DNA from: Desulfobulbus oligotrophicus
GTDB taxonomy: Bacteria; Desulfobacterota; Desulfobulbia; Desulfobulbales; Desulfobulbaceae
DNA length: 64,000 nucleotides
Assembly (NCBI RefSeq): GCF_016446285.1
Contig: NZ_CP054140.1
Location: 2,213,501-2,277,500 of the forward strand
Direction of reading: 5' to 3'
Shown: piece after piece, positions 1 through 64,000 of the stretch
Position numbering within the stretch: position 1 is the stretch's first letter
How the letters are laid out: every line of letters begins with the position of its first letter
Program-made: the position numbers and the translations under genes
Notes under the pieces: model-generated
Databases searched by the model: none
What the model was told of the DNA's origin: nothing
What the model saw: the letters and a program-made list of their open reading frames with translations, nothing else

Positions 1-1
1 G

Positions 2-523
2 GTGATGATGGCGGACTGGTCCGGATCCAGCGGAGTACAAACCGGTATTGTGATTGCCAGTCGGACCCTGATGAATGCGGTTTTGCAGTATCCTTTTGGT
101 AAGCTGGCAGATTACGGCAATAAAAAACTTTTGTTGCTTGCCGGTGCCCTGTGCATGAGTTGTGCTGTTTTTCTGATCCCCTCGGCAACAGACTTTCTGA
201 CCATGATCGGTTTGTATCTGTTTTTGGGATTTGGCGAGGCGGTACTGTGGCCGGTGCTCGGTGCCTACGCTGTGGAGGAGGGGCGAAACCATTTCGGCCA
301 TGGGACCATGATGGGTGTCTTTAATCTGGCAATGAGCGCCGGTGTCTTTACCGGTGCCATGATGGCCGGTATCAGTATGGATACGCTTGGCGTACGGCAC
401 TCCTTTGTTCTGACAAGCGGGGCAATTCTTGGACTTTGTCTGTTTGCCGTCTTGCTCATCCGAGCCGGTGAAAAGAAGGATTCTCTTGATGCGGATCGTT
501 CTCTTTCCTCCTCTGCCGGGTAA
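2..523 (+). CDS. MFS transporter, C-terminal part (5' end outside the window)
   Basis: The frame is open from the first bases, so the N-terminal half of the gene lies upstream. The visible 173 residues form about five hydrophobic helices with glycine-rich packing motifs and a short charged cytoplasmic tail. An arginine-containing loop between two helices (GKLADYGNKK) matches the loop 8-9 repeat of the conserved MFS loop 2-3 motif. The protein should sit in the inner membrane as a secondary transporter. The substrate cannot be told from this half. A structured intergenic repeat and then tRNA-Leu follow. The family call is fairly secure. Confidence 0.75.
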   Translation: MMMADWSGSSGVQTGIVIASRTLMNAVLQYPFGKLADYGNKKLLLLAGALCMSCAVFLIPSATDFLTMIGLYLFLGFGEAVLWPVLGAYAVEEGRNHFGHGTMMGVFNLAMSAGVFTGAMMAGISMDTLGVRHSFVLTSGAILGLCLFAVLLIRAGEKKDSLDADRSLSSSAG

Positions 524-547
524 CCCTTCATCCGGATCGAAAATTTG

Positions 548-630
548 CGGGTAAAAGCGGTAAGGAGACAGAGTTCTGTTGAACAGAACCGTGGAGCTGA
601 CGGATGTCGATCTTACCGGCTTTTACCGCT
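548..630. repeat. Nested inverted repeat between the MFS gene and tRNA-Leu
   Basis: The outer arms (548-564 and 612-630) are near-perfect reverse complements that share GGTAAAAGC and GGTAAG blocks, with one single-base insertion. Inside lies a second perfect inverted repeat, GTTCTGTT-G-AACAGAAC (573-589). The whole element could fold as a long stem capped by a second hairpin. It lacks a T-run, so it is not a classical intrinsic terminator. It may be a terminator variant for the MFS gene, an RNA element, or a small mobile repeat. Confidence 0.6.
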
Positions 631-685
631 TCTGTGTAATGCCTTGGATTTCTGGGTAATCCGATTTTTTCAACCGATGGATCAC

Positions 686-714
686 TTGACGTAAACAAGA
701 TTCTTGGTTATTTG
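686..714 (+). promoter_or_regulatory. Sigma-70-type promoter for tRNA-Leu
   Basis: TTGACG (686-691) and TATTTG (709-714) are separated by 17 bases and end 17 bases before the tRNA. Spacing and -35 match are good; the -10 match is moderate. Confidence 0.5.
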
Positions 715-731
715 TACACGGTTAACACATT

Positions 732-816
732 GCGAGGGTGGTGAAATTGGTAGACGCACTGGACTTAGGATCCAGCGGGCTTGCCCATGGGGGTTCGACT
801 CCCCCCTCTCGCACCA
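732..816 (+). tRNA. tRNA-Leu (anticodon UAG)
   Basis: The 85-nt gene folds as a class II tRNA. The acceptor arms GCGAGGG and CTCTCGC pair with one G-U, the anticodon stem CTGGA/TCCAG carries loop CTTAGGA, and a long variable arm, a GTTCGACT T-loop and an encoded CCA follow. The TAG anticodon reads CUA/CUG-type leucine codons. The gene is followed by trigger factor. Confidence 0.95.
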
Positions 817-836
817 ATCCCCAGTTATCAGATACG

Positions 837-860
837 GCCCTGAGTTGTGAAATGCAGGGC
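837..860 (+). other. Small hairpin between tRNA-Leu and tig
   Basis: GCCCTG (837-842) pairs with CAGGGC (855-860) around a 12-nt loop. There is no T-run. It may separate tRNA processing from tig translation, but this is weak. Confidence 0.25.
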
Positions 861-922
861 TGGAAAGAATCAACGCCACTGCTAAGTACATCGTGGCAAA
901 CCGATATGAGGAAGAGCAGTCC

Positions 923-2245
923 ATGGATATCGTTGTCGAACAAATCTCAGAGCTGACAAGAAAACTGACCATCACCCTGCCTAAAGAAACCGTGGAGCCT
1001 GCCCTTGCCAAGGCCTATGCCAAGATCAACAAGGAGGTCAAACTGAAAGGCTTTCGCCGCGGTAAAATTCCTCAAAGTGTTCTTGAGAAAAATTTCAAAG
1101 AACAGGTACAGGGCGAGACTGGTGAAAAGTTTGTGCAAGAGACGTACTTTGACGCGGTTGAACAAGAAAAACTCGACCCTGTCGTTCATCCCGAAATAAC
1201 GGAACATCGTTTTCCTGAAGACGGTTCTTTTGTCTATGTGGCCATGGTTGATATCAAACCCCAGTTTGAACTCAAAGAGTACAAAGGACTGGAAGTTGAA
1301 AAACCGGTGATCACAGTGAATGACGAAGAGGTCGATAAGGAAATCAAACTGCTGCAGCGGCACCAGGCAATGCTGCAGACCGCTGAAGAGGGGCATACCA
1401 TTGCTCTGGACGATGTCGCTGTCGTCGATTTTCAGGGGTTTCATAATGGCAAGGCAATGAAAGAGGTGTTCAATGAAAACTTCACTGTTGACATCGGTAT
1501 GCATCGCCTTGGCAAGGAGTTTGAAGAAAAGTTGATTGGTCTGAAAAGTGGCGATAAGACCCTCTACGAGATCACGTTCCCCGATGACTATCCCAATCCG
1601 CTGCTGGCAGGGAAAAATGTTGAGTTCAAGGTGGATGTCAAAGATGTCAAGGTCCGGATTAAACCGGAACTTGATGACGAATTTGCCAAGGATATCAAAC
1701 CGGAATTAAATACTCTGGCAGAGTTGAAAGAAGATATTCGCAAGCGACTGCAGAAAGAAAAAGATGACGCTCTTCAGGGTGATGTTGATGACCAGCTCAT
1801 GCACAGGCTGATTGAGCTGAATCCTTTTGAAGTTCCGCAACGTCTTGTCAACTTCGAAATCCAGGAGATGCTGAAACAGACCGAAGAAAATTTAAAGCGA
1901 AGCGGTCTGTCCTTTGAGTCAGCGGGTATCGATCTCAACGATCTGGTTGAAAAAAACAGGGAGATTGCCGTCAAACGGGTCAAGGGAGATTTTATCCTGA
2001 AGAAGGTTGCTGAAGTTGAAGAGATTAAGATCGCAGATGAAGACATTCAGCGAGGGTATCAACGCATCGCCGACCAGTACCGAATGACAGTGGATGAGGT
2101 GAAGAAGTATTTCAAACGGCGAGAAGAAATTCTGCCGTTTATGAACGAACTGCACAACGAAAAGATCCTCAATTTCCTGCGCGAACAGGCAAATATAAAG
2201 GAAGTGCCACCTGTACAGGAGACAACCGAACAGGCTGCATCCTGA
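923..2245 (+). CDS. tig: Trigger factor (ribosome-associated chaperone, peptidyl-prolyl isomerase)
   Basis: Trigger factor binds the ribosomal exit tunnel and shields nascent chains. The 440-residue product has the N-terminal ribosome-binding domain with the GFRRGKIP-type signature near residue 45, an FKBP-like domain around residues 150-240, and a charged helical C-terminal arm domain. The ATG at 923 is chosen because GAGGAAG lies 8-10 bases upstream and the product begins like family members. An in-frame ATG at 893 lacks this support. The gene heads the conserved tig-clpP-clpX-lon order. Identification is secure. Confidence 0.96.
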
Positions 2246-2321
2246 GTGTGCAAGCAGGAATGGTTATATAGATGAAACAGGCCCTGCCTGCCGTTACAAT
2301 GATTTTAGCAAAGAGGTCTAC

Positions 2322-2924
2322 ATGAATCTGGTACCCATGGTGGTTGAACAGAGTCCACGCGGGGAACGGGCGTATGACATTTACTCACGGCTGCTTAAAG
2401 AGCGGATCATTTTTTTGGGAAGCTCTGTTAATGACGATGTTGCCAGCGTAATTGTCGCTCAGCTCCTGTTTCTTGAAGCTGAGGATCCTGATAAGGACAT
2501 CACCTTTTATATAAATTCTCCGGGAGGTTCCGTCACATCCGGGATGGCTATCTACGATACCATACAATATATTCACTGTGACGTTGCCACCCTTTGTTTA
2601 GGACAGGCCGCATCTATGGGCGCTTTACTTCTTGCCAGCGGTGCCGCGGGTAAACGGTTTGCCCTGCCGAATTCGCGAATTATGATTCATCAGCCCATGG
2701 GTGGTTTTCAGGGACAGGCCACGGATATCGATATCCATGCCCGGGAAATTTTACGGATGCGGCATGATCTCAATACAATTCTGGCGAAACACACAGGTAA
2801 GACCATCAAAAAAGTGCAGGCTGACACCGAGCGTGATCATTTCATGAGCGCTGCTGAGGCCTGCCAATATGGTATTATCGACAAAGTGTTGACCAGCCGT
2901 GAGGAGCTGGGTGGGAGGAAGTAA
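2322..2924 (+). CDS. clpP: ATP-dependent Clp protease proteolytic subunit
   Basis: ClpP is the tetradecameric serine peptidase chamber that works with ClpX or ClpA. The 200-residue protein carries the catalytic triad Ser98 (in GQAASMGA), His123 (MIHQP) and Asp172 (TERDHFM), and the length is typical. A GAGG-type ribosome site lies just upstream of the ATG. It sits 76 bases after tig, and its stop codon is one base from the GTG start of clpX, whose ribosome site is inside the clpP end. The two are almost certainly cotranscribed and translationally coupled. Confidence 0.97.
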
Positions 2925-2925
2925 A

Positions 2926-4191
2926 GTGCACAACGATTTTCAGGACGATCACAATATAACCTGTGCCTGTTCGTTTTGCGGGAAAAGCCAGGAGGAGGTG
3001 GGTAAACTGGTTGCTGGGGCAGATGTGTATATCTGCGATGAATGTGTCGCTCTATGCAATGAGATCATGACCGAATCCGATGATGGGCGGAAGGTCGAGT
3101 CCAATAATTCTCATGTTCTTAAACCAAAGGAGATCAAAGCCTACCTTGATGAGTATGTGATCGGACAGGAGCAGGCGAAACGGATCCTTTCAGTTGCCGT
3201 ACACAATCATTACAAGCGAATCAATGCCCCGGTAAACGATCCGGATGATGTTGAACTGCAGAAGTCCAATATTATTCTGATCGGACCGACCGGCAGCGGG
3301 AAGACGCTGGTTGCTCAGACTCTGGCCCGTCTGCTTAAGGTGCCGTTCACCATTGCCGATGCCACCACATTAACTGAAGCCGGTTATGTCGGGGAAGATG
3401 TGGAAAACATCTTGGTCAGCCTTCTGCAGGCAGCTGACTATGATATGGAAAAGGCACAAAGAGGCATCATCTACATCGATGAGATCGATAAGATTGCCCG
3501 CAAGTCTGATTCAGCCTCATTGACCAGGGATGTTTCCGGTGAAGGTGTCCAGCAGGCATTGCTGAAAATCATTGAGGGCACCATGGCCTCGGTGCCGCCT
3601 AAAGGCGGACGTAAGCATCCGCAGCAGGAGTTGGTTCGTATGGACACCACGAACATTTTGTTTATTGTTGGTGGTGCTTTTGTCGGGCTTGAGGATGTGG
3701 TGAAGCGACGCACCGGTACCCAGGCCATGGGGTTTGGTGCTCAGGTCGTCAGCCAGAAGGAAAGATCCCTTGGCGAGGTTCTTGCCGCGATTCAACCGGA
3801 AGACCTGCTGAAGTTTGGACTTATTCCAGAGCTTGTCGGTCGCCTGCCGGTAATAGCCACCATGGATGAACTGTCGGAGGAAGATCTGGTACGTATTCTC
3901 AAAGAGTTGAAGAATGCTTTGAGTAAACAGTATCAGAAGTTGTTTTCCTATGAAGGGATCAAGTTAAGTTTTACTGAAGGGGCATTTCGGGCAATCGCCA
4001 AAAAGGCGATCGAACGCAAATCCGGGGCCCGGGGCCTGCGATCAGTGATGGAAGAGTGCATGCTTGAGGTGATGTATGAGTTGCCGTCCGAGGAACATGT
4101 CACCGAATGCATTATCAACGAACAGGTTGTCACCAAGGGTGACTATCCCGTTGTTCTCTATGAAAACACTGCAACAAAAAATATTGCCTGA
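2926..4191 (+). CDS. clpX: ATP-dependent Clp protease ATP-binding subunit ClpX
   Basis: ClpX is the AAA+ unfoldase that feeds substrates to ClpP. The GTG at 2926 is preferred over the upstream in-frame GTG at 2899 because GGGAGGAA lies directly before it and the product (421 residues) then begins with the usual zinc-binding domain (Cys15, Cys18, Cys37, Cys40). Walker A (GPTGSGKT) starts at residue 120, and Walker B is YIDEIDKI. The pore loop GYVGED and C-terminal ClpB-D2 region are present. Spacing to lon is three bases. Confidence 0.97.
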
Positions 4192-4194
4192 TGT

Positions 4195-6618
4195 GTGTCG
4201 ATGACTGATTTTAGCACCGAAACGTACCCGCTTATGCCGTTACGGGATATTGTTCTGTTCCCTGGAATAGTGGTTCCGCTTGTGGTCGGGAGAAAAAAAT
4301 CGGTCACAGCTCTGGAAACAGCCATGGAAAATCAATCACTGATTTTCCTGGTCACTCAAAAGGATGCAAGGGTGGATAACCCTGAGCAACGGCATCTCTA
4401 CTCCTTTGGGGTGCTGGCATCGGTGATGCAACTGTTGCGTTTGCCTGACGGTACGATCAAGGCGTTGGTTGAAGGGAAACACCGGGCTAAAATTGATGGA
4501 CCTTTTCTGGGGGGAGCCGAGGAAGACGAATTTTACTCAGTCAGATTAACGGCAGCGCCGGACATCGATATTGATCGTGATGACGTGCCTGCCTATCTCC
4601 GGGAACTTCGCAAAGCGTTTGACCAGTATGCGGTGAGCAATAAAAAGCTTCCGCGTGAGGTCCTGAAATCGATCACCTCCCTGGACGATCCATCCAGGAT
4701 GGTTGATTTGATCACCTCACACATTCAGCTGCATACGGAAGAAAAACAACGGATCCTTGAACAGCTCAGTTTACCCGAACGTATAGCCAAGGTGCTGGAT
4801 ATCCTTTATCGGGAGATGGAACTTTCCGAAATGGAAAAGGATATTCACACCAAGGTGAAAAAGAAGATGAACGTTACCCAGCGTAACTACTATCTTTCAG
4901 AAAAGATGCGCATCATTCAGGAGGAGATGGGGCAGGGCGAGGGGGGTGATGAGCTGACCGAACTGCAGCAGGCGATTGAAAAAAAGGGATTGCCGAAAGC
5001 GGTTAAGGAGAAGGTGCAGAAAGAGTTCAAAAAATTGCGTCAGATGCCGCCAATGTCGGCGGAAAGCACGGTGGTCAGAAATTATATCGATGCAATCATC
5101 AGCCTTCCCTGGAAAAAGAGATCGCGTTCTAAAATTGATATTGAACGTGCGGAAACAGTCCTCAATGAAGATCATTACGGCCTTGAAAAACCCAAGGAAC
5201 GTATTTTAGAGTACTTAGCCGTGCAGGCACAGGTCAAGAAGATCCGTGGTCCGATTCTGTGTCTGGTTGGACCGCCGGGCGTGGGGAAGACCTCGGTGTG
5301 CCGTTCTATCGCCCGGGCCATGGGTCGTGAGTTTGTTCGGTTGTCGTTGGGTGGAGTACGTGACGAGGCGGAAATCAGAGGCCATCGTCGTACATATATC
5401 GGAGCAATGCCCGGCAAAATCATCTTATCAATGCACAAGGCTGGGGTGATCAATCCTGTCTTTTGTCTGGACGAAGTCGATAAGATGAGTGTGGATTTTC
5501 GAGGTGATCCATCAGCAGCGTTGCTTGAAGTCCTTGACCCGGAACAAAATTACGCCTTCAACGATCATTACCTTGATGTTGACTATGATCTTTCAGAAGT
5601 TTTCTTTATAACCACGGCGAACCATCTTCACGGTATTCCGGTGCCACTCCAGGATCGCATGGAGATTATCCAGCTCAACGGCTATACCGAAGAGGAAAAA
5701 CTCAACATCGCCAGTGAGTTTCTCCTGCCAAAGCAACTTGAAGCAAACGGTTTCAAGCCTGGAGAGATCTCGCTCAATGAAAAGGCTCTGCTCGACATCA
5801 TCCGCTGTTATACCAGAGAGGCAGGGGTCCGCAGTCTGGAGAGAACCATTGCCTCCGTCTGTCGCAAGGTCGCCCGTGAGCGTCTGCAAAGCAGGCAACC
5901 TCGTAAAAAATACCGAATAACATCGCAGGCAGTTGAAAAATATCTCGGTGTTCCCAAGTTTCGTTATGGTTTGGCGGAAGAACATGATGAAATCGGCCTG
6001 GCCACAGGTATGGCCTGGACCGAGGTCGGTGGTGAGTTACTGCAGATCGAGGCAACCGTTATGCCGGGATCCGGTAAATTAACCATTACCGGAAAGTTGG
6101 GCGATGTTATGCAGGAGTCGGCACAGGCTGCACTTTCCTACGTTCGTTCACGCGCCATACGGCTGGGGCTTGAACCGGATTTCTGGCAGAAGATCGATGT
6201 CCATGTCCATGTACCGGAAGGCGCAATACCCAAAGATGGCCCATCCGCAGGAATCACCATCGCTACTGCGATTGTCTCTGCCATTCTGAAGCTGCCGGTC
6301 GATCGTAGGCTGGCCATGACCGGAGAGATTACCCTGCGTGGTCGGGTACTTCCTATCGGTGGCCTGACGGAGAAGCTGCTTGCTGCAAAGAGGGGAAACA
6401 TAACCAATGTCCTCATCCCGAGGGAGAATGAACGCAATCTTCGCGATGTGCCGCAAAAGATCCGTTCCAGTCTGACCATTGATGTGGTGGACAGCGTTGA
6501 CAAGGTACTGCAACGTGCACTGATTCTTAAGCCGGGAGAAACCCTGTTTAAGGATGTACCGTTGGATTCAGTTTATCGTGATTTTACACTCTCTTCCCAT
6601 AATACACCGGCTCACTGA
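4195..6618 (+). CDS. lon: ATP-dependent protease Lon
   Basis: Lon is a homohexameric AAA+ serine protease that degrades misfolded and regulatory proteins. The 807 residues include the N-terminal LON substrate domain, a coiled middle region, Walker [10 protein letters not shown] near residue 360, and the protease domain with the Ser684-Lys727 dyad (PKDGPSAG and TEKLLAAK). The 43-residue spacing of the dyad is the same as in E. coli Lon. The start is either GTG at 4195 or ATG at 4201, and neither has a strong ribosome site. The three-base gap after clpX argues for coupling. No heat-shock promoter was found in front of it. Confidence 0.96.
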
Positions 6619-6684
6619 CTGGTGTCGGCAGTTGACGGGAAGAAGAAAAAATATATTAATCACGGACTAAGGTTCTGTTTTTAC

Positions 6685-6713
6685 TTGACGGCAAGAGGTT
6701 CTCCTGATAAATA
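6685..6713 (+). promoter_or_regulatory. Sigma-70-type promoter for the tRNA-Val/tRNA-Asp pair
   Basis: TTGACG (6685-6690) and TAAATA (6708-6713) are 17 bases apart and end 15 bases before tRNA-Val. Position and spacing fit a stable-RNA promoter. Confidence 0.6.
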
Positions 6714-6728
6714 GACCGTCACATTTGA

Positions 6729-6804
6729 GGGCGAATAGCTCAGCTGGGAGAGCATCGGCCTTACAAGCCGAGGGTCACAGGTTCGATCCCTGTTTCGCCC
6801 ACCA
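6729..6804 (+). tRNA. tRNA-Val (anticodon UAC)
   Basis: The 76-nt cloverleaf has acceptor arms GGGCGAA/TTCGCCC, anticodon stem TCGGC/GCCGA with loop CTTACAA, a GTTCGATC T-loop and encoded CCA. It is cotranscribed with tRNA-Asp 11 bases downstream. Confidence 0.97.
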
Positions 6805-6815
6805 CAATAAGTACT

Positions 6816-6892
<77 letters not shown>

Positions 6893-6899
6893 GTACACT

Positions 6900-6933
6900 A
6901 AAGGCGATTGGAGAAATCCAGTCGCCTTTTTTT
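6900..6933 (+). terminator. Intrinsic terminator of the tRNA-Val/Asp operon
   Basis: AAGGCGATTGGA (6901-6912) pairs with TCCAGTCGCCTT (6917-6928) with one G-U pair around a GAAA loop. A T-run to 6933 follows. Confidence 0.92.
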
Positions 6934-7157
6934 ATTGCCTGGCGCACTGATAGATCCCTGATGGAAATGTCAGCAGAAGCAGAGTTGAGCCCTTAAAGAA
7001 ATCAGAGGCGGCAACGAAACAGCTTTGGTGGTATCTGGTATGTCTATTGGCAAGAGAAGTCTGCCGGCTGTTGCAGAGAAAGAAGAGACAGGTGAATGTG
7101 ACAGGACAGATTGGCTTAAAGCGAGGTAATGGGGTTTTTTGCAAGGTCTCTGAAGCA
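6934..7157. other. Intergenic stretch without a recognisable gene
   Basis: Open frames here (for example an 81-codon frame on the minus strand) have no ribosome site and no protein-like composition. I see no RNA gene or repeat before the palindrome at 7158. Confidence 0.5.
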
Positions 7158-7192
7158 CTGTACACTCCGGTCACCATGACCGGAGTGTACAG
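7158..7192 (-). terminator. Perfect 16-bp hairpin after the porin gene
   Basis: A 16-bp perfect stem (7158-7173 with 7177-7192) with a three-base loop lies 14 bases past the porin stop. It has no T-run on either side, so it may stabilise the 3' end or terminate without U-tract help, rather than being a textbook terminator. Confidence 0.55.
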
Positions 7193-7206
7193 TAAACAAT
7201 CTTCTA

Positions 7207-8595
7207 TTAAAATTTAAGTCCACCAAGAACCATCACATACGACCAGGTGTTGTCACCTCCGGTCAGTTCTTTGGCCGCATCATCAGGGGTGGCAATGGCA
7301 CCGACAACGGACAGTGAGAAGTAATCGGTGACAGCCCAGTCAACAATCAGATCGTACTCATCAGCATACTTGTCACTGCTTACACCGCCTGCAGTGGCAT
7401 CATGCAGTTTGAACTTATAGTAGATGAGGTTGACGGTTACCGGATCAATCGGTTGCAGTCTCAGTTTAACCATGTGCGAGTTGAGGTTCTCGTTGGCCAG
7501 CACATACTCACCCAGGATTTCACCCTGAAACCAGGTACCCCAGTCGGAGGAGTGGTAAAAAAGTGAGTCATAGTTCTCGTCAAAGCTGGCGTACCGGTAA
7601 GAAAGTAACGGTTTCCAGGGTACATCTTCAAACGCATAGCTGGCGGTGATGTGCCAGGCCTTTCCATTGGCGAAATCAGGGTTGTCAATATCCACAACCT
7701 TACGGCGGCCGGCGTCTTCATGCACAAACTCCGCATCAAACCGCAATGGCCGCAAGGCCGGAATGCCATCTGCCAGGGCAAAGGGGTTGATACCGCCGCG
7801 CAGATTGTACACGTTCATGGAATCCCGTCTTTCATCATCGGAATCGAGCATGTAAAAACCGGCGCCTAAGGAAACAACATTTTCAATGGCATAGTTGATG
7901 TTGCCGCCACCGAGTTTTGTATCGGTTTTAGCCCGATCATCGGCTTTGAAGTACACAAGGTCACCCGACCAGTTACCGCTTTTCATGCGAGCTACTGCGG
8001 CGTAATCCGCGGTTTTACGACTTCCTATCCAATACGCTGCCCGATTGTATCCACCAAAACCTTGCGAGCCGAGGAGAAAACCGTCGCCGTAAAAGTACTG
8101 TATCCGGCCAAAGGAGAGATCGAGGAAATCGTCACCCAATGAGCCAAACAGGGTCCCTGAGCGCCAGCCCATATAGGCTCGATCAATGCGGAGATCACCG
8201 ACATCTTCACTTGTGTCATAAAAGGGTCCATTGGTTCCGGAGGCATCAACACCACCGAAGGTGTTCGCCTGAACCGCATCGATTCGTCCGTAGAAAGATT
8301 GAGAATCAGGAAGGACATATTGCATGTCAAGCCCCGGACGAACGAGTGATTCCCACCAGTAATCCGACTTTTTACCAAGATTTTCCCGAGAATTGCCAAA
8401 CCAGGAATCACCTTGACTAAAAAAGCCGAGATCAACTTCTAAGGTTGCCCTGGCGTAACTACCGTTGGGGCCTGTGTAAAACTGCAGCAGACTGGGAGTT
8501 TCTTCGTCAGCGGCAACGACGTTTCCAGCCATGAGTGTCGCGGCGGCCAGCAGTGAGACGCAACCTGCAGCAAGAGGGGAGTTAGCACGTTTCAT
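7207..8595 (-). CDS. Porin-like outer-membrane beta-barrel protein
   Basis: The 462-residue product starts with a clear signal peptide (Lys-Arg, hydrophobic stretch, cleavage near NVVA-A at about residue 28). It then shows alternating aromatic and polar strands and ends in a strand closing with phenylalanine, as expected for BAM-inserted barrels. It should form a channel in the outer membrane. The specific family was not recognised: it could be an alginate-export-like or Desulfobacterota-type porin, and the substrate is unknown. AAAGGAG lies about 11 bases before the ATG. It stands alone, with a long upstream region and a strong hairpin downstream. Confidence 0.7.
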   Translation of the reverse strand: MKRANSPLAAGCVSLLAAATLMAGNVVAADEETPSLLQFYTGPNGSYARATLEVDLGFFSQGDSWFGNSRENLGKKSDYWWESLVRPGLDMQYVLPDSQSFYGRIDAVQANTFGGVDASGTNGPFYDTSEDVGDLRIDRAYMGWRSGTLFGSLGDDFLDLSFGRIQYFYGDGFLLGSQGFGGYNRAAYWIGSRKTADYAAVARMKSGNWSGDLVYFKADDRAKTDTKLGGGNINYAIENVVSLGAGFYMLDSDDERRDSMNVYNLRGGINPFALADGIPALRPLRFDAEFVHEDAGRRKVVDIDNPDFANGKAWHITASYAFEDVPWKPLLSYRYASFDENYDSLFYHSSDWGTWFQGEILGEYVLANENLNSHMVKLRLQPIDPVTVNLIYYKFKLHDATAGGVSSDKYADEYDLIVDWAVTDYFSLSVVGAIATPDDAAKELTGGDNTWSYVMVLGGLKF

Positions 8596-9111
8596 CGGGG
8601 AGACAGCTCCTTTTGTTAAGTGGAATGGAATAGGGTGAGTCCGTTTGTTGTATAATTCGGTACAGACTTCATCCGCTTAAGCCACGGTTTCAGGTGTTTG
8701 TGATGCTAGTACTGAAAAATAATGCGCACGTTTACCATACTCAATATGTGTAAACAAGAAGGAAAATAATAAAGTATACTACTTGACTATAAGGAGTTGC
8801 GATCAAAATTTTAAAAGTATCGTTTTTGTCGGCACAGTACGCACCTCATTAACCGGCAAATGCGATCTGTGTTGAAGCAGGAGAACGCTGCACCGCTTCA
8901 GACAGAGACGTATATATAGAACGACCCGATCATCGGCACTCCGGGACACTTCAGGTGAATGAGGTTCTGCATTTCCTTTTTGCCTATTAAGAGATTATGC
9001 TTTAAAGTACTCTCCAATAATCCGGGTGCAATGGGGTTGGTACACAAGGATGGTTGATACACCATCCTTCATCCGTTCCAATCGAACAAACAGTCGATAA
9101 CAGGAGTGTTT
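8596..9111. other. Long divergent intergenic region between porin and OmpA-type lipoprotein genes
   Basis: No gene is visible. It holds an interrupted inverted repeat GTTTAC (8730-8735)/GTAAAC (8750-8755), an AT-rich block around 8760-8820, and a perfect 9-bp hairpin with a six-base loop at 9046-9069, in the 5' leader of the lipoprotein gene. The porin and ompA promoters must lie here, but I could not place them with confidence. Confidence 0.5.
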
Positions 9112-9744
9112 ATGAACAAGGTAATCAGATGGACAGCAATAATCGGAATGGCTGCTATGTTGACCGCTTGTGCCGGCGCCAACAGGCAACAGACCGGAAC
9201 CGGTGTTGGGGCTGCAGCCGGTGCAGGGGTAGGGGCAATCCTTGGTCAGGCTATTGGTCATAACACCACCAGTACGTTAGTTGGTGCTGGTATCGGCGCT
9301 CTTTTGGGTGGAATTGCCGGTAATCAGATCGGTGCCTATATGGACAGCCAGGAACAGGATCTGCGGCAGGTCGAGGCTGCCAGTATTCAGCGTGACCACG
9401 ACGTGCTGACCGCCACCTTCAAAAGTGATATGTTTTTTGATTATGACTCATCCTCACTTAAACCAGGTGCGTACACTGAGCTGGACAGGGTTGCCAATGT
9501 ACTGAGCAAGTACCCGCAAACAACAATCCGGGTGGAAGGGCATACTGATGCGCGGGGGAGCGATCAGTATAATCAGCAGTTGTCCGAGCGTCGGGCCAAT
9601 GCAGTTAAAAATGCCCTTACACAGCGTGGGATAGACTCACGGCGTATTGAGGCGGTCGGTTACGGTGAGTCCCAGCTGATCTCTTCCAGTGATGCTATGA
9701 ACCGACGGGTTAATATCGTTATTACTCCGATTCGGCAGGGCTAA
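9112..9744 (+). CDS. OmpA-family lipoprotein with glycine-zipper segment
   Basis: The 210-residue protein has a lipoprotein signal peptide ending in the lipobox LTAC, so it should be lipid-anchored. A glycine/alanine-rich glycine-zipper region (about residues 35-85) follows, then a C-terminal OmpA domain (about 105-205) with the peptidoglycan-binding signature around GHTDARGS and NQQLSERRA. It probably tethers the outer membrane to peptidoglycan, like Pal or YiaD. The ATG at 9112 is preferred to the GTG at 9106, because AGGAG overlaps that codon and is correctly spaced for the ATG. Confidence 0.85.
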   Translation: MNKVIRWTAIIGMAAMLTACAGANRQQTGTGVGAAAGAGVGAILGQAIGHNTTSTLVGAGIGALLGGIAGNQIGAYMDSQEQDLRQVEAASIQRDHDVLTATFKSDMFFDYDSSSLKPGAYTELDRVANVLSKYPQTTIRVEGHTDARGSDQYNQQLSERRANAVKNALTQRGIDSRRIEAVGYGESQLISSSDAMNRRVNIVITPIRQG

Positions 9745-9762
9745 ACCGCACAGTATAGATGC

Positions 9763-10380
9763 ATGGATGGCTTTGACCATCTGACCAACATTATCGCCCT
9801 GACATTGGGTACTGCCTGGGCCAGCGGCATCAACCTGTATGCCGCTGTGCTCATGTTAGGGGTTCTGGGGGCAAAGAACATCATCCAGTTACCCGCAGGT
9901 CTGGAAATGCTGGCTCACCCCTGGGTGATCGGTGCGGCAGGGTGTATATATGTTGTCGAATTTATTGCTGATAAGGTGCCTGGGGTTGATACTGTATGGG
10001 ATGTTCTCCACACGTTTATTCGTATTCCAGCCGGAGTTATCCTGGCGGTCGCCGCAGTCGGGCATGTTGATACAGGGCTTGCTGTTGCCGCCGGATTGGG
10101 AGGCGGCACCTTATCGTTAGGCAGTCATGCACTGAAGTCCGGAACCAGGATTGTTGCTCATCTTTCTCCTGAACCTTTTTCTAACTGGACATTATCCCTG
10201 GGAGAAGATGCCCTGGTCGTTGCCGGTATCTGGAGTGCGCTCAACCATCCGTGGATCTTTCTTTTTCTCTTGCTCTTCTTCTTCATGATCGCAATCTGGT
10301 CGATTGCTCGTCTCTGGAAAATCCTTGGCCACAAACTGCGCAGTGTGGATACCGTCTTTCGCCGGTTTCTCCTGCGATAA
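9763..10380 (+). CDS. DUF4126 family membrane protein
   Basis: The 205-residue protein begins with the TWASG.N.Y-type start (GTAWASGINLYAAV) that I associate with DUF4126, followed by four to five hydrophobic helices. A very hydrophobic Phe/Leu helix near residues 165-185 and a basic C-terminus suggest a cytoplasmic tail. The function of the family is unknown. It starts 18 bases after the lipoprotein gene and is probably cotranscribed with it. It converges on the HD-GYP gene with no clear terminator between them. Confidence 0.7.
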   Translation: MDGFDHLTNIIALTLGTAWASGINLYAAVLMLGVLGAKNIIQLPAGLEMLAHPWVIGAAGCIYVVEFIADKVPGVDTVWDVLHTFIRIPAGVILAVAAVGHVDTGLAVAAGLGGGTLSLGSHALKSGTRIVAHLSPEPFSNWTLSLGEDALVVAGIWSALNHPWIFLFLLLFFFMIAIWSIARLWKILGHKLRSVDTVFRRFLLR

Positions 10381-10430
10381 ACCACATGGTTGCCATTGGT
10401 TCACTGCACTGCAGCATCCATGATCGCCCA

Positions 10431-11828
10431 TCAGTAGTAGATAGTCATCCTTTCATTGAAGTAGTGATTGAACACTGCCCGTAGATCATCTTCGAGTTTC
10501 CGGGGTGAACAGTCGACATAGGCGCGATATAACTCCGGAATCAGTGCCTGGAAAGCACTGAGGATCTGGGGATCGAAATGTGTGTTTCTGCCACGCTCCA
10601 GAACAGCGGATGCCGCCTGCCAGGAAAGCGGCTCTTTATAGGGTCGTTTTGAAGTTAAAGCATCGAACACGTCGACAACTGCAAAAATCCTTGCCGGCAA
10701 AGGGATATCTGCACCTGCCTTGCCCTGGGGATAACCGCTGCCGTCAAATTTTTCATGGTGATTTTCAATGATCTGCGCTGCATCGGCCAACCACCCGGAT
10801 CCGGTTATAATATCCGTGCCGTGGTGGACATGATCTTGCATCAGACGACTTTCTTCTTTATTGAGTTCGCCTGTCTTAAGAAGTATCTCATCGCGCACCC
10901 CGATTTTTCCGATATCGTGCAGAAATGCACCTTTAATCAATGTCTGAATTTCGGTGGCGGCCAGGCCCATCGATTCAGCGAGATGAACGGCATACAGTGT
11001 CACCCGGAAATGATGGTCTGCAGTGTTGCTGTCGCGTTTGGCAATAACGTTGGCAAGCAGTGCAAAGGTGTCGAGGTTGGCTTTTAAAAGGTTGTGGGAA
11101 AAAATCGTCAGCCTGTTGACCAGGTGTACAATGACCGGATACAGCAGGACACTGGTCGCCAGTACGGTGAGTATGATAAGGATCAGAATACGGCGCAGTT
11201 TTTTTTGCATACCCTTAAGAACAGTATCAGAAGGAGCAAAGAGAACACGAACGGAACCGGTTTGTTCCTGTTTCTGATCAAATATCGGCAGAATCACATG
11301 AATGTGCAATCTGTCCCCAAGCGTGACAACTTCGGCCAGTTCAACGTTACCAGTTGGGGGCGGATGAACACGGACATACCTCTCTACAGTTTTGGCGTAT
11401 GTGTAGTCAGTGTTCAGCCGTTCCTCAGTTTGGTGGGGATCATCGGATCGATAAAATCCGCCATACACATAGCTGCCGCTATTTTGTTGTGCCGCCAGGG
11501 CAGTGAAACGTTCATCCAGTGCCTGAAGAAATGCAGCCTGACTGTTGACGTGATCTTCTTCGGCAATCAATATCGATCTGGCAAGCAGTTGGTGTAGTCC
11601 CTGTTGTGTTGACCTGGTCACTTCAGTTGTGAGGTGCTGCCGTTCCGTGAAGAACACCATGGTGCCGGTGGCTGAACAGATGACAGCCGTCATGAGCAGC
11701 AGGCGTACGGTAAGAACACGATAGATAAAACGATGCAGCACAGGAGGGCGAGGTGTTGGCATTGTGCGTAACTGTATTTTGCAAGAACAGGTGCAGGAAC
11801 GGTGAACAGGTTCAGGCTGCAAACACAT
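10431..11828 (-). CDS. Membrane-anchored HD-GYP domain protein (predicted cyclic-di-GMP phosphodiesterase)
   Basis: Two membrane helices (about residues 35-60 and 212-235) bracket a periplasmic sensor region of some 150 residues with no recognised fold. The cytoplasmic part is an HD-GYP domain with HD at 304-305 (FLHDIGKIG), HH at 357-358 and the GYP motif at 365-367 (FDGSGYP). All metal and signature positions look intact, so c-di-GMP hydrolysis is likely. There is no GGDEF domain. The start could instead be the Met at residue 23, since neither start has a strong ribosome site. It is a single gene with no operon partner. Confidence 0.85.
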   Translation of the reverse strand: MCLQPEPVHRSCTCSCKIQLRTMPTPRPPVLHRFIYRVLTVRLLLMTAVICSATGTMVFFTERQHLTTEVTRSTQQGLHQLLARSILIAEEDHVNSQAAFLQALDERFTALAAQQNSGSYVYGGFYRSDDPHQTEERLNTDYTYAKTVERYVRVHPPPTGNVELAEVVTLGDRLHIHVILPIFDQKQEQTGSVRVLFAPSDTVLKGMQKKLRRILILIILTVLATSVLLYPVIVHLVNRLTIFSHNLLKANLDTFALLANVIAKRDSNTADHHFRVTLYAVHLAESMGLAATEIQTLIKGAFLHDIGKIGVRDEILLKTGELNKEESRLMQDHVHHGTDIITGSGWLADAAQIIENHHEKFDGSGYPQGKAGADIPLPARIFAVVDVFDALTSKRPYKEPLSWQAASAVLERGRNTHFDPQILSAFQALIPELYRAYVDCSPRKLEDDLRAVFNHYFNERMTIYY

Positions 11829-12059
11829 GCCTGGAATTGAACCCTGAACTGCTTTTACAGACTACAAAAACACATTGTTGACTGCAGCTGCAATAAATAT
11901 TGTAGACGATCCGATTGTCTCAGCCGGTGGGTTATGTTCTCTTCTGCGGAGACTGTGGCGTGGTGAATACCATTTGGTGAGGGAATTTTTATAAGCAGGA
12001 GGAACGGCTGCCAGAAACGTATGTGAACAGTACGTTGTCTTTTTGTACTGCCACATTCA

Positions 12060-13043
12060 CTAAACAGGCAAAAACCGATAGAGGATGGTGGCGATGAACA
12101 TGCACACCGGGATGGTCAGCACCCAGGCCAGGACGATGTTGCCGACAATGCCGAGTTTGAGAGCGTTGGCGCCCCTTGTGCTGCCCACGCCCATGATCGA
12201 GGTGGAGATGATATGGGTTGTACTCACAGGGATACCGAAATGAGAGGCGGTCAGGATCACAGCTGCAGCTGAGGTTTCAGCAGCAAAACCATGCACAGGT
12301 TTGAGTTTGATCATTTTGCTGCCCATGGTACGGATGATCCGCCAACCACCGGCCATGGTGCCCAGACCCATGGTGACAGCACAACTGAGAATAACCCAGG
12401 TCGGCACCTTGAACTCGTCTAGGAGACCGTTACTAACCAGGGCCAGGGTAATAATACCCATGGTCTTTTGCGCATCGTTGCTGCCGTGACTGAGCGCCAT
12501 GATTCCCGCTGAAACCAGCTGCAACTTACGAAACCACTTGTTGACGATGTTCGGGCGTGCCCGTGCGCAGGTCCAGAGAATAATGACCATGAAGACAAAA
12601 CCGATTCCAAAACCGAACATCGGTGAGGTAACCATCGGCATCAGAATTTTTTTTGTGACGCCGTCAAACAGAATAACTTCCCAACCGGCCTTGGCAATAC
12701 CGGCTCCCATCAGTCCACCGATCAGGGCATGGGAGGAGCTGGATGGAATGCCATAGTACCAGGTGACCAGGTTCCAGATAATTGCGGATAAAAGAGCGCA
12801 AAGGATGACTCCCTGGGTGACAATTTCAGCAGTGATGATCCCCTGTCCAATGGTATTGGCCACATGTGTTCCAAGAAATGCACCAATGACCTCGAAACAC
12901 CCTGCATAGATAACAGCTACCCGGGCCGTCAGGACCTTTGTCGAAACAACAGTGGCAATGGAGTTGGCTGAATCATGAAATCCATTGATATATTCAAAGA
13001 CCAATGCCGCAAAAATTACCAGTATAAGCAGAGCTGTAATCAT
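12060..13043 (-). CDS. pit: PiT-family inorganic phosphate transporter
   Basis: The 327-residue, ten-helix inner-membrane protein carries the two inverted PiT signature repeats, GFHDSANSIATVVSTKVL near the N-terminus and SHGSNDAQKTMG in the middle, which form the ion and phosphate site. It probably moves phosphate with protons or sodium. A GAGG ribosome site precedes the ATG. It lies 56 bases downstream of the DUF47 gene on the same strand, the usual arrangement of a low-affinity transporter with its accessory protein. Confidence 0.92.
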   Translation of the reverse strand: MITALLILVIFAALVFEYINGFHDSANSIATVVSTKVLTARVAVIYAGCFEVIGAFLGTHVANTIGQGIITAEIVTQGVILCALLSAIIWNLVTWYYGIPSSSSHALIGGLMGAGIAKAGWEVILFDGVTKKILMPMVTSPMFGFGIGFVFMVIILWTCARARPNIVNKWFRKLQLVSAGIMALSHGSNDAQKTMGIITLALVSNGLLDEFKVPTWVILSCAVTMGLGTMAGGWRIIRTMGSKMIKLKPVHGFAAETSAAAVILTASHFGIPVSTTHIISTSIMGVGSTRGANALKLGIVGNIVLAWVLTIPVCMFIATILYRFLPV

Positions 13044-13099
13044 GAAGCCTCACAACCGAATCAATTCTTTAGTCAGCAGCAGCATTGCTCTTCACACAG

Positions 13100-13744
13100 T
13101 TAACTGTGTTTAATGGCAATATTAACAATCAGGTCGGCAATGACCGAGCAGATGTCCAGGGCGTTTTCAATGCCTTTATAGATGTCGCGCATTTTAAGGA
13201 CATGCAGCGCATCGTATTTGCCGGAGAAGATCTCTTCAGTGGCCATATAAAGAATTTCATCACCTCGCCCTTCAATAGCCTTGATGCGCGAGTCACAGGC
13301 AGTTATCTCCTTTAACGGCGCATTTTTTTTGAGCATGGAGATGATCGTTCGCAACTCCTCTGTTGCCTTAACAAGCATCTCTGCCTGGCCTTTAACCGTT
13401 TCGTTATAATATTCGATTTTATAGATACGCAGGTTAAGACATGCCTTGAGGATGACTTTGGTACCGTTATAGAGGTTGGTTGAAATCAGCTGGATATCTT
13501 CTCGGTCAATCGGCGTGATAAAGGTACTGTTGAGAAGAGCCAGACTGCCTTCCAGGGCTTCAACTGATCGTCGTTTGTAGGTTTTGGCATGGATAAGATA
13601 ATCTTCCTGCTGTTTCATGTCTGAGTACACGATCTGGTAAAACAGTTGTGCCGTGAGTTCACAGACTTCAGCGCCTTCCTCGAAAAAATTGAAAAACTTT
13701 TTTTCTGGTGGAGGCAGGAATTTGGAAATAAACCCTAGACCCAT
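13100..13744 (-). CDS. DUF47 family (PhoU-like) phosphate transport accessory protein
   Basis: The 214-residue, largely helical protein matches the DUF47/PhoU-like family that accompanies PiT transporters. It starts MGLGFISKFLPP and has acidic metal-binding-type helices (EEGAEVCE, DSRIKAIEGRGDEI). The ATG at 13744 is chosen over the upstream frame start because AGAGGT sits at the correct distance. It is the first gene of a two-gene unit with pit and probably regulates uptake. No convincing Pho box was seen upstream. Confidence 0.85.
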   Translation of the reverse strand: MGLGFISKFLPPPEKKFFNFFEEGAEVCELTAQLFYQIVYSDMKQQEDYLIHAKTYKRRSVEALEGSLALLNSTFITPIDREDIQLISTNLYNGTKVILKACLNLRIYKIEYYNETVKGQAEMLVKATEELRTIISMLKKNAPLKEITACDSRIKAIEGRGDEILYMATEEIFSGKYDALHVLKMRDIYKGIENALDICSVIADLIVNIAIKHS

Positions 13745-14264
13745 AGATGATACCTCTTTGCATAGAGTGCAGCACAACCCATTAAAGCAGACAGCGGTCC
13801 CGGATGATGAAAGGACAGATTACTTGTAAAACCAGGGGCCACAACCATAAACATGTGAAATATGGTGGATTATCAACTGCACTTCAGAGTGAATGCCGTT
13901 GAAGCCGTGCTGACTTTACCCTTGTCGTGCGGTTCTGACATCAAAAAAACAGTATACATATCGTTTTAATGGAGATTCGTTTTGTGAACGGGTGTTTTTT
14001 AAAAAGAATTTTGTGTGTGGCCAAAGGCGCGGTTGCATCGTATGGCAGGGGATACTGTGATGGAAGGAGTGCCATTCTCATTCTAAGATCAGCAGCTGAT
14101 TATACGTCAGCTTTTCGCTGATTGATTTTCAGCGATAACTTTTCTTTTTTTCAAAGAAAACAAACTGCTCACGCTCTTTTTTTATAAAACAACTGTGCAC
14201 AGGCAATCAGCTGGAAACCGGTGCACTCCAGCTCTGATGAAGGGATCAGGAACTGCAGGTGGAC
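13745..14264. other. Intergenic region with overlapping hairpins and a T-run
   Basis: No gene is visible. At 14095-14151 three short stems compete: AGCTGA/TCAGCT, TCAGC/GCTGA and CGCTGA/TCAGCG. The last is followed by a run of T (14139-14151, one C interruption) on the plus strand. No plus-strand gene is close, so this may be the end of an unannotated RNA, or chance. Confidence 0.4.
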
Positions 14265-14296
14265 AAAGCGGCCCCATCATGCGGGACCGCTTTTTT
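14265..14296 (-). terminator. Terminator-like hairpin after ndk
   Basis: AAAGCGG-CCC pairs with GGG-CCGCTTT around a short loop, 24 bases past the ndk stop. The T-run is longer on the plus strand (six T) than on the minus strand (three T), so it could act in both directions. Confidence 0.6.
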
Positions 14297-14319
14297 GTCT
14301 CTGTTTACGGCCGGCTGAT

Positions 14320-14736
14320 TTATACCAGCAACTCAAGTCCTGAAAAGAAATAACTGATTTCAAAAGCAGCGGTTTCCGGTGCATCGGAGCCGTGGGTGGC
14401 GTTGGCTTCAAGGGAGTCTCCAAATTCACGACGCAGCGTCCCTTCAGCTGCATTGGCAGGGTTTGTCGCTCCCATGAGATCGCGCCATTTTTTGATGGCA
14501 TCTTTGGCCTCAAGGACCATGACGATACATGGACCGCTGGACATAAAGTCGGTGAGTTCACCGAAAAAGGGTTTGTCTTTATGCACATAATAGAAACCTT
14601 CGGCTTCACGTTTACTGAGGTACAATTTTTTCAGACCGATAATGCTGAATCCTTCAGCAGAGATGCGAGCAATAATTTTACCGGCGTTGCCGGCGATAAA
14701 GGCGTTGGGTTTAATAATGGCAAAGGTGCGTTCCAT
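14320..14736 (-). CDS. ndk: Nucleoside diphosphate kinase
   Basis: Ndk transfers the gamma-phosphate of ATP to nucleoside diphosphates through a phosphohistidine. The 138-residue product begins [12 protein letters not shown] and has the active-site histidine in ATHGSDAPE. The ATG at 14736 is chosen because GAGGAG lies about 10 bases upstream and the length is then standard; the longer frame adds 16 residues that family members lack. It is a single cytoplasmic gene with its own terminator-like hairpin. Confidence 0.96.
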
Positions 14737-15095
14737 GGATAGTGTTCTCCTCATGGTTTTTGTGTTTATAGAGAGTGTGCTCATGCAAAGGTGTTGAGAT
14801 TGAGCTGAGGGCTTATACCATGCTCATCAGGGCCTGACAATATATCCGACAATATCCCGAGTCGATCCTCAGCAGGAACCGGTCTGTGAATAGGTGGGTG
14901 AAAGGATGACAGGGGATGGGTTCCTCTACGTTTTTCCCGTTGTATTGTCAGTGATTTTTTTGCACTGTATCGGGTACCGGATGATTTCTGTCGAATTTTC
15001 CGGCATCTGTCACCGGAAAAAGAGCGTGACTAAAACGCCCTGGCCGAAGTCTGCACTCTGGTCAGGGGCTGCCGGTTCAACGAAGAGTAGCTGTT
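14737..15095. other. Intergenic region between ndk and the histidine kinase gene
   Basis: This divergent spacer must hold both promoters. I see no clear -35/-10 pair, repeat or small gene. An open frame starting at 14894 overlaps the kinase and looks like a shadow. Confidence 0.4.
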
Positions 15096-17249
15096 ATGAC
15101 TGCACAACAAGTTCATCGAAATGTGGCTGACTGCCTGGATGACCTCAGGACGAAAGACAGGCTGTTAAGCTCAATCCATAAGATTTCCAGCCTGCTGACC
15201 CGCTCTATTTCGTTGGATACCATACTGATGCTGATCGTGAAGGAGACCACCCAGGTCTTCGGTTTCAGCAGACTGGCTGTTTTTTTAACGGATACAGATC
15301 GGGGGTTGCTCGAATGTCGGTACATCCACGGTTTCAGCCCCGATGATTCAGAACGGGCACTCTTGCTGCCGTATCGATTGCAAGACCATGACTGCGTTGA
15401 AACACGGGTTGCGCTGTACGGTAAAACCATTTACGTCAGAGATTACAGCAATGATCCGACCTTAACCCCGATTGACCGTAAAGTCAGCCGGATCATGCGC
15501 AGGGTCTCCACCATCGCTGTTCCTCTTAAAATCAAGAGCAGGATTATCGGTCTGATCACTGCTGACAAGGACGATGTCAGGCTGACGCTCACCAAGCGGG
15601 ATATCAATATCCTGACCACCTTTGCCAACCAGGCCAGTATCTTTATTGAAAATGCCCGACTGCAAGAGCAGAATAAACGAAAGATAAAACAGTTGTTAAC
15701 CTTGCAGGAGATCAGCAAAAAGACCAGTTCAGCTTTGAATCTCGATAAATTATGTCAGGTCATCTGCACGAGTGCGCGTCAGATCAGCAAGGCAATCGGC
15801 AGTGTGCTCTATCTGTTTGACGAAGAAGGGAAGTCTTTGACCATTGCTGCAGCCCGGGGATTCGACACTGCGGCAACGCGAACTGTCCATCTGAAAAAAG
15901 GGGTGGGGCTCGTTGGTTGGGTGGCAAAGTCCGGTAAGCCGATCCTGGTGGATGATGTGGGCGTTGATCCGCAGTATCACCCGATCCTGGACAACATTAC
16001 TTCCCTGCTGGCGGTTCCTTTAAACAGTGACAAGCGGACCATAGGTGTGCTGCAGGTCACCAGTGATGAACGGGCGGCGTTTACCGAAGATGATCTGAAG
16101 CTCCTTCTTATCTATGCAGGTCATGCGGCAAGCCTGATCAGAAACGCACGGCTGTATGGTCAGGTGATGACGGAACGAAACTTTCGGGAAAACATCTTAG
16201 AAAGCTCGCCCAACAGCATGATCACCATCAATTTGAAAAAAGAGGTGACCTCTGTTAACCGGCGGACTGAAGAGCTGTTTCGTCTGCGCAGAAAGGATGT
16301 GCTTGGTGTGCATGTCGGTGAGATGTTCCCGGCAGAGATCGTCAGGATCGTTGCGCTTGCGCTAGATGATCATGCGGTGGTGAACCGGAAGGAGATTCAG
16401 CAGAACAATAGAGACAACAGCCCTGTTATCCTGGGGGTGACCTCTTCACTGTTACGAACCCATCAGGGCAGTCTGATCGGGGCCATGCTCATTGTCCGCG
16501 ATTTGACCGAGGAAAAGAAAACCGAAGAGCTGATCAGACGTCTTGATCGCTTGACCTCTTTGGGGCAGGTATCGGCAGGTATTGCCCATGAGATCAGAAA
16601 CCCGCTGACCAGCATCAACTTTAATGTGCAGCTGCTTGCCAAAAAAGGAGTTGCATCAGACACTGCCCAGCGGTTACTTGCCGATACCCAGGAAGGCATT
16701 GATCGGATCCGGATACTGGTCAAGGGTATGCTCGGTTTTGCCAAGCCATCGTTGCCCAGTTTACAAAGTGATTCGTTGCCCCGTGTCATTGAGGGGGCAA
16801 TCGGTCTCATGGATTCGCAGCTTAAAAAAAAGAAGATTGACGTGGTTCTGGATCTGCAGAGCAGTTTGCCACAGGCAGTTTTTGATGCCCACCAGATTCA
16901 ACAGGTCCTGGTGAACCTGCTGCTCAACAGCATGGAAGCCATGCCCAATGGTGGTATTATCTCCATTACCGGCAGATATGAGGGGAGAGCCGCCAAACAC
17001 GCGGCCCAGATTGTGCTGCGGATTTCCGATAAGGGGTCCGGTATTCCCCGGGACCATCTCTCACGGATTTTCAACCCTTTTTTCACAACAAAACCTGAAG
17101 GAACCGGTTTGGGGCTCTCCATTGTCCACAAGATCATGGAGCAGCACGGGGCATCGGTGGATGTGGTCAGCGAGCAGAACCAGGGCACAACCTTTATCCT
17201 GCGTTTCCCGATCCAGCTGCGTAAGGAGCGTGGTAATGTATCGATATAA
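15096..17249 (+). CDS. Cytoplasmic sensor histidine kinase (GAF-GAF-PAS-HisKA-HATPase)
   Basis: The 717-residue protein has no signal peptide or membrane helix. Two GAF domains lie at about residues 35-185 and 205-350, a PAS domain at 365-470, a HisKA domain with phosphoacceptor His498 (AGIAHEIRNPLTS), and an HATPase domain with N, G1 (DKGSGI) and G2 (GTGLGLS) boxes. It should sense a soluble ligand or redox state and phosphorylate the regulator encoded next. The two genes overlap by 14 bases, which implies translational coupling. The true signal is unknown. The C-terminal part is close to the NtrB class. Confidence 0.9.
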   Translation: MTAQQVHRNVADCLDDLRTKDRLLSSIHKISSLLTRSISLDTILMLIVKETTQVFGFSRLAVFLTDTDRGLLECRYIHGFSPDDSERALLLPYRLQDHDCVETRVALYGKTIYVRDYSNDPTLTPIDRKVSRIMRRVSTIAVPLKIKSRIIGLITADKDDVRLTLTKRDINILTTFANQASIFIENARLQEQNKRKIKQLLTLQEISKKTSSALNLDKLCQVICTSARQISKAIGSVLYLFDEEGKSLTIAAARGFDTAATRTVHLKKGVGLVGWVAKSGKPILVDDVGVDPQYHPILDNITSLLAVPLNSDKRTIGVLQVTSDERAAFTEDDLKLLLIYAGHAASLIRNARLYGQVMTERNFRENILESSPNSMITINLKKEVTSVNRRTEELFRLRRKDVLGVHVGEMFPAEIVRIVALALDDHAVVNRKEIQQNNRDNSPVILGVTSSLLRTHQGSLIGAMLIVRDLTEEKKTEELIRRLDRLTSLGQVSAGIAHEIRNPLTSINFNVQLLAKKGVASDTAQRLLADTQEGIDRIRILVKGMLGFAKPSLPSLQSDSLPRVIEGAIGLMDSQLKKKKIDVVLDLQSSLPQAVFDAHQIQQVLVNLLLNSMEAMPNGGIISITGRYEGRAAKHAAQIVLRISDKGSGIPRDHLSRIFNPFFTTKPEGTGLGLSIVHKIMEQHGASVDVVSEQNQGTTFILRFPIQLRKERGNVSI

Positions 17250-18609
17250 GATATTGATTGTTGATGACGACAGACTCCTGCAAAACTCCTTATGTGCCAT
17301 TCTCTCGGAAAAGTACGAGCCGCTGGTTGCCGGAAGCGGTGAAGAGGCCCTTCGTTTACTGACCCGGCAATCTGTTGATCTGGTCCTGCTTGATATTCGT
17401 CTTCCCGGAATGGATGGCATCGAGACCCTGGATCGACTCAAATCCATGCGCCCTGAGCTGCTGGTCATCATGATGACGGCTTTTGAGGACATTAAAACCG
17501 TTATCACCTCCATGAAAAAAGGGAGCTATGACTATCTGGTAAAGCCTCTGGAGATCGAGATGTTTGAGCTGGTGATTGAAAAGGCTCTGGAAACTCTGCG
17601 TTTAAAGAAAGAAGTTGAGGAGTTGCGGCGCGTATATCGCAAGAGATTCAATATTGAAAACATCGTAGGAGAAAGCGAGGGGTTCAAAAGGGTGCTGGAG
17701 TTTGCCGACAAAGTGGCCAAAGGGTACGACACCACAGTGCTGATTGAGGGGGAAAGCGGGGTGGGCAAGGAGGTGGTGGCCCGGATGATTCATCATCGCA
17801 GCAGTCGTTTTGATAAACCCTTTGTCGGCATCAACTGCGGTGCAATCAGCAAAGAATTGCTGGAGAGCGAGTTGTTCGGCTATGAAAAAGGGACCTTTAC
17901 CGGTGGGCTGCAAGAAGGAAAACAGGGTAAAATTGAAATGGCTGACAGCGGTACTCTGCTGCTTGATGAGGTGAGTGAACTGCATCCTGCCGCGCAGGTG
18001 AAGCTGTTGCGATTTTTAGAAGAACGGGAGTTTTACTCTGTTGGCGGCACCCACAAGAAAAAAGTTGATGTCCGGGTCATTGCGGCGACGAATAAAAGTC
18101 TGGCTGAACAGGTACAGGCGGGTATCTTTCGTGAGGACCTTTTTTATCGACTCAATGTTGCCCGAATAATCGTTCCCTCTCTTGGTGAACGCAGGGCTGA
18201 TATTATCCCGCTGACGTTGTTTTTCATGCACAAGTTCAATGAAAAGTTCGGCAAGAATTTCTGTGGTATTACACCTGAAGCCCGCAAGATGCTGGTCCAG
18301 TACCCATGGCGGGGCAATATCCGGGAGTTGAAAAATGCCGTGGAACGGGTGGTGTTGATGGAGGAGGGGAGGCATATCGATGCTGCTCATCTGGTCTTTC
18401 TGGCCTTTCCATACCACTCTGCCCAGCACACGGCTGATTTTTCCATCACCCTCCCGCCCGATGGGCTGGATCTCGAACAGCTGACCAAGCAGCTTATTAT
18501 TCAGGCTCTGGAAATAACAGGCAACAACAAAACCAGGGCTGCCAGACTGCTGGGGCTTTCCCGGCCGACCCTTCTGTATCGCATTGAAAAACACGGTATT
18601 GGCAGATAG
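17236..18609 (+). CDS. NtrC-family sigma-54-dependent response regulator
   Basis: The 457-residue protein has a receiver domain with Asp10/Asp11, phosphoacceptor Asp53 and Lys103 all present. The AAA+ domain has Walker A GESGVGKE (172-179) and Walker B LLLDEV, and a C-terminal Fis-type helix-turn-helix follows (TRAARLLGLSRPTL). The sigma-54 contact loop reads GTFTGG at 219-224 instead of GAFTGA; the Thr-Phe-Thr-Gly core is kept, so activity is plausible. The ATG at 17236 is chosen because AAGGAG precedes it inside the kinase gene. A palindrome and a -24/-12 promoter downstream make the acyl-CoA operon its likely target. Confidence 0.92.
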   Translation: MYRYKILIVDDDRLLQNSLCAILSEKYEPLVAGSGEEALRLLTRQSVDLVLLDIRLPGMDGIETLDRLKSMRPELLVIMMTAFEDIKTVITSMKKGSYDYLVKPLEIEMFELVIEKALETLRLKKEVEELRRVYRKRFNIENIVGESEGFKRVLEFADKVAKGYDTTVLIEGESGVGKEVVARMIHHRSSRFDKPFVGINCGAISKELLESELFGYEKGTFTGGLQEGKQGKIEMADSGTLLLDEVSELHPAAQVKLLRFLEEREFYSVGGTHKKKVDVRVIAATNKSLAEQVQAGIFREDLFYRLNVARIIVPSLGERRADIIPLTLFFMHKFNEKFGKNFCGITPEARKMLVQYPWRGNIRELKNAVERVVLMEEGRHIDAAHLVFLAFPYHSAQHTADFSITLPPDGLDLEQLTKQLIIQALEITGNNKTRAARLLGLSRPTLLYRIEKHGIGR

Positions 18610-18763
18610 GAAAACCGTGTTCCACTGCCTGTTGTCACTCCCCTCTTTTGCTGCATGGTGGAGCACGTTTGGTGCAGCATATCCTGCACTGTTTTCATCC
18701 TACTGTTTTTCCATTCTTTATACACGATCAATTAAAGCGGATACGTGATTTTCCTATCATGGA

Positions 18764-18781
18764 CTGTAGCATTTGCTACAG
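18764..18781. promoter_or_regulatory. 18-bp palindrome: candidate activator site, or terminator of the two-component operon
   Basis: CTGTAGCATT and TGCTACAG form a perfect inverted repeat whose centre is about 80 bases upstream of the -24 element. That is a typical distance for an upstream activator site. It is also followed by TAATTTTTT, so as RNA it could end the kinase-regulator transcript. Both roles are possible. Confidence 0.55.
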
Positions 18782-18852
18782 TAATTTTTTGCTCCCTGAT
18801 GGATTATTAATTTTTTATTGTTATTCCAGTAAATTATATTGATATGGTTTTA

Positions 18853-18868
18853 TGGCATGACATGTGCT
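18853..18868 (+). promoter_or_regulatory. Sigma-54 (-24/-12) promoter of the acyl-CoA operon
   Basis: TGGCATG and TGCT boxes place GG and GC exactly ten bases apart, as the sigma-54 consensus needs. Transcription would start near 18879, about 115 bases before the enoyl-CoA hydratase gene. The flanking bases match the consensus partly (CAT for CAC, GTGC for TTGC). Confidence 0.6.
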
Positions 18869-18931
18869 TAGCAAGATTGCACCAAAGGGGATCCAGCTGA
18901 AAAGACACTGTGTTTTGAGTATGCGCCCAGC

Positions 18932-18951
18932 GCGCAGACCAACATCTGCGC
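18932..18951 (+). other. Leader hairpin of the acyl-CoA operon
   Basis: GCGCAGA pairs perfectly with TCTGCGC around a six-base loop, inside the predicted 5' leader. It has no T-run. Its role is unknown. Confidence 0.4.
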
Positions 18952-18993
18952 AGACGGACACGACAAGAGGGCAAAAAGACGTGGAAGTGAAGG

Positions 18994-19782
18994 ATGAGCA
19001 CAAGATTTCGAACCGTTCTTGTTCGTAAGGAAAACGGACTGGCAACCATCACTCTGAATCGCCCGGAGACCTTGAACATCCTTGATAGTCTCCTACTCAG
19101 TGAGCTGATCACCGTGTTGACCGATATCGGGCAGGATGAAGAGGTGCGGGTTGTGATCATTACCGGCGGTCAGCACTGTTTCAGCGCTGGTCTGGATCTC
19201 CGGGATATTGAGACCATTGAGACCCCGGCTGCGGCCCGCCGCTACCTGCAACAGGTGCAGGTTCTTTTTGCCCGTTTAGATACTCTGGAACAACCTGTTC
19301 TGGCCGCTATATCCGGTTTTGCCCTGGGCGCCGGGTTTGAACTGGCACTGACCTGTGATCTTCGGATCGCAGCTGCCAATGCCACCTTTGGTCATCCTGA
19401 AGTTAAAATCGGTATGATACCCGGTTGCGGTGGCACACAGCGGTTGCCACGTCTTATCGGAATGACCAAAGCCAAGGAACTCCTGTACACTGGTAATCAC
19501 ATTGATGCTGAAGAAGCCTACCGTCTCGGCCTGGTGAACAGGGTTGTCTCTGCTGATCTTGTTCTGGAGGAGACGGGGATTCTGGCGGAAAAGATTGCCG
19601 GTCATCCGGTTCTTGCCCTTAAGGCCACCAAGTTGGCAGTCAATGGAGGCTATGACCTGCCGTTGAATGCTGCGGTTGAATATGCATCCCGCTGTCTGGA
19701 AACCCTCTTCACCTCTGAAGATCAGAAGGAAGGGGTGCGGGCGTATATGGAAAAGAGAAAGCCGTTGTATAAAAACCGTTGA
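18994..19782 (+). CDS. Enoyl-CoA hydratase/isomerase (crotonase family)
   Basis: The 262-residue protein hydrates 2-enoyl-CoA in beta-oxidation. Both crotonase glutamates are present, Glu116 in AGFELALTCD and Glu136 in GHPEVKIGMIPG, and the GGTQRLPR signature follows. The oxyanion-hole regions look intact (SAGLDLRD and the FALGAG loop). It is the first gene of an operon with thiolase, acyl-CoA dehydrogenase and CoA-transferase genes. No 3-hydroxyacyl-CoA dehydrogenase is encoded here, so that step must be supplied elsewhere. The chain length or substrate is not evident. Confidence 0.93.
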   Translation: MSTRFRTVLVRKENGLATITLNRPETLNILDSLLLSELITVLTDIGQDEEVRVVIITGGQHCFSAGLDLRDIETIETPAAARRYLQQVQVLFARLDTLEQPVLAAISGFALGAGFELALTCDLRIAAANATFGHPEVKIGMIPGCGGTQRLPRLIGMTKAKELLYTGNHIDAEEAYRLGLVNRVVSADLVLEETGILAEKIAGHPVLALKATKLAVNGGYDLPLNAAVEYASRCLETLFTSEDQKEGVRAYMEKRKPLYKNR

Positions 19783-19900
19783 ACAGGGTGTCGGGCTGTG
19801 AAAGAACATCGCAGATGCGGACGTTGAATATCTGTGCTCTTGAGAACAAAATAAAAAACATCAACATAGAATCCGATTTTTCGGAAGGAAGGAAAACAGT

Positions 19901-21076
19901 ATGCGTGAAGCGGTGATTGTCAGTGCGGTTCGAACACCCCTTGGTACCTTTAATGGTTCATTGGCCTCTGTCGGTGCCACTCAACTGGGGGCATTGGTGA
20001 TAGCAGAGGCGGTGCAACGGGCCGGCATCGGCAAAGAAGAGGTTGATGAGGCCATCATGGGTATGGTGCTGCCCTGTGGCTATGGTCAGAACCCGGCTAA
20101 ACAGGCGGCGGTTCAGGCTGGAATGCCCTGGGAAATTGAGGCTGTTACCATCAATAAAGTCTGCGGTTCCGGATTAAAGGCAGTGATGCTGGCAGCCCAG
20201 GCCATTCAGGTGGGAGATGCCGAGGTGGTGGTTGCCGGTGGTATGGAAAATATGAGCATGGCCCCGTATTTTCTCAAAAAAGCCCGTTTCGGGTATCGCA
20301 TGGGCGATGCCACCATGCATGACCATATGGTGCATGACGGTCTGTGGGATATTGTCAACGACTTTCACATGGGTATTTCCAATGAACTCTGTTCCGAACG
20401 CTACAAGATCAGCCGGGAAGACCAGGATCGTTACGCCGCTGAATCGTATCGCCGTACCCTGGCAGCCCAGGCTGCCGGTACGTTTGAGGATGAGATTATG
20501 GCTGTGGAGGTTCCGCAGCGCCGGGGAGAACCCAAGGTGTTCCAACAGGACGAATGTCCGCAGGCGACCAGCTACGAACAGCTCGGCAAGATGAAACCGG
20601 CATTCAAGCAGGGCGGGGTGACCACTGCCGGGAACGCCTCCATCATCAGCGACGGTGCAGCTGCCGTGGTGGTGATGAGCCGGGAAAAGGCTGAATCGTT
20701 AGGCTGCACCATCCTTGCCACCATCGGTGCGCAGGCATCGTACGGTATTGATATGAAGTACGTTCTGGTGGCTCCCATCTGGGCAATCCCCAAGTGTCTG
20801 AAAAAGGAAGGACTCTCCAGCGAAGATATTGACCTGTATGAGATCAATGAGGCCTTCAGCGGGTCCACAGTGGCGGTTTTAAACACCCTGGAGCTTGATG
20901 CATCTAAAGTCAATGTCAACGGCGGCAGTGTTGCCCTCGGACACCCCATCGGTGCCAGCGGCTGTCGCCTGCTGGTGACCCTGCTGCATGAGATGGTCCG
21001 CCGGGACAAGAAACGAGGTCTGGTTTCCCTGTGTCTCGGTGGCGGTGAGGCTGTGGCTATGATTGTTAAACGATGA
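19901..21076 (+). CDS. Acetyl-CoA acetyltransferase (thiolase)
   Basis: The 391-residue protein cleaves 3-ketoacyl-CoA or condenses acetyl-CoA. The nucleophile is Cys88 in NKVCGSGLKA, the catalytic histidine lies in ALGHPIGASG, and the second cysteine is in SLCLGGGEA. The NEAF motif is followed by SGST rather than the more common AAQ-type residues, a small deviation near the active site. GGAAGGA precedes the ATG. It lies 118 bases after the hydratase gene in the same operon. Confidence 0.93.
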   Translation: MREAVIVSAVRTPLGTFNGSLASVGATQLGALVIAEAVQRAGIGKEEVDEAIMGMVLPCGYGQNPAKQAAVQAGMPWEIEAVTINKVCGSGLKAVMLAAQAIQVGDAEVVVAGGMENMSMAPYFLKKARFGYRMGDATMHDHMVHDGLWDIVNDFHMGISNELCSERYKISREDQDRYAAESYRRTLAAQAAGTFEDEIMAVEVPQRRGEPKVFQQDECPQATSYEQLGKMKPAFKQGGVTTAGNASIISDGAAAVVVMSREKAESLGCTILATIGAQASYGIDMKYVLVAPIWAIPKCLKKEGLSSEDIDLYEINEAFSGSTVAVLNTLELDASKVNVNGGSVALGHPIGASGCRLLVTLLHEMVRRDKKRGLVSLCLGGGEAVAMIVKR

Positions 21077-21319
21077 ACTTGTCTGACGTTTTACCAGGGT
21101 GTCGCGAAGAGTCTTGAACCGCAAATCAAATGGATTTGGGAGATAACGAAAGGCTGTGCCGTTACTTCTGCAGACTGTTTACCGAAGGACTGTGCACTGT
21201 AACGCTTAGAAAGGGAGGATAATAGAACAGGAGAGTCTGATAACGGGCAGTTTATCTGCTGATTCGGCAGGAGAGAAGAAAAAGGCAGTTGACCATTTTA
21301 CAGACAAAAGGAGAAGAGT

Positions 21320-22570
21320 ATGGCGGGAGAAACATTGAAACCGCGTTGGGGCCAGCCTCTGACCGGTATTCTTTCGTTTTGCTGTTTTTTGACTCTAGCG
21401 TTGGTCACTTGGTACTTGTTGAGTGATCCGCGGGGGCCGGTTGGTTGGTTTCCGTATCCGTTCGTTATGTTTCTGGCCATGATGATTTTAGTCGGGTTAT
21501 GGCAGCATATGTTTCTCGCTGACTGGCCGTTTCAAAATCTCAGACAGCCGATGCGCGGCATTGTCATGACTGTTACCAATATAGTGCTGGTCTGGTTTGT
21601 CATTGATGTGCTTTTTTACCGGGTGCTGGGCATTGGGTTTAATTTCCTGAGCTATTACGGCCTGGAGGCGGCCAATGCCGCCGGTGTACTGCCGAACACG
21701 GCGGCAGCCGGAGCCACCGGCCAGTTGGCCAGAGTGGCTGTCGTCTGTTTTGTGCTCATTGGTTTTTATTCGTATCCGGTGTTCACTATTTTTTTCGGTA
21801 AATGGCCGATCATGCCCTCTGATCTGCAACAACCTGCAAAAGGGTTGGCGGAAATCGGCTGGGCAACAGCAGTCACGCTTTTTTTCTATGCTGTTCTGAT
21901 TGTACCGTTTTTTGGAACAGTGTATCCCGGAGCGGTGCTTAACCCCTCCTGGTGGACATCTCTTGGCGGCACCGGCCATGTGCACTGGGTCTTTGGCTGG
22001 TGGGAATGGGCAATTATCATTTTGTTTATGACTCCCAACGTCTGGCGGATGAAGCCCTGGACACTCATTACCCTGCCGCAGCCCTGGAAGGGGCTGATCT
22101 GCATGCTGCTCTCTTTTGTCGGAGCCTATGGCATAGCGCTGCTCTGCATCAAGTTGACCCCGATGTGGGTACCAGCCGCAACGTTTCAGAGCCTTGAAGC
22201 AGCCAGGGGTGTTGCGGAGGTGCAGCGGTTTCTCTGGTTGCACGCGGCTGAAATTGCAGGATTCACGCTCATTCCCTTTCTGATTTGGCATCATTATTTC
22301 GATGATATGGCCCCGGGAACTCATGTTGACGGCTGGGGCGCTTTTTTCTTTCGCACCATCGGCGTCTGTGTGTTTGCCGCGATCAGCTACTGGATCTACT
22401 ACTATGGTAATTTCGGCCACTGGGCTCTGGGAAACCATCATATGACCGATCTGGCGGAACGCTTCCCCCATGGAGAATCTCTGGTCTGGAATTTCTGGTG
22501 GATCATTCCATTGTTGTGGAACGAATGGTTTTTCCACAAGTGGCCGTTTTACGTCCGGAGTACGGAGTAA
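21320..22570 (+). CDS. Unrecognised polytopic membrane protein within the acyl-CoA operon
   Basis: I do not recognise this 416-residue family. It shows about ten to eleven hydrophobic helices, is unusually rich in tryptophan, and has several His residues at helix ends or in loops (WQHMF, GHVHW, WLHAAEIAG, WHHYFDD, GNHHM). These could bind metal, heme or quinone, but this is speculation. AAAGGAG precedes the ATG at good spacing. It sits between thiolase and acyl-CoA dehydrogenase on the same strand, so a role in substrate uptake or in electron transfer from acyl-CoA oxidation is a reasonable guess. Confidence 0.6.
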   Translation: MAGETLKPRWGQPLTGILSFCCFLTLALVTWYLLSDPRGPVGWFPYPFVMFLAMMILVGLWQHMFLADWPFQNLRQPMRGIVMTVTNIVLVWFVIDVLFYRVLGIGFNFLSYYGLEAANAAGVLPNTAAAGATGQLARVAVVCFVLIGFYSYPVFTIFFGKWPIMPSDLQQPAKGLAEIGWATAVTLFFYAVLIVPFFGTVYPGAVLNPSWWTSLGGTGHVHWVFGWWEWAIIILFMTPNVWRMKPWTLITLPQPWKGLICMLLSFVGAYGIALLCIKLTPMWVPAATFQSLEAARGVAEVQRFLWLHAAEIAGFTLIPFLIWHHYFDDMAPGTHVDGWGAFFFRTIGVCVFAAISYWIYYYGNFGHWALGNHHMTDLAERFPHGESLVWNFWWIIPLLWNEWFFHKWPFYVRSTE

Positions 22571-22660
22571 CGATGTTGAACGGATGAGCTGTGAGGCAGG
22601 TATTGGTCTGGGAATTGCACTGTTGCAACCCGTTTTACACTGTGAACAAGAGGAGTTGGT

Positions 22661-23821
22661 ATGAATTTTGACTTAACCGAGGAACAAAAACTGATCCAGG
22701 AAACGGCGCGTGATTTTGCCAGGGAGGAACTGGAACCAGTGGCAGCCAGACTGGATCAGGAAAAGGATCGATCCACCCTGCTTGCCGGCCTGAACAAACT
22801 GGCTGAGCTGGGATTTATGGGTCTGAACATCAAGGAGACTTACGGTGGTGCCGAGGCCGGTGTTGTCGCCTTCAGTGTTGCCATGACCGAAATCGCGCGA
22901 GCCTGCGCTTCGACGGCGGTTACCGTCTCAGTGAACAACATGGTCTGTGAAGTTATCCAGGCCATTGGTTCTGAAGAGCAGAAAATACACTATATCCCCA
23001 AGATCTGTTCAGGAGAGTACGCAGCCGGCAGTTTTGGTTTGACGGAAACCTCCGCCGGCTCCGATCCTTCGGGCATGAGCACCACTGCAGTTAAAGATGG
23101 TGATTCCTATGTTCTCAACGGTTCGAAGATCTTTATCACCAGCGCTCCTTATGCCGGAGTGTTTGTGGTCTGGGCGGTGACTGACAAAGAGGCGCCCAAA
23201 GGGAAAGGCATCAGCTGTTTCCTGATTGAAGCGGGTACACCGGGACTGACCATCGGCAAAGAAGAACACAAGATGGGGCAGCATGCCTCTGCAACCAACG
23301 AACTGATTTTTGATAACTGCAGAGTACCGGCCTCAGCAATGATGGGTAAGCCGAACGACGGCTTTCGGATAGCTGTTGCAGAACTGGCCGGAGGCCGGAT
23401 CGGTATCGGTTCGCTTGGTCTGGGTATCGGCCTGGCAGCCATGGATCAGGCGGCCCGCTATGCCACTGAGCGCGTTCAGTTTAATCAGAAGATCAGTAAC
23501 TTTCAGGCGATACAGTGGATGATCGCAGATTCGTATACTGAACTGGAGGCAGCCCGGTTGTTGCTGCTGAACGCTGCTTTTCGCAAGGAACAGGGACGGA
23601 CCTTTGCTAAAGAGGCCTCCATGGCCAAACTCTATGCCACGGAGAGTGCCAATCGGGCCTGTTATAATGCCATGCAGATACTCGGCGGCTATGGCTACAC
23701 CCAGGATTTTCCGATTGAACGGTACACTCGCGATGTGCGTATCACCACAATCTACGAAGGAACCAGTGAAATTCAGCGTCTGATTATCGCCCGCGAAATT
23801 CTTCGTGGACTATCGGTCTGA
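22661..23821 (+). CDS. Acyl-CoA dehydrogenase
   Basis: This FAD enzyme introduces the 2,3-double bond in acyl-CoA and passes electrons to an electron-transfer flavoprotein. The 386-residue protein has the usual N-terminal helical, middle beta (FGLTETSAGSDPSG) and C-terminal helical domains. The catalytic base is Glu366 in TIYEGTSEIQRL, the short/medium-chain or butyryl-type position. No etfAB genes lie nearby. It starts 90 bases after the membrane protein gene and runs into the CoA-transferase genes with a 17-base gap. Confidence 0.94.
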   Translation: MNFDLTEEQKLIQETARDFAREELEPVAARLDQEKDRSTLLAGLNKLAELGFMGLNIKETYGGAEAGVVAFSVAMTEIARACASTAVTVSVNNMVCEVIQAIGSEEQKIHYIPKICSGEYAAGSFGLTETSAGSDPSGMSTTAVKDGDSYVLNGSKIFITSAPYAGVFVVWAVTDKEAPKGKGISCFLIEAGTPGLTIGKEEHKMGQHASATNELIFDNCRVPASAMMGKPNDGFRIAVAELAGGRIGIGSLGLGIGLAAMDQAARYATERVQFNQKISNFQAIQWMIADSYTELEAARLLLLNAAFRKEQGRTFAKEASMAKLYATESANRACYNAMQILGGYGYTQDFPIERYTRDVRITTIYEGTSEIQRLIIAREILRGLSV

Positions 23822-23838
23822 ACAACAAGGAGGAGAGT

Positions 23839-24792
23839 ATGAGCACGGATAAACGTATCAACCTGCAGCAGGCCGCTGAGATCGTCAAAAACGGCTCAAG
23901 CCTGACTTTTTCAGGTTTTACCATCTGGCGACGGCCAACGGCTATTGTCTATGAACTGATTCGTCAGCACAGACGCGGACTTCACCTGATAGAGGTGAAC
24001 GGCGGGCCGCAGACCGAATTTCTGGTCGGTGCCGGTTGTGTGGATATCTGGGAATCCTGCTGGGTCGGTCATGAACTCTACGGTAAGTATGGAGCAAACC
24101 TGTCGCGCAAGGTGGCTGAGAAAAAGATCCTGGTGGAAGATTACTCTCACGCCGAGATGCTGTTTCGATTCACAGCGGCTGCCATGGGAGCTCCCTATGC
24201 GGTCACGCAGACGTCGCTTGGGACGGATATTCACAATCCGGAGTACGATGTTTTAGGCCGTGCCGGTAAACGTGACGGCAAGCGAATCGGCAAACACAAG
24301 TATATCTTTACCGATGATCCTTTTTTTGATGCCGGACCCCAGGTCCTGATCCCGGCTGCCAAGGTTGATGTTGCTATTCTCTGTGTCCAGCAGGTCGGCG
24401 ACGAGGGGACTGTACGGGCCAGCGGCCAGTTGTACTCGGATACTGAAGTCGCCCGGGCCGCGGACATCACGATTGTTATGGCAGAGGAGATTGTTCCGGA
24501 GGCATACCTTCGCCGCGATGCCGACCATAACACCATCTCCAGTTTTGAGGTTGACTATATTGTGGAATGTCCTTTTGGGGCGCATCCCACCGGGATGTTC
24601 GGCAAATACGATGTTGACGGCGCCTTTCTTAAGCATTTCTTTACGACCACCCGCACTCAGGAAGGTTTTGATGCGTTTGCAAAAGAATGGATTTTCGGCC
24701 TGGATCACATCGGCTATCTGGAGAAACTCGGCTGGCCGCGCATGCTGAATCTTCGGGCCAATACCGCCCTGAACTACAAACCCCGCAAATAA
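23839..24792 (+). CDS. CoA-transferase subunit A (glutaconate CoA-transferase type)
   Basis: The 317-residue protein belongs to the GctA branch of class I CoA-transferases, with the N-terminal SFSGF/GG-type turn and the late AHPTGMFGKYDVD region. With the next gene it should move CoA between an organic acid and acetyl- or succinyl-CoA to start or end the pathway. The related IpdA protein opens steroid rings, so a ring-cleaving hydrolase is an alternative. GGAGGAGAGT lies before the ATG. Substrate unknown. Confidence 0.8.
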   Translation: MSTDKRINLQQAAEIVKNGSSLTFSGFTIWRRPTAIVYELIRQHRRGLHLIEVNGGPQTEFLVGAGCVDIWESCWVGHELYGKYGANLSRKVAEKKILVEDYSHAEMLFRFTAAAMGAPYAVTQTSLGTDIHNPEYDVLGRAGKRDGKRIGKHKYIFTDDPFFDAGPQVLIPAAKVDVAILCVQQVGDEGTVRASGQLYSDTEVARAADITIVMAEEIVPEAYLRRDADHNTISSFEVDYIVECPFGAHPTGMFGKYDVDGAFLKHFFTTTRTQEGFDAFAKEWIFGLDHIGYLEKLGWPRMLNLRANTALNYKPRK

Positions 24793-24804
24793 AAGGGAGG
24801 AAAA

Positions 24805-25626
24805 ATGATGAGTAACTACGCATCGCCTGAAGAGTATGGTCTGGCTGATCTGCTCTGTTGTGCCGCATCACAGCAAGTGCAGGATAATGAGATCGTTTTT
24901 GCCGGCACCGGACTGCCGATGGTGGCCATCATGCTGGCCCAGAAAACCCATGCTCCCAATCTGAAATTGATCTTTGAAGCCGGAACCCTGGACGGCCGAC
25001 CGCCGGAGCTGCCGACTTCGGTCGGGGATGCCCGGTGTGAAACCGGGGCCTCCCGATCCACGGGGCTGTTTGACACCTTTTCCATTGCCCAGCGCGGCTA
25101 TGTGGATCTCGGTTACCTTGGCGGTGCTGAAATTGACCAGTACGGCAATGTCAACACCACCTGCATCGGCAACTACCTGGACCCGGACCTCCGCCTGACC
25201 GGTAGTGGAGGTAACCCGGACATCAACTCCTTTGCCCGCCGGACAGTGTTCATCATGGTCCATGAAAAGCGACGTTTTGTCGAGCGGGTCAGTTATATCA
25301 CCAGTCCCGGCTGGCGGGTTAAAAAATGGCCGGGCGGCGAATGGGTTCATCGTCGTGAACTCTATGGCGCCGCCTTCCGGGGAGGGCCATCGGCTGTCAT
25401 CAGTACTGCCGGAGTTTTCGGCTTTGATGAAGAGGATGGCCACATGTATCTGGAAACGTATCATCCCGGTAAAACTGTTGATGAAATCAAAGAGTTGTGT
25501 CAGTTCGACCTGGATGTCTCGCGGGTAAAGGGCGAGACGGCGCCGCCGACCAAAGAGGAGCTGTATTTCATCCACGATGTGCTTGATCCGGATGAGATCT
25601 TTATCCCCAGGGTGAAGAAAGCCTGA
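24805..25626 (+). CDS. CoA-transferase subunit B (glutaconate CoA-transferase type)
   Basis: The 273-residue partner subunit has a candidate catalytic glutamate, Glu58 in IFEAGTLDGR, which would form the glutamyl-CoA intermediate, and the GGAEIDQYGNVN signature typical of this family. GGGAGGAAAA precedes two adjacent ATG codons, so the start could be one codon later. It is the last gene of the operon, followed directly by a strong terminator. Confidence 0.82.
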   Translation: MMSNYASPEEYGLADLLCCAASQQVQDNEIVFAGTGLPMVAIMLAQKTHAPNLKLIFEAGTLDGRPPELPTSVGDARCETGASRSTGLFDTFSIAQRGYVDLGYLGGAEIDQYGNVNTTCIGNYLDPDLRLTGSGGNPDINSFARRTVFIMVHEKRRFVERVSYITSPGWRVKKWPGGEWVHRRELYGAAFRGGPSAVISTAGVFGFDEEDGHMYLETYHPGKTVDEIKELCQFDLDVSRVKGETAPPTKEELYFIHDVLDPDEIFIPRVKKA

Positions 25627-25645
25627 AACCTTGCCGGGTCTAGAT

Positions 25646-25690
25646 AAGGCCGGTTGTTCCCTGCGGTGGAACAGCCGGCCTTTTTCTTTT
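25646..25690 (+). terminator. Intrinsic terminator of the acyl-CoA operon
   Basis: A 15-bp stem (25646-25660 with 25668-25682, one G-U) with a seven-base loop is followed by a T-rich tract (TTTTTCTTTT). It cleanly separates the acyl-CoA operon from the oxidoreductase operon. Confidence 0.93.
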
Positions 25691-25720
25691 ACGCCTTGGC
25701 ATACCGATGCTTATCCGTTC

Positions 25721-25749
25721 TTGACAAGTTACAGGCATAAGGATATTGA
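25721..25749 (+). promoter_or_regulatory. Sigma-70-type promoter of the NuoEFG/Nfn operon
   Basis: TTGACA (25721-25726) is followed after 17 bases by TATTGA (25744-25749), about 70 bases before the first gene. The -35 is perfect and the -10 fair. Confidence 0.6.
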
Positions 25750-25817
25750 GAAACCCATTGACCGTTTTAAGCTCACGTGCTGTGCATGACTTCAGATGTT
25801 ATCCAGGAGTATCCCCT

Positions 25818-26273
25818 ATGTCCACACACCAGGATCTCGCACCTATCCTTGCCGAGTACGAGAGGACTCGCGAAAATCTCATTCCTCTGCTGCAGGAGGT
25901 GCAGGATCATTTCCACTATCTTTCGGTTGAGGCGGTTCAGGCTGTGGCAGACCATCTGCAGCTGTCTGCAAACGATGTCTATGGAGTGGCCACCTTTTAT
26001 GCCCAGTTTCGTTTTGTGCCCCCCGGCCGCCATCATATCAAGGTCTGTGAGGGAACAGCCTGCCACGTACGCGGTTCGGATCGCATTCTGGAAAACATCA
26101 GTCGGTTAACCGGTCTTGTGCCTGGTCAAACCAGTGCCGACGGCCGTTTCAGCCTGGAACGGGTCGCCTGTTTCGGTTCCTGTGCCCTGGCACCGGTGAT
26201 GGTGATAGACGAAAAGGTGTACGGCCGTATGACTGCTTCCAAAACGACTAAGCTCATTGAGGACAAGAAATGA
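25818..26273 (+). CDS. NuoE/HydC-like [2Fe-2S] thioredoxin-fold subunit
   Basis: The 151-residue protein matches the 24-kDa subunit family. It has an N-terminal helical part and the [2Fe-2S] ligands in two pairs (CEGTACH and ACFGSCA). It passes electrons between the NAD(H)/FMN subunit and its partners. The ATG at 25818 is chosen because AGGAG precedes it by eight bases; the longer frame adds 24 unlikely residues. Its end overlaps the next start (ATGA), which shows coupling. Confidence 0.9.
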   Translation: MSTHQDLAPILAEYERTRENLIPLLQEVQDHFHYLSVEAVQAVADHLQLSANDVYGVATFYAQFRFVPPGRHHIKVCEGTACHVRGSDRILENISRLTGLVPGQTSADGRFSLERVACFGSCALAPVMVIDEKVYGRMTASKTTKLIEDKK

Positions 26274-28123
26274 GTTTCGCAGCGCAACAGCAACAGGCCC
26301 GGACATCCTGGCAGACTTTTGAACATCCTGATCGGCAACGTATCCTCATCGGGTCTGCAACCTGTGGCCGGGCAGCCGGTGCCCTTGAAGTGCTGCACGC
26401 TTTTCGCAGCGAACTGCACAAACAGGGTCTGGCCGACACCGTTGATATCTACGAGGTCGGCTGTCTGGGGATGTGTTATGCCGAGGTGCTGGTTGAGATA
26501 CGCGGACGTGACGGTCGGCGGATACTGTACCAGAGCGTTGAACCCAGGCATGTGGCCGATCTGGTGTCAACGCATCTTGCCGGCAACGAGGTGTACACGC
26601 CCAAGGTGCTGGCACTGATGCAAGGCGTTGACGAAGATATCCCCACGTTTACCGATCTCCCCATGATCCGTCCGCAAGAACGTATTGTCCTGCGCAACTG
26701 CGGCTACATCGACCCCACCAGAATTGATCACTACCTTGCCCGGGGCGGATACAGCGGTCTGGCCCGAGCCCTTGCCATGGGGCCGGAACAGGTCATTGAA
26801 GAGATCAAAAGATCCGGTCTGCGTGGTCGTGGCGGCGCCGGTTTTCCCACTGGTGTTAAATGGGGTTTTGCCCGCAGTACACCAGCTGATCAGAAGTATG
26901 TTATCTGCAATGCCGACGAAGGTGATCCCGGGGCATTTATGGACCGTTCCGTGCTTGAAGGAGATCCGCACGCTGTGCTCGAAGGGTTGCTGATTGCCGG
27001 TTACGCTGTCGGCGCCACCCGTGGCTATGTGTATTGCCGGGCCGAGTATCCCCTGGCCATTGAGCGCTTGCAGGGGGCTATAGCCCAGATGCGCGAACAG
27101 GGATTTCTGGGGGATAACATCCTTGGTTGCGGATTTGATTTTGACATTAAAATTAAAAAGGGTGCCGGTGCCTTTGTCTGTGGTGAAGAGACCTCATTGA
27201 TGCAGAGTATCGAAGGAAAAAGGGGAATGCCTCTTTCCAAACCGCCGTTTCCAGCGGTCTCCGGACTGTTCGGCAAACCGACCAATATCAATAATGTTGA
27301 AACACTGGCAGCCGTGTCGGCGATTATGGAAAAGGGGGCACCATGGTACACCTCTTTCGGCACAGAGAAAAGTCCAGGTACCAAGACCTTTGCTCTTGCC
27401 GGTAAGATTACGCGTACCGGGCTCATTGAAGTACCCATGGGTATCAGTCTCCGGACGATTATCGATGAAATCGGCGGTGGTGTTCTTGACGGTAAAGGGT
27501 TCAAGGCCGTACAAACCGGTGGGCCTTCCGGAGGCTGCATTCCTGCACAGTTCATCGACCTTGCCGTTGATTACGAACGATTGGCCGAAGTCGGCTCAAT
27601 CATGGGTTCCGGCGGTATGATCGTCATTGACGACGAATCATGCATGGTTGATATGGCGCGCTACTTCCTCACCTTCACAGAAAATGAATCCTGTGGAAAA
27701 TGTGTGCCGTGCCGGATGGGAACACAGCATCTTCTCCGTATCCTGACCGCCATAACAGAAGGCAGGGGAGAGCCTGAGCAGCTGAAGGTTTTAGAGCGGA
27801 TCGGCGATACCATGAAAAATGCCTCACTCTGCGGATTGGGGCAAACAGCAGCCAACCCTGTTCTGACCACCCTGCACTACTTTGCCGATGAATATCGGGC
27901 CCATATTGAAGACCACAGATGTCCGGCCGGTGCCTGCCGGGCCCTTATTCGGTTTGATATTGATCAGACGCGCTGTACCGGCTGCGGTGCCTGTGTACGG
28001 GCCTGTCCGGTACAGGCAATCAGCGGTAATAAGAAAGAACCGCACGTGCTCGATCAGGAGCTGTGCATCCGTTGCGGATCCTGCCGTCTGGTCTGCAAGT
28101 TTGAAGCTGTTCAGGTCAGCTGA
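26270..28123 (+). CDS. NuoF/HydB-like NAD(P)-binding flavoprotein with extra ferredoxin domains
   Basis: The 617-residue protein has three parts. First comes a thioredoxin-fold [2Fe-2S] domain (Cys32, Cys65, Cys69). Second comes the NuoF core with the NAD/FMN motifs RGRGGAGFPTG, CNADEGDPGAFMD and CGEETSL, an SLBB domain and a [4Fe-4S] site (CGKCVPC). Third comes a C-terminal pair of [4Fe-4S] clusters (CTGCGACVRACP and CIRCGSCRLVC). This layout is that of HydB-type bifurcating subunits rather than respiratory NuoF. It overlaps the NuoE-like gene by four bases. No hydrogenase H-cluster gene is present. Confidence 0.92.
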   Translation: MSFAAQQQQARTSWQTFEHPDRQRILIGSATCGRAAGALEVLHAFRSELHKQGLADTVDIYEVGCLGMCYAEVLVEIRGRDGRRILYQSVEPRHVADLVSTHLAGNEVYTPKVLALMQGVDEDIPTFTDLPMIRPQERIVLRNCGYIDPTRIDHYLARGGYSGLARALAMGPEQVIEEIKRSGLRGRGGAGFPTGVKWGFARSTPADQKYVICNADEGDPGAFMDRSVLEGDPHAVLEGLLIAGYAVGATRGYVYCRAEYPLAIERLQGAIAQMREQGFLGDNILGCGFDFDIKIKKGAGAFVCGEETSLMQSIEGKRGMPLSKPPFPAVSGLFGKPTNINNVETLAAVSAIMEKGAPWYTSFGTEKSPGTKTFALAGKITRTGLIEVPMGISLRTIIDEIGGGVLDGKGFKAVQTGGPSGGCIPAQFIDLAVDYERLAEVGSIMGSGGMIVIDDESCMVDMARYFLTFTENESCGKCVPCRMGTQHLLRILTAITEGRGEPEQLKVLERIGDTMKNASLCGLGQTAANPVLTTLHYFADEYRAHIEDHRCPAGACRALIRFDIDQTRCTGCGACVRACPVQAISGNKKEPHVLDQELCIRCGSCRLVCKFEAVQVS

Positions 28124-28166
28124 GCTCTGAAAGGGCGGGCTGTAGCATACTTTTTGAGGAAATATC

Positions 28167-30674
28167 ATGGGGATTGTCAGTTTAACCATTAATGACCGTC
28201 CGGTTGAAGTGGAATCCGGAGCAACGGTGTTGGAAGCTGCTCGTGCGGCCGGTATCAGCATTCCCACCATCTGTGCCCATAAAGATCTGAACCCGCACGG
28301 GTCCTGCCGCATGTGCATTGTTGAGATAGAGGGTGTACGCGGTTATCCCACCTCCTGCACCACCCCGGTGGCACCCGGCATGCGCGTGACCACCGAATCA
28401 GAGCGTCTTACCACCCTGCGCAATCGCACTCTGGAACTGATGTTCTCCGGTCATCCGAACAGCTGTCTGGTCTGTCTGCACCGGGAGGCCTGTGAGCAGT
28501 ACCGGCCGCAGGCCGTCAAGGCGGCACGATCAACGCGCTGTGGTTTCTGTGCCAACCGTGACGAGTGTGATCTGCGCGAGATGGCGTTGCGAGCCGGAAG
28601 CAGGGAGCTTCACCTGCCGACCCTGTACGGTTCGTATCCGCTGGAACGGGATGATCCGTTCATGGATCGTGACTATAACCTCTGTATTCTCTGCGGCAGA
28701 TGCTGGCGTATCTGTGAAAAGATTCATGGTCAACCGGCCATATCCATTATCAACCGGGGCAAATGGGCTCGCATTGGTACCGCCTTTTCCCAGAGTCACC
28801 TCTATTCCGGTTGTACTTTCTGTGGTGCCTGCATTGATATCTGTCCCACCGGCACCCTGACGGACAGGTTTGCCCGCTGGCACGGGAAACCCGACAAAGA
28901 AACGGCATCGACCTGTCTTCTGTGCAGCGAGGGCTGTTCGATACTCTCTCAGAGTAAGCGGGGGCAGTTGGTGGCCAACACCATGATCGGATTTGACAGT
29001 ACCGACAGTCTCTGTGCTGTGGGGCGTTTTGCCTATGCCCAGATCGTCAACTCCAGCGGTCGGTTGATTCGTCCCATGGTACGGGAAGGTGAAGACCTCA
29101 TTCCCACGGATTGGGAGGCAGCGCTGCAAACAGCTGCAACTGGTCTGCTTGCTGCACAAGAGAAGGTTGCAACGGTGATTTCTGAAACCATCACCCGCGA
29201 AGAGCGATTTCTCTATCAGCAGTTAACTCGCTGTCTCGGCGACGAACTGTTTGTGCTGTCCGCCTCGAAGAGTAAAGATAATGAGGCGGCAGCCGCACTG
29301 ACCGCCGCTGTTCAGAAGGGGACTGTTCAGGCACTCATTGTAAACGGGCCGTTGGTACCTGCCGAAGTTGTAGAACAGGTACCCTTTGTCCTGGCCATTG
29401 ATTGTCTGCCCTCGGAACTCGCACGTCTGGCCACCGTGGTCCTGCCTGCAGCGATTCTCAGTGAAACAGAAGGCAGTTTTCGCACCAGTGCCGGTGTGAT
29501 TAAAAACATCGTTGCCGTAAGCAAGGCGCCTGGTTTTGCCCGGCCGGAATGGTCGATTCTTTGTGATCTCGGTCGGACCTTGGGGTTTGACGGGTTTACG
29601 CATCCCACGGCTATGGCAGTTGGCGATCTCATTGATGATGATCCTGCTCCCGGGATATTTGCCGGTAATCCCCGTCATAATGTCCGTGAAGTACCGTTTC
29701 GTTACCGGGGGCACGATCTTGCTACCCTTGTGCCCGCCCTGGCGGCATTCAAGCCGGCGCACAGTGTGAAACCACTGCCGGCTGAAGAGGCAGCGGATGA
29801 GGGGTTCGCAATCCTTGAAAAACAGGAGATTGTCCCCAATATGCACTTTTTCAAAGTTGACGCGCCCCAGGTGGCCAAATTTGCCCAGCCCGGCCAGTTT
29901 GTTATCCTTATGGCCCGGGAAACCTCGGAACGCTCTCCCTTTACCCTGGTGGATTGGAATGCCGAGGAAGGGTGGATCTCCCTGGTTATTGAAGAGGTCG
30001 GACGTTCCAGCCGCGAGTTGGCCTCACTGCAGAGCGGTGGACGCATTGCCCATGTCAGCGGTCCGCTGGGCATGCCTATGGCCATTGAAAAGAAAGGGAC
30101 GGTTCTGCTCGGTGGCGGCTGCTACGGAATCGGAGCGATCTATCCGCTGGCCCGGGCCCTTCGCCAGGCCGGTAATCGGGTGATCTGCACTATTGAGGCA
30201 TCCTCCTCCTATCTCCTCTATCAACAGGCAGAACTGCAACAGGTGTGCGATGAGCTGATTGTCGCCACCAAAGACGGCAGTGCCGGTGTCCGGGGCGGTG
30301 TCCAGGAGGTGTTGTCGCTGGTTGCCGCCCGGGAACCCATTCACCAGTTTATTGCCATTGGCTGTACTTTTATGATGCGCATGGTGACGGAGCTGAGCCG
30401 CACACTCAATATTCCAACCCTGGTGGCGTTGAATCCGATCATGGTCGATGGCACCGGTATGTGTGGCGCCTGCCGGGTTTCCATTGACAAGACAACCCGC
30501 TTTGCCTGCATAGACGGGCCGATTTTTGATGGGCATGGAGTTGATTGGGATGAGTTGGCCTCGCGGCGCAGCGCCTATGCCCGCCAGGAAGTGGAGGCAT
30601 TGTCACAACAGGTTGATCTGAATGCGCTGGTGTTCCGACCTGCCGGAGAAAGCTGCGGCTGTGGCGGCCATTAA
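28167..30674 (+). CDS. NuoG-like iron-sulfur subunit fused to an NfnA/SudB-type FAD domain
   Basis: The 835-residue protein is a fusion. Residues 1-80 form a [2Fe-2S] ferredoxin (Cys36, 47, 50, 64). A His-Cys [4Fe-4S] site follows (His96, Cys100, 103, 109). Then come two ferredoxin clusters (Cys173-183 and Cys216-226) and a molybdopterin-type [4Fe-4S] domain (Cys250, 253, 257, 283) whose molybdenum core is mostly missing. From about 546 to 830 it is an FAD/NAD reductase of the NfnA (ferredoxin:NADP reductase alpha) family with RSPFTLV, GGGCYGIGAIYP and a [2Fe-2S] site at Cys766/769/781. GAGGAAATATC precedes the ATG. Its partner NfnB is encoded next. Confidence 0.88.
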   Translation: MGIVSLTINDRPVEVESGATVLEAARAAGISIPTICAHKDLNPHGSCRMCIVEIEGVRGYPTSCTTPVAPGMRVTTESERLTTLRNRTLELMFSGHPNSCLVCLHREACEQYRPQAVKAARSTRCGFCANRDECDLREMALRAGSRELHLPTLYGSYPLERDDPFMDRDYNLCILCGRCWRICEKIHGQPAISIINRGKWARIGTAFSQSHLYSGCTFCGACIDICPTGTLTDRFARWHGKPDKETASTCLLCSEGCSILSQSKRGQLVANTMIGFDSTDSLCAVGRFAYAQIVNSSGRLIRPMVREGEDLIPTDWEAALQTAATGLLAAQEKVATVISETITREERFLYQQLTRCLGDELFVLSASKSKDNEAAAALTAAVQKGTVQALIVNGPLVPAEVVEQVPFVLAIDCLPSELARLATVVLPAAILSETEGSFRTSAGVIKNIVAVSKAPGFARPEWSILCDLGRTLGFDGFTHPTAMAVGDLIDDDPAPGIFAGNPRHNVREVPFRYRGHDLATLVPALAAFKPAHSVKPLPAEEAADEGFAILEKQEIVPNMHFFKVDAPQVAKFAQPGQFVILMARETSERSPFTLVDWNAEEGWISLVIEEVGRSSRELASLQSGGRIAHVSGPLGMPMAIEKKGTVLLGGGCYGIGAIYPLARALRQAGNRVICTIEASSSYLLYQQAELQQVCDELIVATKDGSAGVRGGVQEVLSLVAAREPIHQFIAIGCTFMMRMVTELSRTLNIPTLVALNPIMVDGTGMCGACRVSIDKTTRFACIDGPIFDGHGVDWDELASRRSAYARQEVEALSQQVDLNALVFRPAGESCGCGGH

Positions 30675-30695
30675 CAAGGAAACAGAAAGAATGTC

Positions 30696-32150
30696 ATGAA
30701 AACATCCAACGATGTTCAACAGGAAAAGAACGCTTCTCCTAAAAAAACACGGCTGAAGGTTCCCCGTCAGCCCATGCCGGAGCAGGATCCGCGCCGCCGA
30801 CGGTACAACTTTGAAGAGGTACCCCGTGGCTACAGTGAAGAGACAGCCATACTGGAGGCCACACGCTGTATTCAGTGTAAAAAACCGGGTTGTGTTGCCG
30901 GTTGTCCGGTCAACATCCATATCCCTGCATTTATCAAGCTGATAGCAGAAGGCCGGTTTGTCGACGCGTTGCTCAAATTAAAGGAACAGACCGCACTGCC
31001 GGCGGTCTGCGGCCGCGTCTGTCCTCAGGAAACCCAGTGCGAGGCACAGTGTATTCTCGGGAAAAAGGGCGAACCTGTTGCCATCGGCAGGCTGGAACGT
31101 TTTGCCGCTGACTATGCCCGCAAACACGGGGAGGTACCGGATCCGGTGAAGGCGGCAGCCACCGGCAAACGGGTGGCGGTCATCGGTTCCGGCCCGGCAG
31201 GGATCACCGTAGCCGGTGAGCTGGCTCGCTGGGGCCATGCGGTGGTGGTGTTCGAGGCCTTGCATCTTGCCGGTGGTGTCCTCATGTATGGCATCCCGCA
31301 GTTTCGTTTACCCAAGGAAATCGTCCAGTATGAGATCAATGCTCTGCAGCGGCTTGGTGTACAGATCCGCACGGATTACGTGATCGGCAGATCCGAGACT
31401 GTGCCGCAGCTTCTCACCCAGGGTTTTGACGCGGTATTCATTGCCACTGGTGCAGGGCTTCCTGTTTTTCTCGGCATACCAGGTGAAAACGCCATTGGTG
31501 TGTTTTCCGCCAACGAATTTCTTACCCGTGCCAATCTGATGCGGGCCATTGATTTTCCGCATTTTGCCACTTCTCCCATCCGTCCGCAACGGGCTGTGAC
31601 CGTTGGCGGCGGCAATGTGGCCATGGATTCGGCGCGGACAGCGCTTCGGCTCGGCAGCGAATCAACCATTGTTTATCGACGCAGTAAGGCCGAAATGCCG
31701 GCCAGGGCCGAAGAGGTGCACCATGCTGAGGAAGAGGGCGTGGCCTTTCATCTGCTGACCAATCCTGTGCAAATACTTTTTGATGCCCAAAATCGGGTGA
31801 CAGGCGTTGAATGTCTGCGCATGGAGCTGGGTGAACCTGATGCATCCGGACGACGGCGGCCGGTGGCTGTTGAGGGCAGCGAATTTGTCGTACCCGCTGA
31901 TACGGTTATTGTGGCCATCGGCAATCAACCCAACCCGCTGGTCCCGCAGACGTCACCGGAAATTACGACCAGTAAATGGGGGACGATCATAGCTGATTCT
32001 GAAACAATGATGACCTCCATGCCGGGTGTCTTTGCCGGCGGTGATATAGTTTCCGGTGCGGCAACAGTGATCAGTGCCATGGGCCAGGGGAAGAAGGCGG
32101 CTTCTGCCATGCATCGCTATCTGACCGGCCAGGAACCACCCCAGCTCTGA
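30696..32150 (+). CDS. NfnB-like NADPH-dependent oxidoreductase (GltD family)
   Basis: The 484-residue protein has two N-terminal [4Fe-4S] sites (CIQCKKPGC and CGRVCPQETQC), an FAD site (GSGPAGI), an NAD(P) site (GGGNVAMDSAR) and the C-terminal FAD seal (GVFAGGD). In NfnAB this large subunit carries the bifurcating FAD and binds NADPH. It lies 21 bases after the NuoG-NfnA fusion, which supplies the small-subunit equivalent, and not beside a gltB gene. Glutamate synthase small subunit is therefore the less likely reading. Confidence 0.88.
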   Translation: MKTSNDVQQEKNASPKKTRLKVPRQPMPEQDPRRRRYNFEEVPRGYSEETAILEATRCIQCKKPGCVAGCPVNIHIPAFIKLIAEGRFVDALLKLKEQTALPAVCGRVCPQETQCEAQCILGKKGEPVAIGRLERFAADYARKHGEVPDPVKAAATGKRVAVIGSGPAGITVAGELARWGHAVVVFEALHLAGGVLMYGIPQFRLPKEIVQYEINALQRLGVQIRTDYVIGRSETVPQLLTQGFDAVFIATGAGLPVFLGIPGENAIGVFSANEFLTRANLMRAIDFPHFATSPIRPQRAVTVGGGNVAMDSARTALRLGSESTIVYRRSKAEMPARAEEVHHAEEEGVAFHLLTNPVQILFDAQNRVTGVECLRMELGEPDASGRRRPVAVEGSEFVVPADTVIVAIGNQPNPLVPQTSPEITTSKWGTIIADSETMMTSMPGVFAGGDIVSGAATVISAMGQGKKAASAMHRYLTGQEPPQL

Positions 32151-32188
32151 TCAGGCTTGTTGCGCATTTTTTTGCACTGCCTGTCTCC

Positions 32189-32207
32189 TCATCCGAAAAA
32201 CGGATGA
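32189..32207 (+). other. Small hairpin after the Nfn operon
   Basis: TCATCCG pairs with CGGATGA around AAAAA. There is no T-run downstream, so it is at best a weak or rho-assisted terminator. Confidence 0.3.
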
Positions 32208-32306
32208 TGGGGTATAAGCCTGTGCAGCTGTTATTTTCAAGGTGTTCGCTACTGCTCACTCTACTCTGACCATCTCTCTGTAAACCGGTTTTTCGGTACA
32301 AAAAAC

Positions 32307-33446
32307 ATGAAACGTCACACACTTATTTTCCTTTTGTTACTGCCCCTGCTCACGCCGATACTGGCCCATGGACGTGCTCCGGTACAACCGCTTTCCCAGG
32401 ATCCGTATGCCTCGGCACTGCTGATTGACGCGGAGAGCGGTAAGGTCCTGTTTGAGGCAAATGCCGATTCCACGATTTATCCGGCCAGTGTGCTTAAGCT
32501 GATGACCCTTTATGTTATTCTCGATCGGGTTGAACAGGGGGCGCTCCGCCTGGATGAAGTGGTTCCGGTTACCGTGGAGGCGGCTAAAATAGGTGGATCA
32601 CAGGTCTATCTGGATCCACGAGAGCAGTTTCCGGTTGATGAGTTGCTGTACGCTTTAATGGTGCAGTCGGCCAACGATGCTGCTGTGGCACTTGCCACAC
32701 ATGTTGCCGGGTCCAAAGAAGGATTTGTTGCCCTGATGAATCAAAAAGCCCAGGAATTGGGCATGAAAAACAGCCGTTTTTATTCAGTACACGGTCTGCC
32801 TCCCAGTAAAGGACAACTGCCGGATGTAACCACTGCCCGTGATCTGGCCATTCTGTGCAGAGAGCTTGTCAAACGCCCTCAGGCGTTAACGTACACCAGC
32901 ACCCAGACCAGAGATTTCCGCGACGGGAAATTTATTATGCGTAACCACAATAAACTGCTTGGGCAGGTAGCCGGTGCTGACGGGTTGAAAACCGGGTACT
33001 ATCAGGCCGCAGGCTTTTCCATCGCAGCAACTGCACAGCGCAGCGGGGTACGCATCATTGCTCTGGTCATGGGGAGTAAGGATCGAAAGGTTCGGGATGC
33101 CAAAGCAGTTGAACTGATCAACAGGGGCTTTACCCTTATCCCGCCAAAGATGGAAACTGTTGCGACAGCAGGCGCAGTAGCAACTCAACAGGGTGCATCC
33201 GTTACTGCTGACACCGGCATAACCTTTGCCACTCCGCAGGCATCAGAGACTGACATACTTTCCGGTGCAGAGGAACAGCCGGATAAGCCGGACAGTGCCG
33301 GTACAAAACGCGGGAGCAGCCTGGGACTGTTGTTTATCGGAATTGGTGTCGGCTTTTTATTTTTCCTGCTCGCCCTGGGAGTGGTCATTTTGGTTATGAA
33401 ACGGCGAGCAGGTAATGTCCGTTCCCGCTACCGGGGGAGAGGGTAA
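32307..33446 (+). CDS. D-alanyl-D-alanine carboxypeptidase (PBP5/6, peptidase S11)
   Basis: The enzyme trims the terminal D-Ala from peptidoglycan pentapeptides in the periplasm. The 379-residue protein has a signal peptide and all three penicillin-binding motifs: SVLK (Ser nucleophile), SAN and KTG. After the catalytic domain comes a Ser/Thr/Ala-rich linker, and then a real membrane helix near residues 330-365 followed by Lys-Arg-Arg, instead of the amphipathic anchor of E. coli PBP5. It is a single gene with a terminator 30 bases downstream. Confidence 0.92.
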   Translation: MKRHTLIFLLLLPLLTPILAHGRAPVQPLSQDPYASALLIDAESGKVLFEANADSTIYPASVLKLMTLYVILDRVEQGALRLDEVVPVTVEAAKIGGSQVYLDPREQFPVDELLYALMVQSANDAAVALATHVAGSKEGFVALMNQKAQELGMKNSRFYSVHGLPPSKGQLPDVTTARDLAILCRELVKRPQALTYTSTQTRDFRDGKFIMRNHNKLLGQVAGADGLKTGYYQAAGFSIAATAQRSGVRIIALVMGSKDRKVRDAKAVELINRGFTLIPPKMETVATAGAVATQQGASVTADTGITFATPQASETDILSGAEEQPDKPDSAGTKRGSSLGLLFIGIGVGFLFFLLALGVVILVMKRRAGNVRSRYRGRG

Positions 33447-33474
33447 ACCTGTGACGGTCAGCTTCCGGACGCAC

Positions 33475-33511
33475 AAACTCCTTGACAACAGCATGTTGCA
33501 AGGAGTTTTTT
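33475..33511 (+). terminator. Intrinsic terminator after the carboxypeptidase gene
   Basis: AACTCCTTG-CAACA pairs with TGTTG-AAGGAGTT, with one bulged base on the 5' arm, a three-to-four-base loop and a following T-run. Confidence 0.85.
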
Positions 33512-33613
33512 ATTGGCATGTCAGGAAAAAGCACTGATACGGCTGGTGAGATCCCAAGGTGGTCTTATTGTATGGGTTTATACAAAAAAAAGACCCCAAT
33601 GGAGAAGACGACT

Positions 33614-34702
33614 ATGATCCCATTACGCAATATCACTTACTGGCTGTTATGGATTGCTGCTGGTACAACTTTTGTCGTTGATAATCAGGTTTTCGGTGGA
33701 CCTGAACAGCCATCCTCCCCGGATCTGACCGACGATCACCAGAAGGTGGCGATATTTGCCGGTGGTTGTTTCTGGTGCATGGAGTCTCCTTTTGCACAAT
33801 TAAAAGGAGTCGTCACGGTCGAGTCCGGTTATACTGGGGGAACGACAACAGACCCCACGTATGAAAACTATATGGCAGGCGGTCATGTGGAGGCCGTTCG
33901 CATTGTGTACGACTCCGGACAGATCACCTATAAAGCGTTGCTCGATACGTTCTGGCGTCAGATAGATCCAACCGACACCGGCGGACAGTTTGTTGATCGC
34001 GGATCCGGTTATATGCCCGCCATCTTTTATCAGGACGAGGACCAACGAATTCAGGCCGAACAGTCAAAGAACGAGTTGGCCGCAAGCGGTCTTTTTGCAA
34101 AGCCGCCGGCTATTCCGATTCTGCCGGCAACACCTTTTTATCGCGCCGAAGAGTACCATCAGGGTTTTTATAAGAGAAATCCGCTGCATTATGCCAACTA
34201 TCGCCAGGGTTCCGGCAGAGATGCTTTTCTCCGGAAAATCTGGCCGCAGCAAACGGCAGCATCACAGGAAAGCGATCAAGAGCTCCGGAAACGTCTGACC
34301 CCGTTACAGTATGAAGTCACCCGGAAAAACGGCACTGAACCGCCATTTGACAATGCCTACTGGAACAACCATCAGGAAGGTATCTATGTTGATATTGTTT
34401 CCGGGGAACCGTTGTTTGCCTCAACCGACAAGTTTGATTCCGGAACCGGCTGGCCGAGTTTCACCAGGCCTCTGGTGCCTGAAAACATAGTGGAGAAGGC
34501 GGATCGGACTCTGCTCACTCACCGCACTGAGGTGCGCAGCAAGATGGGCAACACTCACCTGGGTCATGTGTTTAGCGATGGACCTCCGCCGACCGGGCTG
34601 CGATACTGTATCAACTCTGCTGCCCTGCGATTTGTCCCTAAAGAGCAGTTAGCCCGGGAGGGACTGGAACACTTCAAAACTTTATTTGGAACGAAACGAT
34701 GA
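33614..34702 (+). CDS. msrAB: Exported fused methionine sulfoxide reductase MsrA-MsrB
   Basis: The 362-residue protein reduces both S- and R-methionine sulfoxide. An N-terminal signal sequence (about residues 1-24) points to the periplasm. MsrA has the GCFWCME site (catalytic Cys52) and MsrB the GTGWPSF and RYCINSAAL motifs (catalytic Cys332). MsrB lacks the two CxxC zinc pairs, as many fused forms do. The ATG at 33614 is chosen because GGAGAAG is ideally spaced; the frame runs open further upstream without support. Its stop overlaps the start of a solute-binding protein gene (ATGA). Confidence 0.9.
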
Positions 34703-35538
34703 TTCGACGACAAAAAAAAGATATGCTGCGTTGTGTTGCTGTACTGATGGTCACTGCAGTTGTGTTTTGGGCTGCAGATGTGCGTGCTGGGGAGCTCCAG
34801 CAGAAACTGGCCGCGGAAAGCGCCATTGAGCAGGTCATGCAAAGAGGTGTGCTTCGGGTTGGGCTGGATGTCTTTGTTCCCTGGGCCATGAAGGATAAAA
34901 AGGGGGAGCTGATCGGTTTTGAGATCGATATTGCCAGACAGCTTGCCAAAGACATGGGGGTTAAGATAGAATTTGTACCCACCAAATGGTCCGGCATTAT
35001 TCCTTCGCTCATTGCCGGTAAATTCGATCTCATCATCGGCGGCATGACCATTACTGCAGAGCGTAACCTTAAAATTAACTTCACAGACCCCTATTATTTC
35101 ACAGGGCAGGGGGTGCTGGCGCATAAAAAGATGACATCAGGCTGGCAACTGGACGATTTTAATAAACCTGAGGTCACCATAGCAGCCCGTCTGGGCGCAA
35201 CCGCTGCCTTAGCTGCCAAAGAGCGGTTTCCCAAGGCAACGCTTCGGCTGTTTGATGATGAGCCGGCCGCTGTCCAGGAGGTGAAAAACGGCCGGGCACA
35301 TGCCATGGTCGCCGGTCAGCCGCTACCGGTTCACAGTGCGGCCGCCAATCCTGAAATACTGGCGGCATATCCTGATCAGTTGCTGGAGGAACCCATTTGC
35401 ATGGGAGTGCGGAAGGGCGACATCGACACCCTTAACTTTTTAAACAACTGGATAGCCGCGGAAAGGAATAAAAGCTGGATAGACAAACGCCGCCATTACT
35501 GGTTTGAAACAACGGAATGGCAGCAACTTGTCCAATAA
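34699..35538 (+). CDS. Amino-acid ABC transporter substrate-binding protein (SBP family 3)
   Basis: The 279-residue protein has a signal peptide (cleavage near VRAG, residue 30) and the family 3 fold, with the [15 protein letters not shown] signature and the [19 protein letters not shown] segment of polar amino-acid binders. It binds its ligand in the periplasm and delivers it to the permease encoded next. The four-base overlap with msrAB suggests one transcript and hints that the ligand may be methionine, its sulfoxide or a peptide product; this is inference. Confidence 0.88.
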
Positions 35539-36445
35539 AACCCCGGGTATTTTTTTGACCTTGTTCGGATCCATCAAAGCCCGACGTTTTACGCGACTTG
35601 ATGGTCTGCTCCTGCTTGTTTTCAGTGCGCTTATCGGTATCTTTGCTTACCGGATCGCAGCGCACCTGCAGTATGACTGGCAGTGGGAAAAAATCCCCCA
35701 ATTTCTGTTTCGCTACGATACAGAGGCTGGACAGTGGGTGCCCAACTACCTGATCCACGGCCTGCTGACCACGGTCCGGCTCGGTGTATGGAGCGGTCTT
35801 TTAGCCATTGTCCTGGGTCAGGTTGTAGCTCTGGCCCGGGTAAGTCGCTGGCTGTACTGGCGACTTATGGCCCGTTCGTACATCGAACTGATGCGCAACC
35901 TGCCACCCCTGGTCATCATCTTTATACTGTACTTCTTTCTGGCTGATCAGCTGGTCCCGATTCTCGATCTGCAGACTCTGGCGAGGCAGGCGTCGCCGCA
36001 GATGCAGCAGCTGATCACCCTGCTTTTTGCGGCACCGGATCAGTTTTCCGCCTTCTTTTCCGCCGTCATTACCCTGGCACTCTTTGAAAGTGCCTATGTT
36101 GCTGAAATCCTTCGGGCCGGCATCGAATCTGTCGAGCGGGGACAGTGGGATGCCAGTCATGCCCTCGGCCTGACCAGGCTGCAGACGCTCCAGCACATCA
36201 TTTTACCCCAGGCGGTTCGACGGGTGCTGCCGCCGCTTGCCGGACAGATGATCTCACTGATTAAAGATTCGGCCATTGTTTCGGTGATTTCAATACAGGA
36301 ACTCACCTACCAGGGGACCCAGCTCATGGCATCAACCTACCTGACCATTGAGGTCTGGCTGACCATTGCTGTGCTTTACTTTCTGCTCACCTTTCCCTGC
36401 TCACTCATCGTCGGTCGTATGGATCGTACGTTGAACCGTCAGTAG
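35504..36445 (+). CDS. Amino-acid ABC transporter permease (His/Glu/Gln type)
   Basis: The inner-membrane permease has an N-terminal helix, then the BPD_transp_1 core with the EAA loop near residue 200 (ESVERGQWDASHALGLT) that docks the ATPase. The frame overlaps the binding-protein gene by 35 bases. No ATG is available early, so the start is a TTG, at 35504 or 35528, giving 305-313 residues. No ATP-binding subunit gene lies in this unit, and the ATPase must come from elsewhere. An M48 protease gene follows after 115 bases. Confidence 0.85.
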   Translation: MKQRNGSNLSNKTPGIFLTLFGSIKARRFTRLDGLLLLVFSALIGIFAYRIAAHLQYDWQWEKIPQFLFRYDTEAGQWVPNYLIHGLLTTVRLGVWSGLLAIVLGQVVALARVSRWLYWRLMARSYIELMRNLPPLVIIFILYFFLADQLVPILDLQTLARQASPQMQQLITLLFAAPDQFSAFFSAVITLALFESAYVAEILRAGIESVERGQWDASHALGLTRLQTLQHIILPQAVRRVLPPLAGQMISLIKDSAIVSVISIQELTYQGTQLMASTYLTIEVWLTIAVLYFLLTFPCSLIVGRMDRTLNRQ

Positions 36446-36560
36446 CAAACTTTTTTGGCCGAAGAGTTGCGACGAGTTACGGAACGCGTTACCTATATAT
36501 CTGTTGTCGTTTGTCTCAGTATGAAAAACAGCAGGCGGAATAACTTTATTGTGTAGTTGT

Positions 36561-37982
36561 ATGATTCGAGATTCTTTATTTTTTCGATGGGTTGCCCTTG
36601 TTACCCTTGTTGCCTGTCTGACCTGGCCTGCACAGGTAAGAGCCTTGAGTATCGGTGAAGAGCGGAAAATTGGTGAATACCTGCTCTACTCCATGCGTAA
36701 GGAGCTGGCCACCCTGGACGATCCGGATATCAGTCAGTATATCAACAGGTTAGGAAAGACTGTTCTTGAAAATATCGGGCCGCAACATTTTGATTATCAT
36801 TTTTTTGTGGTGAAAAGCGATCAGTTCAATGCCTTTGCCGCTCCGGCCGGCCTGGTATTTTTTTATACTGGTCTGATTGAAACCATGAAAACGGAAGATC
36901 AGCTGCTCAGTGTTTTAGCTCATGAAATCGGTCACGTTGTCAGCCGTCATATTGCGCAACGGCTGGATAAGAGCAGTAAAATCAGTGCTCTATCTCTTAT
37001 TCTTGGGGCCGCCGGCCTGGCCCTGGGTGTTCCCGGTCTTTCGCAGGGACTGCTGACCGGTTCTCTGGCTGCAGGTCAGACCCTGAACCTCAAGTACAGC
37101 CGTGAAGACGAAGAACAGGCTGATCGCCTGGCCTTTACCTGGATGCAGCGGATGCAGCGGGATCCGGAGTCCATGCGGGAGATGCTGCAGACCATGCGGC
37201 GCATTACCCGCTATCAGTTCGGTCCCGGTACACCGCAATATCTGCTCACTCACCCCGACCCTGAGGCACGTTTGGGGTATGTTGAATCGCTTATTGAACG
37301 GGAACAGCAGAAACAAAAACCTTCAGCTTATGTACCAACGGATAACTTTGCGTTCTTACGTTTTAAGTATCGTGTTCTTATCCAATCCACAGACCTGGAC
37401 AAGCTCCGCATCTCGTGTGTAACTTTGGTGAATTCGGCCAAGGAGGCTGAACAGCGGCATATGGGCAGATATGGTTTAGCGCTGTTGGATGCCCAGGACC
37501 ACAAGTATGAACAGGCGTTGCACCACTTGGACAGGGTTCGTGAACAGTATCCCCGGGAAACTATCCTTGACGTTGACCGTGCCGTCATCCTTCTGCAAAG
37601 CGGTCGTCACAGTGAGGCTCGTCCTGTTCTCGAACAGGCGATACAACGCGATGCAAACGACATGTACGGTGTGTATCAGCTGGGGAAGCTGGAATCAATG
37701 ACCGGTAACTACCCAAAAGCACGACAGCTACTGCTGCGGGTGGCAGCGGTGATGCCTGAATACGCACAACTCTACTTTGACCTGGGACAGCTTGAGGCCA
37801 ACAGCGGCAGGGAAGGGGCCAGTGTTTTTTATCTGGCAAAGTACAACCTGTACCGAGGGAACATTAAAACGGCAAAACAGTACTTCATGCGGTCGGCAAA
37901 GGATGCAACACTACCGGAAAGCATGCGATCTGAGGCCAAACTTGCTGTTGAAAGACTCGATGAACTGGAAAAAGAGATGTGA
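36561..37982 (+). CDS. M48 family metalloprotease with TPR repeats (BepA-like)
   Basis: The protein (473 residues from the ATG) has a signal peptide, an M48 zinc-protease domain with HEIGH in VLAHEIGHVVSRH and the downstream glutamate ligand region EEQADRLAF, and a C-terminal tetratricopeptide-type helical repeat region. This matches the BepA/YfgC class, which monitors outer-membrane protein assembly in the periplasm. No clear ribosome site precedes the ATG; a TTG at 36549 is an alternative. It nearly abuts nikR. Confidence 0.88.
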   Translation: MIRDSLFFRWVALVTLVACLTWPAQVRALSIGEERKIGEYLLYSMRKELATLDDPDISQYINRLGKTVLENIGPQHFDYHFFVVKSDQFNAFAAPAGLVFFYTGLIETMKTEDQLLSVLAHEIGHVVSRHIAQRLDKSSKISALSLILGAAGLALGVPGLSQGLLTGSLAAGQTLNLKYSREDEEQADRLAFTWMQRMQRDPESMREMLQTMRRITRYQFGPGTPQYLLTHPDPEARLGYVESLIEREQQKQKPSAYVPTDNFAFLRFKYRVLIQSTDLDKLRISCVTLVNSAKEAEQRHMGRYGLALLDAQDHKYEQALHHLDRVREQYPRETILDVDRAVILLQSGRHSEARPVLEQAIQRDANDMYGVYQLGKLESMTGNYPKARQLLLRVAAVMPEYAQLYFDLGQLEANSGREGASVFYLAKYNLYRGNIKTAKQYFMRSAKDATLPESMRSEAKLAVERLDELEKEM

Positions 37983-37987
37983 CAGCC

Positions 37988-38398
37988 ATGCTTATACGGT
38001 TTTCTGTATCAATGGATGAAAAGCTGCTTGCCCGACTCGATGAGTACCTTCAACGTCGCGGGTACTCCAATCGGTCTGAAGCGATTCGGGACTTTATCAG
38101 AAACGTTTTAGTCAATGAAGAGTGGGAACAGGACAGTGAAGTCGTCGGCGTGATCACCCTGGTGTACAATCATCATCAGCCGCAGCTGCAGGAGAAGATA
38201 ACTGAGATTCAGCACGAGTATCATCATCAGATCACCTCAACAACGCATGTACACATGGATCATGACAACTGTCTTGAGGTGACCATTGTCAAGGGAAGGG
38301 CTTCTCAGGTGCGGGATCTGGCGGAACAGCTGATTGCATTGCGGGGTGTTAAAAACGGTAACCTGACCATGTCGAGTACCGGTGATCAGCTGTATTGA
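37988..38398 (+). CDS. nikR: Nickel-responsive regulator NikR
   Basis: NikR is a tetrameric ribbon-helix-helix repressor that binds nickel through a C-terminal ACT-like domain. The 136-residue product has the N-terminal RHH (RFSVSMDEKLLARLDEYL, then RRGYSNRSEAIRDFIR) and the metal site region with His-rich HVHMDHDNCLE. The ATG at 37988 is preferred over a GTG three codons earlier, since it gives the usual N-terminus. It lies six bases after the protease stop. No nickel transporter, hydrogenase or urease gene is next to it. Confidence 0.92.
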   Translation: MLIRFSVSMDEKLLARLDEYLQRRGYSNRSEAIRDFIRNVLVNEEWEQDSEVVGVITLVYNHHQPQLQEKITEIQHEYHHQITSTTHVHMDHDNCLEVTIVKGRASQVRDLAEQLIALRGVKNGNLTMSSTGDQLY

Positions 38399-38406
38399 AC
38401 GTACCA

Positions 38407-39789
38407 TTATTTTTTTTTGTTTTTACGCCAGTTCTGGTGACTGATTCCAAATTTCTTAATCTTGTAGTTAAGCACCCGCGGGCTGATGCCTAAACAGCGG
38501 GCCGTGGTTTTCTGTACCCACAGGTTTTCAGCCAGTGTCTTTAAGATGAGCTCACGTTCGTGGGTCTCCAGAGATTCGGTGCCTTCGGTGACAGGAGCAG
38601 GGGGGCGTCGCAGTTCGGGAATGTGTATGGCCTGCAGGCCGATCAGATTTTCCTCTTCCAGGATTACCGCCCGTTCTATGGTGTTACCGAGCTGGCGGAT
38701 ATTGCCCGGCCAGTCGTACCCTTGAATCATGGCCATGGCCTCTGGTGTAAAGCCGGTGATGTTCCCTTTGTTGAGGGAGGTTGTTGATTTTTCGAGAAGC
38801 CGCATCGCCATGGCCGGAAGACAGCGGGTACGGTCTTTGAGGTCAGGGAGATGCACCGGTAAAACACTGATGCGGTAATAGAGGTCTTCACGGAACCTGC
38901 CCTGGTCGATCAGGGTGGGAAGATCTTTGTTGGTGGCGGCAATGAGTCGGATATCGACTTTAATGGTTTTGTTGCCGCCAACGCGTTCAAAGGATTTATC
39001 TTCAAGCACCCGCAACAGTTTCGCCTGAATTTCCAAAGAGATCTCACCGATTTCATCAAGAAAGATTGTGCCGCCGTCAGCCTGTTCAAAACGGCCGATA
39101 CGTTGTTTGTCCGCACCGGTGAACGAACCTTTTTCGTGACCGAACAGTTCGGATTCCAGCAAGGTTTCCGGGATGTTGACACAGTTGATTTTAATGAACG
39201 GCTGGTTTCGGCGTGGTGAGTTATAGTGAACCGTGGCGGAAAGGAAACTTTTCCCGGTTCCGGTGCTGCCGGTGATGAGAATGGTGGCGTCGGTTGAGGC
39301 AAACTTCCGCAGATTTTTTATGACATTTTTAAAGCTCTCACTTTCCGCAACGATATGGCTGAAACTGTAGACAATATCCTGCGTGCGCCGCAGATAGGCC
39401 AGTTCATTTTCCTGCTGTCGGCGTTGCAGAGCCTGACGGACGGATCGTCGTATCCGTACCGGCGAAAGAGGAACGTTCAGGATGTCATAGATGATCGCCT
39501 CTGCTTTTTTATCAAAGCGGATCTCATCTTCTGAGGCACAGGCAACGATAATCGGGGTGGATGGCGTCTGTTCGTAAATTCGTTCAAGTAAAGTAAATAT
39601 TTCATCATCGTTATCAGGCTGAAAGTTCAAAAAGATCGTATCGTACATCTTCTTGTTGATCTCGCTCTGAAACGATTTCAGATCATGTTGAAAGTTCAGT
39701 TCAAATTTTCCGGCTAAAGCGGTTTCAATATTCCGCTGGCTGTTCAGTGAAAATTCGTACGCGAGTATAGCAGGTCTTTTTTTTGTCAT
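38407..39789 (-). CDS. Sigma-54-dependent activator with degenerate receiver domain
   Basis: The 460-residue protein has an N-terminal receiver-like domain (1-125), an AAA+ domain with Walker A GSTGTGKS, the sigma-54 loop GSFTGA and Walker B TIFLDEIG, and a C-terminal Fis-type helix-turn-helix ([19 protein letters not shown]). The receiver has lost the acidic pair, the phosphoacceptor (Asn55 in FLNFQPD) and the conserved lysine (Val106), so phosphorylation control is unlikely. It may be controlled by ligand or protein binding, or be constitutive. It converges on nikR, with nine bases between stops. No partner kinase is adjacent. Confidence 0.88.
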
Positions 39790-39898
39790 GGTCCTGTTAC
39801 TCCCGTTTGGTTGCAGTTTTGTGTTCTCAATGCCGTTTTTGTAATTATAGGATTCGTGCTCCCAAATGTAAACAGAAGTTACGCAGGGTATTGTTGAG

Positions 39899-40384
39899 AT
39901 GGTGCAGTTAAAAAAGACCGATGCACAGCAGGAACAATTTGATATCAGGATGATGCAGCGTGCGTTGGCACAGGCACAGGCAGCTGCGTTTCAAGGTGAA
40001 GTGCCGGTAGGTGCGGTGGTGGTTGCCGAAAAGCAGGTAATCCTTGCCGAGGCAGGCAACTGCTGCATTCGTGCCTCTGATCCTGCAGGTCATGCAGAGA
40101 TGCGGGCCGTCCGGCTGGCTGGTCAGCGGCTCGGCAACTATCGACTGCCCGGAACAACGGTGTATGTCACCCTGGAACCTTGCCCGATGTGCGCCGCACT
40201 CCTTGTGCATGCACGGATAGCACGGCTGGTCTTTGGGACGGCAGACCCCAAAGGCGGCGGCGTGGTTTCAAGGTATCAGATCGGTGCTGATGGTTTACTC
40301 AACCATGGTTTTGCGGTGAGCAGCGGGGTCTGTGCCGAGGAGTGCAGGCAGATCCTACAGGACTTTTTTCGGCAACGGCGCTAG
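39899..40384 (+). CDS. tadA: tRNA-specific adenosine deaminase
   Basis: TadA converts adenosine to inosine at the wobble position of tRNA-Arg(ACG). The 161-residue protein has the cytidine-deaminase-fold motifs HAE (GHAEMRA, zinc His and catalytic Glu) and PCPMC (two zinc cysteines), and a VPVGAVVV start of the core. Location just before a tRNA-Ser gene is usual chromosomal context and not evidence of a joint function. Confidence 0.93.
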   Translation: MVQLKKTDAQQEQFDIRMMQRALAQAQAAAFQGEVPVGAVVVAEKQVILAEAGNCCIRASDPAGHAEMRAVRLAGQRLGNYRLPGTTVYVTLEPCPMCAALLVHARIARLVFGTADPKGGGVVSRYQIGADGLLNHGFAVSSGVCAEECRQILQDFFRQRR

Positions 40385-40474
40385 TTTTCCGTTGCAAAAA
40401 CGCGACGTTCAGGATAGAAGAGGCTCCAAGCTGAGCAGGGTATACTGCCTGGCTGATGTTTTTCAGTCATCTAC

Positions 40475-40560
40475 GGAGAGGTGACCGAGTGGTTTAAGGT
40501 GCACGCCTGGAACGCGTGTGTACGAGAGTACCGAGAGTTCGAATCTCTCCTTCTCCGCCA
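40475..40560 (+). tRNA. tRNA-Ser (anticodon GGA)
   Basis: The 86-nt class II tRNA has acceptor arms GGAGAGG/CTTCTCC, anticodon stem CACGC/GCGTG with loop CTGGAAC, a long variable arm, a GTTCGAAT T-loop, discriminator G and encoded CCA. It marks the left edge of the accessory island. Confidence 0.96.
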
Positions 40561-40564
40561 TTTT

Positions 40565-40599
40565 AAAGGGTCCCTTGCCAGGCAAGGGGCCCTTTTTTT
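40565..40599 (+). terminator. Intrinsic terminator after tRNA-Ser
   Basis: AAAGGG-CCCTTGCC pairs with GGCAAGGG-CCCTTT (one G-T position), followed by seven T. It ends the tRNA transcript. Confidence 0.92.
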
Positions 40600-41038
40600 A
40601 TTGGTCTCACCCCCCTGAAGTCCTTTCCTTTATTTCATCGAATAATCTGCTGATTCAGGTATCATCTGTCCGGTGATGTGGAACTCCGTGATGAAAAATT
40701 CTTTTTTTTGTTATAAAAGCTGTTTACACACTTGGATTTTCATTATCATTTTAAAGCTGGTGTGTAGACGTGCTGCACCAGATGATAAACGAGAAAAAGC
40801 TCTTGGACTACCGTGTTTTCACAAACTAACGGTCGTTCATCTTTGATCGTCAATTGCCGCGAAGAGCATCTCTTTGTTCCGGTCATATTCGTTTTTAGAC
40901 AATAGGGGCAGAAAGACTCTCTGCTTCTGCAGACAATCTGGAGAGAAAGACTGTTGTAGATATCTACTTGAATTTATTCATGTAGATTAATCAGAAAGCA
41001 TAGTACAGACATATGCTGAAGAATGGTAGAAGAGAAAA
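40600..41038. promoter_or_regulatory. Leader region of the defence island with operator-like repeats
   Basis: No gene is visible. It holds an interrupted inverted repeat, GTTTACACAC (40722-40731) with GTGTGTAGAC (40760-40769), one G-T mismatch. Close to the first gene lies a perfect palindrome GTAGATATCTAC (40956-40967), with a further GTAGAT copy at 40982-40987 facing ATCTAC. These spaced TGTAGAT half-sites look like a repressor operator. The stretch is AT-richer than the flanking chromosome. Confidence 0.45.
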
Positions 41039-41569
41039 ATGATGAACAACCCAGTACTTGATAGAATAAGAGAATCTCTCCAGGCAGCCGAAGAACTGTA
41101 CTCTCGTTTGGTGCTGCTGGTCGTCGGTAACTACGGCACGGGTAGTAAATCGCACCTGATGTCGGTGGTCTCCAGCATCGCTGAAGATGCCTCGCTGCTG
41201 AAAGGACTGAAGAACGCCTGTGTCCGCGATGCAGCCGCTCAGATAGCCGGTCGCTTCAAGGTCATCTGTACCGAGATTGGAGCCACCACCATGTCGTTGC
41301 GCGACTATCTGCTTACCTCACACCCCGCATTTTTCCGCGAAGCGGAAAACCGTTGGTACGACGTACCTGACCCCAACAAAGCCGCTAAAAAGAAACTCAA
41401 AATTCTCCACTTGGAAGCTGTCCGCGCTGGATTTAAAAAAACTTGGCAGGAGCGTGATTACGCTACTATCGTCGCCGTGGCCGAAAAGATCCGCGACAAT
41501 TTCCTGGAAAAAGACCCCAAACTGGTCATGTGGTACGACCAGGCAGCAACACGGATGGGGGACGAATAA
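41039..41569 (+). pseudogene. Chimeric remnant: ATPase N-terminus joined to a DNA-methylase-like C-terminus
   Basis: The 176-residue frame seems to be two unrelated pieces. Residues 1-88 resemble the start of large DUF6079/PglY-type P-loop ATPases of phage-defence islands ([35 protein letters not shown]), but a serine splits the Walker A motif (GTGSKSH). Residues from about 95 resemble the tail of large DNA methyltransferases ([41 protein letters not shown]). Both matches are from memory. An internal deletion across neighbouring genes of a larger system would explain it. Its stop overlaps the ATPase start (TAATG), so it may still serve as a translated leader. Confidence 0.5.
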
Positions 41570-42576
41570 TGGCAAGAGCGGATTTACTCATTCGCCTTGT
41601 CCAATCCGGTATACGGGGTGACAAGGCCAGCTTTAGAAAGGTCGTCGAGGCGATCATCGCCGAAGAGCGGAGCAAGCAACACAAGGTGCTGGCCGAGAAA
41701 CTCGAGGAGTTACTTAACGCCGCGCCAGTTGAACGCCCCGCTATCAATGGCGGTGCTCCTATGCTGGATCACCGTATGAACAACCTGTTCCATGAGGTTA
41801 TGCCCCAACGAAAGCTATCCGATCTCATCCTTCCGGATGAGGTCCAGCAAATTTGCCAGAGCTTGATTCAGGAGCAGCACCGGACCGACCTGCTCAGGTC
41901 CTACAATTTGGAGCCCCGCAACCGCGTGCTTCTCATCGGGCCTCCTGGTAATGGCAAGACATCCCTGGCCGAAGCCATTGCAGAAGCACTGGTGGTTCCA
42001 CTGCTTGTGGTTCGCTATGAGAGCGTCGTCGGCACCTATCTGGGCGAGACTGCTGTTCGTTTGAAAAAACTGTTCGAGTACGCTTCCACTCGTAAGTGTG
42101 TCCTCTTTTTTGATGAATTTGAAACCCTTGGCAAGGAGCGCGGTGACCTGCACGAGACCGGTGAAATCAAGCGCGTGGTGAGTTCGCTGCTCATGCAGAT
42201 CGACAACCTGCCGAGCCATGTCATGGTCATTGGGGCAACCAATCATGCCGAACTACTGGACCGTGCGGTATGGCGGCGCTTCCAGGTCCGCATGACGCTA
42301 CCCGGTCCAACTCGGGCTCGCCTGACAGAGTGGTTCGAAAAGTTCGAACGCCGGATCAAGATTCCCTTGGGATATGCTCCTGGCACTTTGGCCAAACGTC
42401 TCCAAGGATCGAATTTCGCTGAAGTTGAAGAGTTTGGTACGTCCCTATTTCGTCAGTACGTGCTTGAACAACCGAACGCCAACATGAAGGACATCGTATC
42501 AAGAACTCTTCGGAACTGGTCTGCCAGATCGGTTACCATGGAGCAACAGAACAAACCGGAGGTGAAGGATGCCTGA
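41569..42576 (+). CDS. ietA: AAA+ ATPase of an IetAS-type anti-phage system
   Basis: The 335-residue protein has a helical N-terminal part and a classical AAA+ domain: Walker A GPPGNGKT (124-131), Walker B LFFDEFE (179-185), sensor 1 in IGATNH and arginines in WRRF. GGGGGACG precedes the ATG, which overlaps the stop of the remnant gene. The pairing with a subtilase gene (eight-base overlap) is that of the ietAS system described by Gao and co-workers in 2020. The ATPase probably senses infection or remodels targets for the protease; the mechanism is unknown to me. Confidence 0.75.
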   Translation: MARADLLIRLVQSGIRGDKASFRKVVEAIIAEERSKQHKVLAEKLEELLNAAPVERPAINGGAPMLDHRMNNLFHEVMPQRKLSDLILPDEVQQICQSLIQEQHRTDLLRSYNLEPRNRVLLIGPPGNGKTSLAEAIAEALVVPLLVVRYESVVGTYLGETAVRLKKLFEYASTRKCVLFFDEFETLGKERGDLHETGEIKRVVSSLLMQIDNLPSHVMVIGATNHAELLDRAVWRRFQVRMTLPGPTRARLTEWFEKFERRIKIPLGYAPGTLAKRLQGSNFAEVEEFGTSLFRQYVLEQPNANMKDIVSRTLRNWSARSVTMEQQNKPEVKDA

Positions 42577-45220
42577 ACGCCCACTACTCCTTTTCCCGAC
42601 ACCTGAAACGGCTTCTCGTTCAACGCTTGGAGGTGGTGGAGGTCGAGTAAGAAGGCCAACACCACAACGACAATGGGATCGCCTTTCTCCAGTCTTCAGT
42701 CAACTCCAGGCCACATTTGATGCCAGACGAATAGAAATACAGCAGAGTGCTGCTGGCATAATTCCAGAGCAGGTTCTCGTGATAGAGACTGTCGGAAGTA
42801 TCGAAAACTTTGCCAATGCAGTGAAACGCATCGTGGGGCTCGAGTGGATGGGTGAAATTGAAATTGATGAAATTACCCCAGATGAAGAGTTTTATGATGA
42901 AACCAAACCCGACAAAGAGCTGAGTGGGCGACTATATCTCGTCATGACCAACCAGCAAGCACTTGAGCAGATGCTGTCGTTGTGGCGACGTTACCAAGAA
43001 GATCCCACTATGCAATTCGAGCACGGACTTACAAAGTTTCGCGACGTGTTCCTGCACCTGAAAAGCATCCGCCAGTGGGATGTCCAGGATAGGCTTCTCG
43101 AAACCGGAATCATTGATGTCTGGAGAGAGAATCTTGAGTACGACGGGGATAGGGTAATTACGTTTGAGACTGAACTTTGGTTTCGTGGTAGCAACGAGCT
43201 TCGCGCAGTTAGCGAGAGTCAAGTTACGTACCTCGTCCAGCAAGCAGGCGGCCGAATACTAAACCAGTCAGTAATTGAAGGCATCGCCTACCATGGGCTC
43301 CTGGCCGAGCTTTCGGCTCATGCTATTCGATCTATTGTGGAGAACCCAACAACTGAACTGGTTAAATGTGAGAACGTCATGTTCTTCAGACCTGTTGGAC
43401 AAATGGTGGTCGGAGACAAATCTCCAGAGGGGGATGTTGAAAACGCCCAAATTGAAGAAATGCCACTGCCTACTGGTGATCCTGTCGTAGCTCTTTTTGA
43501 TGGGGTTCCGCTGGCCAATCATCGTTTGTTGGCTGGCCGTTTGATTATTGACGATCCAGACAACTGGGACGCTGATTACGCGGCCTCCGAACGTGTCCAC
43601 GGAACATCGATGGCATCATTGATTGTTCATGGTGATCTCAATCAGCCTTCTACTCCATTACCTCGGCCGATCTATGTGCGGTCTATTATGAAGCCACTGA
43701 ACTGGCTAAATACACCACGCCCCGAGGGCATTCCGGAAAACTGCCTAGCAGTCGATCTTATCCACAGAGCGGTTAAACGGTTATTTGAAGGGGGGCAGGG
43801 AGAAGGACCAACAGCACCTCAAGTTAGGGTCATTAATCTGTCGATCGGAGACCGAACTCGTCAATTCACACAATCCATGAGCCCTATTGCCAGATTGCTG
43901 GACTGGTTGAGTGTGAAGTATGGCGTGCTTTTTGTTGTCAGTGCAGGAAATCATCCGACATCTATATCATTGGGGGTATCTCAGGAAGAATTTGATTCAT
44001 TTCGAGCTGACGAGTTCGAGGCTGCAACGATCAGAGCTTTGTATCGGGATGCCCGTCATAGGAAGCTGCTTTCACCTGCAGAAACAATCAATGGGTTGAC
44101 GGTTGGCTCCACACATCAAGATGAATCTCAGCTCACCTATCAAGGAAACCGGATAGATCCGTTCGAGCATCCATTACCCAGCCCAGTTTCTGCATTTGGC
44201 AGCGGTTATCGACGTGCAATAAAACCCGACGTTATCTTCTACGGCGGGAGACAGTGGTACCGGTTGCCATTACAGCCAACCAATCCCGTAACCATTGAGC
44301 CAGCAATTTTTCGGGTTCCTCCCGGAAACAAAACAGCTTCTCCCGGAAGTCTTGCTGGTGAATTAGATGCCACTTCATACAGTTGTGGAACGAGCAACGC
44401 AACAGCGTTGATCAGTAGGGCGGCGTGTATTTGTTACGACTCCCTGCAGCAAATCTTTAGTGAACAAGCGGCTGAAGTTGATCCGAGAAGTTATGAAGTC
44501 CCACTACTGAAGGCGATGCTGGTGCATGGCTGTTCGTGGGGCGATATCGGTGATCACCTAAAGTCTCGAATCGAAAATTCGGATCTTGGAAGGGAAATTA
44601 GAGAACGTGCTGAGTCTTTGTATTCGAGGCCAGCAGACATCTCTAGTGAAATTGGTAGGCAGTATAAATCTCTTCTGGCTCGCTGGTTGGGCTATGGCCT
44701 TCCACAAATAGACCGGGTTCTTGACTGTACAGATCAGAGAGCCACCTTGCTTGGCTATGGTGAACTCTCTGATGGTGAAGCTCACGTTTTTCGATTGCCG
44801 TTACCTCCATCTCTCAGCGCCCGCCAAGAGCGAAGACGCTTAACAGTGACTCTTGCTTGGCTTTCACCTGTTTCGGCCAGCACTCAAAGATACCGGACAG
44901 CAAGCCTATGGTTTGAAGCTATTAATAACGGTTTGGCTCCATCTCGTCAGAACGCAGATTGGCAAACTGTGAAGAGAGGAACAGTCCAACACGAAGTGTT
45001 CGAAGGCCAGAGAGCGGAGCCGTTCATCGATGGGGAAGTTATCGAAATCAAAGTGAACTGCCGTAAGGATGCTGGAAAAATCCAAAATCCTGTCGCGTAT
45101 GGGTTGGCCGTGTCGCTGGAGGTAGCCGAGGGCGTCGACATCGCTGTTTACAACGAAATTCGAACTCGCATTGCACCTGCGATCCAGATTCAACAGGTAA
45201 CAGATCAAGGTAGAGGATAA
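42569..45220 (+). CDS. ietS: S8 subtilisin-like protease of an IetAS-type anti-phage system
   Basis: The 883-residue protein has no signal peptide, so it should act in the cytoplasm. A long N-terminal region of about 300 residues precedes the subtilase domain with the complete triad Asp311 (VALFDG), His344 (VHGTSMAS) and Ser609 (CGTSNAT), and the oxyanion Asn461 (SAGNH). A C-terminal region of about 250 residues follows. It is coupled to the ATPase gene by an eight-base overlap. Base composition is visibly more AT-rich than the neighbouring chromosome, which fits transfer. A decayed transposon lies just downstream. Confidence 0.78.
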   Translation: MPERPLLLFPTPETASRSTLGGGGGRVRRPTPQRQWDRLSPVFSQLQATFDARRIEIQQSAAGIIPEQVLVIETVGSIENFANAVKRIVGLEWMGEIEIDEITPDEEFYDETKPDKELSGRLYLVMTNQQALEQMLSLWRRYQEDPTMQFEHGLTKFRDVFLHLKSIRQWDVQDRLLETGIIDVWRENLEYDGDRVITFETELWFRGSNELRAVSESQVTYLVQQAGGRILNQSVIEGIAYHGLLAELSAHAIRSIVENPTTELVKCENVMFFRPVGQMVVGDKSPEGDVENAQIEEMPLPTGDPVVALFDGVPLANHRLLAGRLIIDDPDNWDADYAASERVHGTSMASLIVHGDLNQPSTPLPRPIYVRSIMKPLNWLNTPRPEGIPENCLAVDLIHRAVKRLFEGGQGEGPTAPQVRVINLSIGDRTRQFTQSMSPIARLLDWLSVKYGVLFVVSAGNHPTSISLGVSQEEFDSFRADEFEAATIRALYRDARHRKLLSPAETINGLTVGSTHQDESQLTYQGNRIDPFEHPLPSPVSAFGSGYRRAIKPDVIFYGGRQWYRLPLQPTNPVTIEPAIFRVPPGNKTASPGSLAGELDATSYSCGTSNATALISRAACICYDSLQQIFSEQAAEVDPRSYEVPLLKAMLVHGCSWGDIGDHLKSRIENSDLGREIRERAESLYSRPADISSEIGRQYKSLLARWLGYGLPQIDRVLDCTDQRATLLGYGELSDGEAHVFRLPLPPSLSARQERRRLTVTLAWLSPVSASTQRYRTASLWFEAINNGLAPSRQNADWQTVKRGTVQHEVFEGQRAEPFIDGEVIEIKVNCRKDAGKIQNPVAYGLAVSLEVAEGVDIAVYNEIRTRIAPAIQIQQVTDQGRG

Positions 45221-45256
45221 TTAGAGGATCGAGTCTTTCTAGCAATACAGCACGGT

Positions 45257-45974
45257 TCATAACAATGCCTGCCAAGTGATCGAGGAACAGATCTTGTGTG
45301 GGCAGACGGTGTGCTGCTGTGTCTCGGCGGTCATACGCTCTGCCAAAGTCCAGCCAACTACCATCCGTGAAAACAGATCGATAATCACAGCAAGGTAAGG
45401 CCATCTTTCAGCTGTCCAGAGATAGGTTATATTGCTTGCCCACTTCTGGTTCGGAGCATCGGCGCTGAAATTCTGCTGGAGCATATTTAGCGTGACCGGA
45501 AGATTGTGCTTCGAGTTTGTCGTCGTCAGCGGTAGAATCCGCTACGAGAGACACCCAACACACGGCTCATGGAAGTACTCTTGAATTCGTCTGCATGGTT
45601 CTGCATAAAGGCGTACCTCACTGTAGGCTCTTGGCAAAGTACGCTGCGGCCTTTTTACCCTAGTCAACTCTTCGGCCTGTTCGGCCGGCGCTTGAGCCGA
45701 GTGTTTTCTACAAGAAGTCGTTCTTCCACACCGCTGCGATTTTGGACAAGACGAGCCTTGCTTCGCCAGGAATACAGCTGGCTTTCATGAAGCCCTCATT
45801 GCCTGGCTGCTGTCGGAACACCAACCTTTTCGGCACAGGCCAGTGATTCTGTCTTGTACTGCTGTGGATGCCGCTATCTACTCTTTCCTGACTTTGTTTT
45901 CGTTGTCATCGAACACCTCCGTTAAAAAATATACTCGCTTAACGAAATATCCTTCAAAAACGGGGCAGGATCCA
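45257..45974 (-). mobile_element. Decayed IS3-family insertion sequence (orfA/orfB remnant)
   Basis: Read on the minus strand, a GGAGG site and ATG at 45909 start an orfA-like frame (MTTKTKSGKSR) broken by stops. It continues with transposase segments (ESQLYSWRSKARL, ENTRLKR) and then orfB-like pieces ([27 protein letters not shown]). A 75-residue open piece with the rve integrase start follows ([30 protein letters not shown]). The catalytic domain is cut off near the subtilase gene. The end near 45950-45974 looks like an IS3 terminal repeat with a CCCCG core. It cannot move on its own. Confidence 0.75.
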
Positions 45975-46051
45975 TTGAGTTTTGAATGTTTTTGGGTGCA
46001 GATCTTTTTGTATTTTTTGGATGTAAAACCAGTGTGAATGGCTGCTCTTTT

Positions 46052-48025
46052 TCAACCTGTGGGACTGGGAGTCATAAAAACGGCATGAAACCTGGCCCGT
46101 GCCTCATCAGAGCCAATGACAGCGACCATATCTTTTTCGTGAAAACGGTACTGCGGCCCGGGGTTGGGTTCCAGCTGGTTTTCTCGAAGCACGCCGACAA
46201 CAGATACCCCCGTCTTTTTACGGATCTCCGCCTCGCCGATTGACCTGTTGATCAGGCTGCTGTGCACGTTGACCGCAATCCATTCCAGGTCGAACTGCTG
46301 CTCTGCGGAACGAAACTGGGCAAGCGTTTTATAGGGTCTGCTCTGGCTGAGTCGACTGGTGAAAAATTCGCGGCGCAGGGCTTCAGTCTGTCGCTGTATC
46401 TCTGTTATCGGAACCTGCAATACCAAAAGCACCTGCCGAATCATCTCTACACCGGCTTCCAGTTCCGGATAGACCAGATCATACACATTCAGCTCACTGA
46501 AGGTTTCTGCAAAGTCCGGGTCGGAAATTCGTGCGATAATCTCAAGCGAGGGGTTTTGCAGTTGTGCATGCGTGATGATGGCCTCGTTATCCACCACTGA
46601 AGGAACAGTGATAACCAGTAAGGCCGCTTTTGCCACCCCGGCTGCTTCCAGAACAATTTCATGGCTGGCATCACCAAAGACAACAGCATACCCCAGGTTT
46701 TGTGCCTGTTCGATTCGTCGCTGGTCCAGTTCAATCAGAACAAAGGGGAGGGCAAGACGATGCAGGACCGCTGCGATCTGCAGACCGACCCGCCCACTGC
46801 CGGCCACGATGACGTGGTTGGAAAAACCGGTTTTAGGGAAGTTGATGGACTCCAGCTGTTCTTTTTTAAACCACTGTTTCTGCAGGGTGTACAACCGTGC
46901 AGTCTGTGCCGACACAATCGGCGTAAGGATCATGGTCAGGACAGCGGTTGTGAGGATAAGGTTGTAAAAGTCAATGCTGATCGATTGGGTGGACAGACCT
47001 ATTCTGGCAAGGACAAAGGAAAACTCACCAATCTGAAACAGGCCGAACCCAATGGCAATGGGGATGACATTGCGATACGAAAACAGCCAGGCAAGAGAGG
47101 CAAAGATAACGCCTTTACCAGTACTGACCAGTAAGACCAGCATCAGAATGGTGCCCAGGTTATTCATGAGGAATCGGGGGTCAAGGAGCATGCCCACCGA
47201 GGCAAAGAAGAGCAGGCCAAAGACATCGCGCAGGGGAATGATATCACTGAGCGCCTGATGACCATAGTCGGATTCATTCAAGACCATGCCCGCGATAAAG
47301 GCGCCAAAGGCAAAGGACAGGCCGACCAGGTAGGTCAGATACCCTATCCCGAGCCCAATGGTGATGATGGCCAGAAGAAACAGTTCCCGTGAACCGAGTT
47401 TAGCGATATGCCGCATAAGCCAGGGCAGCATTCTGGCGCCCAGCAGAAACATGCTGCCGAGAAAAAGAGAGGCTTTGACAGCTGCATACCCCAATGAGAT
47501 CAGCCCGGCGGCCGGGTCGTTCATCAGGGGGAGAATAATGAGCATCGGCACAACCGCCAGGTCCTGCACAATCAGCATGCCGATCATCACCTTGCTTGAC
47601 AGGGTTCCCAGCCACCCCTGATTCATCAGTGTTTTCAGCAGAACCATGGTGCTTGACAGGGAGATCAGCGCTCCAAACCAGATGGAGGATTTTGGATCCC
47701 ATCCCATCATTGTGCCGATACCGTAGCCAAGGAGCATGGTCAGACCGATCTGCACAGGGGTGCCGATCAGCGCAATCAGTTTGACCGGTTTAAGATCCTT
47801 GTGCGAGAACTCAAGCCCCAGGGCGAACAGGAGCAGGGCAACGCCGATTTCGGCAAGCAGTTCGATATCGTGCACTTCTGTAATGGTCAGCCCGCCGGTG
47901 TGCGGACCAAGAAGAATGCCGGCAAGGATGTAGCCGAGAATAAGGGGCTGGCGCAGACGCTGCATCAGCAGCCCGCATAAGAATGCCGTAAGAACAAGCA
48001 GGATAATGTCTGTTGCAATGCCCAT
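46052..48025 (-). CDS. KefB/YbaL-type monovalent cation:proton antiporter with TrkA domains
   Basis: The 657-residue protein has twelve or so membrane helices of the CPA2 fold (residues 1-390), then a TrkA-N domain with the nucleotide-binding motif [14 protein letters not shown] near residue 410, and a TrkA-C domain at the end. It exchanges potassium or sodium for protons under nucleotide control. No glutathione-dependent KefF/KefG partner is adjacent. The gene marks the return to ordinary chromosome after the island. No good ribosome site is seen before the ATG. Confidence 0.9.
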
Positions 48026-48200
48026 AGGAAAAACCGGCTGAAGAAAAAAGAATGCGAAAATATACCAGGCGTCAGAAAAATGGCGAGTCCATTAACACGG
48101 CGGCCCGGGGAAAAAGACGAAAAGGTTTTTAGTCAGAGCAACGGTCTTTTTTTGGTATCAGGAAAAGTCCGGGAAGTTACCTGTGTATCCCCGGGTCACG

Positions 48201-49319
48201 TCAGTATAACCGGTGCCGGAACAGCCATGTGGCAACCGCCAGGGAGACCAGCGCAATGAGTGACATGGGCCAGAGTTCGTTCCAGAAGTATTCGATGCCG
48301 GCACCTTCCAGAAAGACCCGTCGGATGATGACCAGGATATAGCGCATCGGATCGAGGTAGGTGAGCTTTTGCATAAAATCCGGCATGTTGGCAATTGGTG
48401 TGGAAAAGCCGGACAGGGTGACCGCAGGAACAAGAAAGAGGAATGCTCCGAGCAGGGCCTGTTGCAGGGTGGTGGAAAAAGAGGAGATCATCAGGCCAAC
48501 ACCGATGATCGACAACACGTAGATGACCAGGCCCGGGAGCAGTGTCAGCACATCACCGACAAACGGTACCTTAAACCAGTAGACGGCCACCGCCACAATC
48601 AGAAGCGATTCCCCCACACCGACGATCAGTCCTGGCATGGCTTTGGCAATAAGGATCTCCCACGGTCGAAGCGGCGTTACCAGCAACTGGTCAAAGGTGC
48701 CGTCTTCACGTTCACGAGCCACTGACAGAGCGGTGACGACCAGTGTGACGACCATGGCAAGCAGAGGGATGATCCCGGGGACAATGAACCACCGGCTCTC
48801 CAGGTTCGGGTTGAACCATGCCCGCATGTCCAGTCTGGCCGGCGATCCTGTGCCATGCATCTTGATAGCATACTCTTCGTTGAAGTCGGCAACAATGGAG
48901 CGGACATAGTTGAGCGCCAGCATGGCGGTGTTGGAGTTGCGTCCATCGATCATCACCTGGAGCGGGCAGCTTTCTCCTTGGGCCACATTGGCTGAGCACT
49001 GTTCACCGATATGCAGTGTTAAAAGCGCAGCCTGACGATCAATGACCGGCTTTATTTCATCCTGAGAGTGCAGGTAACCAACCACGTCAAATGCTTCTGT
49101 CTGTTCAAAGCGGTTGACGAGATCGCGGGAAAAGGCACCGGTGTCCTCGTTGAGAATGGTCAGGCCGGCCTGTTCAAGGTCAAAGGTGGCCGCATAGCCA
49201 AACACCAGCAACTGCAGGATAGGTGGCATAATAACAGCCATGCGGCTCTTTTTGTCACGGAACAGTGCCAGGAACTCTTTGATGATAAGGGCGAGGATGC
49301 GCTGGTTCACGATGTGCAC
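48201..49319 (-). CDS. ybhR: ABC-2 type exporter permease (YbhR-like)
   Basis: The 372-residue permease has one N-terminal helix, a large extracytoplasmic domain (about 45-170) and five C-terminal helices, with the AREREDGTFDQLLVTPL motif typical of YbhR. It begins with GTG three bases after the stop of the other permease gene. With the double ATPase it forms an exporter for drugs or other hydrophobic compounds. Confidence 0.88.
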   Translation of the reverse strand: MHIVNQRILALIIKEFLALFRDKKSRMAVIMPPILQLLVFGYAATFDLEQAGLTILNEDTGAFSRDLVNRFEQTEAFDVVGYLHSQDEIKPVIDRQAALLTLHIGEQCSANVAQGESCPLQVMIDGRNSNTAMLALNYVRSIVADFNEEYAIKMHGTGSPARLDMRAWFNPNLESRWFIVPGIIPLLAMVVTLVVTALSVAREREDGTFDQLLVTPLRPWEILIAKAMPGLIVGVGESLLIVAVAVYWFKVPFVGDVLTLLPGLVIYVLSIIGVGLMISSFSTTLQQALLGAFLFLVPAVTLSGFSTPIANMPDFMQKLTYLDPMRYILVIIRRVFLEGAGIEYFWNELWPMSLIALVSLAVATWLFRHRLY

Positions 49320-49322
49320 AAC

Positions 49323-50447
49323 CTATTGGAGATTTTTTTTTGTTTTGTGATAGACCACGCCGTGGAAAAAAAATCCCATCAGCGCGAGCGTTGCTGCATT
49401 GGGCCAGACAACACTCCACACATCACCCACTAAAAACAGGGTCTGGAGGATGGTAACGTAATACCGTGCGGCAATCAGGTAGGTGAGCCCCTGGATGATG
49501 ACCGGCATGCTGCGGATATCAAAAATAAAGCCTGAGAGGATGAACGCCGGTAAAAAGGTACTGACCATGGCCACCAGGGCGGCAACAAACTGGGAACGGA
49601 ACACCGTGGAAATAAAAAATCCCATTCCCAGTGCCACCCAGAGAAAGAGTGCTGAACTGGCCAGCAACAACCACAGCGAACCACGCATCGGCACATGAAA
49701 CAGGAATTGTGCCATCACCAGCGAGAGGCCTAATCCACCCATGCCGAGGAAAAAATAAGGGATCAGTTTACCAAGAAGAATCTCCGGGGCTGAGATGCGG
49801 GTAACAAGAAGGGCCTCCATGGTGCCGCGTTCCCATTCGCGGGCAATGACCAGAGCTGTCAGCAGGGCGCCGATCAGGGTCATGATGACGGCCAGTATGC
49901 CGGGTATGAGAAAATCGGTGGACCGCACTGCCGGGTTGTACCAGATGCGTTGTTCAAGCTGCACCGGAGAGGTCATCTTTTTTCCGGCCAGTTCCATCTG
50001 TTGCTCCAGCCAGGTGAACCAGATACCCTGAACATATCCTTCGACCAGGCGGGCCGTGTTGGCATCCACACCGTTGACAATCAACCCGATGGGCGGTGAC
50101 GTGTTCTGAAGATATCCACTGCCGAAGTCGGAGCGCAGCCAGACAATACCGTCCACCTCAGCACGCCGCAGGGCGGTTTCCGCCTCCTGGATGGAGGAAA
50201 AAGATCTTGGTGCAAAGTAGGGCGACTGATCAAAGCTGCCGGCAAAGTTGCGGGCAATGTTGTCCGGCTGTTCAATCACCAGGGCTATGCGGATATTTGT
50301 GGCGTCCAGACTTACCCCGTAGCCGAAGATGAGCAGAAGTACCACCGGGAGAACAAAGGCGATGGCTATACTGGACGGGTCGCGCAGCACCTGCAGATAT
50401 TCTTTGCGCATCAGGCCGGCAAGGCGCATGTTTCGTCCTGGTTTCAT
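49323..50447 (-). CDS. ybhS: ABC-2 type exporter permease (YbhS-like)
   Basis: The 374-residue permease has the same layout as its neighbour, including RKEYLQVLRDPSS at the N-terminus and AREWERGTMEALLVT before the helical core. Both motifs match YbhS closely. The ATG at 50447 is chosen because AGAGGT is correctly spaced; the longer frame overlaps the ATPase gene without support. It lies 13 bases after the ATPase stop. Confidence 0.9.
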   Translation of the reverse strand: MKPGRNMRLAGLMRKEYLQVLRDPSSIAIAFVLPVVLLLIFGYGVSLDATNIRIALVIEQPDNIARNFAGSFDQSPYFAPRSFSSIQEAETALRRAEVDGIVWLRSDFGSGYLQNTSPPIGLIVNGVDANTARLVEGYVQGIWFTWLEQQMELAGKKMTSPVQLEQRIWYNPAVRSTDFLIPGILAVIMTLIGALLTALVIAREWERGTMEALLVTRISAPEILLGKLIPYFFLGMGGLGLSLVMAQFLFHVPMRGSLWLLLASSALFLWVALGMGFFISTVFRSQFVAALVAMVSTFLPAFILSGFIFDIRSMPVIIQGLTYLIAARYYVTILQTLFLVGDVWSVVWPNAATLALMGFFFHGVVYHKTKKNLQ

Positions 50448-50460
50448 CTTAGATGACCTC

Positions 50461-52242
50461 TTAACCGTGGTGGTGCGTTTGCAGCAGACCGATGAAGACA
50501 TCTTCCATGGTTGTCTCCTGTCCGTCCTGCTCGTCAAATTGCTCTTTAAGAGACTCCGGAGAACCTTCAGCCAATACCCGGCCTTCAGCCATGATCACCA
50601 ACCGGTCACAGTATTCCGCCTCTTCCATAAAGTGGGTGGTGACAAGAACCGTGACGCCCTGATCAGCAAGGCTGTTGATCTGTGCCCAGAATTCCCGCCG
50701 GGCAAGGGGGTCCACCCCTGAGGTCGGCTCATCAAGAAAGAGCACCTCAGGTTCATGCATCAGTGCTACGGCTAACGCCAGGCGCTGTTTAAAACCAAGT
50801 GGCAACGATTGCCCTTCACTGCCGGAATAAGGGGTCAGGGCAAAGGTGTCTAAGGCCCAGTTGATCCGGTCGAGTCGCTCCTGACCTCGCAGACCATAGG
50901 CACTGGCAAAAAAACCAAGGTTCTGCAGAACGGTCAGGTTACCGTACAGGGAGAATTTCTGGGCCATGTACCCGATACGGCTGCGGGCTGCAGAGGCAGC
51001 GGTGCGCAGGTTCATGCCGGCAACAGAACATGACCCGCTGGAGATGGGCAAGAGACCGCAGAGCATACGGAAGGTGGTGGTTTTGCCGGCCCCGTTGGCA
51101 CCAAGCAAGCCGAATATCTCACCGCGCCGGACACTGAAGCTGACGCGGTCAACCGCATAGAAGCTGCCGAAACGACGGACAAGGTTGTCGGCTACAATGA
51201 CGTCTTCATCAACAATGCGATGGTTGTTCTGTCCCAAGGTGATCCGGGCAGGGGAGTCAGCAGGGCGATGGTTCTTTTTCAGGGTGGCGACAAAATAATC
51301 TTCAAAACGCGGTTCAGCGGGTTCAATGCTGTACGGTTCGGGGGGGGGATCAGCAAGATGTAATGTCTCCGGCGTATGACTGACAACCCGGATGCTTTTT
51401 CCTAAAATTAACGCATCAAGGACTGCCGGATCATTGCTCAAACGCAGTTGTAAAGAACGTTTGGCAACATGTGGCGCCCGTATCGACCATATTCGGCCGG
51501 TTACCCGGCGGCTGAAGACCTCCGGCCGGTCATGGCCAAGAATCTGTCCCTGATGAATCAGCACGACCTCAGTGCAGCGTTCAGCCTCATCAAGATAGGC
51601 GGTACTTAAGAGCACACTCATGCCCTCGGTTTCCACAAGCTGGTAGACAATTTCCCACAACTCACGCCGTGATATCGGATCAACGCCCACAGTGGGTTCG
51701 TCAAGCAGCAGTAAACGCGGTGGTCGCACCAGGGTGCACACCAGCCCCAGCTTCTGTTTCATGCCGCCGGAAAGTCGCCCGGCCAGGCGATGGCGAAAAT
51801 CCTCAAGCCCAGCCATGGCCAACAGACGGGCATAACGTTCATTCCGCGTCTGCTGCGGTACACCTTGCAGGTTGGCATACAGGTCCAGGTTTTCCTGCAC
51901 ACTGAGATCTTCGTACAGACCGAAACGCTGCGGCATATAGCCGATCTGTGCCTGCACCTCGAGCGGGTCGCGGATCACATCAATGCCCAGGGCCTGGAGA
52001 GTACCGTGGTCGGGCTGTAAAAGTCCGGTGCTCAGCCGCATGAACGTAGTCTTCCCCGCGCCATCAGGGCCGATGAGACCGGTAACTCTCTGTGGCTGAA
52101 TTGCACAGCTGATACCGTCAAGAGCGGTGATTGTTGTCTTGTCGGCTGTGAATGTTTTTTTCACCTGATCAAAAACGAGAACAGCTGCTGAAGTGGAGCT
52201 GTCGGCGGGATTTTTATCCTTGATCGATGAAGGCAGGGGCAT
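50461..52242 (-). CDS. ybhF: Double ABC ATPase of an ABC-2 exporter (YbhF-like)
   Basis: The 593-residue protein has two nucleotide-binding domains. The first has Walker A GPDGAGKT, signature LSGGMKQK and LLLLDEPTVGVD. The second has GANGAGKT and VLFLDEPTSGVD, but its signature reads LPLGFKQRL, so one composite ATP site is likely non-canonical, as in YbhF itself. It heads the three-gene exporter unit. The membrane-fusion protein gene (ybhG) that usually precedes it is absent here. Confidence 0.92.
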   Translation of the reverse strand: MPLPSSIKDKNPADSSTSAAVLVFDQVKKTFTADKTTITALDGISCAIQPQRVTGLIGPDGAGKTTFMRLSTGLLQPDHGTLQALGIDVIRDPLEVQAQIGYMPQRFGLYEDLSVQENLDLYANLQGVPQQTRNERYARLLAMAGLEDFRHRLAGRLSGGMKQKLGLVCTLVRPPRLLLLDEPTVGVDPISRRELWEIVYQLVETEGMSVLLSTAYLDEAERCTEVVLIHQGQILGHDRPEVFSRRVTGRIWSIRAPHVAKRSLQLRLSNDPAVLDALILGKSIRVVSHTPETLHLADPPPEPYSIEPAEPRFEDYFVATLKKNHRPADSPARITLGQNNHRIVDEDVIVADNLVRRFGSFYAVDRVSFSVRRGEIFGLLGANGAGKTTTFRMLCGLLPISSGSCSVAGMNLRTAASAARSRIGYMAQKFSLYGNLTVLQNLGFFASAYGLRGQERLDRINWALDTFALTPYSGSEGQSLPLGFKQRLALAVALMHEPEVLFLDEPTSGVDPLARREFWAQINSLADQGVTVLVTTHFMEEAEYCDRLVIMAEGRVLAEGSPESLKEQFDEQDGQETTMEDVFIGLLQTHHHG

Positions 52243-52602
52243 GGTGATGTCTGGCTGAGGTGCGGCCTGTGCAAGAGGTAATGGTTGTGGGTGACGGTTT
52301 TATTGTGAATAGTTCTTATACCATACTATTTTTTACTTTAAATAATTTTTACCGGCAGCCCATGCAGACAGGTTCATAGCCGGTCATGCAGGTTTAAAGT
52401 GTATCTGCATGAAAGATCGGTGGTCGTTTTTTAAAGACGATCTTACACCCGGCTGTGTATCCTGTCAGGGATGGCGGCGTCTGTTTTTTGAATTGTAAAG
52501 ACAGCAGTATGTTTTTTTTTAAGAATACGTTAAACTCCCGAGCTGATACAGAAGAAGCAGCCATTGCTGCAGTTGACCGGATTGAGGTTGTTTGATTGTG
52601 CA
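52243..52602. other. Divergent intergenic region between exporter and acuC-like gene
   Basis: It should hold both promoters, and an AT-rich segment around 52310-52350 is the likeliest site, but no clean -35/-10 pair was found. No gene or repeat is seen. Confidence 0.4.
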
Positions 52603-53559
52603 ATGAAACATGAACCGATAATTACCATAGTCACCGCCCCGGCTTTTCTTCGTCATGATACCGGTGGTGGAGATCATCCGGAAGCCCGGGAACGCCTGAC
52701 CGTTATCACGGATCGGCTGGTCGAAGGGCCTCTTGTCAATCAAATTCGACATGTCCTGCCACGACCGGTGCAACGGAGCGAGTTGTTGACCTTTCATACG
52801 GAAGGATGGTTGTTTCGTTTTGAAGAAGCTGTGTTGTCCGGGCGTACGTATATCGATCATCAGGACAATCAGGTCTGTTATGATTCCTATGAAGTTGCCA
52901 CCCTGTCAGCCGGTTCCGGTTTAGTGGGGGTTGATGTTGCTGAACAAGAGCCGGGTTCAATCGTCTTTTGTCAGACTCGCCCGCCCGGTCATCACGCTGA
53001 ACCCAATCAGCCGTATGGTTTCTGCTTCTTCAACAACTGTGTGATCGCCGCTCGCTACTGGCAGCACGCATATAACCGTCGGCGCGTCTGCATTTTTGAC
53101 TTTGATGCTCACCATGGTAATGGCATCCAGACAGCCTTTGAGGAAGAGGCTGAAACCGCCTACATTTCCATACATGAACATCCCAGTTTCAGTTATCCGG
53201 GAACCGGATGGGCGGAAGAACGGGGAATAGGGCCGGGCAAAGGCACCATCCTCAACCTGCCTCTGGCCCCTGGTGCCGGAGAGGAGCAGGTTGTACGATT
53301 GTTGCCGAAGATCCGTCTTTTTCTGGAAAATTTCCAGCCCGATGCTCTGATTATCGGGGCCGGGTTTGATGCGCATCGGGATGATGATATGTCCGGACTT
53401 GCTTTCACCAATCACCTGTACCGACTGTTGGGGAATTTTGTTAAGGAACTGGCCGTTGATTTAACGGATGGCAGACTCGTCTCTATCCTGGAAGGGGGAT
53501 ACAACCTGCACGTACTCGGCACCAGTGTCGAGGCGTATCTTCTTGGGCTCACCGACTAA
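52603..53559 (+). CDS. acuC: AcuC/class II HDAC-like deacetylase
   Basis: The 318-residue protein has the arginase-fold deacetylase motifs: the RPPGHHA His pair, zinc ligands in DFDAHHGNG, and the third ligand in GFDAHRDDDMSG. It should remove acetyl groups from lysines or polyamines. The neighbours (AcuB-like, acyl-CoA synthetase, CoA-transferase with GNAT) favour an AcuC-type role in controlling acetate activation. The ATG at 52603 has only a weak ribosome site; a TTG at 52564 is the alternative start. Confidence 0.82.
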   Translation: MKHEPIITIVTAPAFLRHDTGGGDHPEARERLTVITDRLVEGPLVNQIRHVLPRPVQRSELLTFHTEGWLFRFEEAVLSGRTYIDHQDNQVCYDSYEVATLSAGSGLVGVDVAEQEPGSIVFCQTRPPGHHAEPNQPYGFCFFNNCVIAARYWQHAYNRRRVCIFDFDAHHGNGIQTAFEEEAETAYISIHEHPSFSYPGTGWAEERGIGPGKGTILNLPLAPGAGEEQVVRLLPKIRLFLENFQPDALIIGAGFDAHRDDDMSGLAFTNHLYRLLGNFVKELAVDLTDGRLVSILEGGYNLHVLGTSVEAYLLGLTD

Positions 53560-53605
53560 CTTTAAATAAAAATCCAGATACACTGTTGCTCGTTGGAGAA
53601 ATGCG

Positions 53606-54265
53606 ATGTTCATACGTTCTTACATGACCCCGTCACCCATTACCATCACTCCGGAGAAGACCGTCGCCGAGGCGATCGGCATCCTGGAGCAACATAATAT
53701 CCGTCACCTTCTGGTTGTGAATGAACTGGGCCAGCTGGCTGGTATTCTGTCGGATCGCGATCTGCGCTCAGCCCGGCCATCGAGTGTCGCCCGCAGTAAG
53801 GAACGGCAGAATATTGAAATAAAAGTGAACAACACGCCGGTTGACGTGCTCATGACCAGGGAGTGTCTGACCGTTAACCCCAGCTCTACTCTGGATGATG
53901 CCCTGCTGCTGTTTCAGTCAAAAAAGATCGGCGCATTACCCGTGGTTGGTGATGAAGACAAGGTTGTGGGTATTTTCACCACAGCTGATCTGATAAATGC
54001 CTACCGTGCTCTGTTCGGCCTGGGTGAAAAGGGTTCGGTGCTGATCTCCATAGAAGATCAGGGAGATCCGCAGGCGATGTCCAGACTTGTTCAGCTGATG
54101 GAAGAAAACCGGGTAACCTTCACCCGGCTGGTGCGAAGTGGTGGCGGAGATCAGGGACAACCGATGATTTTTCTTCGCATTAACACGTACAACATCCGTT
54201 CCATGTACAAAGCCCTTGAGGCCGCCGGTTTCATCATCCATGTTCCGGAAGAATTAAAAAGGTAG
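53606..54265 (+). CDS. acuB: AcuB-like CBS-pair and ACT domain regulator
   Basis: The 219-residue protein has two CBS motifs in the first 130 residues (MTPSPITITPEKTVAEA and MTRECLTVNPSSTLDDA starts), and an ACT-like domain at about 140-215. CBS pairs bind adenine nucleotides. AcuB is part of the acetoin/acetate control locus of Bacillus, with an uncertain role. GGAGAAATGCG precedes the ATG, and the next gene begins seven bases after the stop. Confidence 0.85.
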   Translation: MFIRSYMTPSPITITPEKTVAEAIGILEQHNIRHLLVVNELGQLAGILSDRDLRSARPSSVARSKERQNIEIKVNNTPVDVLMTRECLTVNPSSTLDDALLLFQSKKIGALPVVGDEDKVVGIFTTADLINAYRALFGLGEKGSVLISIEDQGDPQAMSRLVQLMEENRVTFTRLVRSGGGDQGQPMIFLRINTYNIRSMYKALEAAGFIIHVPEELKR

Positions 54266-54272
54266 AGACAAT

Positions 54273-56378
54273 ATGCTGGAAAGACTTTTTTCGCCCAAGT
54301 CGATTGCTGTTATCGGTGCCTCTCGAACCGAGGGTAAAGTCGGTTACGCTACCATGAGCAACCTGCTGGAAAGCGGGTTTGCAGGACCGATTATCCCGGT
54401 TAATCCGGCAGGAGGGGAGCTCTTCAACCTTCCGGTTTATACGAAACTTGCCGACTATCCCGATCCCATTGATCTGGTTGTCGTGGCTGTTCCGGCGGAG
54501 CAGGTTCCGGCCGCGGCTGAAGAGGCGGTCCGGAAGAAGGCCGGTGCAATCATTGTTGTTGCTGCAGGTTTCAGGGAGGCCGGTCGACAGGGTCGGCTCA
54601 TTGAAGACGAGCTGATTGAGATCTGCCGCAAGGGAGGCGTACGCTTACTTGGGCCCAACTGCCTTGGTGTCATCAACACCGCTATTAACCTGAACGCCTC
54701 TTTTTCCAAACGTATTCCCCAGGCCGGTCAACTCGGCATTTTCTCACAATCGGGTGCTCTGTGTACCGCAATGATGGATATCGCCGATGAACGGGAGCTT
54801 GGGGTTTCCAAGGCGGTCTCCATTGGTAATAAGGCGGATATCACTGAGGTCGATATTCTGGAAGCGCTGGCCCATGACGAAGAAACCCGGGTGATTGTCG
54901 GCTATCTGGAGGATATCAGTGATGGTGACAAGTTTGTCAAGGCAGCTGAAAAGGCAAGTACAAGAAAACCGGTGGTTATCCTGAAGGCGGGCATCACTGT
55001 TGCCGGGAACAGGGCTGCTGCAAGTCACACCGGTGTGCAGGCCGGAAAAGATACCGCCTACGGGGCTGCCTTCAAACGGGCCGGAATCTGTCGTGCCGAC
55101 TCCTTTGAAGCGCTGTTTGATTATGCCACCGCACTGGCCCTGCAACCGACTCCCAAAGGTGATCGGGTACTGATTATTACCAATGCCGGCGGTTCGGCGA
55201 CGATGTCGGCGGATGCGGTTGAAAAGGCAGGCATGAGTGTTCCTCTGCTCACTCCCGACCTGGAGGAACAGTTACGGCAGCACCTGCCGCCATCTGCATT
55301 TATTGACAACCCTGTCGATATCTCTGCGGCAGCTGAACCCCGTCACTACGCTGCGGCCATCGACATTGCCGTTGCCCACCCGGACATCGATTCAATTCTC
55401 ATTGTCCTTGCACCGCAGTACATGACCGAGCCGGCTGCTACAGTGCGTGCCATTGTTGCCCATCTTGACGAAACAATCCCGGTGATCGCCTCTTTCCTCG
55501 GCGGCAGTGATATCATGCCTTCACGCAAAGAGCTGGCTGCCGCGGGACTGCCGTTTTACGACTCACCGGAGCGGGCCGTTGGGGCGCTGAAAGCCATGCA
55601 TGAATACGGTGTCTGGAAGCATCGGCCTGCCCGGCATGTTGTCCGTTTTCCGGTGAACCGAAGACGTGTGGAACGGATTATCACCCGGCGGCAGCACACC
55701 AATCGACTTCGTTTGGGTGAGGTTAAATCAAAAGATATCCTCAAGGCATACGGTTTTCAGATTTTACCGGGCCGGGTGACGACAAGTGCGGAGGAGGCGG
55801 TTGAAATTGCCCGTTTCATCGGCTTCCCCGTGGCCCTCAAAGTTATCTCTCCCTCCATTGTGCACAAATCAGACCTGGGCGGGGTCCGACTCAATCTCGG
55901 TTCAGCTCAGGAGGTTGTGGATGCCTTTGATCTGATGATGCTCCGCATTAACAAACATGCGCCTAACGCCATCATCGGTGGTATCTATGTTGAAAAGATG
56001 GCGGAAAAAGGGCTGGAGGTCATTATTGGTATGACCCGTGATCCGCAGTTCGGGCCCATGCTGATGTTTGGTCTGGGCGGTATCTTTGTTGAGGTGATGA
56101 AAGATGTCACCTTTCACCTGGCACCGATCACAGAAGACGAAGCCATCCAGATGCTCAAATCAACCCGATCGTATGAACTGCTCCAGGGAAAACGCGGTGT
56201 CAAAGAAGTTGATCTCCATGCCATTGCCGTGGCATTACAACGTATCAGTCAGCTGACCACTGATTTTCCCCAGATTCTCGATCTGGATATCAATCCGCTG
56301 ATTGTCGGTGAGATCGGCAATGAGCCGGTGGTGGTTGATGCCCGTATGACCTTTGCGGCGCTGCCTGAAGAGCAGTAA
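54273..56378 (+). CDS. Acyl-CoA synthetase (ADP-forming), acetate-CoA ligase type
   Basis: The 701-residue single-chain enzyme interconverts acyl-CoA, ADP and phosphate with acid, ATP and CoA. It has the CoA-binding domain (SIAVIGAS near residue 10), the ligase domain with the phosphohistidine in ASHTGVQAG, and a C-terminal ATP-grasp domain (from about 480). It can conserve energy from acetyl-CoA during fermentation or activate acetate. It is cotranscribed with the AcuB-like gene and the CoA-transferase gene. Confidence 0.92.
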   Translation: MLERLFSPKSIAVIGASRTEGKVGYATMSNLLESGFAGPIIPVNPAGGELFNLPVYTKLADYPDPIDLVVVAVPAEQVPAAAEEAVRKKAGAIIVVAAGFREAGRQGRLIEDELIEICRKGGVRLLGPNCLGVINTAINLNASFSKRIPQAGQLGIFSQSGALCTAMMDIADERELGVSKAVSIGNKADITEVDILEALAHDEETRVIVGYLEDISDGDKFVKAAEKASTRKPVVILKAGITVAGNRAAASHTGVQAGKDTAYGAAFKRAGICRADSFEALFDYATALALQPTPKGDRVLIITNAGGSATMSADAVEKAGMSVPLLTPDLEEQLRQHLPPSAFIDNPVDISAAAEPRHYAAAIDIAVAHPDIDSILIVLAPQYMTEPAATVRAIVAHLDETIPVIASFLGGSDIMPSRKELAAAGLPFYDSPERAVGALKAMHEYGVWKHRPARHVVRFPVNRRRVERIITRRQHTNRLRLGEVKSKDILKAYGFQILPGRVTTSAEEAVEIARFIGFPVALKVISPSIVHKSDLGGVRLNLGSAQEVVDAFDLMMLRINKHAPNAIIGGIYVEKMAEKGLEVIIGMTRDPQFGPMLMFGLGGIFVEVMKDVTFHLAPITEDEAIQMLKSTRSYELLQGKRGVKEVDLHAIAVALQRISQLTTDFPQILDLDINPLIVGEIGNEPVVVDARMTFAALPEEQ

Positions 56379-56416
56379 TCCACGAGCAGACCGGCAACTT
56401 GAAAAAAGGTATGATT

Positions 56417-58297
56417 ATGAAATATGTTAAGCACTGGCAGGATACGTACAGCAACATGATTGCCACTCCGGCAGAGGCACTTGGCCATCTCAAGTCCGGT
56501 CAGCGTGTGTTCATCGGTACCGGTTGCGGTGCTCCGCAGGAACTCATCGCTGCCATGATCGGCCGGGCACGGCGGGTGACGAATGTTGAGGTTATCCAGC
56601 TGATCACCAAGGGAGATGCCCCCTATGCGGATAAAAAGATGTCTGACAGCTTTGCCATCAATGCTTTTTTCATCAGCTCCAACGTTCGTGATGTTATCCA
56701 GGAAGGGTTTGGCGACTATACACCGATCCTGCTCTCCGATGTGCCGGGACTCTTTAACTCCGGCAGTCTGCCTATAGATATCGCCCTGGTGCAGGTAACA
56801 CCGCCTAACCTGTATGGGCGGGTCAGCCTTGGTATTTCGGTGGACATTACCCGCAGTGCTATTGAAAATGCCTCGCTGGTCATTGCCGAGGTTAACCCGA
56901 ATATGCCGTGGACCCACGGTGACACCGAAATCGATATCATTGATCTTGATCTCCTCGTTCCTGTTGATCGGCCGATTCTCGAACGTGAATTACAGATCCC
57001 CAATGAAATAAGTTGTAAAATTGCCCAGACCGCGGCGGCGCTCATCCCCAATGGGTCGACCATTGAACTTGGACTGGGGCGGGTGCCCGGATATGGTCGT
57101 ATCCCGCAGGCAGTGATGGAATTTCTCAAAGATCGCAAGGATATCGGATTTCATACTGAGATGATCTCTGATTCGATCATCCCGTTGATCGAATCAGGTG
57201 CAGTCACCGGGGCAATGAAATCAATCGATAAGGGGAAGATCACGGCCAGTTTCTGCATGGGCACCAAAAAACTGTACGACTATATTGACAACAATCCGCT
57301 GTTTAGCTTCCGGCCGACTGAGTACATCAATGATGCTGCGGTGATCGGTAAGCACAAGAGGATGGTGGCGGTTAACATGGCTTTGGAAATCGATCTCACC
57401 GGCCAGGTGTGCTCGGATTCCGTGGGCGGCAGATTTTATTCCGGCATCGGTGGTCAGATTGATTTCAATCGTGGCGCCGGCAGGTCGGAATCCGGTCGCG
57501 CGATTATCACGTTACCGTCGCTTAACCGGGAAGGCACCGAATCGAGGATTGTCTGTACTCTGCAGCCCGGTTCCGGAGTCACCATTAACCGGGCCAGTGT
57601 GCATTACGTGGTGACCGAATACGGTGTTGCTTATCTCCACGGCAAGTCGATCCAGGAGCGTGTTATGGCACTGATTTCCATTGCACACCCTGATTTCAGA
57701 GAAAAACTGTTCCGTGAAGCAGTGGAGGCCAAGTATCTGCGGCCGAATCTGGCCCGTTTTGCCAATCGATTCCTGGCGCCGGTGGAAGAGGCGGTTCGGA
57801 CAACGCACCTCATGCCGGACGGCAATGCCGTGAGTTTTCGCTCCATTAAACCCACTGATGAACCGCATATGCGGGATTTGATCTATAATCTGAGCCAGGA
57901 GACCATTTACTACCGGTTTATGAGTCACCAGCAGCGATTTACGCCCCGGCAGATTCAGGACTTTGTCTATATCGACCATCGTCGGGATGTGGCTCTGGTC
58001 GGCACTATTCCCGAAGCACATGGTGAGCAGATCATTGCGGTCGGGACCTACTACCTCAACGAAAAGACCAATATGGCCGAGGTGGCGTTTGTGGTTCGTG
58101 ACGGCTGGCAGAACAGAGGCTTGGGTACTTTTGTCTTTCAACATCTGATCAAGATTGCCAAACGTAACGGTATTGCCGGTTTTACGGCCGAGGTGTTACG
58201 TGAAAATGAGCGGATGCAGGCGGTCTTCAACCACTCCGGCCTTAAGGTAACCAGTCGTCTTGAGGAAGGGGTGTACAGTTTTGTGATGGAATTTTAA
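56417..58297 (+). CDS. Acetyl-CoA hydrolase/transferase fused to a GNAT acetyltransferase domain
   Basis: The 626-residue protein has an acetyl-CoA hydrolase/transferase region (about 1-440), with the GLGRVPG and HTEMISD motifs of the 4-hydroxybutyrate/acetate CoA-transferase family. A C-terminal GNAT domain (about 465-620) follows with the acetyl-CoA loop (RDGWQNRGLGTF). The first part moves CoA between acids; the GNAT part could acetylate lysines. The ATG at 56417 is chosen because AAGG precedes it properly; ATG 56411 is too close and TTG 56399 is weak. It ends the acu-like cluster. Confidence 0.88.
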   Translation: MKYVKHWQDTYSNMIATPAEALGHLKSGQRVFIGTGCGAPQELIAAMIGRARRVTNVEVIQLITKGDAPYADKKMSDSFAINAFFISSNVRDVIQEGFGDYTPILLSDVPGLFNSGSLPIDIALVQVTPPNLYGRVSLGISVDITRSAIENASLVIAEVNPNMPWTHGDTEIDIIDLDLLVPVDRPILERELQIPNEISCKIAQTAAALIPNGSTIELGLGRVPGYGRIPQAVMEFLKDRKDIGFHTEMISDSIIPLIESGAVTGAMKSIDKGKITASFCMGTKKLYDYIDNNPLFSFRPTEYINDAAVIGKHKRMVAVNMALEIDLTGQVCSDSVGGRFYSGIGGQIDFNRGAGRSESGRAIITLPSLNREGTESRIVCTLQPGSGVTINRASVHYVVTEYGVAYLHGKSIQERVMALISIAHPDFREKLFREAVEAKYLRPNLARFANRFLAPVEEAVRTTHLMPDGNAVSFRSIKPTDEPHMRDLIYNLSQETIYYRFMSHQQRFTPRQIQDFVYIDHRRDVALVGTIPEAHGEQIIAVGTYYLNEKTNMAEVAFVVRDGWQNRGLGTFVFQHLIKIAKRNGIAGFTAEVLRENERMQAVFNHSGLKVTSRLEEGVYSFVMEF

Positions 58298-58648
58298 AAT
58301 CTTAAGGATGTAAAAAGACAGGAAATTCCGGTTCTGTGAAGAAAAAAAGAGAACCGGCTCCCTGTGGTTCGGCATGTTACTGACCGGATTGAAAGCCGAT
58401 TGTCCGCTCATCACGTTACAGCTCCTGTAACCGTCACATCTTTCCATGCAAACAGAAAAACCTCTGTCTGTACGGCCTCTTTACAAGGTTGGTGCAACAG
58501 GTACCGACTTCTTTCCGGTTGTGCTGCAGGTAGAAAATCCGGGCTATCTGCTGAACGCTTTTATCCGGCAAACCTCGGGCAATGAACATGCGTACATGCA
58601 AGCGATACGTGTGCCCCTGCATGATTTTCGACGGCCGTACGTCGCGGC
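58298..58648. other. Intergenic region with a small hairpin
   Basis: CCGGTTCT (58328-58335) pairs with AGAACCGG (58350-58357), without a T-run, and may end the acu-like transcript. Short open frames on both strands overlap here but have no ribosome site or familiar motif. Confidence 0.4.
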
Positions 58649-59089
58649 TTACGAGCCGATGGCGTGCAGCGTGACCGTATAGGCGATAACCTGTCCGGCG
58701 AGGGGATGATTGTAATCAACAACAACTGTTTCAGCGTCAGCCGTGAGGATAGTGGCCGGGACTTTTTGAGAAACCCCTTCCTTCTCAACAGAAAGAGAGA
58801 GAACCATGCCCGGTTTAGGGTCGATGCGTCCCTTGAAAACAGACCGGGAAATTTCATGGACCAGAACTTTATGGTAGGAACCATAGGCGTCTTCCGGCTG
58901 AATATGCACTGTTTTTGTCTGGCCAGGTTCCATTCCCAGCAAAGACGCTTCCACAGCTTTAAGAATTTGCCCGGAACCAATGGTCAACATGATGGGTTTG
59001 TCGGCAGGGATGGTTTCAATCGTTTCCCCGGAGGTCAAAGTGGCTGTGTAACTGACAGAAACTGTGTCAAAGAGTTGAACAGAACGCAT
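58649..59089 (-). CDS. FKBP-type peptidyl-prolyl cis-trans isomerase (SlyD-like)
   Basis: The 146-residue protein has the split FKBP domain with a chaperone flap insertion (VHIQPEDAYGSYHK), as in SlyD. It lacks the His-rich metal-binding tail of E. coli SlyD. It assists folding in the cytoplasm. GAGGATCCGCC precedes the ATG. It is a single gene, divergent from hisI. Confidence 0.9.
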   Translation of the reverse strand: MRSVQLFDTVSVSYTATLTSGETIETIPADKPIMLTIGSGQILKAVEASLLGMEPGQTKTVHIQPEDAYGSYHKVLVHEISRSVFKGRIDPKPGMVLSLSVEKEGVSQKVPATILTADAETVVVDYNHPLAGQVIAYTVTLHAIGS

Positions 59090-59183
59090 GGCGGATCCTC
59101 GCTAAACTGATAGTACGATAATGGGGCGGCAGTATACACGGTGGTGTTTTTTTTGACAAGGGATGGTGCCGTCGACTGAGGAC

Positions 59184-59212
59184 TTGACAAAGTTGTGATC
59201 CCGGCATAAATG
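59184..59212 (+). promoter_or_regulatory. Sigma-70-type promoter for hisI-hisG
   Basis: A perfect TTGACA (59184-59189) is followed after 17 bases by TAAATG (59207-59212), about 160 bases before hisI. A leader of that length leaves room for control, but no His-codon leader peptide was seen. Confidence 0.55.
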
Positions 59213-59375
59213 TGCAAACCCTGTAGATCCCAACAAAAATGAATGCTTGCGGGGCAAGAACGGCAGCTTGTGGAAAAACTCTCAGGGGCCGCGAGGACCG
59301 GTCGAATGGTTGTAGAGACTTTGCCGGATTTGCTCAAGCAGACTGTTTTGACCTCTTTGTTGCAGAGGAAATAAG

Positions 59376-59762
59376 ATGATCAAACTTGATTTTGCCAAAG
59401 ATGAGCATGGGCTTTTACCGGCCATTGTGCAGGATTACCAGACCGGCGAAGTGCTGATGCTTGCCTATATTAACAGGCAGGCCTGGGACAAAACCCTGGA
59501 AACCGGCAAGGCACATTATTGGAGCCGATCACGTGCATGTCTGTGGCTTAAAGGAGAAACATCCGGTCATGTGCAGATTATTAAAGAAATTTTAGTCGAC
59601 TGTGATCAGGACACTGTTGTCTACAAGGTGGAACAGCTTGGGGGTGCGGCCTGCCATACCGGCTATCGCAGCTGTTTTTACCGGAAGGTCGACGGTAACC
59701 GGCTTGTCGTTGATGCACAGGAACGTCTTTTTGATCCGGAAACGGTTTATGGTTTGAAATGA
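59376..59762 (+). CDS. hisI: Phosphoribosyl-AMP cyclohydrolase
   Basis: HisI opens the purine ring of phosphoribosyl-AMP in histidine synthesis. The 128-residue protein is the monofunctional form without HisE. It has the zinc and metal site region [13 protein letters not shown] and the [14 protein letters not shown] cysteines. GAGGAAATAAG precedes the ATG. hisG follows 33 bases after the stop. Confidence 0.95.
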
Positions 59763-59795
59763 ACGGTGTAGCAGCCATTGAATAAAGGAATAATC

Positions 59796-60668
59796 ATGAA
59801 AGTATTAAAACTCGGCATACCGAAAGGCAGCCTTGAAGATGCAACCATTGCTCTTTTTGCCAAATCCGGCTGGAGGATCAAGCTGGCTTCCCGTAATTAT
59901 TTTCCCGAGGTGGATGACCCGGAGCTCTCGTGTTCGATCTGTCGGCCTCAGGAGATGTCGTGTTATGTGGAATCAGGTATGCTCGATGCGGGTATTACCG
60001 GAAAAGACTGGACACTGGAAAATGAATCGGACGTGGAGGTTATTGCTGATCTGGTGTATTCCAAAGTCAGCAAAAAACCGACCCGCTGGGTTATCGCTGT
60101 GCCGGGGGACTCCAGTATAACCCGGGTAGAGGAGTTGGACGGTAAAAAAATATCCACTGAACTGGTGAACGTTACACGGAATTTTTTTGCCCAGCGCGGG
60201 CTTCAGGCCGACATCGCGTTTTCCTGGGGTGCCACAGAGGCCAAGGCTGTCTCAGGTCTGGCGGATGCAATTGTTGAAGTCACTGAGACGGAAGCAACGA
60301 TTCGCGCCCACGGCCTGCGGGTTATTCATGAACTGATGGAGTCAAACACGCAGTTGATCGCCAACAAAGCCGCCCTGGCAGACCCCTGGAAACGGGAGAA
60401 GGTCGAAAATATTGCCATGTTGCTTCAGGGAGCTCTCCGGGCAGACCGCATTGTTGGTTTGAAGATGAACGTGCCCAAAGAGCAGCTCGATATTGTCATC
60501 AGTATGTTACCCAGTCTGAATGCCCCCACAGTTGCAAAACTGTACAAGCAAGAATGGTTTTCAGTTGAAACCGTTATTTCAGAACATCAGGTCCGCGACC
60601 TGGTCCCCATGTTGAAGAAACAGGGCGCTGAGGGCATTATTGAATACTCGTTAAACAAGGTGATCTGA
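59796..60668 (+). CDS. hisG: ATP phosphoribosyltransferase (long form)
   Basis: HisG catalyses the first step of histidine synthesis and is feedback-inhibited by histidine. The 290-residue product has the substrate-binding start (LGIPKGSLEDAT), the DAIVEVTETEATIRA loop and a C-terminal ACT-like regulatory domain, so it is the long form that needs no HisZ. The ATG at 59796 has AAAGGA upstream; a TTG 18 bases earlier is not supported. Confidence 0.95.
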   Translation: MKVLKLGIPKGSLEDATIALFAKSGWRIKLASRNYFPEVDDPELSCSICRPQEMSCYVESGMLDAGITGKDWTLENESDVEVIADLVYSKVSKKPTRWVIAVPGDSSITRVEELDGKKISTELVNVTRNFFAQRGLQADIAFSWGATEAKAVSGLADAIVEVTETEATIRAHGLRVIHELMESNTQLIANKAALADPWKREKVENIAMLLQGALRADRIVGLKMNVPKEQLDIVISMLPSLNAPTVAKLYKQEWFSVETVISEHQVRDLVPMLKKQGAEGIIEYSLNKVI

Positions 60669-60715
60669 TCAAACCGGTCATCTGTTCGTCTGTATAAAGG
60701 GAGACACACTGTCGG

Positions 60716-61339
60716 ATGGATTTCAGAAAGGTACAGTTTTGTCTGTCCGCTCACACTGTTGGTCAACTGCCGCCTCCTGAGTACCCGGAGGTGGCCTTTG
60801 CCGGTCGATCCAATGTCGGCAAATCGAGTCTGATCAATCGGCTGGTGGAGCGAGTGAACCTGGTCAAAACGAGCGGCAAACCCGGAAAGACACAGAGCCT
60901 GAATTATTTTACTGTAGAGAATACTTTATATCTCGTTGATCTGCCGGGGTATGGTTTTGCCCGGGTCTCTCATCAGACCAGACAGAAGTGGGAGGAGTTG
61001 ATCGGTGGTTATATTGAATCACGATCAACCCTTGTCTGTGTAGTGGTTGTGATCGATTTACGCCATGAACTCAAAGAGCTGGATCGTGAACTGATACAGT
61101 GGCTACGGTATTTGGATGTGCCGTGTCTGCCGGTGTATACAAAAGCAGATAAACTGTCGTTCGGTCGGCAGCAGAAACATGCTGCACTGCTTGACGCCGG
61201 TCTGACCCTTTATGCTGACCAGCGAATCATCTTTTCTGCCCGAACCGGCCAGGGTGTTGCCGCTTTGCGTCAACACCTGACCACCTATGCAGCGTCATTG
61301 CAACGTGCATCCATGCCTCCAGTTAATGATCCGACTTGA
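60716..61339 (+). CDS. engB: Ribosome biogenesis GTPase EngB (YsxC/YihA)
   Basis: The 207-residue GTPase helps assemble the large ribosomal subunit. It has G1 GRSNVGKSS, the G2 region GKPGKTQ, G3 DLPGYGFA and G4 TKADK. The gene ends 17 bases inside the 3' end of the convergent lepA gene, so the two transcripts overlap tail to tail. Confidence 0.95.
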   Translation: MDFRKVQFCLSAHTVGQLPPPEYPEVAFAGRSNVGKSSLINRLVERVNLVKTSGKPGKTQSLNYFTVENTLYLVDLPGYGFARVSHQTRQKWEELIGGYIESRSTLVCVVVVIDLRHELKELDRELIQWLRYLDVPCLPVYTKADKLSFGRQQKHAALLDAGLTLYADQRIIFSARTGQGVAALRQHLTTYAASLQRASMPPVNDPT

Positions 61340-63116
61340 GGACGGCTAAAAAGGCGCGTTGTGGAATCTCAACATTACCAACGGTCTTCATTCTTTTTTT
61401 ACCTTCCTTCTGCTTTTCTAATAATTTCCTTTTTCTGCTGATATCGCCGCCGTAACATTTGGCAGTTACATCTTTACGCAGGGCGGATATGGTTTCCCGG
61501 GCAATAACTGTTCCACCGATCGCGGCCTGGATGGCAATTTTAAACAGCTGCCTGGGGATCTCTTCCTTCAGCCGTTCGCACGCTTTCAGGCCACGTTCAC
61601 GAGCTTTGCTTCGATGCGTCAGCTGGGAAAGGGCGTCAACCTGTTCTCCGTTTACTAAAATATCCAGTTTGATCAAGTCACTGGGCCGATAATCGGTGAG
61701 TTCGTAATCAAAGGAACCATACCCCTGTGTCACTGACTTTAACCGATCATAAAAGTCGTAAATCACCTCAGCCAGCGGCAGTTCACAGGTAAACTCTATT
61801 CGGCCGGGCATCGGGTAGTGATACTTGGTGTTTTCGCCCCGGCGTTCCATGCACAGCGTCATCACAGCACCCATATATCGTTCCGGGATATGAATAGTGG
61901 CTTTGATATAGGGCTCTTCAACGCGCGCAATGGAACCGGGGTCCGGGAAGAAAGAAGGGTTATCCACTTCCACCATGGTCTGGTCCTGCAGATAGAATTT
62001 ATACTTGACCGAAGGTACGGTGAGGATCAGCGAAATATCAAACTCCCGTTCGAGTCGTTCCTGAACGACCTCCAGGTGAAGAAGGCCCAGAAATCCGCAG
62101 CGGAATCCAAAGCCGAGCGCTGCTGAAGAGTCCTTTTGAAAGGTGAGTGCAGCATCGTTTAACTTCAACTTTTCCAGGGCATTGGCCAGGTCTTCGTACT
62201 CATCGGTAGCTATCGGATACAGTGAGGAGAACACCACTTGCTGCACTTCCCGAAAACCCGGCAACGGGGCGGCACAGGGGCGATCTTTATGGGTAATGGT
62301 GTCACCCGGTCGTGTATCGGACACAGTCTTGACACCGGCTACAAGATACCCGACTTCACCGGCTGACAGTTGTTGGCACGGTTCCCGACGCAGACGAAAA
62401 ATGCCGAGCTCTTCTATGCGGTATTCAGCTCCATTGGACATGAAAAGAATATGATCTCCGGTGCGGACCGTCCCGTTCATGATGCGCACAGAGATGATCG
62501 TGCCTCTGTACGGGTCATAGTTGGCATCAAAAATAAGGGCTTCAAGGGGGTTGTCCGGATCTCCCTGCGGTGGTGGTAACAACCGGATTATCGCGTTCAG
62601 CAGTTCCGGGACACCCTGGCCGGTTTTGGCGGAACACTTCTGTATTGTTTCGCCTGCCAATCCCAGATCTTCTTCAATTTGGCCGGCTATCTTTTCAGGT
62701 TCAGCTGCAGGCAGGTCGATTTTGTTGATGACAGGGATGATTTCGAGGTCGTTCTCCATGGCGAGAAACAGGTTTGCCAGTGTTTGTGCTTCAATTCCCT
62801 GGGAGGCATCTATTAAGAGCAGGGCGCCTTCGCAGGAGGCAAGGGCACGAGAAACTTCATAACTGAAATCAACATGACCAGGGGTGTCAACGAGATTGAG
62901 CGTGTAGGTGTTGCCGTCGTCGGCCTGGAAAGGCAGACAGATGGTTTGGGATTTAATGGTGATACCCCTTTCCCGTTCAATATCCATGTTGTCAAGCATC
63001 TGATTTTTGAATTCACGGTCCGTGACGATCTTACACGTTTGAATCATACGGTCGGCAAGGGTTGACTTGCCATGGTCGATGTGAGCGATTATGCTGAAAT
63101 TTCTAATGTTTTTCAT
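61323..63116 (-). CDS. lepA: Elongation factor 4 (LepA)
   Basis: LepA is a ribosome-bound translational GTPase. From the ATG at 63116 the product has 597 residues, the standard length, and starts MKNIRNFSIIAHIDHGKST (G1). It carries the DTPGHVDF G3, NKIDLP G4 and the LepA-specific C-terminal domain (KLLEKQKEGKKRM). The longer frame adds 30 residues that are not family-like. No strong ribosome site was seen. Confidence 0.96.
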   Translation of the reverse strand: MKNIRNFSIIAHIDHGKSTLADRMIQTCKIVTDREFKNQMLDNMDIERERGITIKSQTICLPFQADDGNTYTLNLVDTPGHVDFSYEVSRALASCEGALLLIDASQGIEAQTLANLFLAMENDLEIIPVINKIDLPAAEPEKIAGQIEEDLGLAGETIQKCSAKTGQGVPELLNAIIRLLPPPQGDPDNPLEALIFDANYDPYRGTIISVRIMNGTVRTGDHILFMSNGAEYRIEELGIFRLRREPCQQLSAGEVGYLVAGVKTVSDTRPGDTITHKDRPCAAPLPGFREVQQVVFSSLYPIATDEYEDLANALEKLKLNDAALTFQKDSSAALGFGFRCGFLGLLHLEVVQERLEREFDISLILTVPSVKYKFYLQDQTMVEVDNPSFFPDPGSIARVEEPYIKATIHIPERYMGAVMTLCMERRGENTKYHYPMPGRIEFTCELPLAEVIYDFYDRLKSVTQGYGSFDYELTDYRPSDLIKLDILVNGEQVDALSQLTHRSKARERGLKACERLKEEIPRQLFKIAIQAAIGGTVIARETISALRKDVTAKCYGGDISRKRKLLEKQKEGKKRMKTVGNVEIPQRAFLAVLKSDH

Positions 63117-63323
63117 ACTGTATATAAAAGGGATAGAGAAAAGGGAAAACTCGACAGGAAGAGGGTAGCTTACCACGAAATGGTGAAAAAAAACCACATC
63201 AGACAAATGCTGATATATTCAAGTGTTTTTTTTTTTATAATCGAGTAGTGTTCCTGTGAAAACCCTGCCTGTGAGATGACCCTCCTCGCAGGGTTGTGTT
63301 TTCCAACGATATACCAGAATTTC
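63117..63323. other. Divergent intergenic region lepA / rpoH-like
   Basis: It holds a T-tract at 63225-63237 and an 8-bp inverted repeat AACCCTGC/GCAGGGTT near 63261-63296. The repeat lies in the leader of the sigma-factor gene and could affect its translation. No promoter was placed. Confidence 0.4.
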
Positions 63324-64000
63324 ATGACAAAACAGAGAGAAATCGACAAACTGGAGCAGAGCAGACAACCACAGCGCGCCTTGATGTTGACCAGTCAGGA
63401 CGACAATCTTCCTGCGGTCAGTAATCCCGCTTTGCACCGTTATCTTCAGGAGATCAGCCAGTATGAGCTGCTGAGCCGTGAAGAGACTGAAGAACTCGCC
63501 ATCCGTTTTCAGGATACCGGCGACCCGGACGCGGCATACCGTTTGGTGTCCTCCAATCTTCGTTTAGTAGTGAAGGTTGCCATGGATTTCCAGAAGTACT
63601 GGATGCAAAATTTTATGGATCTGGTTCAGGAAGGTAATGTCGGGTTAGTCCAGGCAACCAAAAAATTTGATCCGTACCGTGGTGTTAAATTTTCTTACTA
63701 TGCAGCGTATTGGATTCGTGCCTATATCCTCAAATTCATTATGGACAACTGGAGACTGGTCAAAATAGGCACGACCCAGGCCCAGCGTAAGTTGTTTTTC
63801 AGTCTGAACAAAGAAAAAAAACTTCTTGAATCCCAGGGGTTCAAACCTGAAGTCAAATTACTGGCAGAACGTTTGAACGTCAAGGAAAGTGAAGTCATTG
63901 AAATGAGTCAACGCCTGGAAAACTGGGATGTTTCTCTGGAAGCGCCGGTGCGTAGCGACTCTGAGGATGAGCAGAAAAGCTTTTTACCCCATGACGGGCC
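63324..64000 (+). CDS. rpoH: RpoH-type sigma factor (sigma-32 family), 3' end outside the window
   Basis: About 225 residues are visible from the ATG and the frame runs off the end. Sigma-70 region 1.2/2 is clear: NPALHRYLQEISQYELLSRE, NLRLVVKVA, the core-binding FMDLVQEGNVGLVQA, and the region 2.4 helix YYAAYWIRAYILKF. The RpoH-box motif QRKLFFSLNK separates it from RpoD and stationary-phase sigmas. It probably directs heat-shock genes such as the proteases earlier in the window. No strong ribosome site precedes the ATG. Confidence 0.85.
   Translation, partial: MTKQREIDKLEQSRQPQRALMLTSQDDNLPAVSNPALHRYLQEISQYELLSREETEELAIRFQDTGDPDAAYRLVSSNLRLVVKVAMDFQKYWMQNFMDLVQEGNVGLVQATKKFDPYRGVKFSYYAAYWIRAYILKFIMDNWRLVKIGTTQAQRKLFFSLNKEKKLLESQGFKPEVKLLAERLNVKESEVIEMSQRLENWDVSLEAPVRSDSEDEQKSFLPHDG

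Follow-up and report, generated by a model that had tools for sequence, protein, structure and literature searches.

An ietAS pair of Desulfobulbus oligotrophicus as the probable surviving cargo of a deleted type 3 BREX operon

Introduction

A gene pair for an AAA+ ATPase and a subtilase lies between tRNA-Ser(GGA) and an antiporter gene of Desulfobulbus oligotrophicus, among fragments of other genes. How did it come to be there? The ietAS system is reportedly built in this way, from overlapping genes for an AAA+ ATPase and then an S8 protease. The window, i.e., the whole stretch of 64,000 nucleotides analyzed here (contig NZ_CP054140.1, positions 2,213,501 to 2,277,500), had been the subject of a preliminary description, which read the locus as an acquired and partly decayed defence island next to the tRNA. 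We propose with high confidence that the locus is instead what remains of a type 3 BREX operon, whose nested ietAS cargo survived deletion of the carrier. Deletions would have taken nearly all of brxF-brxC-pglXI upstream and of brxHII-pglZ-brxA downstream, sparing only the ietAS cargo.

Results

The locus contains the following features (positions in the window).
40475–40560, plus strand: tRNA-Ser(GGA) (ARAGORN)
40565–40595, plus strand: terminator hairpin 3′ of tRNA-Ser(GGA)
40600–41038: AT-rich intergenic stretch; similarity to the congener G015 extends past the tRNA to ∼40726 and ends there
41039–41113, plus strand: brxF′, the 5′ end of brxF and start of a chimeric ORF (weak PADLOC BrxF match, tblastn, DNA identity)
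41114–41308, plus strand: brxC′, the P-loop segment of brxC (87% DNA identity with brxC of the congener L032 over 41114–41305)
41309–41569, plus strand: pglXI′, the 3′ end of pglXI (PADLOC PglXI on amino acids 114–175, E 2e-25)
41569–42576, plus strand: ietA, AAA+ ATPase, 335 amino acids (PADLOC IetA, E 5e-153; Pfam AAA, E 2e-31)
42569–45220, plus strand: ietS, subtilase, 883 amino acids (PADLOC IetS, E 0; Pfam Peptidase_S8, E 5e-17)
45228–45317, plus strand: brxHII′, the 5′ stump of brxHII (gap-free DNA alignment with L032 to 45317; tblastn E 3e-8)
45324–45972, minus strand: truncated IS3-family remnant (pieces of 83–87% identity; IS3 and rve domain matches)
from 46052, minus strand: antiporter gene

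ietA directly precedes ietS on the same strand, and the eight-base overlap described earlier is seen at 42569–42576. Both reading frames are intact. The Walker A (residues 124–131) and Walker B (178–183) motifs of IetA are conserved in 10 of 10 aligned rows, and the catalytic triad of IetS (D311/H344/S609) in 10 of 10 rows and in all 15 rows of a second alignment; by eye, no signal peptide is apparent in IetS. Gene order, overlap and PADLOC matches are as in ietAS (Gao et al., 2020), with PDLC04232 (IetA) and PDLC04233 (IetS, 1133 bits) as best profiles. The IetS profiles PDLC02197–02202, however, give merely 32–89 bits against the window protein, and the NCBIfam equivalog cut-offs are missed (NF042959, 220.4 of 510 bits for IetA; NF042956, 88.4 of 900 bits for IetS). 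The name ietAS thus holds at the level of the PADLOC profiles and fails at that of the equivalogs: the pair appears to be a divergent branch, so that the published activity of ietAS is not simply transferable to it. We infer an antiviral activity for the window pair.

Both flanks of ietAS carry BREX scars. The upstream ORF (41039–41569), described earlier as a P-loop remnant, is a remnant with a P-loop segment, but it is not one decayed gene: three BREX gene ends have collapsed into a single frame (brxF′-brxC′-pglXI′). The brxF′ part has a weak PADLOC BrxF match on amino acids 2–47 (E 4e-4), a tblastn match to L032 BrxF (E 8e-7) and 77% DNA identity with L032 brxF at 41065–41121. Three extra bases lie within the Walker A codons of brxC′ (GTGSKS vs. 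GTGKS). By tblastn, pglXI′ is 58% identical to the PglXI C-termini of the L052 and L036 loci, and its TAA overlaps the ietA ATG by one base (TAATG), as in L032 and L033.

Downstream, a brxHII stump that the preliminary description had overlooked lies between ietS and the IS3 element; its start codon is altered and its codon 5 is TAG. The dead IS3 element was recovered as a remnant (NCBIfam IS3, E 4e-19, at 69 of the 160 bits required) to which other copies in the genome align piecewise. Early tblastn matches had suggested an IS3 element conserved behind ietS in L032, L035 and L036. This reading was dropped, because the query, ORF 45257–45484 (with IS3 and rve domain matches), lies antisense to the brxHII stump, and what it matched were brxHII starts read backwards.

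The congener L032 has a complete type 3 BREX (BrxF, BrxC, PglXI, BrxHII, PglZ and BrxA, all recognized by PADLOC among nine L032 proteins), in which ietAS is nested between pglXI and brxHII. Positions 41498–45317 of the window align with L032 9199–13018 over 3,820 bases without a gap and at 92% identity, spanning the pglXI end, ietA, ietS and the brxHII start. The pglXI-ietAS-brxHII order was also found by tblastn in L033, L036 and L052, and in L035 as far as its short contig extends; with the congener, five genomes have ietAS nested in a type 3 BREX operon. When compared with the type 3 core (brxF-brxC-pglXI-brxHII-pglZ-brxA), the window keeps fragments of four of the six genes in the same order and orientation, and none is complete. 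Neither pglZ nor brxA was found within the window; elsewhere in the genome no BrxC was detected, and BrxHII had no match in it at E 1e-150. A second lineage (G076, locus L034) has an intact ietAS with a brxHII scrap on one side (E 3e-4) and pglXI scraps on the other, matched by three of four queries at E 2e-8 to 4e-8; the case is weaker for a third locus, from Chlorobaculum (L053).

The 80 IetA loci compared in genome contigs are the best 80 of at least 321 confirmed, and hence a sample of close relatives and no census; a repeat phylum search centred on the genome G022 gave no additional genome with a match. Two of these loci (L063 and L090) were considered as nested and rejected, since their BrxHII-like helicases are distant (33 and 31%) and lie kilobases from ietAS; L090 additionally has a 30% PglXI-like piece. 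Nested copies were not found on plasmids, where all 109 records with an IetA match are below 60% identity; the pglXI-brxHII slot is empty in three plasmid type 3 BREX loci. None of 44 IetA loci on viral contigs has a BREX match at E 1e-10.

In an IetA tree of 90 proteins, the window falls in an eight-row clade (100/99) with all five nested copies, G076 and the Chlorobaculum locus, and its neighbor is the nested L052 (97/81). The window pair thus differs from the ietAS of Gao et al. (2020) also in setting: its related copies lie inside BREX, and it lies itself between BREX scars. These data suggest that (i) a type 3 BREX was deleted and its cargo remained, as indicated by the gap-free alignment, the nested operons and both scars; and (ii) ietAS has outlived its carrier, because relatives still have the complete nested arrangement.

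The preliminary reading would make the locus an ordinary defence island built by integration beside tRNA-Ser, with ietAS acquired alone and the P-loop fragment and IS3 element unrelated to it. Its landmarks were correct: the tRNA, its terminator and the antiporter gene are where they had been placed. The site past the tRNA is also variable, as judged from an integrase-like ORF, named by eye, ∼190 bases past the same tRNA in the congener G005 (L165), and from downstream sequences that differ by eye among the seven relatives with >1 kb there; tadA closely precedes the tRNA in 12 of 14 fetched relatives. Both flanks of ietAS, however, are ends of BREX genes, ordered and oriented as in the nested operons. 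No integrase was recognized in 40600–46051, where small ORFs were scanned in part and one may have been deleted. No second copy of the 26-base tRNA end occurs in the window or genome at ≤3 mismatches, and no direct repeat of it is listed in 40400–46300, although repeats that are shorter or further decayed would be missed. The ∼5.4 kb called visibly more AT-rich have 49.6% GC, within the ordinary spread of the 64 kb when read in windows of 5,452 bases (mean 51.7%, SD 2.1%; 44 of 293 equal or lower); this composition rules out an AT-rich island, and a low GC content is confined to the sequence directly past the tRNA (42% at 40500–40999). Searches through antiporter and tadA orthologs yielded no clean empty site between tRNA-Ser and the antiporter gene. 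Among 13 relatives with tadA and the antiporter, 11 have them on different contigs and the one-contig genomes G001 and G014 have them 44 and 320 kb apart, so that no such site is demonstrable; in G015, the closest relative by tadA, the sequence stops 561 bases past the tRNA. Integration of the locus at tRNA-Ser is unproven, and the gap-free pglXI-ietA-ietS-brxHII alignment appears largely to refute the island reading, which we regard as highly improbable. What stands of an acquired, partly decayed island is that the neighbors of ietAS are decayed and that ietS is present in only one of the five other same-genus genomes listed; its five genes would not be independent island genes, since ietAS came as type 3 BREX cargo and the flanks are BREX scars.

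If ietAS is surviving cargo, it could itself be decaying, as a not-yet-broken pseudogene pair that lacks a working promoter. All its surroundings are decayed, and promoter-like sites are not above chance (three found vs. 5.0 expected): none lies in 40600–41038, and a weak one (41443–41472) lies inside the scar ORF ∼100 bases before ietA. The ratio of amino-acid to silent changes is 28:56 on the window branch vs. 12:47 on the L032 branch, about a twofold share (Fisher p 0.09), so that selection may be relaxing. Yet the frames are intact and the catalytic residues conserved, and the amino-acid changes are still about fivefold under the neutral expectation of ∼2.5 per silent change, although the branch may in part be older than the deletions, and the silent excess is then no proof of function after them. 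Against L032, ietA has a pairwise dN/dS of 0.06 and ietS one of 0.09. The second lineage, G076, likewise retains an intact ietAS amid BREX scraps, and we consider decay of the pair unlikely. We also doubt that the chimeric ORF is a functional product, or an in-frame leader feeding ribosomes to ietA via TAATG. Its frame stays open all the way between the starts of brxF and ietA, through two fusions and the three-base insertion, and the TAATG overlap is that of L032 and L033. The insertion, however, breaks the Walker A spacing, and the pglXI scraps of G076 occupy different frames, so that no open leader is required in that lineage.

The pglXI-brxHII interval of type 3 BREX is a cargo slot: in 15 of 20 measurable loci it has 1.2–5.3 kb of content, including Gabija-like and PsyrTA-like pairs. 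One unnamed family of 449 amino acids was found three times in this slot.

The IetS model combines a subtilase fold with a beta domain at the C-terminus and aligns with KP-43 over 371 residues (Z 21.5, rmsd 3.4), and pro-Tk-SP is the top Foldseek match of the whole model (E 5e-14). In the viral library there were weak subtilase matches only, and a search of solved structures with the IetS sequence found none at E 0.001. A ferredoxin-like domain (∼173–277) lies directly N-terminal of the protease domain. With this domain alone, a stretch of pro-Tk-SP ranks first (86 aligned, Z 8.0, rmsd 3.2), followed by one of CspB chain A (88 aligned, Z 7.4, rmsd 4.2), both stretches being presumably propeptides. 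Ordinary ferredoxin-like folds tie with the propeptide match (Z 6.5–7.4), and Foldseek with the domain alone gave no trustworthy match. As the ferredoxin-like domain occupies the position of a subtilase propeptide, IetS may work like a zymogen.

Discussion

A possible mechanism, which we advance with limited confidence, is that IetA, a Cdc48-like AAA+ ATPase, would sense or remodel something made during infection and would then release or feed IetS, a putatively cytoplasmic subtilase. The freed protease would cut host or phage proteins and halt the infection, abortive infection being the most likely mode. Within BREX, ietAS would be a back-up layer; in the window it would act alone.

That BREX operons often carry genes between pglX and pglZ is established. 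PARIS sits between these genes in Salmonella type I BREX (PMC11341690; PMC9009780), and, in the account given by the text of PMC11341690, ∼7,000 of ∼9,000 genomes with pglX and pglZ carry something between the two. As described there, that case resembles ours in having a complete second defence system directly behind pglX, but the carrier is type I rather than type 3 and intact, and the cargo is PARIS or BrxU rather than ietAS. Auxiliary nucleases are likewise described as embedded in BREX loci, type 3 included (Rakesh and Krishnan, 2026, PMC12839542); these are also back-up effectors within BREX operons, but that catalogue is one of nucleases, and ietAS, subtilase and subtilisin are absent from its main text. 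In the literature searched, we found neither ietAS as type 3 BREX cargo nor a cargo that outlived its BREX carrier; ietAS may be among the further systems listed in Supplementary Fig. 1 of PMC11341690.

More tentatively, and with some doubt, both sides of pglX could be a general docking place across BREX types, where whole defence systems would be exchanged together with the methyltransferase. Such cargo would be tied to BREX by translation through pglX, and perhaps also by serving as a guard that fires on BREX inhibition, and it could be freed as an independent system on BREX deletion. If so, some stand-alone defence systems would be former BREX cargo.

The locus, scarred on either side and with relatives that are complete, is a worked example of a nested defence system turned stand-alone. 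The type 3 pglXI-brxHII slot is a cheap hunting ground for new defence genes. The same ietAS branch within a whole type 3 BREX (L032) and outside one (the window and G076) provides a natural comparison, in which the dependence of a nested cargo on its carrier can be asked.

Scars of a type 3 BREX operon flank an intact ietAS pair

The pair and its surroundings are as follows (window positions).

40475-40560, tRNA-Ser(GGA), with a terminator hairpin 3′ of it
41065-41121, brxF match to the congener locus L032 (DNA, 77%)
41114-41305, brxC match to L032 (DNA, 87%)
41376-41449 and from 41498 onward, pglXI match to L032 (DNA)
41569-42576, ietA, intact (PADLOC IetA, E 5e-153)
42569-45220, ietS, intact (PADLOC IetS, E 0)
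45228-45317, brxHII start (~90 bases) 3′ of ietS, with an altered start codon and a stop at codon 5

The preliminary description had named an ietAS pair, and PADLOC profiles match both genes, which are intact and overlap by eight bases. The NCBIfam equivalog models also match IetA and IetS, but with scores far under the cut-offs, so the window pair represents a divergent branch. Walker A and Walker B of IetA, and Asp311, His344 and Ser609 of IetS, were conserved in 10 of 10 aligned rows.

The P-loop remnant described beside the pair is present, but it consists of three BREX gene ends. A 176-aa ORF 5′ of ietA gave successive matches to the PADLOC profiles of BrxF (aa 2-47; weak, E 4e-4), BrxC (aa 26-145; E 3e-29) and PglXI (aa 114-175; E 2e-25). 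The Walker A codons of the brxC scar are interrupted by three extra bases, and the ietA ATG and the TAA of the pglXI end have one base in common. The brxHII stump is followed by a truncated IS3 remnant, confirming the dead IS3 element, and the base composition of the region was not notably AT-rich, contrary to the island first proposed. BrxC and BrxHII were sought throughout the organism's own genome (one contig, 99.99% complete), and PglXI, PglZ and BrxA within the window; a further BrxC, or a BrxHII match at E 1e-150, was not found in the genome.

The locus derives from a BREX operon with nested ietAS

The source of the window ietAS locus is a BREX operon with nested ietAS, as seen in relatives. 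L032, from the same genus, has the order brxF, brxC, a Schlafen/AlbA_2 protein gene, pglXI, ietA, ietS, brxHII, pglZ, brxA, and the pair also lies between pglXI and brxHII in L036 (genome G192), L033 (G070), L035 (G163, on a truncated contig) and L052 (from a genome of the Porticoccaceae). Window positions 41498-45317 aligned with L032 over 3,820 bases, gap-free, at 92% identity. In a tree of 90 IetA proteins the window copy fell within an 8-row clade (support 100/99) containing all five nested copies.

When the window was compared with L035 and L036 (IetS alignment A2), IetS was much more variable than IetA (68% vs. 93% identity), although its last ~80 residues are 91-96% alike; between L032 and L036, PglXI is 52% identical beside BrxC at 97%. 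Because of these contrasts, the pattern among nested cassettes looks like module exchange through recombination.

Repeated loss of the BREX carrier

In G076 (L034), ietAS is intact between pglXI scraps in different frames (three of four queries gave E ~3e-8, the remaining one 1e-3) and a brxHII scrap (E 3e-4); BrxC was not found in this assembly, which is 67% complete. The Chlorobaculum locus L053, where no BREX gene was found, is a probable third case, because the 45 bases 5′ of ietA resemble the pglXI end and share 13 in-register bases with it. Among 84 loci this match (score 8.5; next 6.5, median -1.5) was exceeded only by L035, the window and L034. The 8-row IetA clade thus holds five nested copies, two with scars on both sides, and one with no BREX and a probable scar. 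Elsewhere, a lone 54-aa BrxC C-terminal scrap (G192:C1:443279-443434), distant from the intact operon, suggests that another BREX copy was lost from that genome.

Among 395 genomes of the phylum, ietS (E 1e-20) was present in 10, own genome counted, and BrxHII (E 1e-150) in 17, at 19 places. Both occurred in four genomes, with ietAS nested in all four; an overlap of 0.43 genomes was expected (p 4e-4 by the hypergeometric distribution, without correction for kinship). The ten ietS loci comprise four nested, two scarred (window and G076) and four without a BREX gene in the fetched stretch. A search of 84,980 species genomes gave one nested case (L052) among the best 80 of 321 confirmed IetA loci; L063 and L090, also among these 80, show no more than remote BrxHII-like helicases, kilobases away from ietAS. 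No BREX match was found in the 44 viral contigs with IetA loci.

Type 3 BREX operons carry a cargo slot

Gaps between core genes were measured in 23 type 3 loci (19 from the phylum, L052 and three plasmids), with gene ends extrapolated from tblastn matches. The pglXI-brxHII gap spanned 1.2-5.3 kb in 15 of 20 measurable loci and <0.5 kb in five, including all three plasmids; the brxC-pglXI gap was at least 0.9 kb in 12 of 19. The other junctions were tight: brxF-brxC (≤172 bases, 13 measured), brxHII-pglZ (≤439, 21 measured) and pglZ-brxA (≤31, 21 measured).

Contents of the pglXI-brxHII slot
ietAS: 5 of 15 filled slots
L201: Gabija-like gajA-gajB
L200: PsyrTA-like
L207: HEC-02-like
L199: PDC-M23B, also Hachiman-like
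L198: AbiU/AIPR-like
L197: PDC-M45 and PDC-S19-like genes, plus a member of the 449-aa family
L202: PD-T4-6-like kinase
L206: PDC-M34A-like
L203, L205: unnamed 449-aa family

Apart from the unnamed family, the contents are named by profile match, as putative defence genes; several slot ORFs had no match, e.g., two of three in L202 and one of two in L206 (some small ORFs lay outside the scan). The unnamed family (449-465 aa; L203:9957-11306 (+), L197:9623-10972 (+), L205:7810-9207 (-)), whose other two copies are 83% and 72% identical to that of L203, gave no PADLOC or Pfam match (L203 and L205 scanned) and no NCBIfam match above cut-off. Its invariant R-x4-H (RNSLVH, residues 387-392) presumably resembles the HEPN RNase motif.

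G070 has two type 3 BREX operons (L033, L198), with ietAS and an AbiU/AIPR-like gene, respectively, in the same slot. A DUF488-like pair plus a third small gene directly adjoins ietAS in G359 (L039:6864-8631), where no BREX was seen, and lies inside the BREX slot in G116 (L197:6505-8213); the likeness was judged by eye, save one Pfam DUF488 match in L197. The brxC-pglXI gap forms a second cargo slot (L032:4567-6468, encoding a Schlafen/AlbA_2 plus HATPase protein, and L197, L198, L202, L205, L208, L211, L212), with similar-looking genes (by eye) or genes annotated RNA-binding in this position elsewhere.

A paper on Salmonella PglX (PMC11341690) reports genes between pglX and pglZ in ~7,000 of ~9,000 genomes with both, known systems in ~2,000 of those ~7,000, and BrxU and PARIS among the commonest; a 2026 survey (PMC12839542) lists nucleases within BREX loci. 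Because such genes are described there, nested cargo behind pglX is of an established kind. The literature searched, which took in few subscription journals and not the PMC11341690 supplement, gave no description of ietAS as type 3 BREX cargo, nor of cargo outlasting a deleted BREX.

The tRNA-Ser site and the antiporter

tRNA-Ser(GGA) lies close 3′ of tadA in 12 of 14 fetched relatives. The site is variable within the genus by sequence comparison, because what follows the tRNA differs by eye among seven relatives with >1 kb there and G005 has an integrase-like ORF behind it. Window-G015 similarity continues beyond the tRNA to ~40726. Nothing in the window proves insertion at this tRNA. The antiporter, proposed as the far flank for site comparison, is an unstable neighbour. 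Eleven antiporter loci were fetched, and tadA was seen in none of them; of the 13 relatives that have both genes, 11 carry them on separate contigs, and in the other two the distance is 44 and 320 kb.

Selection and predicted mechanism of ietAS

Between the window and L032, dN/dS was 0.06 for ietA and 0.09 for ietS. When changes were polarised using L033 and L052, 56 silent and 28 amino-acid changes fell on the window branch and 47 and 12 on the L032 branch (difference, p 0.09), against a chance expectation of ~2.5 amino-acid changes per silent change. The low dN/dS and these counts indicate that selection has acted on ietAS, although it may have relaxed recently; some of the window branch may be older than the deletions. 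Promoter-like sites did not stand out (3 found vs. 5.0 expected), one being at 41443-41472, within the scar ORF.

The ietAS mechanism is stated as unknown in PMC9958689 and PMC11878078. In the IetS model (pLDDT 76.7, pTM 0.82), a subtilase domain precedes a beta domain at the C-terminus, an arrangement resembling KP-43 (Z 21.5, rmsd 3.4 over 371 aligned residues). Directly before the protease domain, residues 173-277 are modelled as a ferredoxin-like domain, whose top two structural matches were the front stretches of pro-Tk-SP (Z 8.0) and CspB (Z 7.4), which we take to be propeptides; unrelated ferredoxin folds came next (Z 7.4 and below). The closest solved structures to IetA, by profile, are Cdc48/VCP-type ATPases, hexamers that pull on proteins. 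We infer that IetS is a protease whose front domain would hold it inactive and whose release IetA would assist.
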